From an uncultured Alphaproteobacteria bacterium (GTDB taxonomy: Bacteria; Pseudomonadota; Alphaproteobacteria; HIMB59): DNA of 53,745 nt. The position numbers and the translations under genes were made by a program. The notes beneath the pieces are model-generated. The model saw only the letters and a program-made list of their open reading frames with translations, was not told the DNA's origin and ran no database searches. Shown here one piece after another: positions 1 through 53,745 of this stretch. The number at the start of each line of letters is the position of its first letter. Position 1 is the stretch's first letter. The stretch lies in the NCBI GenBank assembly GCA_902509695.1, contig CABWYP010000006.1, positions 1 through 53,745 on the forward strand, given 5' to 3'.

Positions 1-75
1 TAATCCTTTAATTGATAAGTTATGAGCAAATTCTGGATTAATTTTTTTTAATATTTGATGAGCTAAATTATACAT
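1..75 (-). CDS. pyrD: Dihydroorotate dehydrogenase (quinone), N-terminal fragment
   Basis: Only the first 25 codons lie in the window; the gene runs off the left edge. The reading starts MYNLAHQILKKINPEFAHNL, which matches the N-terminal membrane-associated helix of class 2 dihydroorotate dehydrogenases (hydrophobic stretch, then a conserved Pro-Glu-x-Ala-His). The family oxidises dihydroorotate to orotate at the membrane with quinone as acceptor, in pyrimidine synthesis. Its start overlaps the last 8 nt of lysK. pyrC is also in this window. The call rests on a short segment, so it is good but not certain. Confidence 0.7.
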   Translation of the reverse strand, partial: MYNLAHQILKKINPEFAHNLSIKGL

Positions 76-1612
76 TTAGCTTAGAGTTAATAAGCTCTAT
101 AGTTTTTTCTTTAGTATAAATTTTAGTAAAAGAACCTAATCTTGGTCCATTTTCTTGACCAAAAACAACCTCATAAATAAGTTTAAAAAAGTCTCTAATA
201 TTATCTTTATAAGTTGAATTCTTTCCAACAGAAAATATTGCAGACTGGAATTGATCAGCGTCAGCTGATTGGTCAATTTCTGATAATTTATCTACCATTT
301 TTCTTAGTATAGATAATTCATCATTATTTGGAATTTTAAATTTGAGATTAGGTTTTATGAAATCCTCAAAATAATTAATACCGCATTTAATCATTCTATT
401 AATGTAATCAATATCAGTTTCATTAAAATCTTTTTGATAGTTCTTAATTAAACCCATGATAACTAAAGGGTCACTTGATTTACATACCGATATTATATTT
501 AAAATTAAGCTGTAATTAATTTTGGAACTATATTGCGGGTTTTTAGATTTGTGGATATGCCAAGATGGATTATCTGGATTATCGTCTTCATTCCATTTAT
601 TAAGATGAGCTAAGTATTCATCAGTGTTTTTTGGAATAACATCAAAAAATAGTTTTTTTCCAGTTGTAGGTCTTTGATACATAAACATAGAAAGGCTCTC
701 TTCAATGGAGTATTTAAGCCAATCATCAATACTAATTCCATTACCTTTTGACTTACTAATCTTTTCAGCATTTTCATCAAGGAATAATTCATAAATTAAA
801 TTTTCTGGGGGTTTTGAACCTATTATTCGACATATTTTTGAGGATAATGCATAACTATCAGTCAAGTCCTTTCCACACATTTCATAATCGACATCAAAAG
901 CAGCCCATCTCATTGCCCAATCTACTTTCCATTGTAATTTACAATTACCATCAAGTACTGATCTTGACTTAATTTTATTATCTTCATAAAAACTTATCGT
1001 GAATTCTTCAGTATTAATTTCTTCAATAGGTACTTGTAATATTTTTCCAGACTCTTCGTTTATTGGGAAGAAAGGACTATATGTTTTTCTTCTTTCCTCT
1101 CCTAAAGTTGGTAAAACTACATTTAAAATTTCGTCATAATTAAGCAGAATTTTTTTTATTGTCTCATTGAACAAACCTGATTGATATGCATGAGTTGAGC
1201 TCTGAAAAGTAAAGGGAAGGTTAAATTTATTTAAAAAGTCTACTAGTTTATTATTATTATGCTCTCCAAAACTATTAAATAATTCAAAGGGATCTGGAAC
1301 TGATGTTAATGGGTAATCTAAATATTTTGATAATTTTTCTTTATTAGGGACATTATCTGGGACTTTTCTAAATCCATCCATATCATCAGAGAAGGCGATT
1401 AGATCAGTTGACAAGTTAGTCATTTTTTCAAAGCAAAATCTAACCATATTTGTCCTCAATACTTCACCAAATGTTCCAATATGAGGTAAGCCAGAAGGCC
1501 CATATCCAGTTTCAAAAATTATTTTTTTTTTATTAGGAAATTTTTCAAGCCTTTTAACTATCTTCTTTGCTTCGTTAAATGGCCAAGATTTATAATTTTT
1601 AAAGTCAGTCAA
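68..1612 (-). CDS. lysK: Lysyl-tRNA synthetase, class I
   Basis: A 514-residue class I lysine-tRNA ligase, which charges tRNA-Lys with lysine in the cytoplasm. The class I signatures are clear: a HIGH-type motif HIGT at residues 44-47 within GPSGLPHIGTFGE, and KISKSKG at 284-290. This archaeal-type enzyme replaces the usual bacterial class II LysRS in many alphaproteobacteria, which supports the taxonomic reading. It overlaps the upstream ferredoxin gene by 4 nt and the downstream pyrD start by 8 nt, so the three are probably cotranscribed. The length is normal for the family and the start is well supported by the short lead into the Rossmann core. Confidence 0.96.
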   Translation of the reverse strand: MTDFKNYKSWPFNEAKKIVKRLEKFPNKKKIIFETGYGPSGLPHIGTFGEVLRTNMVRFCFEKMTNLSTDLIAFSDDMDGFRKVPDNVPNKEKLSKYLDYPLTSVPDPFELFNSFGEHNNNKLVDFLNKFNLPFTFQSSTHAYQSGLFNETIKKILLNYDEILNVVLPTLGEERRKTYSPFFPINEESGKILQVPIEEINTEEFTISFYEDNKIKSRSVLDGNCKLQWKVDWAMRWAAFDVDYEMCGKDLTDSYALSSKICRIIGSKPPENLIYELFLDENAEKISKSKGNGISIDDWLKYSIEESLSMFMYQRPTTGKKLFFDVIPKNTDEYLAHLNKWNEDDNPDNPSWHIHKSKNPQYSSKINYSLILNIISVCKSSDPLVIMGLIKNYQKDFNETDIDYINRMIKCGINYFEDFIKPNLKFKIPNNDELSILRKMVDKLSEIDQSADADQFQSAIFSVGKNSTYKDNIRDFFKLIYEVVFGQENGPRLGSFTKIYTKEKTIELINSKLNV

Positions 1613-1926
1613 AATTTAGGTGCCAATGTAAGTATAATACCATCTAATTCTTTAGAAAAGGGAATTTGGCAGGAAAGCCTTGAATTTTTTTTTATATCAA
1701 AAGCTTGATCAAGCATTGACTCTTCGTCATCATCGGCAGGTGATAATTTGGATAACCAACTATCATCAATGTAACAATGACATGTAGCACATGCACAACA
1801 TCCACCACATATTGCTTCAATATCAAGTCCAGCATCTCTTATAATCTCCATAAGAGAGAAGCCAGGCGTTGCCTCAAGCTGGTGTTCTTTGCCTTCGTGA
1901 TCTATTACTTTAATAGTGTGTGACAT
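1609..1926 (-). CDS. fdx: 2Fe-2S ferredoxin, ISC/adrenodoxin type
   Basis: A 105-residue soluble electron carrier. The ligand pattern C-x5-C-x2-C is at C40, C46 and C49, and the fourth ligand is C86 in SRLSCQI, the arrangement of adrenodoxin-like ferredoxins. The cluster loop carries extra cysteines (C43, C44, C51). An acidic patch near residues 65-70 (ADDDEES) could serve partner binding. Such ferredoxins donate electrons in Fe-S cluster assembly and, in alphaproteobacteria, are linked to haem A synthesis; ctaA is the divergent neighbour, which fits but does not prove that role. It is the first gene of the minus-strand run into lysK, with a 4-nt overlap. Confidence 0.93.
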   Translation of the reverse strand: MSHTIKVIDHEGKEHQLEATPGFSLMEIIRDAGLDIEAICGGCCACATCHCYIDDSWLSKLSPADDDEESMLDQAFDIKKNSRLSCQIPFSKELDGIILTLAPKF

Positions 1927-2013
1927 CTTGAATTTGACTTAAATTATAGAATTATTCTTTTCATTCAATAGGTTCATAAATAATGCGACTTAAATAACTA
2001 TATTAATAGTTTT

Positions 2014-3057
2014 ATGAGTAATTATATAATTACTTATATGCAAAATAGATTATCTAGATTTGTAAACATTTGGCTCATTTCATTAGCTATTATTGTTCTT
2101 TGTATGATTATAGTAGGAGGCCTTACTCGTTTAACAGAATCTGGGCTTTCAATGGTTGACTGGAAATTGATCATGGGAATAGTGCCTCCGTTATCTCAGG
2201 CAGATTGGATAAAATTATTTGAAGATTACAAACAGTATCCTGAGTACCAAATTAAGAATATCAATATGACTTTAGATGGTTTCAAATATATTTTTTGGTG
2301 GGAGTATGGACACAGAGTACTTGGAAGACTGATAGGAATAGTTTTTATTTTTCCCTTTATATTCTTTTCTTTAAAAAAATGCTTTTCAAAATCAGAAAAT
2401 ATTTTCTTAGTTATTTTACTTTTACTTGGTGGAATCCAAGGTTTAATAGGCTGGTGGATGGTAAAGAGTGGTTTAGATATAAACCCTTACGTAAGTCATA
2501 TCAGACTCGCTGTACATTTAATATTTGCCCAAATTATTCTTTCAATAATATCATTTCTTTTACTTAGAAGAATTATTAGCGAAAAATATCAAGTGACTAA
2601 TGATATGCATAAGATTACTTTTATATCTTTCAATTTAATAATTTTTTTTACTGTAATTTATGGTGCATTTATGGCCGGGCTAGATGCTGGTCAATCATTT
2701 AATACATGGCCAAAAATGGGAGAAACATATATTCCTGAAAATTTGTTTTTCTGGGAGGAGAGATTTCTTGGTATTTTAGATAACAGTGTATTCATACATT
2801 TTTTTCATAGAATTTTAGCATATTGTTCAATTGGTCTAATCTTATTTATGTATTTATTTCAGATGAAATATGTCCAAAATAAGACTCAAAAACTTCATCT
2901 ATTAATAATATCTTTGTTAGTCTTAGTTCAAATGGTCATTGGAATTTTTGTTGTTTTAACAAAAGTTGATGTCTCTTTAGGCTCTTTACATCAAGTTATT
3001 GGTACAATGATATTCATAATGTCCTCCAGTTACACGTTAAATATTTTTAATCGTTAA
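2014..3057 (+). CDS. ctaA: Haem A synthase (COX15/CtaA family)
   Basis: A 347-residue polytopic inner-membrane protein that oxidises the C8 methyl of haem O to make haem A for aa3-type cytochrome oxidase. Visible family marks are GGLTRLTESGLSMVDWK near residue 35, the haem-ligand region EYGHRVLGRL near 97, and further histidines in the second half (HFFHRIL, LGSLHQVIG). About eight membrane helices are evident. Met9 at 2038 is an alternative start that would remove SNYIITY. The gene opens a plus-strand run and diverges from the ferredoxin gene across 87 nt. Confidence 0.93.
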   Translation: MSNYIITYMQNRLSRFVNIWLISLAIIVLCMIIVGGLTRLTESGLSMVDWKLIMGIVPPLSQADWIKLFEDYKQYPEYQIKNINMTLDGFKYIFWWEYGHRVLGRLIGIVFIFPFIFFSLKKCFSKSENIFLVILLLLGGIQGLIGWWMVKSGLDINPYVSHIRLAVHLIFAQIILSIISFLLLRRIISEKYQVTNDMHKITFISFNLIIFFTVIYGAFMAGLDAGQSFNTWPKMGETYIPENLFFWEERFLGILDNSVFIHFFHRILAYCSIGLILFMYLFQMKYVQNKTQKLHLLIISLLVLVQMVIGIFVVLTKVDVSLGSLHQVIGTMIFIMSSSYTLNIFNR

Positions 3058-3090
3058 AATCCAAATAATTATAAATTACGTTCAAAGATC

Positions 3091-3795
3091 ATGGGTAAAA
3101 TAATAATAATCGGAGCTAATGGAGCTGTTGGTAAATCCTGTGCCTCAAATTTATCAGATAAAGAGCTTGTTTTAATATCTAGAAGCGAGTTTGATAAGGA
3201 TGCTAATATTCCGGCCAAAGCTGAAAAATTAGTACTAAATATTAATGATTATGAAAAAACAAATAATTATCTTAATTTAATAGATTATGAAATATCTGGG
3301 ATTATCTTTGCCTTAGGCTCAATATCGCTTAAACCGTTTTCTAATACTTCAGTTGATGATTTTAAAAAGCTTATGGAAGATAATTTTTATAATATTGTGA
3401 ATTTCCTTAATCTTAGTGTAAATAAAATGTCTAATGACTCATCAGTTGTATTTTTTTCAACAATTGCAGCCTTGAGAGGATTTAAAAATCATACTGCCAT
3501 ATCATCAGCTAAAAGTGCAATTTTAGGTCTTTCTAAATCATTAGCTGCAGACTATGCGCCTAAGATAAGGTTTAATACAATTTCTCCAAGTCTTTCCTAT
3601 TCAAAGATGGCTAATTTTATTACAAACAACGAAAAAGTAGCTGAGGGATTAGGAAAACTTCATCCCATGTCAAGATTGGGTAATGGTGAAGATCTTGCCA
3701 ACCTAGCTTCTTTTTTAATTTCTGATAAATCTTCGTGGATCACTGGACAAAATTTTCAAATTGACGGCGGTAGATCAACATTAATTACGAAATAA
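3091..3795 (+). CDS. SDR-family protein lacking the catalytic tyrosine
   Basis: A 234-residue Rossmann-fold protein of the short-chain dehydrogenase/reductase family. The N-terminal glycine-rich loop GANGAVGKS (8-16), Ser123 in FFSTIAA, Lys141 and the C-terminal ITGQNFQIDGG are as expected. However, the active-site Tyr of the YxxxK motif is Ile137 (AISSAK), and the alternative Y-x6-K position holds His134. It may therefore bind nucleotide without normal oxidoreductase chemistry. It lies 10 nt before the photolyase-like gene, and a second, canonical SDR follows that gene, so the three probably form one unit. Substrate unknown. Confidence 0.8.
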   Translation: MGKIIIIGANGAVGKSCASNLSDKELVLISRSEFDKDANIPAKAEKLVLNINDYEKTNNYLNLIDYEISGIIFALGSISLKPFSNTSVDDFKKLMEDNFYNIVNFLNLSVNKMSNDSSVVFFSTIAALRGFKNHTAISSAKSAILGLSKSLAADYAPKIRFNTISPSLSYSKMANFITNNEKVAEGLGKLHPMSRLGNGEDLANLASFLISDKSSWITGQNFQIDGGRSTLITK

Positions 3796-3805
3796 TATAA
3801 TCTTA

Positions 3806-5293
3806 ATGAAAGAATGCTTTGTAATTCTTGGCAATCAATTATTTGATAAAAAGAATTTAAAATCTTTTAAAAATAAATGTGAATTTTTTATTCAAGAAGA
3901 CTTAGGATTATGTACTTATTTTAAACATCATAAGCAAAAAATTTATTATTTTTTAGCTTCTATGAGAGAATATAGCGATTACCTGAAAAAAAATAACTTT
4001 AAAATAAATTATATTGACCTTGAAAAAAATATAACAAACTTTAAAGACTATTTTGATGGTCTCAAATCATTCCTAAAATCAAAAGATATTAATAAAATTA
4101 ATATCTTTGAAATAGAGGATATTGAATTCAGAAATAAATTTGAAAAATTCTGTAAATTGAATGAAATAATCCTTACCTTTCATAACTCTCCAATGTTTTT
4201 GGTAGGTAGGTCAGATTATCAAAATATCATAACCACTAAAAAACCACAGCTAGCCAGTTTTTACAGTAATGTAAGAAGAAAGTTTGAAATTTTTGTAAAG
4301 GATAATAAACCTGTAGGTGATAAATGGAGTTTTGATGAAGAAAATAGAAAAAGAGTTCCAAAGAATTATCAAAGTCCCTCCTCTCCTTTGTTTGAGTCAA
4401 AACACTTTGATAGCATCCAGAAAATAATTAATAAATACTTTAAAAATCATTTTGGTGTTTTAAATAAAAAAATCATCTTTCCTATGAGCTTTAAAGACTC
4501 AAATAAAGTCCTTGAACATTTTATAAATCAAAAACTAGAAAACTTTGGTCATTATGAGGATTTTGTAAGTACTGAAGATCCATACATAAATCATAGTTTA
4601 ATAAGTGCTCCGTTAAATATGGGGTTGCTTACCCCCAAAGATATTTTAGATAAATTAAACTCCATTTCTTATACAAAAGTTGGCATAAATAATTATGAAG
4701 GGTTCATAAGACAAATTTTTGGTTGGAGAGAATTTATGAGGTATTTGAATATTCATTACTACAAAGATTTTAATAAAACTAATTTTTTTGGAAATGATAG
4801 GAAGTTAACAAAACACTGGTATGAGGGTACGACAAACATTCCAATTCTTAATGATATGATTTCTAATCTAAAAGAGAACGGTTATGTTCATCATATACCA
4901 AGGTTAATGGTAATTAGTAATATAATGAATTTATCAGGACTGAAACCCTCAGAAGTTTATAAATGGTTTATGGAGACTTTTATTGACTCTTCAGATTGGG
5001 TTATGACCCCTAATGTTTATGGAATGGGTATGTTTAGCGATGGGGGGATCTTTGCGACCAAACCTTATTTATGTGGGTCAAATTATTTATTAAAAATGAG
5101 TGACTATAAAAAAGGAGATTGGACACAAACTATGGACGGTCTTTATTGGAATTTTATTAATAAAAATAAAAATTATTTTAAAACTAACCAGAGACTCTCT
5201 ATGATGTACTATACAGTTAATAAAATGGATAAATCCAAAATTAGTACTCACATATCAAATGCAGAAAAATTCATCAAAGAATATACAAAATAA
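3806..5293 (+). CDS. Photolyase/cryptochrome of the FeS-BCP (PhrB-like) family, without Fe-S cysteines
   Basis: A 495-residue flavoprotein of the deoxyribodipyrimidine photolyase-related family (bacterial (6-4) photolyase/CryB group). The N-terminal MKECFVILGNQLF, the FIRQIFGWREFMRY segment (300-313), HHIPRLMVISN (362-372) and the C-terminal DGGIFATKPY (412-421) are family landmarks. In PhrB, the 4Fe-4S cluster is held by four cysteines, three in a loop after the MSDY motif. Here MSDY (431-434) is followed by KKGDWTQTMDG with no Cys, and C422 is the only Cys after residue 116. It should bind FAD but not the cluster. Its last 35 nt overlap the next SDR gene. Light-driven DNA repair or light sensing is inferred. 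Confidence 0.88.
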   Translation: MKECFVILGNQLFDKKNLKSFKNKCEFFIQEDLGLCTYFKHHKQKIYYFLASMREYSDYLKKNNFKINYIDLEKNITNFKDYFDGLKSFLKSKDINKINIFEIEDIEFRNKFEKFCKLNEIILTFHNSPMFLVGRSDYQNIITTKKPQLASFYSNVRRKFEIFVKDNKPVGDKWSFDEENRKRVPKNYQSPSSPLFESKHFDSIQKIINKYFKNHFGVLNKKIIFPMSFKDSNKVLEHFINQKLENFGHYEDFVSTEDPYINHSLISAPLNMGLLTPKDILDKLNSISYTKVGINNYEGFIRQIFGWREFMRYLNIHYYKDFNKTNFFGNDRKLTKHWYEGTTNIPILNDMISNLKENGYVHHIPRLMVISNIMNLSGLKPSEVYKWFMETFIDSSDWVMTPNVYGMGMFSDGGIFATKPYLCGSNYLLKMSDYKKGDWTQTMDGLYWNFINKNKNYFKTNQRLSMMYYTVNKMDKSKISTHISNAEKFIKEYTK

Positions 5294-6029
5294 AAAAGTT
5301 TTTATAACTGGAGCTAGTAGTGGAATTGGTTTAGCACTATGTGAAAGATACCTTAAAGAGGGTTGGAAAGTCATAGGTCTTGCTAGAGATATTTCTAAAA
5401 TCCCAAATTCGACTAAAGATAATGAAAATTTTGAATTTATCAAAACTGATTTATCTAACTTTGAAACAAGTAGATCAATAATAGATGATGTATTTAAAAA
5501 AAATAAAGATATTAGTACATTTATTCTTAATGCAGGTATTTATACCCCTGATAGTTTTAATAATTTTAACTTTAGAAATGCAGAGAAAACTTTTAGTACA
5601 AATGTATTGAGCATTTATCTTATTTTGGAATTGGTAAATCTTAATTTTGATTTTAACTCAAACCTCACTCTTGCAATAATGTCTTCTACGGCTGGTTACA
5701 AAGGCCTTCCAAGGTCAGTATTGTACGGACCTTCGAAGGCAGCTTTAATTAATCTTGCTGAGTCAATAAAATCTGAAAATCATGAAAACTTGAATATAAA
5801 ATTGATTTGTCCAGGATTTGTTAAAACTCCTGCTACTAAAGTAAATGATTTTAAAATGCCCTATTTAATATCTGCGAATAGAGCAGCTAGTATAATATTT
5901 GATAAAATATACAAAAAAGGCTTTGAGATCACGTTTCCTTTTCCTTTTAATTCTATAATGAAATTTGGTAAGATATTGCCCTATAAACTTTATTTCAAAT
6001 TTACTAAAAAAAAGTTTTCTAAAAAATGA
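5259..6029 (+). CDS. SDR-family oxidoreductase, canonical
   Basis: A 256-residue NAD(P)-dependent short-chain dehydrogenase. It has the full motif set: TGASSGIG near residue 17, LNAG near 95, the catalytic Ser in SSTAGYKG and YGPSK for the Tyr-x3-Lys pair, then CPGFVKT. The basic C-terminus (FTKKKFSKK) and preceding hydrophobic segment resemble membrane-associated SDRs. The start at 5259 lies inside the photolyase-like gene (35-nt overlap) and no later start precedes the nucleotide-binding loop. It ends in a 4-nt overlap with purE. Substrate unknown; position suggests a partner of the photolyase-like protein. Confidence 0.88.
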   Translation: MQKNSSKNIQNKKVFITGASSGIGLALCERYLKEGWKVIGLARDISKIPNSTKDNENFEFIKTDLSNFETSRSIIDDVFKKNKDISTFILNAGIYTPDSFNNFNFRNAEKTFSTNVLSIYLILELVNLNFDFNSNLTLAIMSSTAGYKGLPRSVLYGPSKAALINLAESIKSENHENLNIKLICPGFVKTPATKVNDFKMPYLISANRAASIIFDKIYKKGFEITFPFPFNSIMKFGKILPYKLYFKFTKKKFSKK

Positions 6030-6514
6030 AACCATCTCAATCTAAAATTTCTCTAGTTATGGGCAGTCAAAGTGACTGGTCAACTCTAAAACATACAAGT
6101 AATATTTTAAAAAAATTGAATATAAATCATGAAAAAAAAATAATTTCTGCTCACAGGACTCCTAGAAGACTCTATGAATTTGCAGAAAAAGCCTATGAGA
6201 ACAAAATAAAAATAATCATTGCAGGAGCTGGGGGTTCAGCACATCTTCCAGGTATGATAGCAGCTATTAGCCACATACCAGTAATTGGAGTACCTATAGA
6301 GTCAAAATCACTAAAAGGGCTAGATAGCTTGCTTTCCATAGTTCAAATGCCATTTGGAATACCTGTTGGTACAGTAGCAATTGGTGAAACAGGAGCTAAA
6401 AATGCCGCTCTCTATGCAGCTTCTATCTTAAGCATCTATGATAAAGATTTAGAAAAAAGGCTAATCAAATGGAGATTATCACAAACCAAAAAAGTAAAAA
6501 AAAATCCTAAATAA
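6026..6514 (+). CDS. purE: N5-carboxyaminoimidazole ribonucleotide mutase
   Basis: A 162-residue class I PurE, which converts N5-CAIR to CAIR in purine synthesis. Diagnostic segments are MGSQSDW near residue 12, the catalytic-His motif SAHRTPRRL (near 41-49) and the AGAGGSAHLPGM loop. It works directly after PurK, whose gene starts one base before purE ends, so translation is coupled. The upstream SDR overlaps by 4 nt. The basic C-terminal tail (SQTKKVKKNPK) is slightly longer than the core fold. Confidence 0.96.
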   Translation: MKPSQSKISLVMGSQSDWSTLKHTSNILKKLNINHEKKIISAHRTPRRLYEFAEKAYENKIKIIIAGAGGSAHLPGMIAAISHIPVIGVPIESKSLKGLDSLLSIVQMPFGIPVGTVAIGETGAKNAALYAASILSIYDKDLEKRLIKWRLSQTKKVKKNPK

Positions 6515-7545
6515 TGAAACTTGGTATTCTTGGTGGCGGGCAACTAGGTATGATGCTTTGCCAATCTGCACAACAAATTCAAATCAAAACTATAATTTAC
6601 TCAGATACAACTGACTCTCCTGCTATAAATTTTTCCGATAATCATTTTATTTCAAACTATGATGATTATGCTCAAATAGATAAATTTATAAATGAATGTG
6701 ATTATATTACTTTTGAATTTGAAAATATTCCTTTTGAGACATTAAAATATATTGATAAGAAAAAAAATGTTTTCCCCAGCCCAACTGTAAATAATATTAT
6801 TCAGGATCGACTTACTGAAAAAGAATTTATTAATAGCTTGGGCATTGATACTGTTCCCTTTTTAAATATTTCTAAAGATTTAACACCATCAAAAATAGAT
6901 GAAGGATTTTTACCATCTATTTTAAAGACAAGAAGAATGGGATATGATGGAAAAGGACAAACTGTTATCTGTGATAAAAAATCATTAGAAAACTTAGATC
7001 AAGATAAATATATCTTAGAAAAAAAAATAAAAATTAAACAAGAAATTTCAGTCATTACAGTAAGGTATCAAGATAAGAGTTTATTTTCATATCTTCCAAT
7101 TGATAATACTCATAAAAACCAAATACTTTATAAGTCTATTTCACCTGCTGTAATTGATGATAATTTAAGAGACAAAGCTCTTTTATGGTCAAAAAAAATT
7201 ATAAAATCTTTAAATTATATTGGTGTTATTTGTGTTGAATTTTTTATTGACGAAAATAATAAGCTTTACGTTAACGAATTAGCGCCTCGTGTTCATAATT
7301 CGGGGCATCTTACTATTGAGTCATACAATATAAGTCAGTTTGAGTCACATATAAGAGCTGTTTGTAACTTAACAAAAGTTGAACCTCAAATTCAACATCA
7401 AGCTGAAATGACCAATATCCTAGGTAGTGATATATCAGAATATAGAACTGCTAAAGTTGAAAGGAATAATTTTTTTCATGATTATTTTAAGAACGAACCC
7501 AAAGAAGGTCGTAAAATGGGCCATTTAACAAAAATTAAAGACTAA
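6514..7545 (+). CDS. purK: N5-carboxyaminoimidazole ribonucleotide synthase
   Basis: A 343-residue ATP-grasp enzyme that makes N5-CAIR from AIR, ATP and bicarbonate. Visible are the N-terminal GGGQLGMMLCQSA, the ATP-grasp segment KTRRMGYDGKGQ, the metal/ATP-binding stretch VNELAPRVHNSGHLT and the closing GRKMGHL. It overlaps purE by one base and meets pyrC tail to tail with a 4-nt overlap, so any terminator must lie inside the opposing gene. Confidence 0.96.
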   Translation: MKLGILGGGQLGMMLCQSAQQIQIKTIIYSDTTDSPAINFSDNHFISNYDDYAQIDKFINECDYITFEFENIPFETLKYIDKKKNVFPSPTVNNIIQDRLTEKEFINSLGIDTVPFLNISKDLTPSKIDEGFLPSILKTRRMGYDGKGQTVICDKKSLENLDQDKYILEKKIKIKQEISVITVRYQDKSLFSYLPIDNTHKNQILYKSISPAVIDDNLRDKALLWSKKIIKSLNYIGVICVEFFIDENNKLYVNELAPRVHNSGHLTIESYNISQFESHIRAVCNLTKVEPQIQHQAEMTNILGSDISEYRTAKVERNNFFHDYFKNEPKEGRKMGHLTKIKD

Positions 7546-8555
7546 ATTTTTAACCAGATATTATCGAAACAATTATAATTTATGAGATAATCATTTTTAA
7601 ATTTGGAATATTTCTGAAATTTAAAGTTTTTTAAACGTTTATAACTGTGAGTTGATTTATCATAATTAAGTCCATAATGTTTGCAACCATTTTGGGTCAA
7701 GAACTTATTTATATTTGAAGATTTTTTATTTATCCAAAAGAACTCTAAGATATTAGAAATAGAATATTTTGTAGAGTAAACACCAGCACAACAAGAAGGG
7801 GCAAATTTTCTAGTTTTCAAATGCGGTGCTGAGTCAGAGCCAAAAAAAAATCTGGGATTTCCAGATAATGCTACTTTTTGTAGAGCCTCTTGGTGCACAG
7901 ATCCTTTTATTATTGGTTTACAAAATAATTCTGGTTTTAATTCATTTCCTAAAAAAGAGTAGGTATTCTCTAAAAGGTGATGTGTTGTAATAGTAGCAGA
8001 GATATTTTTATGAGAATTTATAAATGAAACTGAGTCTTTAGTAGTAATATGTTCAAGGGTTATTTTTAAAGATTTAAATCTTTTAGTTATCCAAGAAAGT
8101 TCCTTATCAAGAAATTTTTTTTCTCTTTCATAAGGATCGTCATTATTATGAACATGTTCTCCGTGAATACATAAAGGAATATTATTTTCTTCTAAGAAAG
8201 TAAGAAATTTAGACATTTTTTTTATGTCACTTACACCAGAAGTAGAGTTGGTTGTAGCATTTAGAGGATATAATTTAGCAGAGAAAAAGAGTTTATTTTT
8301 ATGCATGTATTCTAAATCTTTTAAGGAGCAGTCCTTATTTAGATATATCGTAAATAGAACCTCCGAAGATTTATTAATTTTTAAAATTTTTTTTCTATAA
8401 TTTAGAAGTAAGTTAGAATTTGTTAGAGGCTTTTTTAAATTAGGCATAACTAAAATTTTTTGAAAATGTTTATTATTTTCTTTTAATACAAAATGGGAAA
8501 GAGAGCCTTCACGAAGATGGACATGAAAGTCACAAGGCTTAAAAATTTTGAGCAT
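7542..8555 (-). CDS. pyrC: Dihydroorotase, PyrC (class II) type
   Basis: A 337-residue zinc amidohydrolase that cyclises carbamoyl-aspartate to dihydroorotate. The metal site is readable: DFHVHLRE at residues 9-16 (His11, His13), the lysine segment SAKLYPLNATTNS, CIHGEHV, LEHITT, TTHHLL, and the catalytic Asp in FFGSDSAPH. The GT9 gene upstream overlaps its start by 17 nt. The C-terminal part (NYDKSTHSYKRLKNFKF) is diverged but the length is typical. Confidence 0.95.
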   Translation of the reverse strand: MLKIFKPCDFHVHLREGSLSHFVLKENNKHFQKILVMPNLKKPLTNSNLLLNYRKKILKINKSSEVLFTIYLNKDCSLKDLEYMHKNKLFFSAKLYPLNATTNSTSGVSDIKKMSKFLTFLEENNIPLCIHGEHVHNNDDPYEREKKFLDKELSWITKRFKSLKITLEHITTKDSVSFINSHKNISATITTHHLLENTYSFLGNELKPELFCKPIIKGSVHQEALQKVALSGNPRFFFGSDSAPHLKTRKFAPSCCAGVYSTKYSISNILEFFWINKKSSNINKFLTQNGCKHYGLNYDKSTHSYKRLKNFKFQKYSKFKNDYLINYNCFDNIWLKI

Positions 8556-9459
8556 TTAAAATCTTATCAATTTTTTCGATTACTTGATTATAAGCGACAT
8601 CACCCATTAGACAATTATTTAAAGTAAAGTTTTCAGTTTTTTTTACTAAATCTTCAAAAGTTTCTTTTGATCTAACAAGATTGCAATGGTCAAATATCTC
8701 AGGAAAATAAATTTTATCGTTAGTCGGGCCAAATAATCCAATAGTTGGAGTGTTAGCTAATGCAGCCATATGCATCATTGATGAGTCATTGCCAATAAAT
8801 AAGCGTGATTTTTGTAATAAACCATAATCATTCAATATATGTTGTTTACCACATCGATTTACAACCTTATCGCCTAAAGTGCTCTGAAAAAGTTTGTATC
8901 GATTGCTTTCTTCTGCAGATCCCAAGATATATATTTTTTTAATTCCTTTATCCAAGAGATATTGAGAAACTTTAATAAAATTTTCAGTAGCCCATTCCTT
9001 TGGTGCCCAATTAGCAAAAGGAGCTAAGCAAACGTAATTCGAACTAGGAAAGATTCTTCTCACTCTATCATTAAGAATTTTAAAATCTTTTTTAAGATCA
9101 GTTTCGAATTTTTGGTGTATTTGAGAATAAATATTTTGTTTTTTTTTCATTTTAAAAATATTTCTTTTCTTTGTGTTTAAGAAATAAGAAATTAATGATG
9201 ATCTAAAATCTATAACTTCATCAAATTTTTGAGAGGATAATTTCCTGAACAATTTCCACCAATGAATATTATATTTTTCTTTTTTTAAAATAATTCTTTT
9301 AGTAATCATAGTATAATCATCATATAAAGGTAGCGGCAATTCTCCTGAAACGAGTGTAATTTCAATATTCTTTTTATTTTTTCTGATGTATTTATTTAAT
9401 ACTTGTAAATTAATTAAAGAGTCGCCTATTCTATTAGAAGAAATAAATAATAAATGCAT
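8539..9459 (-). CDS. Glycosyltransferase family 9 (LPS heptosyltransferase-like)
   Basis: A 306-residue GT-B glycosyltransferase of the WaaC/WaaF/RfaF group, which transfers heptose or related sugars to lipopolysaccharide core on the inner face of the membrane. It shows the N-terminal RIGDSLINLQVL loop, the middle LAPFANWAPKEWATENF, and the C-terminal donor site with GNDSSMMHMAA and GLFGPTNDKIYFP. The sugar and acceptor cannot be told from sequence. It overlaps pyrC by 17 nt and is 27 nt from the divergent ygfZ start. Confidence 0.88.
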   Translation of the reverse strand: MHLLFISSNRIGDSLINLQVLNKYIRKNKKNIEITLVSGELPLPLYDDYTMITKRIILKKEKYNIHWWKLFRKLSSQKFDEVIDFRSSLISYFLNTKKRNIFKMKKKQNIYSQIHQKFETDLKKDFKILNDRVRRIFPSSNYVCLAPFANWAPKEWATENFIKVSQYLLDKGIKKIYILGSAEESNRYKLFQSTLGDKVVNRCGKQHILNDYGLLQKSRLFIGNDSSMMHMAALANTPTIGLFGPTNDKIYFPEIFDHCNLVRSKETFEDLVKKTENFTLNNCLMGDVAYNQVIEKIDKILNAQNF

Positions 9460-9486
9460 ATATATAGAATATAAATAGTATATTAA

Positions 9487-10113
9487 ATGAAAATTGAAAC
9501 ACCTAATCCTGTTAAAATATCAATTAATGGAAATGAGAGTTTTGATTTTATTCAAAATTTAATCACAAATGATTTAAATATTATCAATGATATACTTTAT
9601 AGCTATCTTCTCACACCTCAAGGAAAAATATTACATGAAGTACAAATTAAAAAATCAAATAAAGGTTATGATATTATATGCACTAATGATCAAGTAAATT
9701 TGTATGAATATCTATATAAATATTCAAAATTATCTGAAATCTCAATCGAAAAATTATCTATAGATTCTGAGTTATATGGGAAAAATTATTTATTAGACTT
9801 ATTTAAAGATGGTAGGATTGATTGTAATTTTTTAAAACATTCAAATTTTTTACCCTCTGAAATTCATGATAACTATATTAACTACGAGAAAGGTTGTTAC
9901 GTTGGTCAAGAAGTTGTTTCTAGAATTAAACACCGTCAATTGAAAAGAAAAAATATAAGAGTTTTTGAACAAATCTCTCAAAAAATTAATCCTTTACCTT
10001 CTGAATTTCAATTGTTGATGGAATTGGATAAATATAAAATTCTGAGATTAAGTGTTGATGCTAACTATAAGTTAATGCAAGATGATTTAGGTATTAAATT
10101 AATCAATCCTTAA
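9487..10113 (+). CDS. ygfZ: Folate-binding Fe-S cluster protein YgfZ (GcvT-like)
   Basis: A 208-residue protein of the YgfZ/IBA57 family, which acts with tetrahydrofolate in maturation or repair of Fe-S proteins. The defining motif K-G-C-Y-V-G-Q-E is at about residues 137-144, followed by VVSRIKHRQ. It is shorter than the usual 280-330 residues; the C-terminal barrel is reduced to a stub. Its end overlaps the convergent glyS gene by 11 nt. Confidence 0.88.
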
Positions 10114-11455
10114 AATAATTAGAATAATAATTACCTATTTCTGACAGGCTCACTCTTTCTTGTTTCATAGTATCTCTATCGCGAATAGTAACAGATTGAT
10201 TTTCTAAACTTTCAAAATCTATAGTCAAACACATAGGCGTTCCTATCTCATCATGTCTTCTGTAATTTTTTCCAATATTGCCAGTATTCTCAACCATCAC
10301 TCTTCCTAAACCTAAAGATTGTAAACCAGACTTAACTTTGTTAGCCAAGTTGACTAAATCATGATTATTTCTTTTAAGTGGTATAATTGCTGCTTTAATA
10401 GGAGATAGATGAGATTTTAATTTTAACAAAGTTCTATTATTACTTTCTTCTACAGTGTAGGCTTCGTTAAGGACAGCTAAAACACCTCTTTCAACACCTG
10501 CGGAAGGCTCTATGACAAAAGGAATAAACCATTCTTTAGTTTCAAGATCTTGAATGGCAAGTTTAGTAGTTGAGTCTTTATTCTCTTTAACCTTTGAGTT
10601 AATTTTAAAATCTTTTTGATTTTTTGTATGAGAGCCTAAATCAAAATCTGTTCTATTGGCTACTCCTTCAAGTTCTTCTAAACCATGGGGGAATTCATAC
10701 ATAATATCAAAAGTAGCCTTTGAATAATGAGATAGTTCTTGTTTTTTAACCTCTAAAAGTTTTAATTTTTGAGAATTAACCCCTTGTTTTGACCACCATT
10801 CAAGTCTTTTTTCTACCCAATATTTATGCCAATCATCATCAGAGCCCGGTTTTACAAAAAACTCTAGTTCCATTTGTTCGAATTCTCTGACTCTAAAGAT
10901 AAAGTTTCTTGGCGTAATCTCGTTTCTAAAAGCTTTACCGATTTGGGCTATTCCAAATGGAGGTGTGCGGCTTGTAGAGTCAATTATATTTCTAAAATTT
11001 ACAAATATTTGTTGTGCTGTTTCAGGTCTCAAGTAGGCATAGGAGGTACCATCATCCACAGGGCCTATAGCAGTTTTAAACATTAAATTAAATGGCCTTG
11101 AGTCAGTTAAATCATTAGAGTTGCAAGAGGGACATTCACCATTTTCAATTTGGTCTTCTCTCCATCTAGATTTACAATTTCTACAATCTACTAAAGGATC
11201 GGTAAATGTATCTTCATGTCCTGAATGATTAAGAACTAAAGGTGATGTTAAAATTGTTGAGTCAAGACCTTCTACATCATCTCTTTCATAAACGATCGAT
11301 TTCCACCATGAATTTTTAAGATTCATCTTCAACTCGACACCCATAGGCCCAAAGTCATACAAACCCTTCATTCCTCCATAAATATCATTTGAAGGAAAAA
11401 TAAAACCTCTTCTTTTACATAAAGAAACTAGATCATCCATATTAGTTGCAGTCAT
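10103..11455 (-). CDS. glyS: Glycyl-tRNA synthetase, alpha2 (eukaryote/archaea-like) type
   Basis: A 450-residue class II synthetase of the single-polypeptide alpha2 kind. It begins with [16 protein letters not shown] and [18 protein letters not shown] (motif 1 region), carries a likely zinc ribbon C-x2-C (CRNC) and C-x2-C (CPSC) near residues 87-110, motif 2 [19 protein letters not shown], motif 3 EPSAGVERG and an anticodon-binding domain at the end. Most proteobacteria use an alpha2beta2 GlyQ/GlyS pair instead, so this form is noteworthy. It starts 3 nt after sppA. MTATN precedes the conserved MDDL; Met6 is an alternative start. Confidence 0.94.
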
Positions 11456-11458
11456 TGA

Positions 11459-12253
11459 CTATAAACCAAATTTATTAAACATCAGCTCTTCTTTAATTTT
11501 TATGAATAACTCATCTGTCATCTTAGATGAGATACCGAGACCTAATTTCTGTTTTAAAGATTTTGGTTGTTTGATCTTTTTAATTTTTATTTTTTCACCG
11601 AATTTGGATTTAAAAAAAGATGTCTCAGAGTTAATTCCATCAATTAATCCTAGTTCTTTCGCCTCATGAGATAGCCAAAATGAACCTGAAAATATTTTTT
11701 TAAGGTTTTTTTGATTAAATTTTTTCTTCCTCCTAGATGTAACCCAATCAATAAAGTTTTGATGTATTTGTTTTTGTAAGTTTTTTAATTTCTCTTCATC
11801 TTTTTTATTAATTTTCTCAAAAGGGTCTAAGAAACTTTTATTTTCTCCAGCAGTAAATATTCTTCTTTCAATACCAACTTTTTTAATTAATTCAGTAAAA
11901 CCAAAACCCCCTGAGATCACACCAATTGATCCCACAATAGAGTTAACATCAGCATAAATTTCATCAGCCGCACATGCTAGCCAATAACCTCCAGATGCGG
12001 CTACATCTTCAACAAAGCAATAACATTTGACTTTCTTTTTTAAACTAATTTCTCTTATTTTTTGTGCAATCAAGGATGATTGTACTGGTGATCCTCCAGG
12101 TGAATTAATTATTATTGATAAGGCATCAAACTTAGTTTTATTTAGTTTACTAAATAGACTAGCTAAATTTTCACTATTTAAAGGAGCCCTTCCTCCAGAA
12201 GCTATCATTCCCTTTAGATCTATTGAGACAATTGTTTTTTGAGATGAGAACAT
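11459..12253 (-). CDS. sppA: S49-family serine peptidase (SppA/SohB-like)
   Basis: A 264-residue member of the signal-peptide peptidase A family (Clp-like fold, Ser-Lys dyad). The motifs NSPGGSPVQSS near residue 49 and DVAASGGYWLACAADEIYA near 83, with the nucleophile Ser in AASGGY, are clear; conserved lysine is in the S49 second half. It is the short single-domain form and lacks an obvious N-terminal membrane anchor, so it may be cytosolic or peripheral. Role by family: degrading residual signal peptides or small membrane fragments. Its start overlaps the stop of the upstream methyltransferase by one base. Confidence 0.9.
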   Translation of the reverse strand: MFSSQKTIVSIDLKGMIASGGRAPLNSENLASLFSKLNKTKFDALSIIINSPGGSPVQSSLIAQKIREISLKKKVKCYCFVEDVAASGGYWLACAADEIYADVNSIVGSIGVISGGFGFTELIKKVGIERRIFTAGENKSFLDPFEKINKKDEEKLKNLQKQIHQNFIDWVTSRRKKKFNQKNLKKIFSGSFWLSHEAKELGLIDGINSETSFFKSKFGEKIKIKKIKQPKSLKQKLGLGISSKMTDELFIKIKEELMFNKFGL

Positions 12254-12966
12254 TATTTAAACCAGTTTTTTATATCTTTCGAATATTCAGAAGAATTTGT
12301 ATGAATAATAATTTCATTTTCTTTTTTTTCTACATAATTCTTTTTTTTGTTAATACAAAGTAGAACATTCTTAGGTGTTGATCCTTTAAAAGACAATAAA
12401 TGTGTAATACTGACATGACATTTATTCTTTTTTAATAAATCCAATATAAAATCCAGATTTTCAAATCTGTTGATTAAATAAGCTTTTCCATCATGTTTTA
12501 AATATTTAATCATATTGGAGATCCATATTTTAGCTTCATTTTTACTTGTATATTTTGCGTCATAAATTGATTTATTTTTGGAAGTAATTACCTCGTCTTC
12601 AAAAAAAAAAGGAGGGTTAGTAAATATAAGGTCAAAAAAAGATATAAAACTCTTATCTAGCATACATACATCTTTTAGTAAAAAATCTAAATTGTTTAAA
12701 CCATTTTCTTTTTTATTTTTTTTTGCTAATTCAAAATGATCGATATTTTTTTCAATTCCTAAGACCTTGGAGTTTGGATTTCTATATGAGATGATAAGCG
12801 ATATTGGGCCACAGCCAGCACCCATATCTAAAATATTTTTCTCAATATTGTCATTATAGATCTGGCCAGATAAAATAATTGGCTCAATTCCACTTCTGTA
12901 GCCTTTTTTAATTTGATAATAAACTAATTTGCCATCTAGAAGATAATCTTTAGTGTATAAACTCAT
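12253..12966 (-). CDS. tRNA1(Val) A37 N6-methyltransferase-like protein
   Basis: A 237-residue SAM-dependent methyltransferase of the TrmN6/YfiC group. Motif I is DMGAGCGPISLIIS near residue 46 and motif IV is TNPPFFF near 115, the N-P-P-F signature of N6-adenine/N5-glutamine methylases. The opening LLDGKLVYYQIKKGYRSGIEPIIL agrees with the family entry helix. It likely modifies A37 of a valine tRNA, but the exact substrate is inferred. Only 5 nt separate its start from the divergent polyprenyl synthase start, so promoters must lie inside coding sequence. Confidence 0.82.
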   Translation of the reverse strand: MSLYTKDYLLDGKLVYYQIKKGYRSGIEPIILSGQIYNDNIEKNILDMGAGCGPISLIISYRNPNSKVLGIEKNIDHFELAKKNKKENGLNNLDFLLKDVCMLDKSFISFFDLIFTNPPFFFEDEVITSKNKSIYDAKYTSKNEAKIWISNMIKYLKHDGKAYLINRFENLDFILDLLKKNKCHVSITHLLSFKGSTPKNVLLCINKKKNYVEKKENEIIIHTNSSEYSKDIKNWFK

Positions 12967-12971
12967 AATAA

Positions 12972-13970
12972 ATGAAACAGTTAACTTTTGAAAAGACTAT
13001 ACTATCTATTCACAAAGAGATCCAAGCTAAGTTAAATAGGACTAATAAAACTATTGATAGATATATAAAAAGTGAAATTCCAATTATACCCAAATTAAGT
13101 AAATATTTTTTTAATAAAAGAGGTAAGCAATTAAGACCGGTGTTATGCCTATTATCAAGTAAAATGATAAATAATAATTATAAAGAAATGAATAGTGATA
13201 TCAATATGGCAGCTGCTTTAGAGTTCATTCATGGCGCTACATTACTTCACGATGATGTTATTGATAAAGGTATAATTAGAAGAGGGCAAAGAAGTATAAA
13301 CGATATTTGGAGTAACAAATTTAGTGTTCTTTTAGGAGATTTTATGTTTTCTAAATCATTCCAATTAATGACTAAAGGAAATTCTTTAAAGGCAATGGAG
13401 TCATTGGCAGAGGTCAGTAGTAAAATCTCTGAGGGTGAATTTATGCAATTATCAAATGAGCAAAATGTATCAATAAAGATTAATGAGTATTTAAAAATTA
13501 TAACTTTAAAAACTGCTGAACTATTTGGAGCTGCTATGAAAATACCCGCAATACTTACAAAGAAAGATTTTAAATTAACAAAACAATTAAACACACTTGG
13601 AATAAACTATGGAATAATCTTCCAAATCATTGATGATAATCTTGACTATTTTGGGAGTGATAAAACTGGAAAAAAAAAGGGCCAAGATTTTTTTGAAGGA
13701 AAAATAACTCTACCAATTATTATTCTTTTAAAAAAATCAAAATTTGATGAAAAAGAAAAAATTAAGTTAATTTTTAAAAAGAAAAATAGAACAAAAAAAG
13801 ATTTAAAATACTTAAATCTTCTTTTAAATAAATATAAGATAGAAAAAGAATGCTTAGAATATGCAGAAAAAATATCTACTAAATCATTTAGAATATTAAA
13901 AAGATTTAATAATAGCCAATCTAAATTATTAAGAGATCTATTAATTACCTCTATAACAAGAAAAAGTTAA
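12972..13970 (+). CDS. ispB: Polyprenyl diphosphate synthase (ubiquinone side chain)
   Basis: A 332-residue trans-prenyltransferase that condenses isopentenyl diphosphate onto allylic diphosphates to make the long chain of ubiquinone. The first aspartate-rich motif is LLHDDVIDKG near residue 91 and the second is FQIIDDNLDYFG near 217; the GKQLRP and GKITLPII segments are also present. Chain length (octa- to decaprenyl) cannot be read. The start is 5 nt from a divergent gene and the end overlaps panB by 4 nt tail to tail. Confidence 0.92.
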   Translation: MKQLTFEKTILSIHKEIQAKLNRTNKTIDRYIKSEIPIIPKLSKYFFNKRGKQLRPVLCLLSSKMINNNYKEMNSDINMAAALEFIHGATLLHDDVIDKGIIRRGQRSINDIWSNKFSVLLGDFMFSKSFQLMTKGNSLKAMESLAEVSSKISEGEFMQLSNEQNVSIKINEYLKIITLKTAELFGAAMKIPAILTKKDFKLTKQLNTLGINYGIIFQIIDDNLDYFGSDKTGKKKGQDFFEGKITLPIIILLKKSKFDEKEKIKLIFKKKNRTKKDLKYLNLLLNKYKIEKECLEYAEKISTKSFRILKRFNNSQSKLLRDLLITSITRKS

Positions 13971-14755
13971 TCATATCTAAATTTTTTGTTAGGAAATCTT
14001 TTAGTATTCACTTCTTTAACATATTTCTTTACTGCGATCTGAATATCTCTTGATAAATTAGAATACTTTTTTACAAACTTAGGGTGATATTCAGTAAATA
14101 ATCCTAACATATCCTCAGAGACTAAAATTTGCCCATCGCAAAATTCTGAGGCGCCAATACCTATTGTAGGAATATTCGATAAATTAGTGATAACTTTTGA
14201 AATTTTAGTAATTATACCCTCTAGTAGAATGGCAATAGCTCCAGAATTTTCTAAAATTAATGCGTCTTTTGTAATTTTATCGAAATCTCTTTTACCTCTA
14301 CCAAAAATTTTAAACTTTTTTGATGAAGAAAATTTTTGAGGTTGAAGTCCTAAGTGAACCATGACTGGAATATTTACTTTTTTGAGTTTTTTAATTACAT
14401 TTGCTAATTCAGAATTGCCCTCTATTTTTACACCATCACAATTTGTTTTTCTAAGAATGTACTTCACTCTTTTAACAATATCATTTTCATCAAATCTTGA
14501 ACTATATGGAAGATCAAAAAATACCAGAGAATTTTTGGCAGCTTTTTTGACAGCTCTTGCATGATGTATCATCATTTCATCGCTAATTGTTCTTGTATTT
14601 TCTAAACCATATAAAACCATACCCATTGAGTCACCAACTAGGATAACATCTACAAGATCATCAATGATTTTAGTATAATTATAACTGTAAGAGGTTAGGC
14701 ACGTTATTTTTCTTTTGTTGTTTTTATTAAATACTGTTTTAATATTCCTTTTCAT
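13967..14755 (-). CDS. panB: 3-methyl-2-oxobutanoate hydroxymethyltransferase
   Basis: Makes ketopantoate from 2-oxoisovalerate and methylene-tetrahydrofolate, the first step to pantothenate and CoA; its substrate is the last ketoacid of the valine pathway encoded by ilvI, ilvH and ilvC nearby. The TIM-barrel marks LTSYSYNYTKIID, LVGDSMGMVLYG, the HLGLQPQ loop and IGIGASEFCDGQILV are present. I chose the start MKRNIKTVF at 14755 (262 residues); an upstream ATG at 14776 would add MFSRVVD but would reach further into apt. With the chosen starts, panB and apt share the four bases CATG. Confidence 0.93.
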   Translation of the reverse strand: MKRNIKTVFNKNNKRKITCLTSYSYNYTKIIDDLVDVILVGDSMGMVLYGLENTRTISDEMMIHHARAVKKAAKNSLVFFDLPYSSRFDENDIVKRVKYILRKTNCDGVKIEGNSELANVIKKLKKVNIPVMVHLGLQPQKFSSSKKFKIFGRGKRDFDKITKDALILENSGAIAILLEGIITKISKVITNLSNIPTIGIGASEFCDGQILVSEDMLGLFTEYHPKFVKKYSNLSRDIQIAVKKYVKEVNTKRFPNKKFRYD

Positions 14756-15272
14756 GTCGACAACTCTTGAGAACATCCGGATTATAAAAGACTTTCCTAA
14801 AAAAGGTATTTCTTTTTATGATATTTCTACAATTTTATCAAATCCAAAAGAATTCAATAAAATTGTAAATAAAATGGCCAATGAAGTAAAAAAAATTAAA
14901 GCTAATACTATTGTTGGTATTGACTCTAGAGGTTTCATTTTTGCATCAGCGGTTGCATACAAATTAAAGATGAAATTAATCATGATTCGAAAAAAAGGTA
15001 AGTTACCAGGTAAAACTGACTCAATAAGCTACAATTTGGAATATGGTTCTAATAAATTAGAAATACAAAAAGGTATGATATTTAAAAATGATAAAGTTGC
15101 TATTATCGATGATATTTTTGCTACAAGTGGAACTATGAAAGCCTCAATTAAATTAGTAAAAAAGTCAAAAGCTTTAATTAAAGGCGTTATTGTTTTGTTA
15201 GAGTTAGATTTTTTAAAGGGAAGGTCTAAATTAAAAGAAAAGTTAATTTCTTTAGAAAATGCTAGTATTTAG
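14754..15272 (+). CDS. apt: Adenine phosphoribosyltransferase
   Basis: Salvages adenine to AMP with PRPP. From Met at 14754 the protein is 172 residues, normal for the family, beginning MSTTLENIRIIKDFPKKGI. The PRPP-binding motif is AIIDDIFATSGTM near residue 118 and the base-binding segment is GIDSRGFIFASAVAYKL. A longer frame opening at 14715 adds a hydrophobic 13-residue lead with no family support. The start overlaps that of divergent panB, so its promoter lies inside panB. The 3' end overlaps the DUF6165 gene by 11 nt. Confidence 0.93.
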   Translation: MSTTLENIRIIKDFPKKGISFYDISTILSNPKEFNKIVNKMANEVKKIKANTIVGIDSRGFIFASAVAYKLKMKLIMIRKKGKLPGKTDSISYNLEYGSNKLEIQKGMIFKNDKVAIIDDIFATSGTMKASIKLVKKSKALIKGVIVLLELDFLKGRSKLKEKLISLENASI

Positions 15273-15651
15273 AATATTCTTTTTCTTCAACTATTATTGA
15301 ATTTGATAGTAAATTTATTTCTTTTTTAATTTTAGCCCTAATGTCATTTTTAAAGTGTACATCTCTAGAAACCTTAATAAATCTCTCACCAAAGTCTTTG
15401 TTAGCTTCACATTCTCTTTTAAAATTTTCAATATCCCAAAGTTCTTCATTTATAGATTGTAATTTAGAAACTAAAACTTCTAAAGAGGTCTTATCTGATA
15501 CTTTTATTTTTGACGTTTGTTCTTTTAGGGTATTTAACTCTAAGTAAATATTATTTAGTTTTTGTTCATCATCAATTTTATTTGTTTTAATATTTAATAT
15601 TGTGATTTTATCAAATAACTCGCCTACTGAAATTTCAGCTATGACTTTCAT
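15262..15651 (-). CDS. DUF6165-like protein
   Basis: A 129-residue soluble, charged protein. The opening KVIAEISVGELFDKITILNI followed by an alpha-helical heptad-like region (residues 27-110) resembles the uncharacterised DUF6165 family; I recognise it by the S-V-G-E-L-x-D-K-I-T-I-L signature. No catalytic motif is visible. It is the last gene of the long minus-strand run and overlaps the cupin gene by 4 nt. In other bacteria such proteins often sit near surface-sugar genes, and the cupin neighbour is of the sugar-isomerase type, which suggests but does not show a link. Confidence 0.7.
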   Translation of the reverse strand: MKVIAEISVGELFDKITILNIKTNKIDDEQKLNNIYLELNTLKEQTSKIKVSDKTSLEVLVSKLQSINEELWDIENFKRECEANKDFGERFIKVSRDVHFKNDIRAKIKKEINLLSNSIIVEEKEYSKY

Positions 15652-15998
15652 ATGTTTCTCCCATAAATATCAGAATATCTTTTTATATCAGTTTCTAAAA
15701 ATTTTTTTCCTGTTTGGACTTCTATTATAACTAGATTTTTTTTGGCACTCTCATTTAAAACTCTATGCTTTGCTTTTTTGGGAATAAAAATATTTTCATT
15801 TTCTGACTTATAGTAAGTCCTATTATTTATGATTACAGTAGCTTTACCTTCGATGATAATCCAATGCTCAGAACGATAATTGTGGGATTGGTAAGATAAG
15901 ACGCCCTCGGGTTTAATTTTTAATTTTTTTAAAAGAAAATCCTTAGATTTTGAGAGAACTTGGTAAGATCCCCATGGTCTTTTAACAATTTTACTCAA
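15648..15998 (-). CDS. Phosphomannose isomerase type II C-terminal-like cupin
   Basis: A 116-residue single cupin domain matching the C-terminal isomerase half of bifunctional mannose-1-phosphate guanylyltransferase/mannose-6-phosphate isomerases: RPWGSYQVL at residues 7-15, then SYQSHNYRSEHWIIIEGKAT with the metal-binding His/Glu set, and FIPKKAKHRVLN with a further His. The nucleotidyltransferase half is absent. It probably interconverts a sugar phosphate or is a related epimerase. It overlaps rodA and the DUF6165 gene by 4 nt each. Confidence 0.85.
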   Translation of the reverse strand: MSKIVKRPWGSYQVLSKSKDFLLKKLKIKPEGVLSYQSHNYRSEHWIIIEGKATVIINNRTYYKSENENIFIPKKAKHRVLNESAKKNLVIIEVQTGKKFLETDIKRYSDIYGRNI

Positions 15999-17098
15999 GA
16001 AAACATTCTCTTTTTTTCAGTTATAGACATAAAGTTTAATAATAATGCACAAATAATCAAATTACTCAATAAAGAACTACCACCATATGACATAAATGGT
16101 AATGCAACTCCAACAACTGGAACTAATCCTATTGTCATAGAGATATTGATTAAAAATTCAAAAAATATTTTGAAAGATAATACAAATAGCATCAATTTGT
16201 TAAAAACTTGAGTTAGTTTGAATGATTTAATTATTGGAATTAAAAATAAAATCAAAAATAAAGCTATAACAATCATCGAACCAGTAAATCCAAATTGTTC
16301 TGAAAAAATAGCAAAAACAAAATCTGTCTCCTTTTCTGGGAGGAAATCTAAACTGCTTTGTGATCCACCAAGAAAACCATTTCCATTTTTTCCCCCAGAT
16401 CCAATTGCTATTTTTGATTGAATAATGTGGTATCCTTTTCCAAGTGGATCTAAGTCGGGGTTAAGAAAGATCTTTATTCTATTTTGTTGATATGGTTTAA
16501 GAAGTGTCCATAAAAAAGGACTTGCCAGTGCTACTCCAACTAAAGATATGATTGGGTATATCAAATTGATACCTGCATAGAATATAGAAATTAGTCCTAA
16601 AATTAATATTATCACCGCAGTGCCTAAATCAGGCTGTATTGCAACAAGTAAAAAGAAAATGAAAGAAATAATTAAAGGGATAAGAGCCTTTATAAAACCA
16701 ATTGTTTTTTCAGCATTTAATTTATGAAAGTATTTTGCCATAAATAAAATTAAAGCAATTTTTGCAAATTCTGACGTCTGAAAATTAAAACCTGCAACTC
16801 TTATCCATCTTTTAGCACCCATTCCTGTATATCCAAAAAAGAGGGTAAGAATAAGACCTATGGCCACCAAAAATAGAAGTATGTCAGCAATATTAAATAT
16901 AAATTTTGGTTGAAGCATTATTATGAAAAAAAATATAGGTAAAAATATGATAAATCTTTTCAATTGGTTCATTGCCCAAGGGTCTAAACTACCATTTGCA
17001 GCAGAGTATAAATTTATTTCACCAATCCAAAAGATAATCAATAATAGAAAAATATAAATCCAATTAATTTCAAAAAGTGATTTAATTTCTTTAAACAT
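15995..17098 (-). CDS. rodA: Rod shape-determining peptidoglycan polymerase RodA
   Basis: A 367-residue SEDS-family membrane glycosyltransferase that polymerises lipid II in the elongasome with PBP2. About ten membrane helices are visible. Landmarks are GMGAKRWIRVAGFNFQTSEFAK, VAIQPDLGTAVII, and the C-terminal VGVALPFMSYGGSSLLSNL. It overlaps mrdA by 8 nt and the cupin by 4 nt, in the standard mreBCD-mrdA-rodA order. Confidence 0.96.
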   Translation of the reverse strand: MFKEIKSLFEINWIYIFLLLIIFWIGEINLYSAANGSLDPWAMNQLKRFIIFLPIFFFIIMLQPKFIFNIADILLFLVAIGLILTLFFGYTGMGAKRWIRVAGFNFQTSEFAKIALILFMAKYFHKLNAEKTIGFIKALIPLIISFIFFLLVAIQPDLGTAVIILILGLISIFYAGINLIYPIISLVGVALASPFLWTLLKPYQQNRIKIFLNPDLDPLGKGYHIIQSKIAIGSGGKNGNGFLGGSQSSLDFLPEKETDFVFAIFSEQFGFTGSMIVIALFLILFLIPIIKSFKLTQVFNKLMLFVLSFKIFFEFLINISMTIGLVPVVGVALPFMSYGGSSLLSNLIICALLLNFMSITEKKRMFS

Positions 17099-18863
17099 CT
17101 AAATTATAAGCAAAATTTAAAGCATTGTGAGCAATAGGTGCTGCAACAGATGAGCCAGATCCACCATTTTCAATAATTACTGAAGCTATAAATTTAGGAT
17201 TATCTAAAGGTGCGTAACCTACAAAAACTGAATGATCTTTAAATCTATCATCGACATCTTTAGTTTTATAAAGATCATCTTCCCTTTCTTCCTCTTTGAT
17301 TCTGATAACTTGAGATGTTCCGGTTTTGCCACCAATCTTTACATATTTTGGATGTAAATTATTCAATTTAAAAGCTGTACCAGTGGGTTCTTGAACTACC
17401 GCCATCAATGACTCTAATAATATATTTTGATAATTGATATTAAAGGACTTACCTGAATAAATTATATCAGATTCTTTATTTATACGTGGTAAAGGATATT
17501 TGCCCCCATTTAAAATTGCAGAGTATAAATTAGCTAGTTGAAGAGGAGATGTTAAATTATAGCCTTGACCAATACATGTAATAAGAGTTTCACCTTGATA
17601 CCAACTCTCATCAAGATAGGCACGTTTCCATTTTTTATTAGGGACTAGTCCACTTTGAGAATTTGATAATCCTAATTCATATTTTTGATTTAAACCTAAA
17701 TTAGTAGCTAAAGCAGATAAATCGTTGATGTCGGTTTTTTTAGCTAATTCATAAAAATATACATCGCAAGACTCTCTTATAGCTTTTTTTAAATTTACTT
17801 TCCCGTGGCCTCTTTTTTTCCAACAATAATAGTTTCTATCTTTTAAAGATGAATGGCCTTTGCAAAATATCTCTGTGTTTTCATTAATCAAATTATTTTG
17901 CAGTCCTAATAAGGCAGGGATAGGTTTAAAAACAGAACCAGGTGGGTAAAAACCTGAAAAAGCTCTATTAAATAGAGGTTTTGACTCATCATTTAGTAAG
18001 TTATTGATTTCTTTATTTTTCCTATCCTCAAAAACTTGAGCATCAAAAGTTGGATTTGAATTCATGGAAAGTATTGAACCATCAGATTTATCAATAATTA
18101 CGATAGATCCCTTTTTATTTTTTGGGAGCAAGGACTGACAATAGTTTTGAAGATCTAAATTAATTGTCAAATTTAAATCTTTACCTTTTATTGGTTCTTC
18201 TATAGAAATCTCACGGATAATTTTACCTTTTGAATTCACCTCATTGAATATTTTTCCTGGTTTGCCTTTTAGAAGATCATCATGGCTTTTTTCTAGATGG
18301 AATACACCTTTATTATATAAATCTAAAGAGTCATTAGATCTCCCCAAATATCCTATTATTTGTGATAAATTTTTATAAGGATAGTATCTTTTTTTTAACT
18401 CAATAATTTTAATTGAGGTAAATAAAAATTTATTTTTCTCAAATGAAACAATTTGCTCCCAAGATGCTGAAGTAATTTTGAAAGCAGAATATTGATTGAA
18501 TTTATAAAGTTTTTTATTTATTTCATCTAAATTTAAGTTGAGAGATAAAAGGGAATTTAATTTTTCAATTTCTTTTTGATAGTTTTTATTTAGATTTTTA
18601 TATATTACAAATTCATAAGAAGAAGAATTACCAGCCAACAGTTTTTTTGTTGTATCATATATATCTCCTCTCAAGGGCGGTGTAGCTTTAACAGAGACTT
18701 TATTTTCAACAGACTTTTTTTTATAAAATCCAAAATTTAATATTTGTAATGAAAATAATCTAATAACAACTATTAAACTTAGAAAAAGTCCTATAGTCAA
18801 AATTATAAAAGATCTTCTATTTAATATTTTTATACTATCTTTACTTGTGTTATTCTTTTCCAC
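17091..18863 (-). CDS. mrdA: Penicillin-binding protein 2 (elongasome transpeptidase)
   Basis: A 590-residue class B PBP that cross-links peptidoglycan during cell elongation. A single N-terminal membrane helix (about 17-40) anchors it, with the bulk periplasmic. The catalytic motifs are S310-V-F-K313, S365-C-D and K513-T-G515. The dimerisation region begins near SVKATPPLRGDIYD (57-70). Asp in the third position of the second motif, rather than the more usual Asn, is known in PBP2 enzymes. It overlaps mreD by 14 nt and rodA by 8 nt. Confidence 0.95.
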   Translation of the reverse strand: MEKNNTSKDSIKILNRRSFIILTIGLFLSLIVVIRLFSLQILNFGFYKKKSVENKVSVKATPPLRGDIYDTTKKLLAGNSSSYEFVIYKNLNKNYQKEIEKLNSLLSLNLNLDEINKKLYKFNQYSAFKITSASWEQIVSFEKNKFLFTSIKIIELKKRYYPYKNLSQIIGYLGRSNDSLDLYNKGVFHLEKSHDDLLKGKPGKIFNEVNSKGKIIREISIEEPIKGKDLNLTINLDLQNYCQSLLPKNKKGSIVIIDKSDGSILSMNSNPTFDAQVFEDRKNKEINNLLNDESKPLFNRAFSGFYPPGSVFKPIPALLGLQNNLINENTEIFCKGHSSLKDRNYYCWKKRGHGKVNLKKAIRESCDVYFYELAKKTDINDLSALATNLGLNQKYELGLSNSQSGLVPNKKWKRAYLDESWYQGETLITCIGQGYNLTSPLQLANLYSAILNGGKYPLPRINKESDIIYSGKSFNINYQNILLESLMAVVQEPTGTAFKLNNLHPKYVKIGGKTGTSQVIRIKEEEREDDLYKTKDVDDRFKDHSVFVGYAPLDNPKFIASVIIENGGSGSSVAAPIAHNALNFAYNLDV

Positions 18864-19270
18864 GATTAATTAAACCTAAATAGAGTGATATTAGTATAAG
18901 AATTATTAATAAGTATTGAATATTTAAAACTCTTTCTATCGTTGTTTGATCTAATAAAAAAATCGCTAATACACTAAATATAAATATTACAATTGAGTGA
19001 AAAAAATAATGAATGGATAGATTATTAATTAAATAACTTAATAAAAAAATTGGTAAAATTATTATTGAAGAAGAGATAAACAATGGCAACCCTACTAATA
19101 TTTCAATGATCAGGCTTGAGACTATAAAAATTAAGTAGTCAACAAATTGTATTTTTTTCTGCTTAATTATTGAGAAAAAAGCTATATTTATCAGTGTAAA
19201 AACTATTATATCATTAATTACATAACTTAAATTTCCGTACAATACAAAGGAAAGAAAAATTAAAAAAAAT

Positions 19271-19278
<8 letters not shown>
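18850..19278 (-). CDS. mreD: Rod shape-determining membrane protein MreD
   Basis: A 142-residue, very hydrophobic protein with five likely membrane segments and a short basic tail (INRGKE). Sequence conservation in this family is low; the call rests mainly on its position between mreC and mrdA, with overlaps of 8 and 14 nt, plus size and topology. MreD couples MreC and PBP2/RodA in the elongasome. Confidence 0.85.
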
Positions 19279-22633
<3,355 letters not shown>

Positions 22634-22637
22634 GTTC

Positions 22638-24207
<1,570 letters not shown>

Positions 24208-24215
24208 AATTAAGA

Positions 24216-25988
24216 CTAAACTAAGACTTTGCCCTTTTCTTGATTTTCTGGATTTTCTTTATCATATTTTGATAATAGCATTTCGCTATGTGCAGCCCCA
24301 CTTGGTATCATAGGAAAACAATTTTCTTTTTTATCAACCCAAATATCAGCTATAACTGGTCGATCAACAGAAACCATTTCATTAATTGCATCATCAAGCT
24401 CAGATAGTTTTTTTGCCCTTACTCCAACAGCATTAAAGCTTTCAGCTAGTTTTTTAAAATCAGGAAGCGCATCTACATAACTTTCGGAATAACGACTTCC
24501 ATGAAGTAATTCTTGCCATTGTCTGACCATTCCCATGTATTCGTTATTAAGTATAAATATTTTTATAGGTAATTTGTATTGAACAGCTGTAGCTATTTCT
24601 TGAATATTCATCAAAAAAGAAGCTTCTCCAGCTATGTCAATTACAAGAGCGTCTGGATTTGCCATCTGTGCTCCTATAGCTGCTGGCATTCCAAATCCCA
24701 TTGTTCCTAATCCACCAGATGTAATCCATCTATTTGGCTTAGCAAATTTATAATATTGTGCAGCCCACATTTGGTGTTGTCCAACTTCTGTAGTTACAAA
24801 TGTATCTTTTTGATTTGTGAGCTCATAGAGTCTTGAAATTGCATGTTGGGGCTTAATAGTTTCATCAATTTGCTCATAATGAAGGCAATTCTTATCTCTC
24901 CATTCATTAATTTGACTCCACCATGTGCTGTATTGGTTTGTATCAAATTCTACTTGGTTAGATTCAATATATTCATTAATCGCTTTTAACGAAATAGTAA
25001 TGTCTGTGTTTGTATGATAATCAACTTTTACATTTTTATTTATTGAACTTTTATCAATGTCAAAATGAAATTTAATTGAGTCTGGTGAAAAAGCATCAAG
25101 CCTTCCAGTAACACGGTCATCAAATCTGGCTCCAATATTTACCATTAAATCACACTGATTCATCGATAAATTGGCCTCATAAGTTCCGTGCATTCCAAGC
25201 ATACCAAGAGAATTTTTATCTTCAGCAGGATAGCAACCTAGTCCATGTAAGGTAGTAGTAATTGGGATATTTGTTAATTGAACTAATTTCATTAATTCGT
25301 GACTAGCGCTAGGACCGGAATTAAGGCAACCGCCCCCAACATAAAAAATAGGTTTATGAGATTTTTTTATATGATTAATTAAGTTTTCAATAAAATCTCT
25401 ATCAATATTTTTAGAGCCAGATTTTATTCTGTGACTTTTAAAAGTTACTTCACTCTTTTTTTTATAAACAGATTTAGCAAACTGTACATCTTTAGGGATG
25501 TCTATCAAGACGGGACCGGGTCTGCCTGATCTAGCAATTTCAAAAGCTTCGTGAATTATTTCAGGTAATTTATTAACATCTTTAACTAAATAATTATGTT
25601 TTGTGCACGGCCTTGTTATTCCAGTTGTATCACATTCTTGAAAAGCATCAGTACCAATTAAATGAGAAGGTACTTGACCACTAAAACAAACAAGAGGAAT
25701 GCTATCCATCAAAGCATCAGTCAAACCAGTAACAACATTTGTAACACCAGGACCAGAAGTAACAAGTAGTACGCCGACTTTACCACTTGATCGAGCGTAA
25801 CCCTCTGCTGCGTGAACCGCACCACCTTCTTGCCTAACTAAAACGTGTTTTAAAAAATTTTGGCCAAATAGTGCATCATAAATTGGTAAAACTGCACCAC
25901 CAGGGTATCCAAAGATTGTATCAACTTCTTGATCTTTAAGAGCCTCTAAAACAATTTCAGCACCAGTTAATTCTTGATCATTACTCAT
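24216..25988 (-). CDS. ilvI: Acetolactate synthase large (catalytic) subunit
   Basis: A 590-residue thiamin-diphosphate enzyme that makes acetolactate from pyruvate. The catalytic Glu is in LVRQEGGAVHAAEGYAR near residue 53, the FAD region is present in the middle domain, and the ThDP motif IDIAGEASFLMNIQEIATA near 445 keeps G-E/D and N (here GEAS rather than the usual GDGS). The overlap with miaA is 4 nt. Together with IlvH, IlvC and LeuA it forms the core of branched-chain amino acid synthesis. Confidence 0.97.
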   Translation of the reverse strand: MSNDQELTGAEIVLEALKDQEVDTIFGYPGGAVLPIYDALFGQNFLKHVLVRQEGGAVHAAEGYARSSGKVGVLLVTSGPGVTNVVTGLTDALMDSIPLVCFSGQVPSHLIGTDAFQECDTTGITRPCTKHNYLVKDVNKLPEIIHEAFEIARSGRPGPVLIDIPKDVQFAKSVYKKKSEVTFKSHRIKSGSKNIDRDFIENLINHIKKSHKPIFYVGGGCLNSGPSASHELMKLVQLTNIPITTTLHGLGCYPAEDKNSLGMLGMHGTYEANLSMNQCDLMVNIGARFDDRVTGRLDAFSPDSIKFHFDIDKSSINKNVKVDYHTNTDITISLKAINEYIESNQVEFDTNQYSTWWSQINEWRDKNCLHYEQIDETIKPQHAISRLYELTNQKDTFVTTEVGQHQMWAAQYYKFAKPNRWITSGGLGTMGFGMPAAIGAQMANPDALVIDIAGEASFLMNIQEIATAVQYKLPIKIFILNNEYMGMVRQWQELLHGSRYSESYVDALPDFKKLAESFNAVGVRAKKLSELDDAINEMVSVDRPVIADIWVDKKENCFPMIPSGAAHSEMLLSKYDKENPENQEKGKVLV

Positions 25989-26893
25989 TTATTTAAATAT
26001 ATATTTATATTTTCAATTGAATCTTTAGGGAAGCTTTTTTTATAATTAATTCTGAGATTTAAGTCATTAAATTTTTGATTATTCCACCAAGTAAACTGTC
26101 TCTTAATGTATCTTTTTGTATTATGGATGCCATCATATATTGCATCCTCTAGGCTCATTTTATTTCTGATGCAAGCAAGTAGCTCTGGAAGTCCGTGAGC
26201 CTTATAAAGGGTTTTAGATATTTTCTTTGACTCATACAAAAACTTAACCTCTTCCAATGCTCCCATCTCAATCATTTTATGAAATCTGGTTTCTGCTTGA
26301 TCATATAAATCTTTTTTTGGCTTAATTACTTGAATAACTAAAGGATTTGGAGTTATTGGATTTTTATCACCATAATTGTTTTCCATAATATCATTATACT
26401 CTAAACAAAAAGCTAAACGATTTGTGAGACGTTGCTTATCTTTCGGGAATATTCTTTCTTTGTAGTAGTTCTCAAGTAAATCTAAGCAATGATCTGGTCC
26501 TTTATTAAGAAATAATTCCTCAGCTTGCTGTTTATATTTTTTGCTTATTGTTGGCATTTGTGACAAGCCCTCAATTAAAGCCTGAATATAAAAGCCCGTT
26601 CCTCCAACAAATACAGGAATCTTTCCCCTTTTTTCAATATTTATGAGAGTTTGTTTAACGTCCTCTATCCAGTGATTAACTGAATATTCTTTATTGTTAA
26701 TGTGACCATATAAGTGGTGAGGAACAATTTTTAATTCTTTATCGTTAGGTCTATTAGATAAAATTTTAAGTTGTTTGTAAACTTGAATACTATCAGCGTT
26801 AATAATTTCAATTTTAAAGAATTTTGATAGCTCATATGCAAAGTCATTCTTACCTGAGCACGTAGGACCTACAATAAAAAGTATTTTACTCAA
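25985..26893 (-). CDS. miaA: tRNA dimethylallyltransferase
   Basis: A 302-residue P-loop enzyme that puts an isopentenyl group on A37 of tRNAs reading U-starting codons. The P-loop is GPTCSGKNDFAYELS (residues 9-23), then INADSIQVYK, the VGGTGFYIQAL loop and the C-terminal RYIKRQFTWW. It overlaps degP by 8 nt and ilvI by 4 nt. Confidence 0.96.
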   Translation of the reverse strand: MSKILFIVGPTCSGKNDFAYELSKFFKIEIINADSIQVYKQLKILSNRPNDKELKIVPHHLYGHINNKEYSVNHWIEDVKQTLINIEKRGKIPVFVGGTGFYIQALIEGLSQMPTISKKYKQQAEELFLNKGPDHCLDLLENYYKERIFPKDKQRLTNRLAFCLEYNDIMENNYGDKNPITPNPLVIQVIKPKKDLYDQAETRFHKMIEMGALEEVKFLYESKKISKTLYKAHGLPELLACIRNKMSLEDAIYDGIHNTKRYIKRQFTWWNNQKFNDLNLRINYKKSFPKDSIENINIYLNK

Positions 26894-28283
26894 TAACGAA
26901 GGGATTGATTAACCAAAATTCATTCCCCTCACGAATAACTCTTAGTAGCAACTTATCTCTTTTCAATTTAATACTATCTTTTACCATTTTATCAAAAGAG
27001 TTAAGGTCACTTATCTTTTCACTAGATACTTGAATAATAACGTCGTTCACTAGTAAGTTTTGATTTTTAGCACCAACTTCTTTGACTAACACGCCTACTA
27101 AGTCTGGATCTAAGCCAAGAGACTCAGATGTGTTCTGATCTAATTCAACTAAAGTTATATCTAGTTGTTCTATGAATAACCCTTTGGCATCATTTGATGA
27201 GCTATTTTTATTACCTTCGACAAGTTCATCAATTTTGACATTGATACTGATTAAACCACCATTTCTCCAAACACTCACTAAGACATTGCTGCCAATAGGT
27301 GTTTCGGCAACAACTTTTGGTAAATCTTTAAAAGATGATATCTTCTTTCCATCAAATTCTACAATTATATCTCCGGCCTGAATGTTAGATTTTGCAGCTG
27401 GACTGCTAGGCTGAATAGAGGCAACAAAGGCACCATCTGTAGAATCGTAACCTAGACTCTCAGAAAATTCAGGTGTTAAATCTTGTATTTGAACACCAAG
27501 CCATCCTCTTTTTGCCTGACCAAATGAAATAATTTGCTCAACAATGAGTTTTGCTGTTTTTGAAGGAATTGAAAAACCAAGTCCCACACTCCCACCTGTT
27601 TGAGAAATAATCATAGAGTTGATACCAATCACTTCTCCGTCAAGGTTAAATAATGGGCCACCGGAATTACCTCTATTTATAGGTGCATCTGTTTGAATAA
27701 AATCAACATATGGACCACTGCCAATATCTCTATTTATTGAAGAGATTATTCCAGAAGTGACAGTTCCTCCTAAGCCTAGAGGATTACCTATTGCTAAAAC
27801 TATATCTCCAACCCGAGAAACTTCAGAATTTCCCCATTTTACGTGCTCTATGTTGACGGATGACGGATCTATTTTTAGAACAGCTATATCTGTTTTAGGA
27901 TCTGTTCCAACTAACTCAGCAGGTACATCATCTATACCGTTATTAAAAATAACAGTGATCTGGTCTGCACCGCTTATGACATGATTATTAGTAACTACAT
28001 AACCATCTTCACTTATAATGAAACCAGAACCAAGGCCTGTCAAATTCTCTCTTTTTGGCATCTGATTACCAAAGAAATCTTCAAACATATCGTTAAAAGG
28101 GTGATCCTCAGGAAGCTCAGGAAGGGAGCTTGTATTTCTTTCAACAATTTGAGTTGTGGCAATGCTTACAACGGAAGGTAAAAGCCTATCTACTAAATCA
28201 GCATAACCTCTTTCAAATTCTGCAAATAATTGGTTACTGTAAAATAGAGATCCAAATATGATTACGGATATTAATCTTCTCAT
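26886..28283 (-). CDS. degP: Periplasmic serine protease/chaperone of the DegP/Do family
   Basis: A 465-residue HtrA protease for misfolded envelope proteins. A cleavable signal peptide (about 1-21, ending LFA) leads into the trypsin-like domain with His101 (NNHVISG), Asp132 (TDIAVLK) and Ser207 (RGNSGGP). Two PDZ domains follow: one near 255-345 (RGWLGVQIQDL) and a shorter, diverged one near 370-460. It follows hflC by 12 nt, the usual alphaproteobacterial hflK-hflC-degP order, linking it with FtsH regulation and membrane quality control. Confidence 0.95.
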   Translation of the reverse strand: MRRLISVIIFGSLFYSNQLFAEFERGYADLVDRLLPSVVSIATTQIVERNTSSLPELPEDHPFNDMFEDFFGNQMPKRENLTGLGSGFIISEDGYVVTNNHVISGADQITVIFNNGIDDVPAELVGTDPKTDIAVLKIDPSSVNIEHVKWGNSEVSRVGDIVLAIGNPLGLGGTVTSGIISSINRDIGSGPYVDFIQTDAPINRGNSGGPLFNLDGEVIGINSMIISQTGGSVGLGFSIPSKTAKLIVEQIISFGQAKRGWLGVQIQDLTPEFSESLGYDSTDGAFVASIQPSSPAAKSNIQAGDIIVEFDGKKISSFKDLPKVVAETPIGSNVLVSVWRNGGLISINVKIDELVEGNKNSSSNDAKGLFIEQLDITLVELDQNTSESLGLDPDLVGVLVKEVGAKNQNLLVNDVIIQVSSEKISDLNSFDKMVKDSIKLKRDKLLLRVIREGNEFWLINPFVIE

Positions 28284-28295
28284 TAATTAGTTAGG

Positions 28296-29168
28296 TTAAT
28301 CTTTAGAACCCTCAGCATTTTCAAAATACTCAAAGAAATCGCTGTCAGGTGAAATAACCATTGTAGTAGAACCATCTTTAAATGTGTCAGAGTACGCTTC
28401 CATAGATCTGATAAATTCAAAAAACTCAGGGTCTTGGGCAAAAGCGTCATTTAAAATTTTATTTCTTGATGCTTCACCTTCACCTTTAAGAATATTTGCC
28501 TGTTTTTCAGCTTCAGCTATGATTTCTATTTTTTCTCTATCAGCAGTTGCTTTAACTTTTTGAGATATTTCTTGTCCTTCGGCTCTAAGAAGATTAGCCT
28601 CTCTTTCTCTTTCAGTTCTCATTCTATCAAAAACATTTGATTGAACTTCAGGAGTTAATTCAGTTCTTTTTAATCTAAGATCAACAATTTCTATACCAAA
28701 ATTATCTTGATCTTCTCTAACATTTTCAAAAATCTCAGCCATGATTTTATCTCGATCATCAGACAGTAGATCGTTAAGTTGGTATTGAGCGATAACACCT
28801 CTGACAGAGGAGTTAACGATACGTCCTAAACGATCATTAAGTGCTAATTCTGTTCTAGTAGTTTGAAAAAATTTTAGAGGATCTTTGATCATATATCGCA
28901 CGATTGAGTCAACAACTATACGTTTCTGATCTCTTAAAATTACCTCTTCTTGTGCAGGATCTAAGTTTAAAACCCTACTATCATAATAAACTACGTTTTG
29001 AATAAAAGGTAATTTGAATTTTAAGCCAGGTGTTTGATGAACAGCTCTAGGTTCACCAAATTGAAGGACAATTACTTGTTTTGTTTGGTCAACCACAAAG
29101 AAAAATCCAGATGCAAACATAATGAAAAAAAGAGAAAGTCCTATTATCACATAATTTCTTGTCTTCAT
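28296..29168 (-). CDS. hflC: FtsH modulator HflC
   Basis: A 290-residue SPFH/prohibitin-domain protein with one N-terminal membrane helix (about 5-27) and a periplasmic band-7 domain. Typical segments are FVVDQTKQVIVLQFGEPRA and LRTEREREANLLRAEGQE in the coiled-coil part. With HflK it forms a large cage around FtsH. Its start shares a base with the hflK stop. Confidence 0.95.
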   Translation of the reverse strand: MKTRNYVIIGLSLFFIMFASGFFFVVDQTKQVIVLQFGEPRAVHQTPGLKFKLPFIQNVVYYDSRVLNLDPAQEEVILRDQKRIVVDSIVRYMIKDPLKFFQTTRTELALNDRLGRIVNSSVRGVIAQYQLNDLLSDDRDKIMAEIFENVREDQDNFGIEIVDLRLKRTELTPEVQSNVFDRMRTEREREANLLRAEGQEISQKVKATADREKIEIIAEAEKQANILKGEGEASRNKILNDAFAQDPEFFEFIRSMEAYSDTFKDGSTTMVISPDSDFFEYFENAEGSKD

Positions 29169-30241
29169 TAGTTGTCTCCTACCTGTTTGTTTTTATTGAG
29201 TTCATTTAAAGGAAGATAAGGAACAACACCGTTACCAGAATTCTGATCAATCATAATTTTACTTGACCCAGATAAGACATCTCTGAGGGTTTCTAGGTAA
29301 ATTCTTTTTTTGGTAGTATCTTTAGCTTGAAGATAAGTATTTAGAACTTGTATAAACCTACTAGCTTCACCTTCAGCTTGTTTAATAAGCTTGTTTCTGT
29401 AACCCTCTGCTTCTTGGAGTATTTTTTCAGCTTCACCTCTAGCCTCTGGAACAATTCTATTACTATAGGCTTCTGCTTGGTTAACAGTTCTTTCTTTATC
29501 TTGCCTTGCTTTTTGTACATCATCAAAAGCATCGATAACTTCCTTAGGTGGATTCACATCTTGTAACTGAATAGATTGTATAAGAATACCTACTTCATAC
29601 TCATCAAGTAGTTCTTGAAGTAATGATCGGGAGTCTCTTTCGACAGATTGTCTTGAAACTGTAAGCAAACCTTCTAGATTTGTTTGACCGACTACTTCTC
29701 TGAGAACGCTTTCAGATATAACTTTCACTGTTTCTTCAGGATCACGAAGATTAAATAGAAATTGACCAGCGTCTTTGATACGATAAAGAACTGTATAGTC
29801 AAGATCTGATATATTTTGGTCAGAAGTCAACATCATACTTTCTTCTAGTACGTCTCTAGTTGAGTTGCCATTAGATCTGAATCCAACGTTGATTTTTCTA
29901 ATAGCTTCGACTTTTGGGGTTAAAACCTTACCAATCGGTGTTGGAAAAAAGTAGTGAAGACCAGGGTCAGTGGTACTTTCATTCCATTTACCAAATAAAA
30001 GTTCAACACCTTGTTCGTCAGGTTCCACTCTGTAAAAACCAGTAGCTAACCATCCAATAATTGCTAAAAGAATAATAAAGGACATTCCTTTAGCTCCGCC
30101 TTTAAATGGCATCTTAAATTTGTACTTATTTTTTAAATCTTTTAGGAGATCGTCGATAGAGTCATTGTTACCTCCACCAGAAAAACTACCACCTGAGCCG
30201 GGCTTGTTATTTCCTGATGACGGGCCCCAAGGACCATCCAT
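29168..30241 (-). CDS. hflK: FtsH modulator HflK
   Basis: An SPFH-domain partner of HflC. From the ATG at 30241 the protein is 357 residues and begins MDGPWGPSSGNNKPGSGGSF, the Gly/Pro/Asn-rich cytoplasmic tail expected of HflK; a GTG at 30271 would extend it by ten residues with no family support and would run into the direct repeat described below. One membrane helix (ILLAIIGWLATGFYRV) and the band-7 domain (PDEQGVELLFGKW) follow. It opens the long minus-strand run of fifteen genes. Confidence 0.94.
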   Translation of the reverse strand: MDGPWGPSSGNNKPGSGGSFSGGGNNDSIDDLLKDLKNKYKFKMPFKGGAKGMSFIILLAIIGWLATGFYRVEPDEQGVELLFGKWNESTTDPGLHYFFPTPIGKVLTPKVEAIRKINVGFRSNGNSTRDVLEESMMLTSDQNISDLDYTVLYRIKDAGQFLFNLRDPEETVKVISESVLREVVGQTNLEGLLTVSRQSVERDSRSLLQELLDEYEVGILIQSIQLQDVNPPKEVIDAFDDVQKARQDKERTVNQAEAYSNRIVPEARGEAEKILQEAEGYRNKLIKQAEGEASRFIQVLNTYLQAKDTTKKRIYLETLRDVLSGSSKIMIDQNSGNGVVPYLPLNELNKNKQVGDN

Positions 30242-30267
30242 AGAGAATATATTAAATTTATTTTTGA

Positions 30268-30334
30268 TCACGATACAATATATGTGGAAAATAATATTTT
30301 AGATGTGTTTTTTGTCACGATACATTATATGTAG
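30268..30334. repeat. Imperfect 20-bp direct repeat in the hflK/mrp divergent promoter region
   Basis: The 103-nt gap between the two start codons contains tcacgatacaatatatgtgg at 30268-30287 and tcacgatacattatatgtag at 30315-30334. They match at 18 of 20 positions and start 47 nt apart. Each copy holds an AT-rich TATAT element that could act as a -10 box. They are either two binding sites for one regulator or duplicated promoters; the sequence alone does not decide. Confidence 0.7.
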
Positions 30335-30344
30335 TGTTTAATAA

Positions 30345-31091
30345 ATGAATATCAAGACATGTTTTGGAATATCCAGTTGTAAAGGTGGTGTGGGAAAATC
30401 AACAATTGCCTGCAATATTGCCATTACATTAGCCAATGAGGGTTATAAAGTTGGCTTGCTTGATGCTGATATTTACGGTCCTAGTGTTCCAACTCTATTA
30501 GGTATTGGTGATAAAGAGCCTGAGGTCAAAGATGGTAAATTTATCCCATTTGAAGTTTTTGGCATCAAAGCAATGTCAATTGGCTTTCTTGTCAATGAGG
30601 ATCAAGCGATAGTTTGGAGAGGTCCAATGTTAGCCAAAGGCCTAGATGGGCTCATTAACAAGACACATTGGGGTGATTTAGATTATTTAATAGTAGACTT
30701 TCCTCCAGGAACAGGTGATGTCCAAATATCTATGTCTCAAAAGTTGAAACTCAATGGAACAGTTATAGTCACAACACCTCAGCTCCTTTCTCTGAAAGAT
30801 GTCGTAAGAGGAATTAACATGTTTATCAAAGTTGGTGTGCCTATTTTAGGAGTTGTGGAAAATATGTCTTATCTAGAAGAGGGTGAAGGGAAAAAATATA
30901 TTTTTGGAGAATCTAAAACAAAATCATTTTTGTTAAAAGAAAATGTCAATCTTCTCGAGGAGTTACCGTTCAACATTAATGTACCTAAAAGCTGTGATAA
31001 TGGAAAACCATATTGTTTTGACTATCAAGATGACTATTCATTAAAATTCTCTAATATAACAAATCAGATTACAAAAAAATTGAAGAACTAA
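30345..31091 (+). CDS. Mrp/ApbC-type P-loop ATPase without the CxxC motif
   Basis: A 248-residue Mrp/NBP35-family ATPase, a scaffold or carrier for Fe-S clusters. The deviant Walker A CKGGVGKST (12-20), DADIYGPSVPTLLG (40-53) and DFPPGTGDVQ (118-127) are strong. The N-terminal DUF59 domain of many Mrp proteins is absent, which is common. More striking, the cluster-binding C-P-x-C after VENMSY is missing: residues 171-185 read VENMSYLEEGEGKKY. Cysteines remain at 217 and 224. It is divergent from hflK and overlaps convergent thyX by 4 nt. Confidence 0.88.
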   Translation: MNIKTCFGISSCKGGVGKSTIACNIAITLANEGYKVGLLDADIYGPSVPTLLGIGDKEPEVKDGKFIPFEVFGIKAMSIGFLVNEDQAIVWRGPMLAKGLDGLINKTHWGDLDYLIVDFPPGTGDVQISMSQKLKLNGTVIVTTPQLLSLKDVVRGINMFIKVGVPILGVVENMSYLEEGEGKKYIFGESKTKSFLLKENVNLLEELPFNINVPKSCDNGKPYCFDYQDDYSLKFSNITNQITKKLKN

Positions 31092-32014
31092 GAAATTTTT
31101 ATACTAAACTTACTTTCAATCTCTCTTACTTCTCTTAAAGATAATTTGTAGTTTGAAGGTTTGATTTTCTTATTTGCTAATTTGTCTTTTAAAAGCCTAG
31201 AACCCTCTTTAGATAATTGAAAAGAGTCGGAGCGATAATCTTCAAATGCCTCAAAAGTAAGTGGTACCCATTTTTTTAAAATCTCAACCATTTTTTCAGC
31301 GTAAATTTGAATTTCGTATTGGGCATGACTATCAGCTCGAAGTCTTAAAAAGTGCATTAAATTGTGAAGATCAATCTTCCAATACCATTGTGTATAATAG
31401 TTCAATGGCAATGTGGTTCTAGCTAATTCTCTAGCCAACCCCTCCCCCTCTACATACTCATCTTTATTGAGTAATTTTCCATTTAAAAGATTTTGATAAT
31501 CATCATAAAGTTGCTCTGAATTTTTTTTAATAAGATCTTGTGCCTGTTTAGCAAATTTTTTATCAAGGGTATTTGAGCGGCCTTGTTTATTTGTTGTTGA
31601 TTGTGATCCCAGTTGATCCATTTCAGGAATGTAAAATTCCTTATCTAGAACTGAATATCTTGCAGAATATTCATTTACATTAGCAGTTCTGTGTCGAATC
31701 CATTGTCTAGCAACAAAAATAGGGAGTTTTATATGAAACTTAATTTCACACATTTCAAAAGGGGTAGTATGCCAATGACTAAGTAAGTAGCGAATTAGGC
31801 CTCTGTCTTCTCTGAGTTTTTTTGTCCCTTCGCCGTAGGAGACCCTAGCAGCCTGTACTATTGATTGATCAGTGCCCATATAATCTATGACTCTGATAAA
31901 CCCGTGATCAAGAATAGGAATAGCTTTGTAGAGAATTTTTTCTATGGCGGGTGAAGTCGCTCTGGTTGTTTTAAATTCTTTGAATTTAGGAGTTTTTACT
32001 TTTTTTTTTGTCAT
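31088..32014 (-). CDS. thyX: Flavin-dependent thymidylate synthase ThyX
   Basis: A 308-residue FAD enzyme that methylates dUMP using methylene-tetrahydrofolate and NADPH. The ThyX motif is WIRHRTANVNEYSARYS near residues 101-117. Further marks are AARVSYGEGTK and the C-terminal DLHNLMHFLRLRADSHAQYEIQ with the substrate-binding arginine. Its presence suggests a thyA-free, streamlined genome. Its start faces the tmRNA gene. Confidence 0.96.
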   Translation of the reverse strand: MTKKKVKTPKFKEFKTTRATSPAIEKILYKAIPILDHGFIRVIDYMGTDQSIVQAARVSYGEGTKKLREDRGLIRYLLSHWHTTPFEMCEIKFHIKLPIFVARQWIRHRTANVNEYSARYSVLDKEFYIPEMDQLGSQSTTNKQGRSNTLDKKFAKQAQDLIKKNSEQLYDDYQNLLNGKLLNKDEYVEGEGLARELARTTLPLNYYTQWYWKIDLHNLMHFLRLRADSHAQYEIQIYAEKMVEILKKWVPLTFEAFEDYRSDSFQLSKEGSRLLKDKLANKKIKPSNYKLSLREVREIESKFSIKIS

Positions 32015-32069
32015 AAGTGTTTAAAGGATTCATTTATTAGATTATATTATCTTTGTTGTTTATCAACTA

Positions 32070-32309
32070 TAGCAATAAACGCTATATGTACTAGGTGTAT
32101 CGGACTCGGGGGCGGTACCCGACACCTCCACCAAAAATCTTCGGGGGTGATATAGGTTTGACGTGCTCTGAAGGATATAGTTTTTGCTCGTTTAAGTGTT
32201 TCTTCGATATAGAGACTTAAAGTAATTGCTAACGATAATGAATTAGCACTCGCTGCTTAATCTAATTAGGTAAGCGCGGCTTTGGGGCGGCCGGGCAACA
32301 GAACGCCCC
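32070..32309 (+). ncRNA. ssrA: tmRNA, two-piece circularly permuted (alphaproteobacterial) form
   Basis: The acceptor piece comes first and ends GGGCGGTACCCGACACCTCC-ACCA at 32133. After a short loop the coding piece begins GGGGGTG at 32143. The two ends pair as a 7-bp acceptor stem with the G3-U70 wobble needed for alanylation. The GATATAG segment near 32174 can pair with GCTATAT near 32080, holding the pieces together. The tag frame at 32228-32260 encodes ANDNELALAA then TAA, close to known alphaproteobacterial tags and ending in the ALAA degron. A GGGGCG/CGCCCC hairpin (32284-32309) closes the coding piece. Exact mature ends are not certain. Confidence 0.93.
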
Positions 32310-32311
32310 TT

Positions 32312-32685
32312 CTAATTCCCTATACCCAACTTTAATCTTGCTACTTGCATATTCTCTTCCGTGTCACTTAACTCCCATCCACTTGTCAACATACGACTAG
32401 TAAATTGTTTGTTATAAAGAAAAGGGATAATTAATTGAAAAAGACCGAATGTTACTACTGAGAATATAAAATGAAGAACACCAATTAAAATTTCACCCCG
32501 AAAAATTGGAACAAAAAAACTGAAAAAAAATAAGTCCAACAATAACCGATATAACCTGGTTTATTTAAACTAGAATTAGTATGCTTAAGGTTAATTTTCT
32601 TTTGGGTGCCCATAAAAACTAATCCTAATATTAATGGTGAGAAAAATATAAGGAGTATAATTAAAAAAATTATTGAAAATTCCAT
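32312..32685 (-). pseudogene. Frameshifted copy of the HrgC-like membrane protein gene at 36370-36744
   Basis: Two overlapping frames (32485-32685, then 32312-32542) together match the intact 124-residue protein at 36370-36744 from end to end, about nine in ten residues by eye. The break is in an A-run near 32521: this copy has one base fewer than the intact copy (g plus 8 a, against 9 a plus g). The result is early termination after TYFF. It may be a real pseudogene, a homopolymer sequencing error, or, less likely, a slippage site. It abuts the 3' end of the tmRNA gene. Confidence 0.85.
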
Positions 32686-32706
32686 TTTTAGAAATTTATA
32701 TAACTT

Positions 32707-34467
32707 CTAAATATCATCATCACTTACAGTCTTACTATCTTCTTCTTTAAGAATAGATTTAGATGCATTTGGAGATAAATAAATTAAATCATATTCATAA
32801 CCATAATTATTATATTTATTTCTTTTCATTGTATGATAAACGAGATTTCCAGTCTCAAGATTTTTAAACACTGTATTAACTGAAGCATCTCCAGTTAAAA
32901 TTTTAATATCATCGAAACTATTAAATAAATCAATCTCCTCTTTTGTTGGGAATCTTACGAGTTCATATTTTGCAGAATTAAGAAATTTACCAACAATTTC
33001 ATCATATATCACAAAACCCGACTCATCTTCAGAGTAATATGTGGCAAAATCCATTGAGTCCAATGATAAATCAACATTTTTTAGAATTATTTTATCTATA
33101 GTATCTTCTTTAGAAGTGTAAAAGTTTAATGATGTTTTTTTACCTCTAAAATCAATACAAGATGGTGCATCCCAATATCCAAGAGATTCACCCCAAGAAG
33201 TTTGGTCTGAAAATTCTGCTTGAGGACAAACTTGATTTACAACATTTTTAATTTGAGAAATATTCATGTCGAAATAGAAATCTTTATATCCACCTTTTGA
33301 CTCATCAACTGTTTTTTTAGTTTCTTGCTCCATGGTTTTTTTATCAAACTGGAGATCGAATTTTTGATAGTTTGACTGATAATATTGGTGTCTTGTTTCA
33401 TTACCTTGAGAGTCAACAGTCCAGTATCCTCTATCAGACTCTTCTTCATCAAGGCAAAATAACATCGTCCCTTGATCACTATTGTCGCTAAATTTTTTTA
33501 CAATTAAATGATTAACATAAACTCCGTCAGACAGACTCCCACCTTGAACTTCTGCAACCTGAACTAATAAGTTATTGTCCATAAGAGTCCATCCTTTGAC
33601 ATAACCATTAAGATTGCCCTCAGCAAAAATCCACTCAAACTCTCCCCTGCCTTCTCCATTTTGAGTCCTATAAATATCGTTAACTTCTAATAAATTTACA
33701 TTTCTACTTTTACACTCTGGACAAATAAAAGTTTTTTTTTCAGAAATTATTTTGTTTTTAACTTCAAGATATTCCTGTCCTCCTAAAAAATTACCAGTAA
33801 CATTCTTATCAAAACCTGAAAGATAATCGTATTTTGAAAGTGCTCTTTTGCAAATTTTACTGTTTTCATCTGAGTCCGATATTTCTGAGTCCGATGTTAA
33901 TGAACTTGTATCATTATTTGTTGTCTCATTATTTTTTTGGACAACTACATTTGCTTCGTTGCTAAAGTATTCATAAACAATTGGATCACCACCATTCCAA
34001 CTTATTTTAGCATTATCTTTGTTTAAACTAATAATGTCTTTATATTGAGTGCCTTCTATATCCATAGTTGTTGAAACTTTTGAAAATTGACTCAAATCAT
34101 CAGAGATATTTTTAAAATTTCCCATGTATTTGGTCTCATTTGAGTCCTCAGAGCAAAAATAGATTAATTGAAATTCATTTCCTTCATAAAATTTATATTG
34201 CGCAGATGCATGTCCACACCCATTAAAATAATCCTTGCTCTTTAAATCTATTTCAACAGGATAATTATCAAAATTATTATCATTTGTTGAAGTTTCTAAT
34301 TCTAATTCTGTTTCTGTTTCTTCTGACTTAGAATTGTCTTGAACGACTTTTTCTAATTCTTTAGTAACATCTCCTAGAGCATCTGTTAAACCTTCAACTG
34401 AAAGTTCTAATGAATAAGATTTTGACGATAAAATTAAGAATAAAAAAATGGATAATAATATTTTCAT
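32707..34467 (-). CDS. Large exported acidic protein, function unknown
   Basis: A 586-residue protein I do not recognise. It has a signal peptide (1-19, ending KSYS), then a Glu/Ser/Thr-rich linker (45-66) and a second Asp/Ser-rich one (178-203). Cysteines are few and paired: a C-P-E-C at 249-252 and C84, C105, C338, C414 and C437, suggesting disulphides or a metal knuckle. Several segments look like beta-rich repeats (FYFCSED, MLFCLDEEESDRGYW, LIYLSPN). The last third (395-570) could be a separate domain. It lies inside the island bracketed by the duplicated membrane-protein gene and has its own 259-nt upstream gap. Confidence 0.75.
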   Translation of the reverse strand: MKILLSIFLFLILSSKSYSLELSVEGLTDALGDVTKELEKVVQDNSKSEETETELELETSTNDNNFDNYPVEIDLKSKDYFNGCGHASAQYKFYEGNEFQLIYFCSEDSNETKYMGNFKNISDDLSQFSKVSTTMDIEGTQYKDIISLNKDNAKISWNGGDPIVYEYFSNEANVVVQKNNETTNNDTSSLTSDSEISDSDENSKICKRALSKYDYLSGFDKNVTGNFLGGQEYLEVKNKIISEKKTFICPECKSRNVNLLEVNDIYRTQNGEGRGEFEWIFAEGNLNGYVKGWTLMDNNLLVQVAEVQGGSLSDGVYVNHLIVKKFSDNSDQGTMLFCLDEEESDRGYWTVDSQGNETRHQYYQSNYQKFDLQFDKKTMEQETKKTVDESKGGYKDFYFDMNISQIKNVVNQVCPQAEFSDQTSWGESLGYWDAPSCIDFRGKKTSLNFYTSKEDTIDKIILKNVDLSLDSMDFATYYSEDESGFVIYDEIVGKFLNSAKYELVRFPTKEEIDLFNSFDDIKILTGDASVNTVFKNLETGNLVYHTMKRNKYNNYGYEYDLIYLSPNASKSILKEEDSKTVSDDDI

Positions 34468-34726
34468 GTATAATATTTTAAATTAGTTTTTGGTCAAAAT
34501 AAATTATATTTTGAGTTATTTTCACCTCTTATAACTACGAAGAACCAAAACAAGAAATCTAACAAATAGCGAAAACTTACTACGAAGTTTCTACGAAGAA
34601 GTTTCCAAAAGTCCTTATTTTCTGTTAATAGTAATTAAGTGGTCGTTCTACAGAACGCCCCATTTTATAATTTCCCTTTGCTTACTAGTTTTATAATTAG
34701 TAAATATAATTTATGAAATATAAATT
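34468..34726. other. Intergenic region with CTACGAAG repeats and a copy of the tmRNA 3' end
   Basis: This 259-nt gap separates divergent genes. CTACGAAG occurs at 34535, 34580 and 34591. At 34651-34662 it carries ACAGAACGCCCC, identical to the last 12 nt of the tmRNA coding piece (32298-32309), followed in both places by an AT-rich stretch containing AATT(T)CCCT. It looks like a remnant of an attachment site. No open reading frame of note. Confidence 0.5.
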
Positions 34727-35497
34727 ATGAAAAAAAATATAGTAATTGACGATTTTGGAAGAACCCCGCAAGTTTCGAAAACTATATTAAAAGTTATAAA
34801 CGATATTCCAAACATAAACGAAGTTGCTGTTATGTTAGATTTTGTAAACTCATCTTTTCACAATAAATTAAAATTAATCAAAATTAAAAAATCACTACAC
34901 TTAAATTTGACTGATAATATTCATATTGAAGACGTAGGAAAAAATTTAAGTTTCATACAATTGGTTTTTTTATCAAAGAACAAAAGGGTATTTGTTTATA
35001 AAGAAATAAATTCTCAAATTAAAAAATTTCAAAAATTATATAAGTTAACTCAAATTTCAATAAATGGTCATGAGCATGTGCATACTATTCCATGGATTTA
35101 TAAATATTTATATAATAATAAAGATGTTAAAAGTATTAGGTATGTAAATGAAAAATTTTTATTTGTGTTCAAAAAAATTAAATTTTTTGAATTAACAAGA
35201 AACTGCATTGCATATAGTATTGTAAAAATATTTAATATTTTAAACAAAAAAAGAAGTAATAAAAAATTTTTTGGATTGCTTTATACAAACCATATGTGCA
35301 AAAAAGTTTACAACAAAATAATTAAAAATTACTCTAATTCTAATTTAGAAATACTTTTTCATCCAGGGAAAGCAAATAAAAATGAAATAAATTATTTTTC
35401 AAATAAAAAATATTATAAATATTTTGTTTCAAATAATAGATTAAATGAACTAAAAGAATTATATGAAATTAAAAAAAATTTTAATAATTATAGATGA
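34727..35497 (+). CDS. YdjC/ChbG-like carbohydrate deacetylase
   Basis: A 256-residue protein with the marks of the YdjC/ChbG family of metal-dependent sugar deacetylases: IDDFGR at residues 7-12 (metal-binding Asp), SLHLNLTDN at 56-64 and NGHEHVHTIPW at 113-123 with the His cluster. These enzymes remove an acetyl group from N-acetylated sugars such as chitobiose. No signal peptide is visible, so it should act in the cytoplasm. The base composition is much more AT-rich than neighbouring core genes, with many Lys, Asn and Ile codons, which points to transfer. The last 35 nt overlap the formyltransferase gene. Confidence 0.78.
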   Translation: MKKNIVIDDFGRTPQVSKTILKVINDIPNINEVAVMLDFVNSSFHNKLKLIKIKKSLHLNLTDNIHIEDVGKNLSFIQLVFLSKNKRVFVYKEINSQIKKFQKLYKLTQISINGHEHVHTIPWIYKYLYNNKDVKSIRYVNEKFLFVFKKIKFFELTRNCIAYSIVKIFNILNKKRSNKKFFGLLYTNHMCKKVYNKIIKNYSNSNLEILFHPGKANKNEINYFSNKKYYKYFVSNNRLNELKELYEIKKNFNNYR

Positions 35498-36242
35498 AAC
35501 AAATTTTTACCACCCTAAATTTTTTTATGATTTATATAAAAAATTAAAATCAAAAAATTATAAAATATCTGTTGGACTAATAACAAAAGTTAAAGAAAAA
35601 AATTCTATTGAGAAATATCTGTTTAAAAATATTTTAAAACTTAATTTAAAGGAAATTATTAAACTAGTAACAAAAAAAATTTTTTTTACTTTAGCAAAAA
35701 AAATTTGCAGTAAATATAATATTTTTTTTAGTGTAAAATCTGCAATTTTAAAACTAAATATAAAATTCTTTGAAATTAAATATGATATAAATAAAACAAA
35801 ATACTTAAACAAAATTGCTAAAATTGAACCTGATTTAATAATTTCAAGTTGCTCTTTAATATTTAAAAAAAAAATTTTATTGTTACCTAAATTTGGTTGT
35901 ATTAATAGACATTCATCCTTGTTGCCTTCAAATGGAGGAGTCTATCCAGTTTTTCATTCAATTTCAAAAGGTGAAAAATATTCAGGTGTAACTATACATT
36001 GTATGACATCTAAAATAGATCAGGGCAAAATTTTAGCACAAAAAAAAATTTTTAATAAAGATAATAATTTATCAAAAATTTATAAAGATTGTTTTGCAAA
36101 CAGTGCCCAGCTAATAGTTATAGCAATTGATAATTTAGTTAATAAAAAGTTTTTAAAAGTAAAACATAATAAAAGTTATAATTCATTTCCAAATAATGAT
36201 GATTGGAAACTATTTAGAAAAAATAATGGTAAATTTATCTAA
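35463..36242 (+). CDS. Formyltransferase-family protein (sugar N-formyltransferase-like)
   Basis: A 259-residue protein with a formyl-transferase core like that of methionyl-tRNA formyltransferase and sugar N-formyltransferases. The catalytic set is visible: N148 and H150 in CINRHSSLLPSNGG, and D186 in SKIDQGKIL, with GVTIHCM between. The C-terminal tRNA-binding domain of Fmt is absent, so a sugar amine is the more likely acceptor, with formyl-tetrahydrofolate as donor. The first 110 residues are diverged and very Lys/Ile-rich. It overlaps the deacetylase gene by 35 nt. After the stop the same frame stays open for 31 charged codons. Confidence 0.78.
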   Translation: MKLKKILIIIDETNFYHPKFFYDLYKKLKSKNYKISVGLITKVKEKNSIEKYLFKNILKLNLKEIIKLVTKKIFFTLAKKICSKYNIFFSVKSAILKLNIKFFEIKYDINKTKYLNKIAKIEPDLIISSCSLIFKKKILLLPKFGCINRHSSLLPSNGGVYPVFHSISKGEKYSGVTIHCMTSKIDQGKILAQKKIFNKDNNLSKIYKDCFANSAQLIVIAIDNLVNKKFLKVKHNKSYNSFPNNDDWKLFRKNNGKFI

Positions 36243-36338
36243 TACAACGAAGACAACGAAGTCAGAAAAGAAAGTGAAAAGAAAATAGAGCAATATGACA
36301 ACGAAGAAGACAACGAAGAAATTCCAATTAGTAAGTAA
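36243..36338 (+). repeat. ACAACGAAG repeats in an open frame following the formyltransferase stop
   Basis: The 9-mer ACAACGAAG occurs at 36244, 36253 (exact tandem), 36298 and 36310. In the frame of the preceding gene, directly after its TAA, there are 31 sense codons (YNEDNEVRKESEKKIEQYDN and onward) before the next TAA at 36336-36338. The stretch is highly charged. It could be a lost C-terminal tail, the end of an older gene replaced by the cassette, or chance. Confidence 0.5.
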
Positions 36339-36369
36339 AAGAGGCGAACTGGAAAAAGATCTACCCTTT

Positions 36370-36744
36370 TTAATTTCCTATACCTAACCTAAGTCTTGCC
36401 ACTTGCATATTTTCTTCTGTATCACTTAATTCCCATCCTGACGTTAACATACGACTTGTAAATTGCTTATTATAAAGAAAAGGGATTATAAGTTGAAAAA
36501 GACCAAAAGTAACTACTGAAAAAATTAAATGAAGGACACCTATCAAAATTTCACCACGAAAAATAGGAACAAAAAAACTAAAAAAAAAGTAAGTCCAACA
36601 ATATCCAAAATAACCTGGTTTATTCAAACCTGAATTGGAATGCTTCAAATTAATCTTCTTTTGAGCGCCCATAAATATTAAGCCTAAAATTAATGGAGAA
36701 AAAAATACTAATATTATAATTAGAAATACTATTGAATATTCCAT
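36370..36744 (-). CDS. HrgC-like membrane protein, intact copy
   Basis: A 124-residue protein with an N-terminal membrane helix (about 5-25), a short basic loop (KKINLKHSN), then two more hydrophobic segments around 50-95 and a soluble acidic tail. The motif GYCWTYFFFSFFVPIFRGE resembles the small membrane-protein family that includes HrgC, whose role is not well defined. A frameshifted copy in the same orientation lies at 32312-32685, next to the tmRNA. The two bracket the island genes. Confidence 0.75.
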   Translation of the reverse strand: MEYSIVFLIIILVFFSPLILGLIFMGAQKKINLKHSNSGLNKPGYFGYCWTYFFFSFFVPIFRGEILIGVLHLIFSVVTFGLFQLIIPFLYNKQFTSRMLTSGWELSDTEENMQVARLRLGIGN

Positions 36745-36793
36745 TTGTTAAAAATTATGAAATTATATTAACTTGGTCAATATCTTATCAATA

Positions 36794-38098
36794 CTAAACT
36801 TCAGATCTTGCTCTAAATCTTTCATAAATTAGTCTTGTTTTAACCCCTAAATCTAAAAAAGGATTGGGAGGTAACCAGGTAGGCTTACTCCTAGCCTCAA
36901 TGATTTTAATTTCATCTGTAGACTCATTACTAGCTTTAATTGCGATTTGTTCGCCAAATAGTGTTCCAACTCCAATACCTGATCCATTATAGCAACCAGC
37001 AACAAAAATATTTTCTTGAATTTTTTCAAAAATTTGAGAACTGTTTCTTGTTCTTGAAACAACACCCGACCATGAAGATTGAATAATGTCATTAGGTAAT
37101 TGTGGGAATCTTTTTTTTATTCCAACATTTTGATTTGTAGATCTCTTAAGCAAATATGATTTTGACATTTTAAAGGGATTATGTACTTCAGCGGTATTTC
37201 TTATAAGAATTCTTCTATCTTTTGTCATTCTGACAGTAGCTCCCATCGGTTTTACAGGCAATACACCCCATTCATTTGGTTTCCCAATAGATTCAAATTC
37301 TTTATCAGTCAGAGACCTGGTCATACTTGCGGTTAAAGTAATAGGAAAGTTATAATTTTTTTTGATACCAAGTGATTTTAAAAAACCATTAGTGGCAAAT
37401 ATAATTTTATTTGTTTTAATAGAGCCATTCTTAAAATTACAGTTCACTCTATCATTGCTCTTTTCCCAGCTTAATAGACAAGAATTTTCATAAAGTTTGA
37501 CATTTTCAGGTAGTGTATCAATCATAGCTCTTACTAGTTTCCCTGGGTGTAGCAATATCCCTCCCGTCGTATGTAGGGCAATATTATAAAAACTAGTACC
37601 CAATCTTTTTGTAATTTCTTTGTTGGTTAATAGAGTGTGTTTAAAGCCCAATTGTGAGAGAGTTTCTGAAAAATTTTCTAAAATTTTTTTGTCTTCTATC
37701 TTTGAGGATGCGAAATACTTACCACATTCATTCCATTCACACTCAACTTGATATTCTTTAATAAATTTTTTTACTACTTCTATTCCTAATTTATAAATAT
37801 CTGTTTTTTTTTTATAATTCTCTAACTCTTTATTGGAATTAAAACCGTCATTAAGAGTTGTATCCACTAAATAACCAGAGTTTCTTGAACTTGCACCTTC
37901 GCCTGCTAATTGAGCATCAACTAATAATATTTTTTGGTTAGGATATATTTGACCTAATTTTCTAGCAGCAGATAAACCGGTATATCCGGCGCCAATTATA
38001 AGCCAGTCACAATTTAAATTTGAGGTAATAGTTTTAACATTACTTCTTGGAGTTAAATCATTAACCCAACTACATTTATTATCGTTTATAACTTGCAT
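36794..38098 (-). CDS. FAD-dependent amine oxidoreductase (PuuB/DadA-like)
   Basis: A 434-residue oxidoreductase of the DAO superfamily. The FAD-binding dinucleotide fold is DWLIIGAGYTGLSAARKLG near residues 33-51, followed by GEGASSRNSGYLVD, which is characteristic of gamma-glutamylputrescine oxidase and related amine or amino-acid oxidases. The C-terminal VAGCYNGSGIGVGTLFGE completes the FAD site. The PuuC-like aldehyde dehydrogenase near 53 kb makes polyamine catabolism a reasonable guess, but the substrate is not shown. Confidence 0.85.
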   Translation of the reverse strand: MQVINDNKCSWVNDLTPRSNVKTITSNLNCDWLIIGAGYTGLSAARKLGQIYPNQKILLVDAQLAGEGASSRNSGYLVDTTLNDGFNSNKELENYKKKTDIYKLGIEVVKKFIKEYQVECEWNECGKYFASSKIEDKKILENFSETLSQLGFKHTLLTNKEITKRLGTSFYNIALHTTGGILLHPGKLVRAMIDTLPENVKLYENSCLLSWEKSNDRVNCNFKNGSIKTNKIIFATNGFLKSLGIKKNYNFPITLTASMTRSLTDKEFESIGKPNEWGVLPVKPMGATVRMTKDRRILIRNTAEVHNPFKMSKSYLLKRSTNQNVGIKKRFPQLPNDIIQSSWSGVVSRTRNSSQIFEKIQENIFVAGCYNGSGIGVGTLFGEQIAIKASNESTDEIKIIEARSKPTWLPPNPFLDLGVKTRLIYERFRARSEV

Positions 38099-38434
38099 TA
38101 AATATATTTAATCTAATAAAATAACAATTGTAACTAGATGATAAAGTCAATTTTCATATGTATCCTTATTATGTTCATAATAGAACTTATCTTTTATTAC
38201 GGTAGAAGAGATCAATTTTGGAAGCACTTAAGAAATAGAATAATTTACTATATTGTTTGTGTTGTTGTGATCATTCTGTTTATTTAGACATTAAATTATA
38301 TCCATAACACTGAACACTTTTATGATACGCGTTCCAAAATAACCATGAAAGATTTGCATATAGTTATTTTAATAAATTTGATTAATTTTAAACAATTCTA
38401 GTCTACAATAGATGAATAAATTGGAGGAATTATT
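38099..38434. other. 336-nt gap: one possible small gene and the leader of the four-gene module
   Basis: Between the FAD oxidoreductase and the divergent module. It contains a 49-codon frame (38138-38287, listed separately) and then about 145 nt of leader. TACAAT at 38404-38409 is a fair -10 element; the best -35 candidate (TTGATT at 38378) is at a poor 20-nt spacing. A strong ribosome binding site GGAGGAAT (near 38422) precedes the start at 38435. No clear hairpin. Confidence 0.4.
38138..38287 (+). CDS. Possible small membrane protein (49 aa)
   Basis: An open frame MIKSIFICILIMFIIELIFY with a second hydrophobic stretch (about 35-49) after a basic loop GRRDQFWKHLRNR. This gives two membrane helices around a charged hairpin, a plausible small inner-membrane protein. 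There is no good ribosome binding site and no recognised family. It fills the gap between divergent genes. Confidence 0.4.
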   Translation: MIKSIFICILIMFIIELIFYYGRRDQFWKHLRNRIIYYIVCVVVIILFI

Positions 38435-38734
38435 ATGGAAAAAGTAATGCTTGCTATTGGTAAGTTTAAAGAAGGGGAAGGTCATTTCGAAAAGTTTATG
38501 GGTTTTATGCAATCAGAAGAAGGTATGGCTGAGAGAAGAAAAGTTGCTCATGTTGAGAAAACTGTTCCAGGAATTTTACCTGATAAAAGTGGCGTGATGT
38601 TCAAAGTCCACGTACATGATGAACAAGCTATGAAGGAATTCGTCTCAGGGAGAAATCCAGCCATGAAGCCAATATATGACGAGTGTGTTGAAAGCATTCA
38701 ACTTTTTGAGCTTTCAGAAGTAGATATAAGTTAA
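38435..38734 (+). CDS. Small conserved-looking protein of unknown function
   Basis: A 99-residue soluble protein. The pattern (beta start KVMLAIGKF, a long helix with FEKFMGFMQSEEGMAERRK, central strand GVMFKVHVHDE, second helix, final strand SIQLFEL) suggests a dimeric alpha/beta-barrel (ferredoxin-like) fold of the kind seen in small monooxygenases and stress proteins, but I do not recognise the family. GGAGGAAT lies 6-7 nt before the ATG, an unusually strong site for this genome, so expression may be high. First of four closely spaced small genes. Confidence 0.75.
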   Translation: MEKVMLAIGKFKEGEGHFEKFMGFMQSEEGMAERRKVAHVEKTVPGILPDKSGVMFKVHVHDEQAMKEFVSGRNPAMKPIYDECVESIQLFELSEVDIS

Positions 38735-38755
38735 TTAAATTTTTAGGAGATAAAA

Positions 38756-39103
38756 ATGGGAGTGGATGTAAGGGATTTCAATAATCCAGATGATCAGATT
38801 AATACTTTTAATAATGCTACGGTTGATGTTTGTAAAGTTGGTGACCAAAGAGTAATGAGAATTACTGCTGATCCCGGTTGGAAATGGTCTAATGATGTGA
38901 AACCTCATGTCGGAACAGAAAGCTGTCAAACAAAACACTTGGGATACATAGCTCAAGGAACAGTTTGTGTAAAAATGGATGATGGTGCAGAGGCAACTTA
39001 CTCATCAGGACAGGCATATTCTATTGACCCAGGTCACGATGGATGGGTTGTAGGAGATGAGAAGGCTGTAATGATTGAATTTCATGGAGCTTGGGGGGAA
39101 TAA
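38756..39103 (+). CDS. Cupin-domain protein
   Basis: A 115-residue single-domain cupin. After a short lead, residues 35-60 (DPGWKWSNDVKPHVGTESC) and GYIAQGTVCVKMDDG form cupin motif 1, and IDPGHDGWVVGDE forms motif 2. The metal ligands are partly replaced, so catalysis is uncertain. AGGAG precedes the start. The third gene starts 3 nt after its stop, with a GGGGGG-rich ribosome binding site located inside the end of this gene. Confidence 0.85.
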   Translation: MGVDVRDFNNPDDQINTFNNATVDVCKVGDQRVMRITADPGWKWSNDVKPHVGTESCQTKHLGYIAQGTVCVKMDDGAEATYSSGQAYSIDPGHDGWVVGDEKAVMIEFHGAWGE

Positions 39104-39105
39104 GT

Positions 39106-39417
39106 ATGAAAGGTATGTATACAAGATCATTTATAATTCAAGATGATAAGCTGAATGAAGCTATGGAAATTTGCAAAGGCTTAGCTGAGGTAAGGAAAGT
39201 TCACTTTCCAGATCACGATAGTCATTTTTCATTTCAAATAGGCGGTAATCCCAGATCTTTTAGAGAAACTTTAATCGGAGAAATGTTTGATGGTGATTAT
39301 GAAAAAGATATGGCTATGTCAGCTGATCCTAAATATATAGAGCTTCAAGAAAAACTATCGAAAGTTATGGTTGCAGGCACCATTCGTGATGAAATGCGAA
39401 TGATATTTAACGATTAA
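39106..39417 (+). CDS. Small protein of unknown function, module gene 3
   Basis: From the ATG at 39106 the protein has 103 residues and begins MKGMYTRSFIIQDDKLNEAM. This start is preferred over one at 39091 because GGGGGGAA lies directly upstream and the upstream start overlaps the cupin. Predicted pattern is again beta-alpha-beta with a conserved-looking FPDHDSHFSFQIGG centre, then helices rich in Met and Asp. No family recognised; its location implies a shared role with the neighbours. Confidence 0.72.
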   Translation: MKGMYTRSFIIQDDKLNEAMEICKGLAEVRKVHFPDHDSHFSFQIGGNPRSFRETLIGEMFDGDYEKDMAMSADPKYIELQEKLSKVMVAGTIRDEMRMIFND

Positions 39418-39438
39418 TTTTGAAAGGAACTAAATTCA

Positions 39439-39756
39439 ATGTCAATACTTGAAAGAATGAATAAAGCAATTGAAGATATAGACACGGCAACTATGGAGGA
39501 GCTTGTCCATGATGATTTTAAATTTCACTTTCACTCTAATGGCAAAAGTCTAGGAAAGAATGATATTATTGAATGGGTTAAAAGTGGTGATGTTAAAAAC
39601 GAAGTACCCCCAAGAGTTTTATTTGAAAACGAAGAAGTAGGATTTGATCATTCAATAGTGAAATTTTCGGATGGAAAAAGACAAGCAGTCATGGCTCATT
39701 ACAAATTCAAAGATGGAAAAATCATTTTCATGGAGACTGGTGCAACAGATTTATAA
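39439..39756 (+). CDS. SnoaL-like / NTF2-fold protein
   Basis: A 105-residue protein with the NTF2-like fold of small polyketide cyclases, ketosteroid isomerases and limonene-epoxide hydrolases: an N-terminal helix MSILERMNKAIEDIDTATM, HDDFKFHFHSNGKSLGKNDI, then strands ending HYKFKDGKIIFMET. GAAAGGA precedes the ATG. It closes the four-gene module (99-aa protein, cupin, 103-aa protein, NTF2 fold), a combination suggesting turnover or detoxification of a small molecule; no substrate can be named. Confidence 0.82.
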   Translation: MSILERMNKAIEDIDTATMEELVHDDFKFHFHSNGKSLGKNDIIEWVKSGDVKNEVPPRVLFENEEVGFDHSIVKFSDGKRQAVMAHYKFKDGKIIFMETGATDL

Positions 39757-39762
39757 ATAAAT

Positions 39763-40134
39763 CTAATTTAAGAATTTGGAAAGGTCTGGCTTGAAATAAT
39801 TTGGGCCTTTCATTACTTTACCTGCCTCATTATAAATAGGTTTACCATCCTCTCCAAGTTTACTCATATTTGAACTCTGAACTTCTTCAAAACACCTATC
39901 TAAATTAATTCCAAAAGCATGCCCTGCCCCATAAGTAACGTATAAAATATCCGTAAGAGCATCAGCCACCTCAGTTAGGTCCTTTTCTTCCATAGCATTA
40001 GTAAGCTCTTCGAGTTCCTCTTTAATCAAATCAATTCTCAGTTTGTTAGTCTTTTCATCACTGAACTCTGATTTAGTTTTTACCTCTTGTCCATAAGTTT
40101 GCATAAACAACTTTACTTTTTCAAAATTAGTCAT
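39763..40134 (-). CDS. MazG/PRA-PH-like nucleotide pyrophosphohydrolase
   Basis: A 123-residue all-alpha NTP pyrophosphohydrolase. The metal-binding pattern E39-E-L-E-E43 followed by EVADALTDILYVTYGA (D58, D62) is the MazG/phosphoribosyl-ATP pyrophosphohydrolase signature. The later SNMSKLGEDGKPIYNEAGKV is typical of the Cof-like/PRA-PH proteins also found in phages. It probably removes non-canonical or excess nucleotides. It converges on the four-gene module with 6 nt between. Confidence 0.88.
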   Translation of the reverse strand: MTNFEKVKLFMQTYGQEVKTKSEFSDEKTNKLRIDLIKEELEELTNAMEEKDLTEVADALTDILYVTYGAGHAFGINLDRCFEEVQSSNMSKLGEDGKPIYNEAGKVMKGPNYFKPDLSKFLN

Positions 40135-40213
40135 CTTAAAGGAATCCTCTCTTTTATTTGAATTGTAAGGTTAACATTTGTATTGAATTTTGTGTTTAGT
40201 AAATCTTAAATTT

Positions 40214-40241
40214 TTGCTAGTAAATAATAGCTTTATATAAT
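40214..40241 (+). promoter_or_regulatory. Sigma-70-type promoter for tRNA-Phe
   Basis: TTGCTA at 40214-40219 and TATAAT at 40236-40241 are separated by 16 nt and lie 16 nt upstream of the tRNA-Phe gene. The -10 is a perfect consensus. Confidence 0.6.
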
Positions 40242-40257
40242 AAAAATTATTCGCTAC

Positions 40258-40333
<76 letters not shown>

Positions 40334-40346
40334 CTTTCTTGTAGCT

Positions 40347-41474
40347 CTAATTGAGATTTAGCTCATCAATTGAACGATCGTTTCTTGATCGGCTCAACTC
40401 CAACAAACCCCCTCTAGTGTAGCCATATACATTCGTAATACTGAGATCATCCCTAAACTCATTTTTTAGCATTCCAACTAGTTTCCTGAGGGTATTGTGG
40501 TCACTTGCAACAGGGTCAATGACAACTTTGCCTGAAATATTCTTAAGCTTGATTAATTTTGCAATTAACTGAATAGCCTCCCTGTTAGTATCAAATCTTT
40601 TTGCTGAACCAGTATTTACATCAATAGCAGTTAAGGCATCTGTTTTACCAATCATAATATTTCCACCACTTGGTAAATCGTAATTATGACCTATTAAAAA
40701 ATCGATCTTTTCACCAAAATTAAATTGTTCTTCTATTTGCTCAGGAGACATTTCCTCGCACATACTTGCAAAACTTGAGTCAAGATTTTCATCCCAGTTT
40801 TTTACTTTTTCAAAACGGTCATAGTCACTAAAAATTATTTGATCAGTATTTTTGTCAGAATAATCACAAACAAAGTTTTGATCAAAATAAGTATTTTTAA
40901 ATATTAAACCCTCTTCATTTAATTCTTTAGCATTAAGTTCGATTTCTCTCCATTGTTGATTTAAAGATTGTAATTCTGATTGAGCTATTTCAAGATTTTC
41001 AGGTACTAAATTGTGTCTTGCTATTAGGCCAACTTCTGACTCACTTAAGGCATCCATAATTTTATCTTGTTGATTTGTATCTAAGTTTTTTCTTGTTCTT
41101 CTACTTAAAATAATCTCATCTCCATATGGAAGTAAGTTAATAAATTTACCCGTTAGGATAATATTGTTAGTGAAAAGATGGACTTTATCCTTGGAGCCAA
41201 TACTTCTTACTTGTAAAAGTAAACTTTGACCCTCGTGGGCTTTCTCTCCGTCAGGAAGGTTTATTCTTTTAAAAAAACCTTTTTGATCGTCTTTGCCATA
41301 ATTTACAAATGCACCACTATCATTTGGCAGAATTTCGGTAATTTTTACTTTGTAGATGTCCCCAATCTGGACGTCTTCATTGGGCTGAAATCTAATATTA
41401 ACCAGCTCTCCTTCATTAAGTTTAACTCCGCATTTAAAATTTTTGAAATTTGTAACAATAAGTTTTGTAGACAT
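40347..41474 (-). CDS. rng: Ribonuclease E/G family protein, short form
   Basis: A 375-residue endoribonuclease with an N-terminal S1-like RNA-binding region (about 38-105: GDIYKVKITEILPNDSGAFVN) and the catalytic DNase I-like domain with GKTDALTAIDVNTGSAKR near residue 280 and VVIDPVASDH near 320. The usual second acidic motif in RNase E/G is close to IDFIDM, so this one is altered. The Zn-link and C-terminal scaffold are missing, as in other short alphaproteobacterial forms. It follows infA by 28 nt, the common alphaproteobacterial neighbourhood, but maf and yacG are absent. Confidence 0.88.
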   Translation of the reverse strand: MSTKLIVTNFKNFKCGVKLNEGELVNIRFQPNEDVQIGDIYKVKITEILPNDSGAFVNYGKDDQKGFFKRINLPDGEKAHEGQSLLLQVRSIGSKDKVHLFTNNIILTGKFINLLPYGDEIILSRRTRKNLDTNQQDKIMDALSESEVGLIARHNLVPENLEIAQSELQSLNQQWREIELNAKELNEEGLIFKNTYFDQNFVCDYSDKNTDQIIFSDYDRFEKVKNWDENLDSSFASMCEEMSPEQIEEQFNFGEKIDFLIGHNYDLPSGGNIMIGKTDALTAIDVNTGSAKRFDTNREAIQLIAKLIKLKNISGKVVIDPVASDHNTLRKLVGMLKNEFRDDLSITNVYGYTRGGLLELSRSRNDRSIDELNLN

Positions 41475-41502
41475 TGCATTACTCCTTTTAGAAAATTATT
41501 CA

Positions 41503-41724
41503 TTAATTTTTTGACCTAAATGTTATTCTGCCCTTAGTTAGATCATATGGTGTCATTTCAACTGTAACCCTATCTCCAGCAAGTACTCTAATTCTATTTT
41601 TTCTCATTTTACCAGATGTGTGTGCTATTACTTCGTGATCATTATCAAGTTTAACTTTGAACATAGCATTAGGTAGTAATTCAGAAACTACACCTTGGAA
41701 TTCTATTGCATCTTCTTTGGACAT
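41503..41724 (-). CDS. infA: Translation initiation factor IF-1
   Basis: A 73-residue OB-fold protein that binds the A site of the 30S subunit during initiation. [20 protein letters not shown] and the closing [11 protein letters not shown] are diagnostic. It is 11 nt downstream of hisD. Confidence 0.98.
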
Positions 41725-41735
41725 ATAACTGTATC

Positions 41736-43007
41736 TTATGTTTTGATTTTACGAATTTCAACAGATAAAGCATGAGCCTCTAGGCCTTCTTGTCTCGCTA
41801 AATCAATTGTTGGTTTTGAAATTTTTTTCAATGTTTTTTCACCAACATCAATAAAAACAGTTTTTTTTACAAAATCATCCACGCCTAAGCCTGAGGAGAA
41901 TCTTGCTGTTTGGTCAGTTGGCAAGACATGATTTGTTCCAATAGTATAATCTCCAAGAGCTACAGGAGCTTTTTCTCCAACAAACACAGAGCCCGCATGG
42001 ACAATATTTTTTAACAAATTTTTATTAAATTTAGTATGAATATGAAGGTGCTCTGGAGCAATAAAATTGGAGATATCATAAATATCCTTTTTACTTGAAG
42101 CTAGAATTAAAAAACAATTTCTAGAAATTGATTTATTAACATTTTTAAGTGATTTGGATTTAATTATATTTTTAATTTCTATCATTATTTTAACTAGAAT
42201 CTTTTTTGAAGAAGATACAACATATGTTTTGGCGTTAGGATCGTGTTCCGCTTGAGCCAAAATATCATAGGCAATCCAACTAGCTTTTGATTTTTCATTT
42301 GCAATAACTAATACTTCAGAAGGTCCAGCAGGTAAGTCAATTCCAATAGCACCAAAAAGTTGCTTTTTAGCCTCAGCTACATATTGATTCCCTGGTCCAA
42401 AAACTTTATCGGCTTTAAAAATAGTTTTAGTTCCGTAAGCGTAAGCAGCTATTGCTTGTGCTCCACCGACATTAAAAACTCTATCTACTCCACAAAGATA
42501 TGCTGCAGCAAGTGTTAAATTAGATGTTTTGCCATTTTGCGATGGCACACAAACCATAATATTTGGAACCTTAGCAATTTTAGCTGGGATAACAGTCATT
42601 AGAACTGTTGATGGATAAGATGCCATTCCACCTGGGATATATAATCCTACATTTTCAATAGGATTCCACTGAACATAAAATTTTGAGTCTAGTTGATCTT
42701 TAAATGAATAAGATTTTTTTTGTTGCTTAGAGTGATAGAAATAAATTCTTTTATAAGCTAATTTTAAAGCAGTTTTTTCTTTAATAGTGATGGAGTCATA
42801 TGCTTTCTTTAATTGTTTTTTTGTGAATTCAATATTACTTAATATAGCTCGAGGATTTTCAAATTTTTTTATGTATTTAATTAATGCCTTATCTCCATTC
42901 TTTTTAACGTCTAAAATTATAGTATTAACAACTTTACTTACCAAAGAGTCATTTTTTAATGATGTTTTGAGGTTGTTAAAAATCCAGTTTTTAGAAACTA
43001 ATTTCAT
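41736..43007 (-). CDS. hisD: Histidinol dehydrogenase
   Basis: A 423-residue zinc enzyme for the last two steps of histidine synthesis. The family signature runs from [15 protein letters not shown] through AQAEHDPNA (zinc-binding Gln/His) to the catalytic Glu-His in FIAPEHLHI. It shares one base with hisG. The rest of the his pathway is not in this window. Confidence 0.97.
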
Positions 43008-43639
43008 TAAAGGCCTTGAGATAAAAGTTTTTTAATTAAATCTTTTTTAGTATCGTAAGCGAAATAACTACTAATAATAATTGTAGAAATATCATTATTA
43101 ATAATTTGGTTTTCATAAAGTTGATTATCTTTTAAAGTCTTACCAGATTGCACTAGGTCTAAAATAAAGTCTGCAACTCCATATTTAACAGCTAGCTCAA
43201 TAGAGCCATTTAATTTGACTGTTTCAGTTTGAATATTCAATTCTTTAAAATAATTTTCAGAAATATTTTGAAATTTAGTCGCAACTTTAAATATTTTTTT
43301 TTCTGTAAAATTTATTTTTTTCTTATCTGAGGCAATTGATATTCGACACTTACCCATATTTGTTTTTTTTAACATTACAAGATTTTCAGAGGAATTTTCT
43401 AAAATATCATCATATCCGACGAAACCAATATCTGCAGCGCCCAATATTGTGTATGATCTTATATCTGATGGTTTTAATTTAATTATTTTAATCTCTTTAA
43501 AATTTGTATTAAAAGTAAGCTTTCTTATATCATCATCAAAAAATGCTTTTTCTATAATTAATCCTCTTTCAGAAAGGTATTTCACTACTTTATTTTCAAG
43601 CCTACCTTTTGGACATGCAATTGTTAATTTTGAGTTCAT
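43007..43639 (-). CDS. hisG: ATP phosphoribosyltransferase, short form
   Basis: First enzyme of histidine synthesis. From the ATG at 43639 it has 210 residues, starting MNSKLTIACPKGRLENK; this start gives a neat 4-nt ATGA overlap with murA, whereas one at 43666 would add a basic nonapeptide. It is the short form lacking the C-terminal regulatory domain, which by family knowledge needs HisZ as a partner; hisZ is not in the window. The PRPP-binding motif is DFILDLVQSGKTLKDN. Confidence 0.95.
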   Translation of the reverse strand: MNSKLTIACPKGRLENKVVKYLSERGLIIEKAFFDDDIRKLTFNTNFKEIKIIKLKPSDIRSYTILGAADIGFVGYDDILENSSENLVMLKKTNMGKCRISIASDKKKINFTEKKIFKVATKFQNISENYFKELNIQTETVKLNGSIELAVKYGVADFILDLVQSGKTLKDNQLYENQIINNDISTIIISSYFAYDTKKDLIKKLLSQGL

Positions 43640-44892
43640 TTTTTTCTTTTTATGTTTACGCCACATTTTTTTAATTTCAAATCAAAATCTTCATAGCCTC
43701 TATCAAGATGATAAATTCTATTTATCACTGTTGTTCCTTTAGAGATAATCGCAGCAATTATTAGCGAAAAACTTGCCCTTATATCGGTAGCCATTACTTC
43801 TGCTCCATATAAATCATTTACTTTATTAATTTCAACAGTCTTGTCCTTTATCTTTAAATTTGCACCAAATCTTCGGAGTTCTGGTATGTGAATAAAACGA
43901 TTTTCAAAAATGTTTTCTGTGACCTTTGATTTTTGTCCCACTTTTAAAAGCGTTGCTACTAATTGTGCCTGCAGATCTGTCGGGTATCCTGGATATTCTT
44001 TAGTGGATATTTTCTTGATTGTGTTTAATTTATTACAACTAAATTGGTATGAACTGTTTGATAATTTTTTAACCTTCAGCCCCATTAGTTTATACTTCTC
44101 CAAAGGAAGAGTAAGATCATCAGGTTTGAAGTTATTAAAAATTACTTTTCCCTTAGAGGCCATAGTAGCCAATAAGTAAGATCCAGCCTCAATTCTGTCT
44201 GGAATAATTTCATGATTATTTAGCTCAAGGTACTCTACTCCATCTACTATAATAGTTCTTTTACTAAATTTAATTTTTGCTCCACAGTTATTTAAAAAAT
44301 TAATCAAATCTATAACTTCGGGTTCAATGGCACAATTCTTTAGTGTAGATTTTCCCTTGGCAAGGCTGGCAGCCATTACTATGTTCTGAGTAGCCCCAAC
44401 GCTAATTTTTGAAAATTTATGATTGATAGCAATAAGCTTAGATAATTTTCTCTCAGCTTCTACATATCCATTACGAATAGATATTTTTACACCCATTAAT
44501 TTCAGTGCCTTTAAATGTAGGTCAATACCTCTGGTGCCAATTGAACAACCACCAGGTAACGCAATCTTAAACTTTTTATATCTAGCTATTACAGGTCCTA
44601 GTAAAACAATTGAGGCTCTCATTTGTCTAACATATTCATAATCTGCAGATTTTTTTGTAATATTTGAATTATGAACAGCAAAAATATTTTTTTTAAAATC
44701 TACTTTGCAGCCGAGGTCTTTTAATATTGAGACTAAAAATCTTGTATCTCGCAAATTAGGAACATTTCCAATTAAACAACTTCCCTTTGCTAAAACTGTT
44801 GAAATCATAATAGGCAAAGATGCATTTTTAGAGCCTGAAATATCAATTTCTCCTTTTAAACTTGCTGGTCCTATAATTACTACTTTTTGCAT
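43636..44892 (-). CDS. murA: UDP-N-acetylglucosamine 1-carboxyvinyltransferase
   Basis: A 418-residue enzyme that adds enolpyruvate to UDP-GlcNAc, the committed step to peptidoglycan. SGSKNASLPIM near residue 20 and the active-site cysteine loop LPGGCSIGTRGIDLHL near 113 are clear; the loop Cys is the fosfomycin target. It overlaps hisG by 4 nt. Confidence 0.96.
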   Translation of the reverse strand: MQKVVIIGPASLKGEIDISGSKNASLPIMISTVLAKGSCLIGNVPNLRDTRFLVSILKDLGCKVDFKKNIFAVHNSNITKKSADYEYVRQMRASIVLLGPVIARYKKFKIALPGGCSIGTRGIDLHLKALKLMGVKISIRNGYVEAERKLSKLIAINHKFSKISVGATQNIVMAASLAKGKSTLKNCAIEPEVIDLINFLNNCGAKIKFSKRTIIVDGVEYLELNNHEIIPDRIEAGSYLLATMASKGKVIFNNFKPDDLTLPLEKYKLMGLKVKKLSNSSYQFSCNKLNTIKKISTKEYPGYPTDLQAQLVATLLKVGQKSKVTENIFENRFIHIPELRRFGANLKIKDKTVEINKVNDLYGAEVMATDIRASFSLIIAAIISKGTTVINRIYHLDRGYEDFDLKLKKCGVNIKRKK

Positions 44893-44895
44893 AAT

Positions 44896-45003
44896 TTATT
44901 TATTTAACTTTTTTCTTTTTTTTAAATTTTCTCTTAATTTTTGAGCTAATTTTTCCTTTTTTTTTTGTTCAATAATTTTTTTTTGAGGGTCTTGTTTCTT
45001 CAT
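44896..45003 (-). CDS. Small basic protein upstream of murA (35 aa)
   Basis: A 35-residue, lysine-rich helix: it starts MKKQDPQKKIIEQKKKEKLA and ends QKLRENLKKRKKLNK. Short basic proteins with the same R-E-N-L-K-K-R-K ending are commonly found just before murA in alphaproteobacteria. The stop is 3 nt from the murA start. Its charge suggests nucleic-acid or ribosome contact, but no function is known to me. clpB diverges 22 nt away. Confidence 0.72.
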   Translation of the reverse strand: MKKQDPQKKIIEQKKKEKLAQKLRENLKKRKKLNK

Positions 45004-45025
45004 AAAGTATAACCACATAAATTAT

Positions 45026-47605
45026 ATGATGAATTTTGAAAAATATACTAATAGTTCAAAAAAAATTATTAATTCTGCCCAAAACTCAGCTTTAGGAAAA
45101 AAACATCAAAAAGTTACACCAATGCATATTTTTTATGAGCTTTTAAATAGTAATCACGAAATTATCATTAAAATTTTTGAAGATAAAAATCTGAACTCTT
45201 TGAGAGAAGATATTACCAATCATTTATCAAAAGAACAAAAAATTACGAGTAGCTCAGGTCAAATTTATGCTGACCCAAAATTATTACTTCTCTTTGAAAA
45301 AGCAGAAGAAGTATCCTCTTCTCAAAATGACAATTATGTTTCTATAGACTCTCTTTTTATTGGCACAATTAAGTCAGACTCACAAGTTGAAGATTATTTA
45401 AAAAAAAATGGCTTCAATCTCTCAAATGTGAAATCTAAAATTACAGAGATAAGAAAAAACAACAAAACAGAAAGTGAAAACTCTGATGATAATTTTAACG
45501 TATTAAATAAGTATACTATTGATGTAACTCAAAAAGCACAGAATAGAGAACTAGATCCCGTTATAGGGCGTGATGAAGAAATTAGAAGGACCGTTCAGGT
45601 TTTATCTCGAAGAACAAAGAATAATCCGATACTCATAGGTGACCCAGGTGTTGGAAAAACTGCTTTAATTGAAGGTCTGGCACAAAGAATAGTTAATAAA
45701 GATGTGCCTAAATCTCTAGAGAATAAGGTTATTCGTATTTTAGATTTAGGACTTCTTTTGGCTGGTGCAAAATATAGAGGAGAATTTGAAGAACGACTCC
45801 AAAATGTTTTAAAAGAAATTCATAAAGAAAATGGTTCTATTATTTTATTTATTGATGAGATTCACACTTTAGTTGGTGCTGGTAAATCTGATGGTGCTAT
45901 GGATGCTTCAAATATGCTTAAACCTGCACTTGCTAGGGGAGAATTACATTGTGTAGGAGCCACTACTTTAGATGAATATAAAAAATATTTTGAAAAAGAT
46001 GCAGCGCTCACTAGAAGATTTCAGCCAGTATTTATTGATGAACCTTCAAGCGCAGATGCTGTAGCTATTCTTCGAGGTTTAAAAGAGAAATATGAAATAC
46101 ACCATGGTATTAGAATAAGTGATGAAGCTATCTTAGCTGCTGTGCAACTTTCAGATAGGTATATCACAGACCGCTTTCTTCCCGATAAGGCTATAGACTT
46201 AATGGATGAAGCAGCTAGTAAAGTGAAGATGGAAATAGACAGTAAGCCTGAGGAAATTGATCAACTTGATCGTGAACTCATCAAGCTTCAAATGGAAAAT
46301 AATGTTTTATCTAAAGAAGATAATCAAGATATAAAAAAAAGAGATAATATTGACAAAAAAATAAGTGAAATTGAAATTAAATTATCCTCTTTAAATACTA
46401 CTTGGGAAGCTGAAAAAAAAATCTTAGATACCAAAAGAAATCTTAACGAAAGAATAGATCAAGCCAAAGAGGATTTAGAGTCTGCACAAAGGTCTGGGGA
46501 TTTGACTAAAGCTAGTGAAATTATGTATGGATTACTTCCAAGTCTGGAGAAAGAGTATGAGGAAATTAATGAAAAAAAACACTCTACAATTATTAATGAA
46601 GTAATAAATGATGAGGATATCGCTGGTGTAGTTTCAAAATGGACTGGGATACCTTTAGAAAAAATTTCTGAAGGAGGAAATGCTAAACTACTTAATATTG
46701 AAAAATTATTAAAAAAAAGAGTTATAGGACAAACTGATGCCATAGAAAAGGTATCTAAAGCTATTAAGATATCAAAGGCAGGACTTCAAGATCCTAGTAA
46801 GCCTCTAGGATCATTTCTTTTTTTAGGCCCCACGGGTGTCGGAAAAACAGAACTTTCAAAGGCATTGGCTGAATATGTCTTTGATAATGAGAATCAGATA
46901 CTGCGCATGGACATGTCAGAATACATGGAAAAACATAGTGTAAGTAAGCTTATTGGCTCTCCACCAGGATATGTTGGGTATGATGACGGTGGTAAACTAA
47001 CAGACTCAGTTAGAAGGCGTCCTTATCAAGTAATACTTTTTGATGAAATTGAAAAAGCACATGCGGATGTATTTAATATTCTTCTTCAAATATTAGATGA
47101 TGGAAGATTAACTGACTCCAAAGGAAAAATGGTAAACTTCAAAAATACTTTAATAATCATGACATCTAATATTGGCTCACAAATACCTATTGATGAAAAT
47201 TTCGATTACACGACCAAAAGAAATTTAGCTTTAGAGGAATTAAAAAATCACTTTCGGTTAGAATTTCTTAATAGAATTGATGACATAGTATTATTTAATA
47301 AACTAACAAAAGAAAATGTTAGAGAAATATTGAATAATCAAATTGAATTAATAGAAAAAAGAGTTGATGCAAAAGGCTTGTCTATTGGATTTACGAATGA
47401 GGCTTTGGATTATTTAATGGAGAAAGGTTTTGATCCTCTATTTGGTGCCAGACCCCTTAAAAGACTTTTACAAGATGAAGTATTAAATCCTCTATCAGAG
47501 ATAATTTTAGATACAGGGGAAGGCTTTAAAGATAAAATAGTTTTTTCTAAAAATGATTATGGTTTAGTTATTGCTAATAAAAACCTTAAAATTTTAAGTT
47601 CTTAA
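45026..47605 (+). CDS. clpB: ATP-dependent disaggregase ClpB
   Basis: An 859-residue Hsp100 protein that resolves protein aggregates with DnaK. Domains in order: N-terminal Clp repeat domain (1-145), NBD1 with Walker A GDPGVGKT near 205 and Walker B FIDEIH near 280, the coiled-coil middle domain (about 400-530), NBD2 with GPTGVGKT near 605 and LFDEIEKAH near 675, then the C-terminal D2-small domain. The absence of an IGF loop and presence of the long middle domain separate it from ClpA. ATG at 45026 or 45029 are equally possible. Heat-shock control is usual but no clear sigma-32 site was identified. Confidence 0.97.
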
Positions 47606-47693
47606 TTACTTTTCTGAAACAAAATACAATTTAGAATTTATAGTGATCTACTTATATTTTTCAAATGTAAAAATATTTCCAAGGAGGCAATTG

Positions 47694-47954
47694 ATGATAA
47701 AAAATATATTAACTATAACGTTTGTAATCTTTGCAACTTTATCATTTTCATCAAAAAATGTTTTTGCTTATTCTTGCCCTATGCTATGGGCAGAGATTGA
47801 CGAAGCAATTTCTAAGTTAGATGTAAACAATGATAAGGCTATCATAGCTGCTGCAACAAATCTCAGAAATGAAGGTGTTAATCTTCATGACAACGGTGAT
47901 CACGGTAAATCTGAGGATGTTTTAAATGCAGCTTTAAGATTGCTTGATATATAA
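47694..47954 (+). CDS. Small exported protein, function unknown
   Basis: An 86-residue protein starting MIKNILTITFVIFATLSFSS with a signal peptide cleaved near NVFA-YSCPM. The mature part (YSCPMLWAEIDEAI, ATNLRNEGVNLHDNGDHGKS, VLNAALRLL) is helical, acidic and resembles a TPR-like pair of helices with a possible Cu or metal set (C-P-M, H, D, H). I chose this start because AAGGAGG lies 5 nt upstream; an in-frame ATG/ATT region at 47643 lacks a site. A terminator follows directly. Confidence 0.78.
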   Translation: MIKNILTITFVIFATLSFSSKNVFAYSCPMLWAEIDEAISKLDVNNDKAIIAAATNLRNEGVNLHDNGDHGKSEDVLNAALRLLDI

Positions 47955-47960
47955 TTATTT

Positions 47961-47982
47961 ATGGCTGCAATAGCAGCCATTT
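47961..47982 (+). terminator. Rho-independent terminator-like hairpin
   Basis: ATGGCTGC-AATA-GCAGCCAT forms an 8-bp perfect stem with a 4-nt loop, 7 nt after the stop of the exported protein, followed by a short TTT. The T-run is weak, but the placement and stem quality favour a terminator. Confidence 0.6.
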
Positions 47983-48032
47983 AAACTTCTGAAGCTTCTT
48001 TTCAAATTAAAATTAATAGTTATAATTTTAAA

Positions 48033-48128
48033 ATGACAATATTTTTTACTTTAGCATGTATAGCTGTCATATGTTTTTTACTTTTCATAATTCTTAGAAC
48101 TATAATCTCTCGTAAAAAAGATAAGTAA
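48033..48128 (+). CDS. Possible small membrane protein (31 aa)
   Basis: The frame reads MTIFFTLACIAVICFLLFII followed by LRTIISRKKDK: one membrane helix with a basic cytoplasmic tail. It is the kind of single-helix peptide often missed in annotation. No ribosome binding site beyond TTTAAA. No family recognised. Confidence 0.4.
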   Translation: MTIFFTLACIAVICFLLFIILRTIISRKKDK

Positions 48129-48147
48129 ATACTGTTTCTTTTAATTT

Positions 48148-48327
48148 ATGAAAAAGACAATAACATTAGAGATAGGAAACAGCTCTTGGTGGAAAAATAA
48201 AAAATATAGAAAAGAAGCAGCTCAAGAAATTAGAAAATTAAGAAATAATAATACCCTTAAACTGGTTAAAAAATATAGAACTGATAGTTCAAATACTATT
48301 TTATACGGTGATTATGAAATAAGTTAA
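48148..48327 (+). CDS. Possible small basic protein (59 aa)
   Basis: The frame reads MKKTITLEIGNSSWWKNKKY, then a Lys/Arg-rich amphipathic helix (RKEAAQEIRKLRNNNTLKLV) and ends with YGDYEIS. A W-W-K-N-K-K-Y-R-K segment followed by a basic helix would suit RNA or DNA binding. It fills the gap between the exported proteins. Coding potential looks real, but no homologue is recognised. Confidence 0.5.
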   Translation: MKKTITLEIGNSSWWKNKKYRKEAAQEIRKLRNNNTLKLVKKYRTDSSNTILYGDYEIS

Positions 48328-48372
48328 TCTAATTTATATATATTTATAATAAAAAAGTAATAAGATGATCTC

Positions 48373-48825
48373 ATGAAGATTATTTTCAAAATTTTCTTAA
48401 TAATATTCCTAAGTATTAACTTTAATTTAAAAGCTGGGCCTTTTACCGATGAATTTTCTAAATGTATTATTGTAAAGACCACCTCTCAAGAAAAAACAGA
48501 TTTAGTAAGATGGATATATGTTACAATGTCTTTTCACCCACAGTTAGCTGATATGTCAAATCTTTCATCCAATGATGTTGAAATGGTTAACATAAGAGTA
48601 GCAGATTATATGACAAATTTATTTGCCTATAAGTGTAATAAAGAATTAGTTCAAGCAATTAAATATGAAGGAGAAGACAGTATAATTTCAGCATTTGAAC
48701 TTTTAGGAGAAATAGCTATTTCTGAAATTATGACTGACGAAGGTGTTGCAATAGCAAGTGAGTTTTTTTCGCAATACCTTGATGAGAGTATTTTAGCAGA
48801 GGCTCTCAATGAAGCTTATAATTAA
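48373..48825 (+). CDS. Exported protein of unknown function (150 aa)
   Basis: A signal peptide (about 1-21, MKIIFKIFLIIFLSINFNLKA) precedes a 129-residue mature part that is mainly helical, with two cysteines (near residues 31 and 93) able to form a disulphide. The segment SSNDVEMVNIRVADYMTNLF and the acidic C-terminus (SQYLDESILAEALNEAYN) show no catalytic motif. It sits in a run of small exported and membrane proteins. Confidence 0.72.
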   Translation: MKIIFKIFLIIFLSINFNLKAGPFTDEFSKCIIVKTTSQEKTDLVRWIYVTMSFHPQLADMSNLSSNDVEMVNIRVADYMTNLFAYKCNKELVQAIKYEGEDSIISAFELLGEIAISEIMTDEGVAIASEFFSQYLDESILAEALNEAYN

Positions 48826-48844
48826 ATTAAAATCACTGTAAAAT

Positions 48845-49024
48845 ATGAAATTTGAAATAATTGTACCAATTATTTATTTAATTTGTTTGTTGATATTAAT
48901 TGCACCAAGATTTTTAGATTTGAACTCAACATTTAAAGTTTTTTTGACTAATATTGGATTATGGTTGTTAATAGTAACAATCTTTATATCGGCTTATCTA
49001 ATCTATAATCATTTAATTTTGTAA
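48845..49024 (+). CDS. Possible small membrane protein (59 aa)
   Basis: The frame begins MKFEIIVPIIYLICLLILIA and ends with a second hydrophobic stretch (NIGLWLLIVTIFISAYLIY). Two membrane helices are joined by a short loop PRFLDLNSTFK. Coding bias agrees with the genome, and it occupies most of the 262-nt gap before the 309-residue gene. Function unknown. Confidence 0.5.
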   Translation: MKFEIIVPIIYLICLLILIAPRFLDLNSTFKVFLTNIGLWLLIVTIFISAYLIYNHLIL

Positions 49025-49087
49025 ATTTTTATCATTTGTTTATTGATTAAAGTTATTTAATTGATTAAATTTTTTTAAATTTTAAAT

Positions 49088-50017
49088 ATGCCTGATAATA
49101 CATATAATAATATTTTGATAGATTTTGAATCTTGGAATAAATACACCTACCCAATCATTGATCAAGATCAATTATTGAAAAACTTTTACTATTCCCTGGA
49201 AGAAATTATTAATTTTCCTGAAATCAAAAATAAAACAGCTAGTCAAGACGAATACTGCACTATTTATAATAAAGTAATGTTAAATCCTATTTTTGATAGT
49301 CATCCAATAAAATTTTCTTGGAAAGAGAAAGACGATGAATTTATATCAGATATTGAATCAGCTATTAGTTTGGCTAACAATATCTTTCATACAATTGAAA
49401 CTAAGAACGCATATTTGATTTCATTAGCAGTAGCCTTTAAAAAATCAGCTCCGAAAACAATAAAAACTAATATTTTAGATAATGCATCAAAGCTAATTTA
49501 TGAAGAAATTTTTAAAATTGAAAATGAAAATAACTATAAAAATAATAGTCAAAAAAATATTGAAGATGAGTATACATATACAGCTGATGGTCAAGCGCTA
49601 GCTTTTCAAATTCAATATCATAGATGGATGATAATAAATAAGTCCATACTTCCAGAAACTAGCTATATGAGAAATAGATTTATTAATATTGTAATTAGAA
49701 AAAATTTTCCAAAACATACACCTGATCCTGAAAGCAAAGATATAACGAGCTATTCGGAATCTCATGCAAAATTAAAGGAAGAAATCTCAAATCATTTAAA
49801 ATTCGATGTTTTAAACATTCCTAGTGATGATCTCGATAAATGGATTAATTCCTTTGTAAATAATGTTATGCTTGTTTATTACGGTTTTTATAAATGGGAT
49901 AAGCTAAGAGGGGATTTTTATGAGGTTTTTGATTTGGAAAATTCTAAATTTGGAAAAAAAATTCCTGACAATTTTGAGGAGAACAATAAAGAATTCTCGA
50001 AATTTATAAATATATGA
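49088..50017 (+). CDS. Cytoplasmic protein of unknown function (309 aa)
   Basis: A soluble, mostly helical, Asn/Lys-rich protein with no signal peptide. Segments such as EYTYTADGQALAFQIQYHRW and NFPKHTPDPESKDITSYSES do not match any motif I know. The end overlaps the next gene, an exported Tyr/Asn-rich protein, by 4 nt (ATGA), so the pair is probably cotranslated and may act together despite different locations. Confidence 0.7.
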   Translation: MPDNTYNNILIDFESWNKYTYPIIDQDQLLKNFYYSLEEIINFPEIKNKTASQDEYCTIYNKVMLNPIFDSHPIKFSWKEKDDEFISDIESAISLANNIFHTIETKNAYLISLAVAFKKSAPKTIKTNILDNASKLIYEEIFKIENENNYKNNSQKNIEDEYTYTADGQALAFQIQYHRWMIINKSILPETSYMRNRFINIVIRKNFPKHTPDPESKDITSYSESHAKLKEEISNHLKFDVLNIPSDDLDKWINSFVNNVMLVYYGFYKWDKLRGDFYEVFDLENSKFGKKIPDNFEENNKEFSKFINI

Positions 50018-50295
50018 AATTTCTATTAATTCCACTTTTACTAACACCATGTTTATCTTTTAGTTTTTGCTACGAGCCATCGCCGCCCTGGTCTAAACCT
50101 TCAAAACCTATGGTTCCATGGTGTGTAAATGAATGGGATAATACCCACACTTGCAGTGATTGGGAAATTGATAATTATAATTATGATATTAGAAATTATA
50201 ACTATGAAGTTGATAGTTATATAAATGATTTGCAAAATTATCTTTACGAGGCTGAGGATTATGTTCGTTGTGAAATCAATAACCTCAATTATTAA
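50014..50295 (+). CDS. Small exported Tyr/Asn-rich repeat protein (93 aa)
   Basis: A signal peptide (MKFLLIPLLLTPCLSFSF) is followed by CYEPSPPWSKPSKPMVPWCV, a Pro/Trp-rich patch, and then a quasi-repeat in which aromatic and amide residues alternate: NYNYDIRNYNYEVDSYIND and LQNYLYEAEDYV. The period of about seven suggests a helical coil with tyrosines on one face. Four cysteines remain in the mature part. The SFSFC sequence is not a good lipobox. Function unknown. Confidence 0.7.
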   Translation: MKFLLIPLLLTPCLSFSFCYEPSPPWSKPSKPMVPWCVNEWDNTHTCSDWEIDNYNYDIRNYNYEVDSYINDLQNYLYEAEDYVRCEINNLNY

Positions 50296-50342
50296 ATATT
50301 ATTTAATTGAGGATATTTGCCTAATATAACGAGGAAAAGATA

Positions 50343-50531
50343 ATGATTTGGAAAATTGTTTTTTGGATTTTTTTAATACCCATATCTGTTTGGATACTTC
50401 ATAAGTTATTTAGATATAGTGCTATTGGGATACCTTTTATAAGAAAAAACCAATTTTTATATTGGATATTTATGATTGGATTAATATTATTGATTAACTT
50501 CCTTGTTGATAATTTTTACCTAACTACATAG
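50343..50531 (+). CDS. Small membrane protein (62 aa)
   Basis: Begins MIWKIVFWIFLIPISVWILH, then a basic loop KLFRYSAIGIPFIRKNQF and a second hydrophobic segment (LYWIFMIGLILLINFLV). Two helices with an in-positive loop. CGAGGAAAA lies 5 nt upstream as a ribosome binding site. Its family is not recognised. Confidence 0.65.
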   Translation: MIWKIVFWIFLIPISVWILHKLFRYSAIGIPFIRKNQFLYWIFMIGLILLINFLVDNFYLTT

Positions 50532-50546
50532 ATTGAAAATAATTAA

Positions 50547-50597
50547 ATGAAAACCCTTTTAGCCCTATTGTTATTAATGCTTATCGAAAAAACTTAA
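50547..50597 (+). other. Signal-peptide-like stub frame (16 codons)
   Basis: The frame reads MKTLLALLLLMLIEKT then stop. The first twelve residues look exactly like the start of an exported protein, but the frame ends at once and overlaps the 3' end of the opposing hydrolase gene. It may be the remnant of a gene cut short, or chance. Confidence 0.3.
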
Positions 50598-51515
50598 AGC
50601 CATATTTATAGCCTCATCTAATTTCTCCCTTGCTTTACCGCCACCTGCTTCATTTGTCATGCATTTTTTCCTAGCTTCTTTTTGATTAGTTAAAGTGCCG
50701 TCTAAATGTTTCCAAGTACCATCAGGATAAATAAGAATAATATTATCAGAGCAGCCATTAAAAGCTTTACCTTTTCCAATTTTACTATTTAGGCTAAAAT
50801 AATGATCAGCTTCAGGTATCAAAGCATATTCTACTTTATTTATTTTTTTTATAACTTCAAAATAAGATCTACAAGCAATAGGATAATAGTGACTCTTGCT
50901 TCCTTTAATTATTAAAGTTGAAAAATTAGATAAAGCTGGAGCTGGTTTAACATTACATCCTGGTTCGGCAGCTACCACCGCTTTAAATACACCCTGATTT
51001 GAATACCAGCCTCCTTGTAAATTTAAAACTTGTTCAGCTCCGTAGCTAAAACCAGTATAGAAAATTTTCGATTTATCAATTTTTTCGCTATCTGATAAAA
51101 TTTTACCTAGCTTTAATGCGATATTAACTGCACGAGGAAATTTTAATTTATCTCCTGGTTTTAAATCTCTATCATAAAAAGCATCTATTATTGCAACAGC
51201 GTAACCACGATCCAAACCTTCATCAACCAATCTTTTGCCCCACTCATCTGTGCGCCCACCCCATTCTTCGAATTTTATACCATCACGCGTACTTCCGTGT
51301 TGGTGAATAATTAATGGAAATTTAGTATTTAAAATCTTAGGGAAATGAATTTGTGCTAAAACATAGTCTCTATTTGGAAACTTCTTATCAGGAACTTTAA
51401 ATTTTAAGACTACTATATTTTTTTCTTCAAAATTCTTTGTCTCATAAGAATTGTCTGCATTAGTGGTGCCATTGTAAAAGAAAGATAATAATATAATTAT
51501 TAATATTTTTTTCAT
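50574..51515 (-). CDS. Exported alpha/beta hydrolase (dienelactone-hydrolase/esterase-like)
   Basis: A 313-residue protein with a signal peptide (about 1-20, ending TTNA). The alpha/beta hydrolase core has the oxyanion segment PLIIHQHGST near residue 67, the nucleophile elbow G155-F-S157-Y-G159, and a late His in PEADHYFSL. An Asp for the triad is likely near ALIPEAD or upstream. The Cys pairs (near C188/C217 and C259/C285) suggest periplasmic disulphides. It probably cleaves an ester of a nutrient in the periplasm; substrate unknown. Confidence 0.82.
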   Translation of the reverse strand: MKKILIIILLSFFYNGTTNADNSYETKNFEEKNIVVLKFKVPDKKFPNRDYVLAQIHFPKILNTKFPLIIHQHGSTRDGIKFEEWGGRTDEWGKRLVDEGLDRGYAVAIIDAFYDRDLKPGDKLKFPRAVNIALKLGKILSDSEKIDKSKIFYTGFSYGAEQVLNLQGGWYSNQGVFKAVVAAEPGCNVKPAPALSNFSTLIIKGSKSHYYPIACRSYFEVIKKINKVEYALIPEADHYFSLNSKIGKGKAFNGCSDNIILIYPDGTWKHLDGTLTNQKEARKKCMTNEAGGGKAREKLDEAINMALSFFDKH

Positions 51516-51635
51516 TTAAGACCATCTTAGTAAATAATTTTTTTAGAGTACAATAGATATAACAAAAGTGCATAATTTTTTAAAAAAAATTGTAAGTTGT
51601 TAAAAAGCTATATAAATATATTGTTTTTTTATTAG

Positions 51636-51710
51636 GCCGCCGTAGCTCAGTGGTAGAGCACACCCTTGGTAAGGGTGGGGTCGGAAGTTCAATTCTTCTC
51701 GGCGGCACCA
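51636..51710 (+). tRNA. tRNA-Thr (GGT)
   Basis: A complete 75-nt cloverleaf. The acceptor stem is GCCGCCG/CGGCGGC with encoded ACCA, the D-arm is GCTCAGTGGTAGAGC, the anticodon loop is TTGGTAA inside CACCCTTGGTAAGGGTG (anticodon GGT), and the T-arm is GGAAGTTCAATTCTTC. It is isolated, with a small minus-strand frame 90 nt downstream. Confidence 0.96.
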
Positions 51711-51798
51711 ATTATCAAGGTTCAATCTAACCGCCTACTTTGAAAAAGCCTTTATTTAATAAACTTTTGATAAGTTTGCTCTATGGGCAATTTATTTA

Positions 51799-51927
51799 TC
51801 AATAATTATAAAAATCTAAATCATCAGCTATACTTTGGGCATATGTTTGATATATATATTCTCCAAAATCTCCAAGAGAAGAGTCATTTAAACCTAGAAC
51901 AAGAGATTTCATTTTTTGGTAAGACAT
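51799..51927 (-). CDS. Possible small protein (42 aa) downstream of tRNA-Thr
   Basis: The frame reads MSYQKMKSLVLGLNDSSLGD, then FGEYIYQTYAQSIADDLDFYNY and a stop. The G-D-F-G-E-Y-I-Y-Q-x-Y-A segment resembles the start of longer nuclease-like proteins in marine bacteria, so this may be a truncated N-terminus, but I cannot confirm that. It is oriented toward the tRNA gene. The remainder of 51711-51965 holds no other frame. Confidence 0.45.
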   Translation of the reverse strand: MSYQKMKSLVLGLNDSSLGDFGEYIYQTYAQSIADDLDFYNY

Positions 51928-51965
51928 TAAGTATTTTTAAAAAAAATGTAATTTTTCAATAATTT

Positions 51966-52895
51966 TCAATAACCTTTTGATAAGTTAACTTTATTAATAA
52001 GTCTTTTTTTGTTAATTCTAAATCTTTTTAAATTTTTTAAAAAAAAGTCAATCTTATCTATAGTTTCGGTCTCTGAGCCACCACCAGTATGTTGAGTAAG
52101 TATTACATTTTTCAATGACCATAAAGGTGAGTCTTTCTTTAAAGGCTCGTCTTCAGTGACATCTAATGCAGCTCCCCTTATTTTATTAGTTTTTAAAATT
52201 TGAATTAAATATTTTTCATTTACAGAATTCCCTCTTCCAACATTTACAAAAATACAATTTTTATTTAGAGTACTTAATCTATTTTTATTAAAAAAATTTT
52301 TGGTTTTTTTGGTTCCCGGAAGTGCAGAAATTACCAATTCTGCTTTTTTTAAATATTTAATTAAGTCCTTATCTTTTGAATTGGTATTAAAAGACTCTAC
52401 TTCACAATCAAAAGGTTGAATATATTTTTTAAAAATTTTATTAATACTTCCAGTTCCTATCAAAACTACTTTCTTTTTTTCCAAAATAGATAAAGAATTT
52501 CTAATTGGATCGCCAATCCATTTTTTCTTATTCTTAAGATTTTCTGTATCTATTACTCCTCGATAAATTGCTAAGATTGAAGCAAGGGCTGTTTGTGCGA
52601 CCTGTTTAGCAAAAAAACCTTTAAGATTTGTAATTACAATTTTTCGATTAATACCTCCTATTGTTATGTATTCAGCAAATCCTGCTGATTCTAATTGAAC
52701 CCATTCTAATTTAGAACTTTGTTCAATCATCGCAGTTGGAACATTACCAAAAACAATCTTTGAGTCAGAAAATTTACTGTCAAACTTATCTATCTTTGAA
52801 AAAAATAGGTCATATCCCTTTGTCTTAGACTTAAAATATTTTCTATCTGATTTGCTAAATGAATTAGATAGCTCCTCAGCTATATAAATACGCAT
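51966..52895 (-). CDS. D-2-hydroxyacid dehydrogenase (NAD-binding)
   Basis: A 309-residue enzyme of the D-isomer-specific 2-hydroxyacid dehydrogenase family. The NAD loop is VVLIGTGSINKIFKKYI near residue 144. NVGRGNSVNEKYLIQIL near 218 and GAALDVTEDEPL near 240 carry the catalytic Arg/Glu region, and the His is in LTQHTGGGSET. The N-terminal substrate domain is diverged. It reduces or oxidises a small 2-hydroxyacid; substrate unknown. It follows the aldehyde dehydrogenase gene by 10 nt. Confidence 0.88.
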   Translation of the reverse strand: MRIYIAEELSNSFSKSDRKYFKSKTKGYDLFFSKIDKFDSKFSDSKIVFGNVPTAMIEQSSKLEWVQLESAGFAEYITIGGINRKIVITNLKGFFAKQVAQTALASILAIYRGVIDTENLKNKKKWIGDPIRNSLSILEKKKVVLIGTGSINKIFKKYIQPFDCEVESFNTNSKDKDLIKYLKKAELVISALPGTKKTKNFFNKNRLSTLNKNCIFVNVGRGNSVNEKYLIQILKTNKIRGAALDVTEDEPLKKDSPLWSLKNVILTQHTGGGSETETIDKIDFFLKNLKRFRINKKRLINKVNLSKGY

Positions 52896-52905
52896 CAGAA
52901 TTTAT

Positions 52906-53745
52906 TTACTTAAGTGTAAACCAAATGGTCTTAATTTGAAGATATTGATCTAAGGCCTCTGTTCCATTATCTCTTGATAAAGATCCAGATTGTTTATAGC
53001 CACCAAAAGGTGTTTTAATATCGCCCTCAGAAAATCCATTCACTGAAACCGTTCCACATCTTAAATCTTTGGCCATTTTAAATGCTTTATCAATATCTTG
53101 AGTAAAGACTGTTGCATGAAGGCCATAATTAGAGTTATTAGCTGTTTCAAGTGCTTTTTCCATTGATTTTACAGGAAGTACACCAAGAACAGGTCCAAAT
53201 ATTTCTTCTTTTGAAATTGTCATATTCTCATTAATGTTATCAAATAATGTTGGGTAAACAAAAGAGCCTTTAGAACCACCAGCTGCAACTCCTCCATGAA
53301 GAAGTGAAGCTCCTTCATCTATTCCTTTTTGGATATAACCATTCACTGTATTAAAATGATCCTCGGAGATCATAGACCCCATTTCTGAAGATGGGTCTAG
53401 GGGATTTCCAACTTTTAATGTTTTGGTTTTTTCTAAAACTTTATGCAAAAAATCGTCTTTTACTTTTTCATGAATAATCTGTCTCATATTTGCAGAGCAA
53501 TTTTGACCTCCATTCCAGTAGGCTGACATAGCAGCATTTTCAATAAGGTCATCATTAATGTCTGCATCATCTAAAACTATAAAGGGACTTTTACCACCCA
53601 TCTCCAAACCAATAGTTTTGAGGTTACTCTCTCCAGAGTATCTCATAAATAAAGCTCCTACTTCAGTAGAACCTGTAAAAGAAACTGCATCGATGTCAGT
53701 ATGTCTCCCTATCGCCTCTCCAGTATCTCCAAAACCAGTAATAAC
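52906..53745 (-). CDS. Aldehyde dehydrogenase (PuuC-like), N-terminus outside the window
   Basis: The frame is open to the right edge, so the gene is truncated; 279 residues are seen, beginning VITGFGDTGEAIGRHTDIDA. An ATG at 53646 is internal and not a real start. The catalytic Glu is in LEMGGKSPFIVLDDADI, the nucleophile Cys in GGQNCSANMRQ, and EEIFGPVLGVLP and FGGYKQSG complete the family motifs. The ending RDNGTEALDQYLQIKTIWF most resembles gamma-glutamyl-aminobutyraldehyde (PuuC) or betaine-aldehyde-type dehydrogenases. It is followed 10 nt later by a hydroxyacid dehydrogenase. Confidence 0.92.
   Translation of the reverse strand, partial: VITGFGDTGEAIGRHTDIDAVSFTGSTEVGALFMRYSGESNLKTIGLEMGGKSPFIVLDDADINDDLIENAAMSAYWNGGQNCSANMRQIIHEKVKDDFLHKVLEKTKTLKVGNPLDPSSEMGSMISEDHFNTVNGYIQKGIDEGASLLHGGVAAGGSKGSFVYPTLFDNINENMTISKEEIFGPVLGVLPVKSMEKALETANNSNYGLHATVFTQDIDKAFKMAKDLRCGTVSVNGFSEGDIKTPFGGYKQSGSLSRDNGTEALDQYLQIKTIWFTLK

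Follow-up and report, generated by a model that had tools for sequence, protein, structure and literature searches.

Does a pair of overlapping genes in an uncultured alphaproteobacterium of the HIMB59 lineage, one coding for a YdjC-type deacetylase and the other for a short formyltransferase, specify two enzymes that exchange one amide for another on the same sugar? The stretch of DNA analysed (53,745 nt; hereafter the window, in whose coordinates positions are given unless a locus is named) is contig 6 of a 1.0-Mb genome that is 65% complete. The initial annotation had proposed that the first enzyme removes the acetyl group of an amino sugar and the second formylates the freed amine. We examined the two proteins and their setting, the company kept by their relatives, and the other ways in which the same parts could be read.

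The overlapping genes and their surroundings

The predicted carbohydrate N-deacetylase gene of the YdjC family (PF04794) occupies positions 34727–35497 of the forward strand (256 aa, stop codon TGA at 35495–35497). It is followed on the same strand by the predicted gene for a short N-formyltransferase of the Formyl_trans_N family (PF00551) without an OB domain (35463–36242, 259 aa, ATG at 35463). Both frames lie where they had been annotated, and they overlap by exactly 35 nt (35463–35497, forward strand). As the start of the formyltransferase (MKxK..I-IIDET) is common to its orthologues, the overlap does not arise from a mis-called start. When the region was shuffled 500 times, the longest stop-free frame had a mean of 65 aa and a maximum of 166 aa, and frames of 256 and 259 aa are therefore not due to chance. 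The strongly AT-rich composition reported for both genes was also confirmed (19.1% GC for the YdjC gene and 18.5% for the formyltransferase gene, versus 29.7% for the whole window).

No glycosyltransferase adjoins the pair. From sequence comparisons, the flanking genes are taken to be accessory. The 586-aa neighbour upstream (32707–34467) has a signal-like N-terminal stretch and belongs to no Pfam family; elsewhere in the genus (51 genomes) its only trace was in G010, where a partial match is broken by internal stops. The FAD oxidoreductase downstream was present in two of the 51 other genomes of the genus, and a 124-aa membrane-like protein without a significant Pfam match (36370–36744) lies between it and the pair. 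Searches of the genus with the flanking genes gave no clean empty site lacking the pair. The word ACGAAGA occurs 12 times in the window (3.1 expected), five of these in the short intergenic stretches on either side of the pair (34537–34599 and 36247–36319), and ACGAAGACAACGAAG-like repeats are present just downstream; these words and repeats may be what is left of insertion or repeat elements.

Family assignments of the two proteins

The protein encoded at 34727–35497 matched the YdjC family of Pfam with an E-value of 1.1e-16 (62 bits; curated cut-off 29.7). On the forward strand, the codons of its motifs are those of D8-D9 (DD motif, predicted metal/catalytic aspartates; 34748–34753), H58 (predicted metal ligand in the LHLNL motif; 34898–34900), H115-x-H117-x-H119 (HEHVH motif; 35069–35083) and H212-P213 (HPG motif; 35360–35365). 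All eight named residues were invariant in an alignment of four YdjC proteins, and the motifs line up with those of solved YdjC/ChbG chains in the PDB. The metal-site motifs recognised initially are thus corroborated by the Pfam match, the alignment and the PDB chains, and the protein probably strips acetyl groups from sugars. Of the NCBIfam models, HpnK (TIGR03473) came closest to the YdjC part, with 41.7 bits for the window protein and 129.9 bits for the fusion protein described below. Identity with HpnK was rejected for the window protein, as its score is well under the equivalog cut-off of 232.6; in contrast to the hopanoid-associated HpnK, no hopanoid genes were recognised beside it. An AlphaFold model of the window YdjC alone was of low confidence (pLDDT 41.5). 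Another genome of the same genus (G003) has a 221-aa YdjC frame (L045, 1477–2139) without the N-terminal DD metal motif, which adjoins a GT2 gene and stops near the contig end; it is possibly decayed, or its start mis-assembled.

The protein encoded at 35463–36242 matched Formyl_trans_N with an E-value of 6.8e-18 (65.5 bits; curated cut-off 26.1). Its catalytic triad, N148-R-H150 (codons at 35904–35912, forward strand) together with D186 (36018–36020, forward strand), is in register with those of ArnA and Fmt. A C-terminal OB-like domain was sought and not found in this protein; the chain ends after the catalytic domain with a tail of its own, whose signature SYxxFPxxxDWxxFRxxxGxFI (36174–36239, forward strand) is common to the orthologues and the fusion. 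The N-H-D triad and the lack of a tRNA-binding domain, both claimed initially, therefore hold, and neither window protein was moved to a different family. By these features the second protein is probably an enzyme that adds formyl groups. Its AlphaFold model, built from two sequences, was weak (pLDDT 57, and below 50 in the insert described next), with Fmt, ArnA, VioF and WbkC as the nearest folds.

The window formyltransferase also carries a hydrophobic, basic insert of 46 residues (about residues 46–92; 35598–35738, forward strand). The insert is 33–48 residues long in formyltransferases of this type, compared to 10–11 residues in ArnA and Fmt. It is hydrophobic and net basic, and in most of these proteins, the haloarchaeal one included, few other stretches of the chain are as amphipathic. 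The hydrophobicity is partly compositional in AT-rich genomes; the Haloarcula protein and the fusion, whose locus has 52% GC, also show a hydrophobic insert. We infer that the insert may be a membrane-contact element.

Deacetylases beside the insert-bearing formyltransferases

Among 162 genomes of the order, a formyltransferase of the window type was found in three, and in all three a YdjC gene is adjacent or one gene away. Any YdjC gene at all was present in only seven of the 162, all three formyltransferase carriers among them (p = 5e-5, if presence of the two is independent, as in a random draw). The co-occurrence expected of a functional pair is thus seen in the order, with linkage conserved in every carrier. 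A search of 200 related genomes identified the close formyltransferase orthologues in G127 (48% identity) and G121 (42%). The order in G127 is GT2, membrane protein and formyltransferase, followed by a methyltransferase and YdjC on the opposite strand. In G121, the contig with the formyltransferase breaks off just upstream of this gene; the bases that remain there code for the C-terminus of a YdjC protein (IILIHPG...), which stops only a few bases ahead of the formyltransferase ATG, and a YdjC N-terminus lies at the extreme end of another contig. YdjC is present and the formyltransferase absent in G085 and G123, and in G003 and G074 the YdjC contig ends too early for the neighbour to be judged.

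A natural fusion of the two proteins was also found. In an alphaproteobacterium of another family (G796), YdjC (residues 10–287, 5.5e-47) and Formyl_trans_N (residues 435–546, 2.3e-16) lie in one uninterrupted frame of 617 aa, and the linker between the two domains has no stop, no ATG and a single GTG. The locus has 52% GC and the fusion is therefore no artefact of AT-rich DNA. Over its whole length, the formyltransferase half shares 37% identity with the window protein, compared to 25% for the more distant YdjC half. A GT2 gene of the PgfS/ArnC type directly follows. The fusion was absent from the other three genomes of its order, and is known from one MAG-like assembly.

Outside the YdjC-linked group, formyltransferases of the window type were found beside deacetylases of the NodB type, which are not homologous to YdjC, in three lineages. 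In G184 and G775, a NodB-type polysaccharide deacetylase comes directly after the formyltransferase, and a GT87-like protein and a GT2 flank the two genes. In G530, a gammaproteobacterium by our own reading of its class (the database assigns it to the same phylum only), the overlapping partner of the formyltransferase is an XrtA-type polysaccharide deacetylase, within a polysaccharide cluster. On a plasmid of the haloarchaeon Haloarcula halobia, the genes for the formyltransferase and a polysaccharide deacetylase share 4 nt. YdjC and NodB being unrelated Pfam families, the common factor is the reaction, deacetylation, and not descent. Of nine formyltransferases with the insert that were examined, a set sampled by similarity and not an unbiased census, eight have a deacetylase that is adjacent, one gene away or fused. 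The exception, in G1078 (L192, 6895–7668), is of the same type and has no deacetylase nearby; by eye, it sits beside a GMC-type oxidoreductase.

The association is not a property of short formyltransferases in general. This idea was ruled out by a clade of family f75, for which a deacetylase neighbour was sought and none found; the inserts of this clade are 38–39 residues long, with net charge zero in the one protein scored (G512). A distinct clade of short formyltransferases (MKILFLANKDLASN...) in the family of G530 (L094–L121) has the same C-terminal signature, and its members mostly stand alone, outside glycan clusters. In the formyltransferase tree, the deacetylase-linked proteins had a single origin in 36% of bootstraps. 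Wider searches gave an Omnitrophota Fmt as the only match in a single-protein scan of genome contigs, no relatives in viral contigs, only weak partial matches in phage records and no YdjC relative on plasmids. A plasmid of Halapricum desulfuricans gave a coding match of 188 residues that resembles a formyltransferase (L081, 6001–6576), at a place where no such gene is annotated.

Could this linkage reflect nothing more than shared residence in envelope-sugar islands, the two enzymes acting on different sugars or positions without a joint reaction? Surface-glycan islands do shuffle genes, both families are common in glycan clusters, the gene orders vary, and a methyltransferase separates formyltransferase from YdjC in G127. 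However, the overlap in the window, the adjacency in G121 and the fusion in G796 speak against it, the deacetylase has been substituted by a non-homologous one in three lineages, and the window pair is solitary, without an island around it. We therefore regard the island explanation as rather unlikely.

Proposed order of the reactions and related pathways

The conserved linkage, the fusion and the exchange of non-homologous deacetylases all favour the pairing as a two-enzyme amide-exchange module, in which N-deacetylation of an amino sugar precedes its N-formylation; we consider this reasonably probable, the chemistry being deduced from the families. Counting against it are the absence of a glycosyltransferase next to the window pair, the G1078 formyltransferase and the f75 clade with no deacetylase neighbour, the YdjC carriers G085 and G123, in which the formyltransferase is missing, and the finding of the fusion in a single assembly. 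The reaction order and substrate given in the initial annotation stay at the level of inference. In the proposed scheme, YdjC would remove the acetyl group from an N-acetylamino sugar by hydrolysis, and the short formyltransferase would then formylate the exposed amine with 10-formyl-tetrahydrofolate as donor; the resulting N-formylamino sugar would go into a surface glycan. That the two steps are consecutive is argued from the fusion and the overlap. Neither window protein has an obvious secretion signal, and both enzymes would work at the cytoplasmic face of the membrane. The most likely substrate would be an amino sugar carried on polyprenyl phosphate, the product of an ArnC/PgfS-like GT2, as in the case of NaxD; part of its hold on the membrane may come from the hydrophobic insert of the formyltransferase. 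NaxD, a member of the YdjC superfamily, deacetylates undecaprenyl-phosphate-GalNAc (PMC11279074, PMC10927774). This precedent, the insert and the ArnC/PgfS-like polyprenyl-phosphate GT2 neighbours in the G127, G121 and G796 clusters lead us to favour a lipid-linked sugar over a free nucleotide sugar as the likely substrate; the UDP-GlcNAc-type substrate suggested initially was a guess.

The main competing explanation uses the same parts in another order. As in the Arn pathway, the amine would be formylated for transient protection on a nucleotide carrier, the GT2 would transfer the sugar to polyprenyl phosphate, and YdjC or NodB would remove the formyl group again to leave a free amine. ArnD is itself of the NodB type and the GT2 neighbours resemble ArnC. 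The logic of ArnA, ArnC and ArnD is established (PMC12650200), and L-Ara4N synthesis likewise joins a Formyl_trans_N enzyme, a deacylase and an ArnC-like GT2. In that pathway, however, the amine is made by an aminotransferase and formylation comes before deformylation, whereas no sugar aminotransferase that could supply the amine was recognised in the clusters here, where translations were read without HMMs. ArnA lacks the insert, and ArnD has a model of its own (NF011923) that matched none of the YdjC proteins and three NodB partners scanned, although a true ArnD used as control scored 528.7 bits. Moreover, NaxD, the YdjC enzyme whose role here has been described, is a deacetylase. A fused enzyme that adds and removes the same formyl group would presumably be futile, and the fusion thus favours deacetylation feeding formylation. 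On these grounds we judge the protection cycle unlikely. A third alternative, in which the window protein would be a methionyl-tRNA or glycinamide ribonucleotide formyltransferase that has diverged and has nothing to do with sugars, is highly improbable: among PDB chains it is matched best by a Fmt, but it has no OB domain, it scores far under the cut-offs of the methionyl-tRNA formyltransferase (TIGR00460, 91.8 bits versus an equivalog cut-off of 201.5), ArnA bifunctional (83.8 versus 777) and PurN models, the genes of its relatives lie with those of deacetylases and glycosyltransferases, and two further Formyl_trans_N genes of the window genome (C4, a Fmt-sized gene in a 320-aa frame, and C1, in a 308-aa frame) mean that it is not needed as the tRNA enzyme.

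The amide-exchange reading also has to be set against other known systems. VioF and WbkC, which were matched in both sequence and fold searches, share the Formyl_trans_N fold, the N-H-D triad and amino-sugar substrates. Such sugar N-formyltransferases follow a PLP aminotransferase and act on dTDP- or GDP-amino sugars, and to our knowledge they have no deacetylase partner. NodB-NodA and LpxC-LpxD deacetylate an amine and then re-acylate it, the same logic as the proposed swap, but they add a fatty acyl group and not formyl, with acyltransferases of families unrelated to the formyltransferase. Pairs that deacetylate and then acylate are therefore known as a kind, and the part that appears new is the formyl version with a fusion and two deacetylase families; none was found in the portion of the literature that was searched. 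The lipid A galactosamine pathway of Francisella and Acinetobacter likewise combines a YdjC-family deacetylase, NaxD, with a polyprenyl-phosphate-linked N-acetylamino sugar as its substrate and ArnC/ArnT-like enzymes. The window protein is in the YdjC family by its Pfam match and NaxD in the YdjC superfamily (PMC11279074). Unlike the proposed pair, NaxD leaves a free cationic amine, and a formyltransferase partner is not described in the NaxD literature searched.

That the pair is kept together in relatives, and once fused, suggests a dedicated and undescribed acetyl-to-formyl swap on a cell-surface sugar. More tentatively, there may be a recurrent deacetylase-formyltransferase module in bacteria and archaea that converts N-acetyl to N-formyl groups on lipid-linked amino sugars, two unrelated deacetylase families having been recruited to one membrane-adapted type of formyltransferase; we put this wider proposal forward as possible, and somewhat doubtful. 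The N-formyl sugars of surface glycans are usually explained by amines made by aminotransferases. If the amide exchange is real, they could also arise by editing of ordinary N-acetyl sugars, perhaps on a lipid carrier, and the surface could thereby be altered cheaply, with no new nucleotide-sugar pathway. From the pairing, N-formylhexosamine is to be expected in the organisms that carry it, a haloarchaeon among them.
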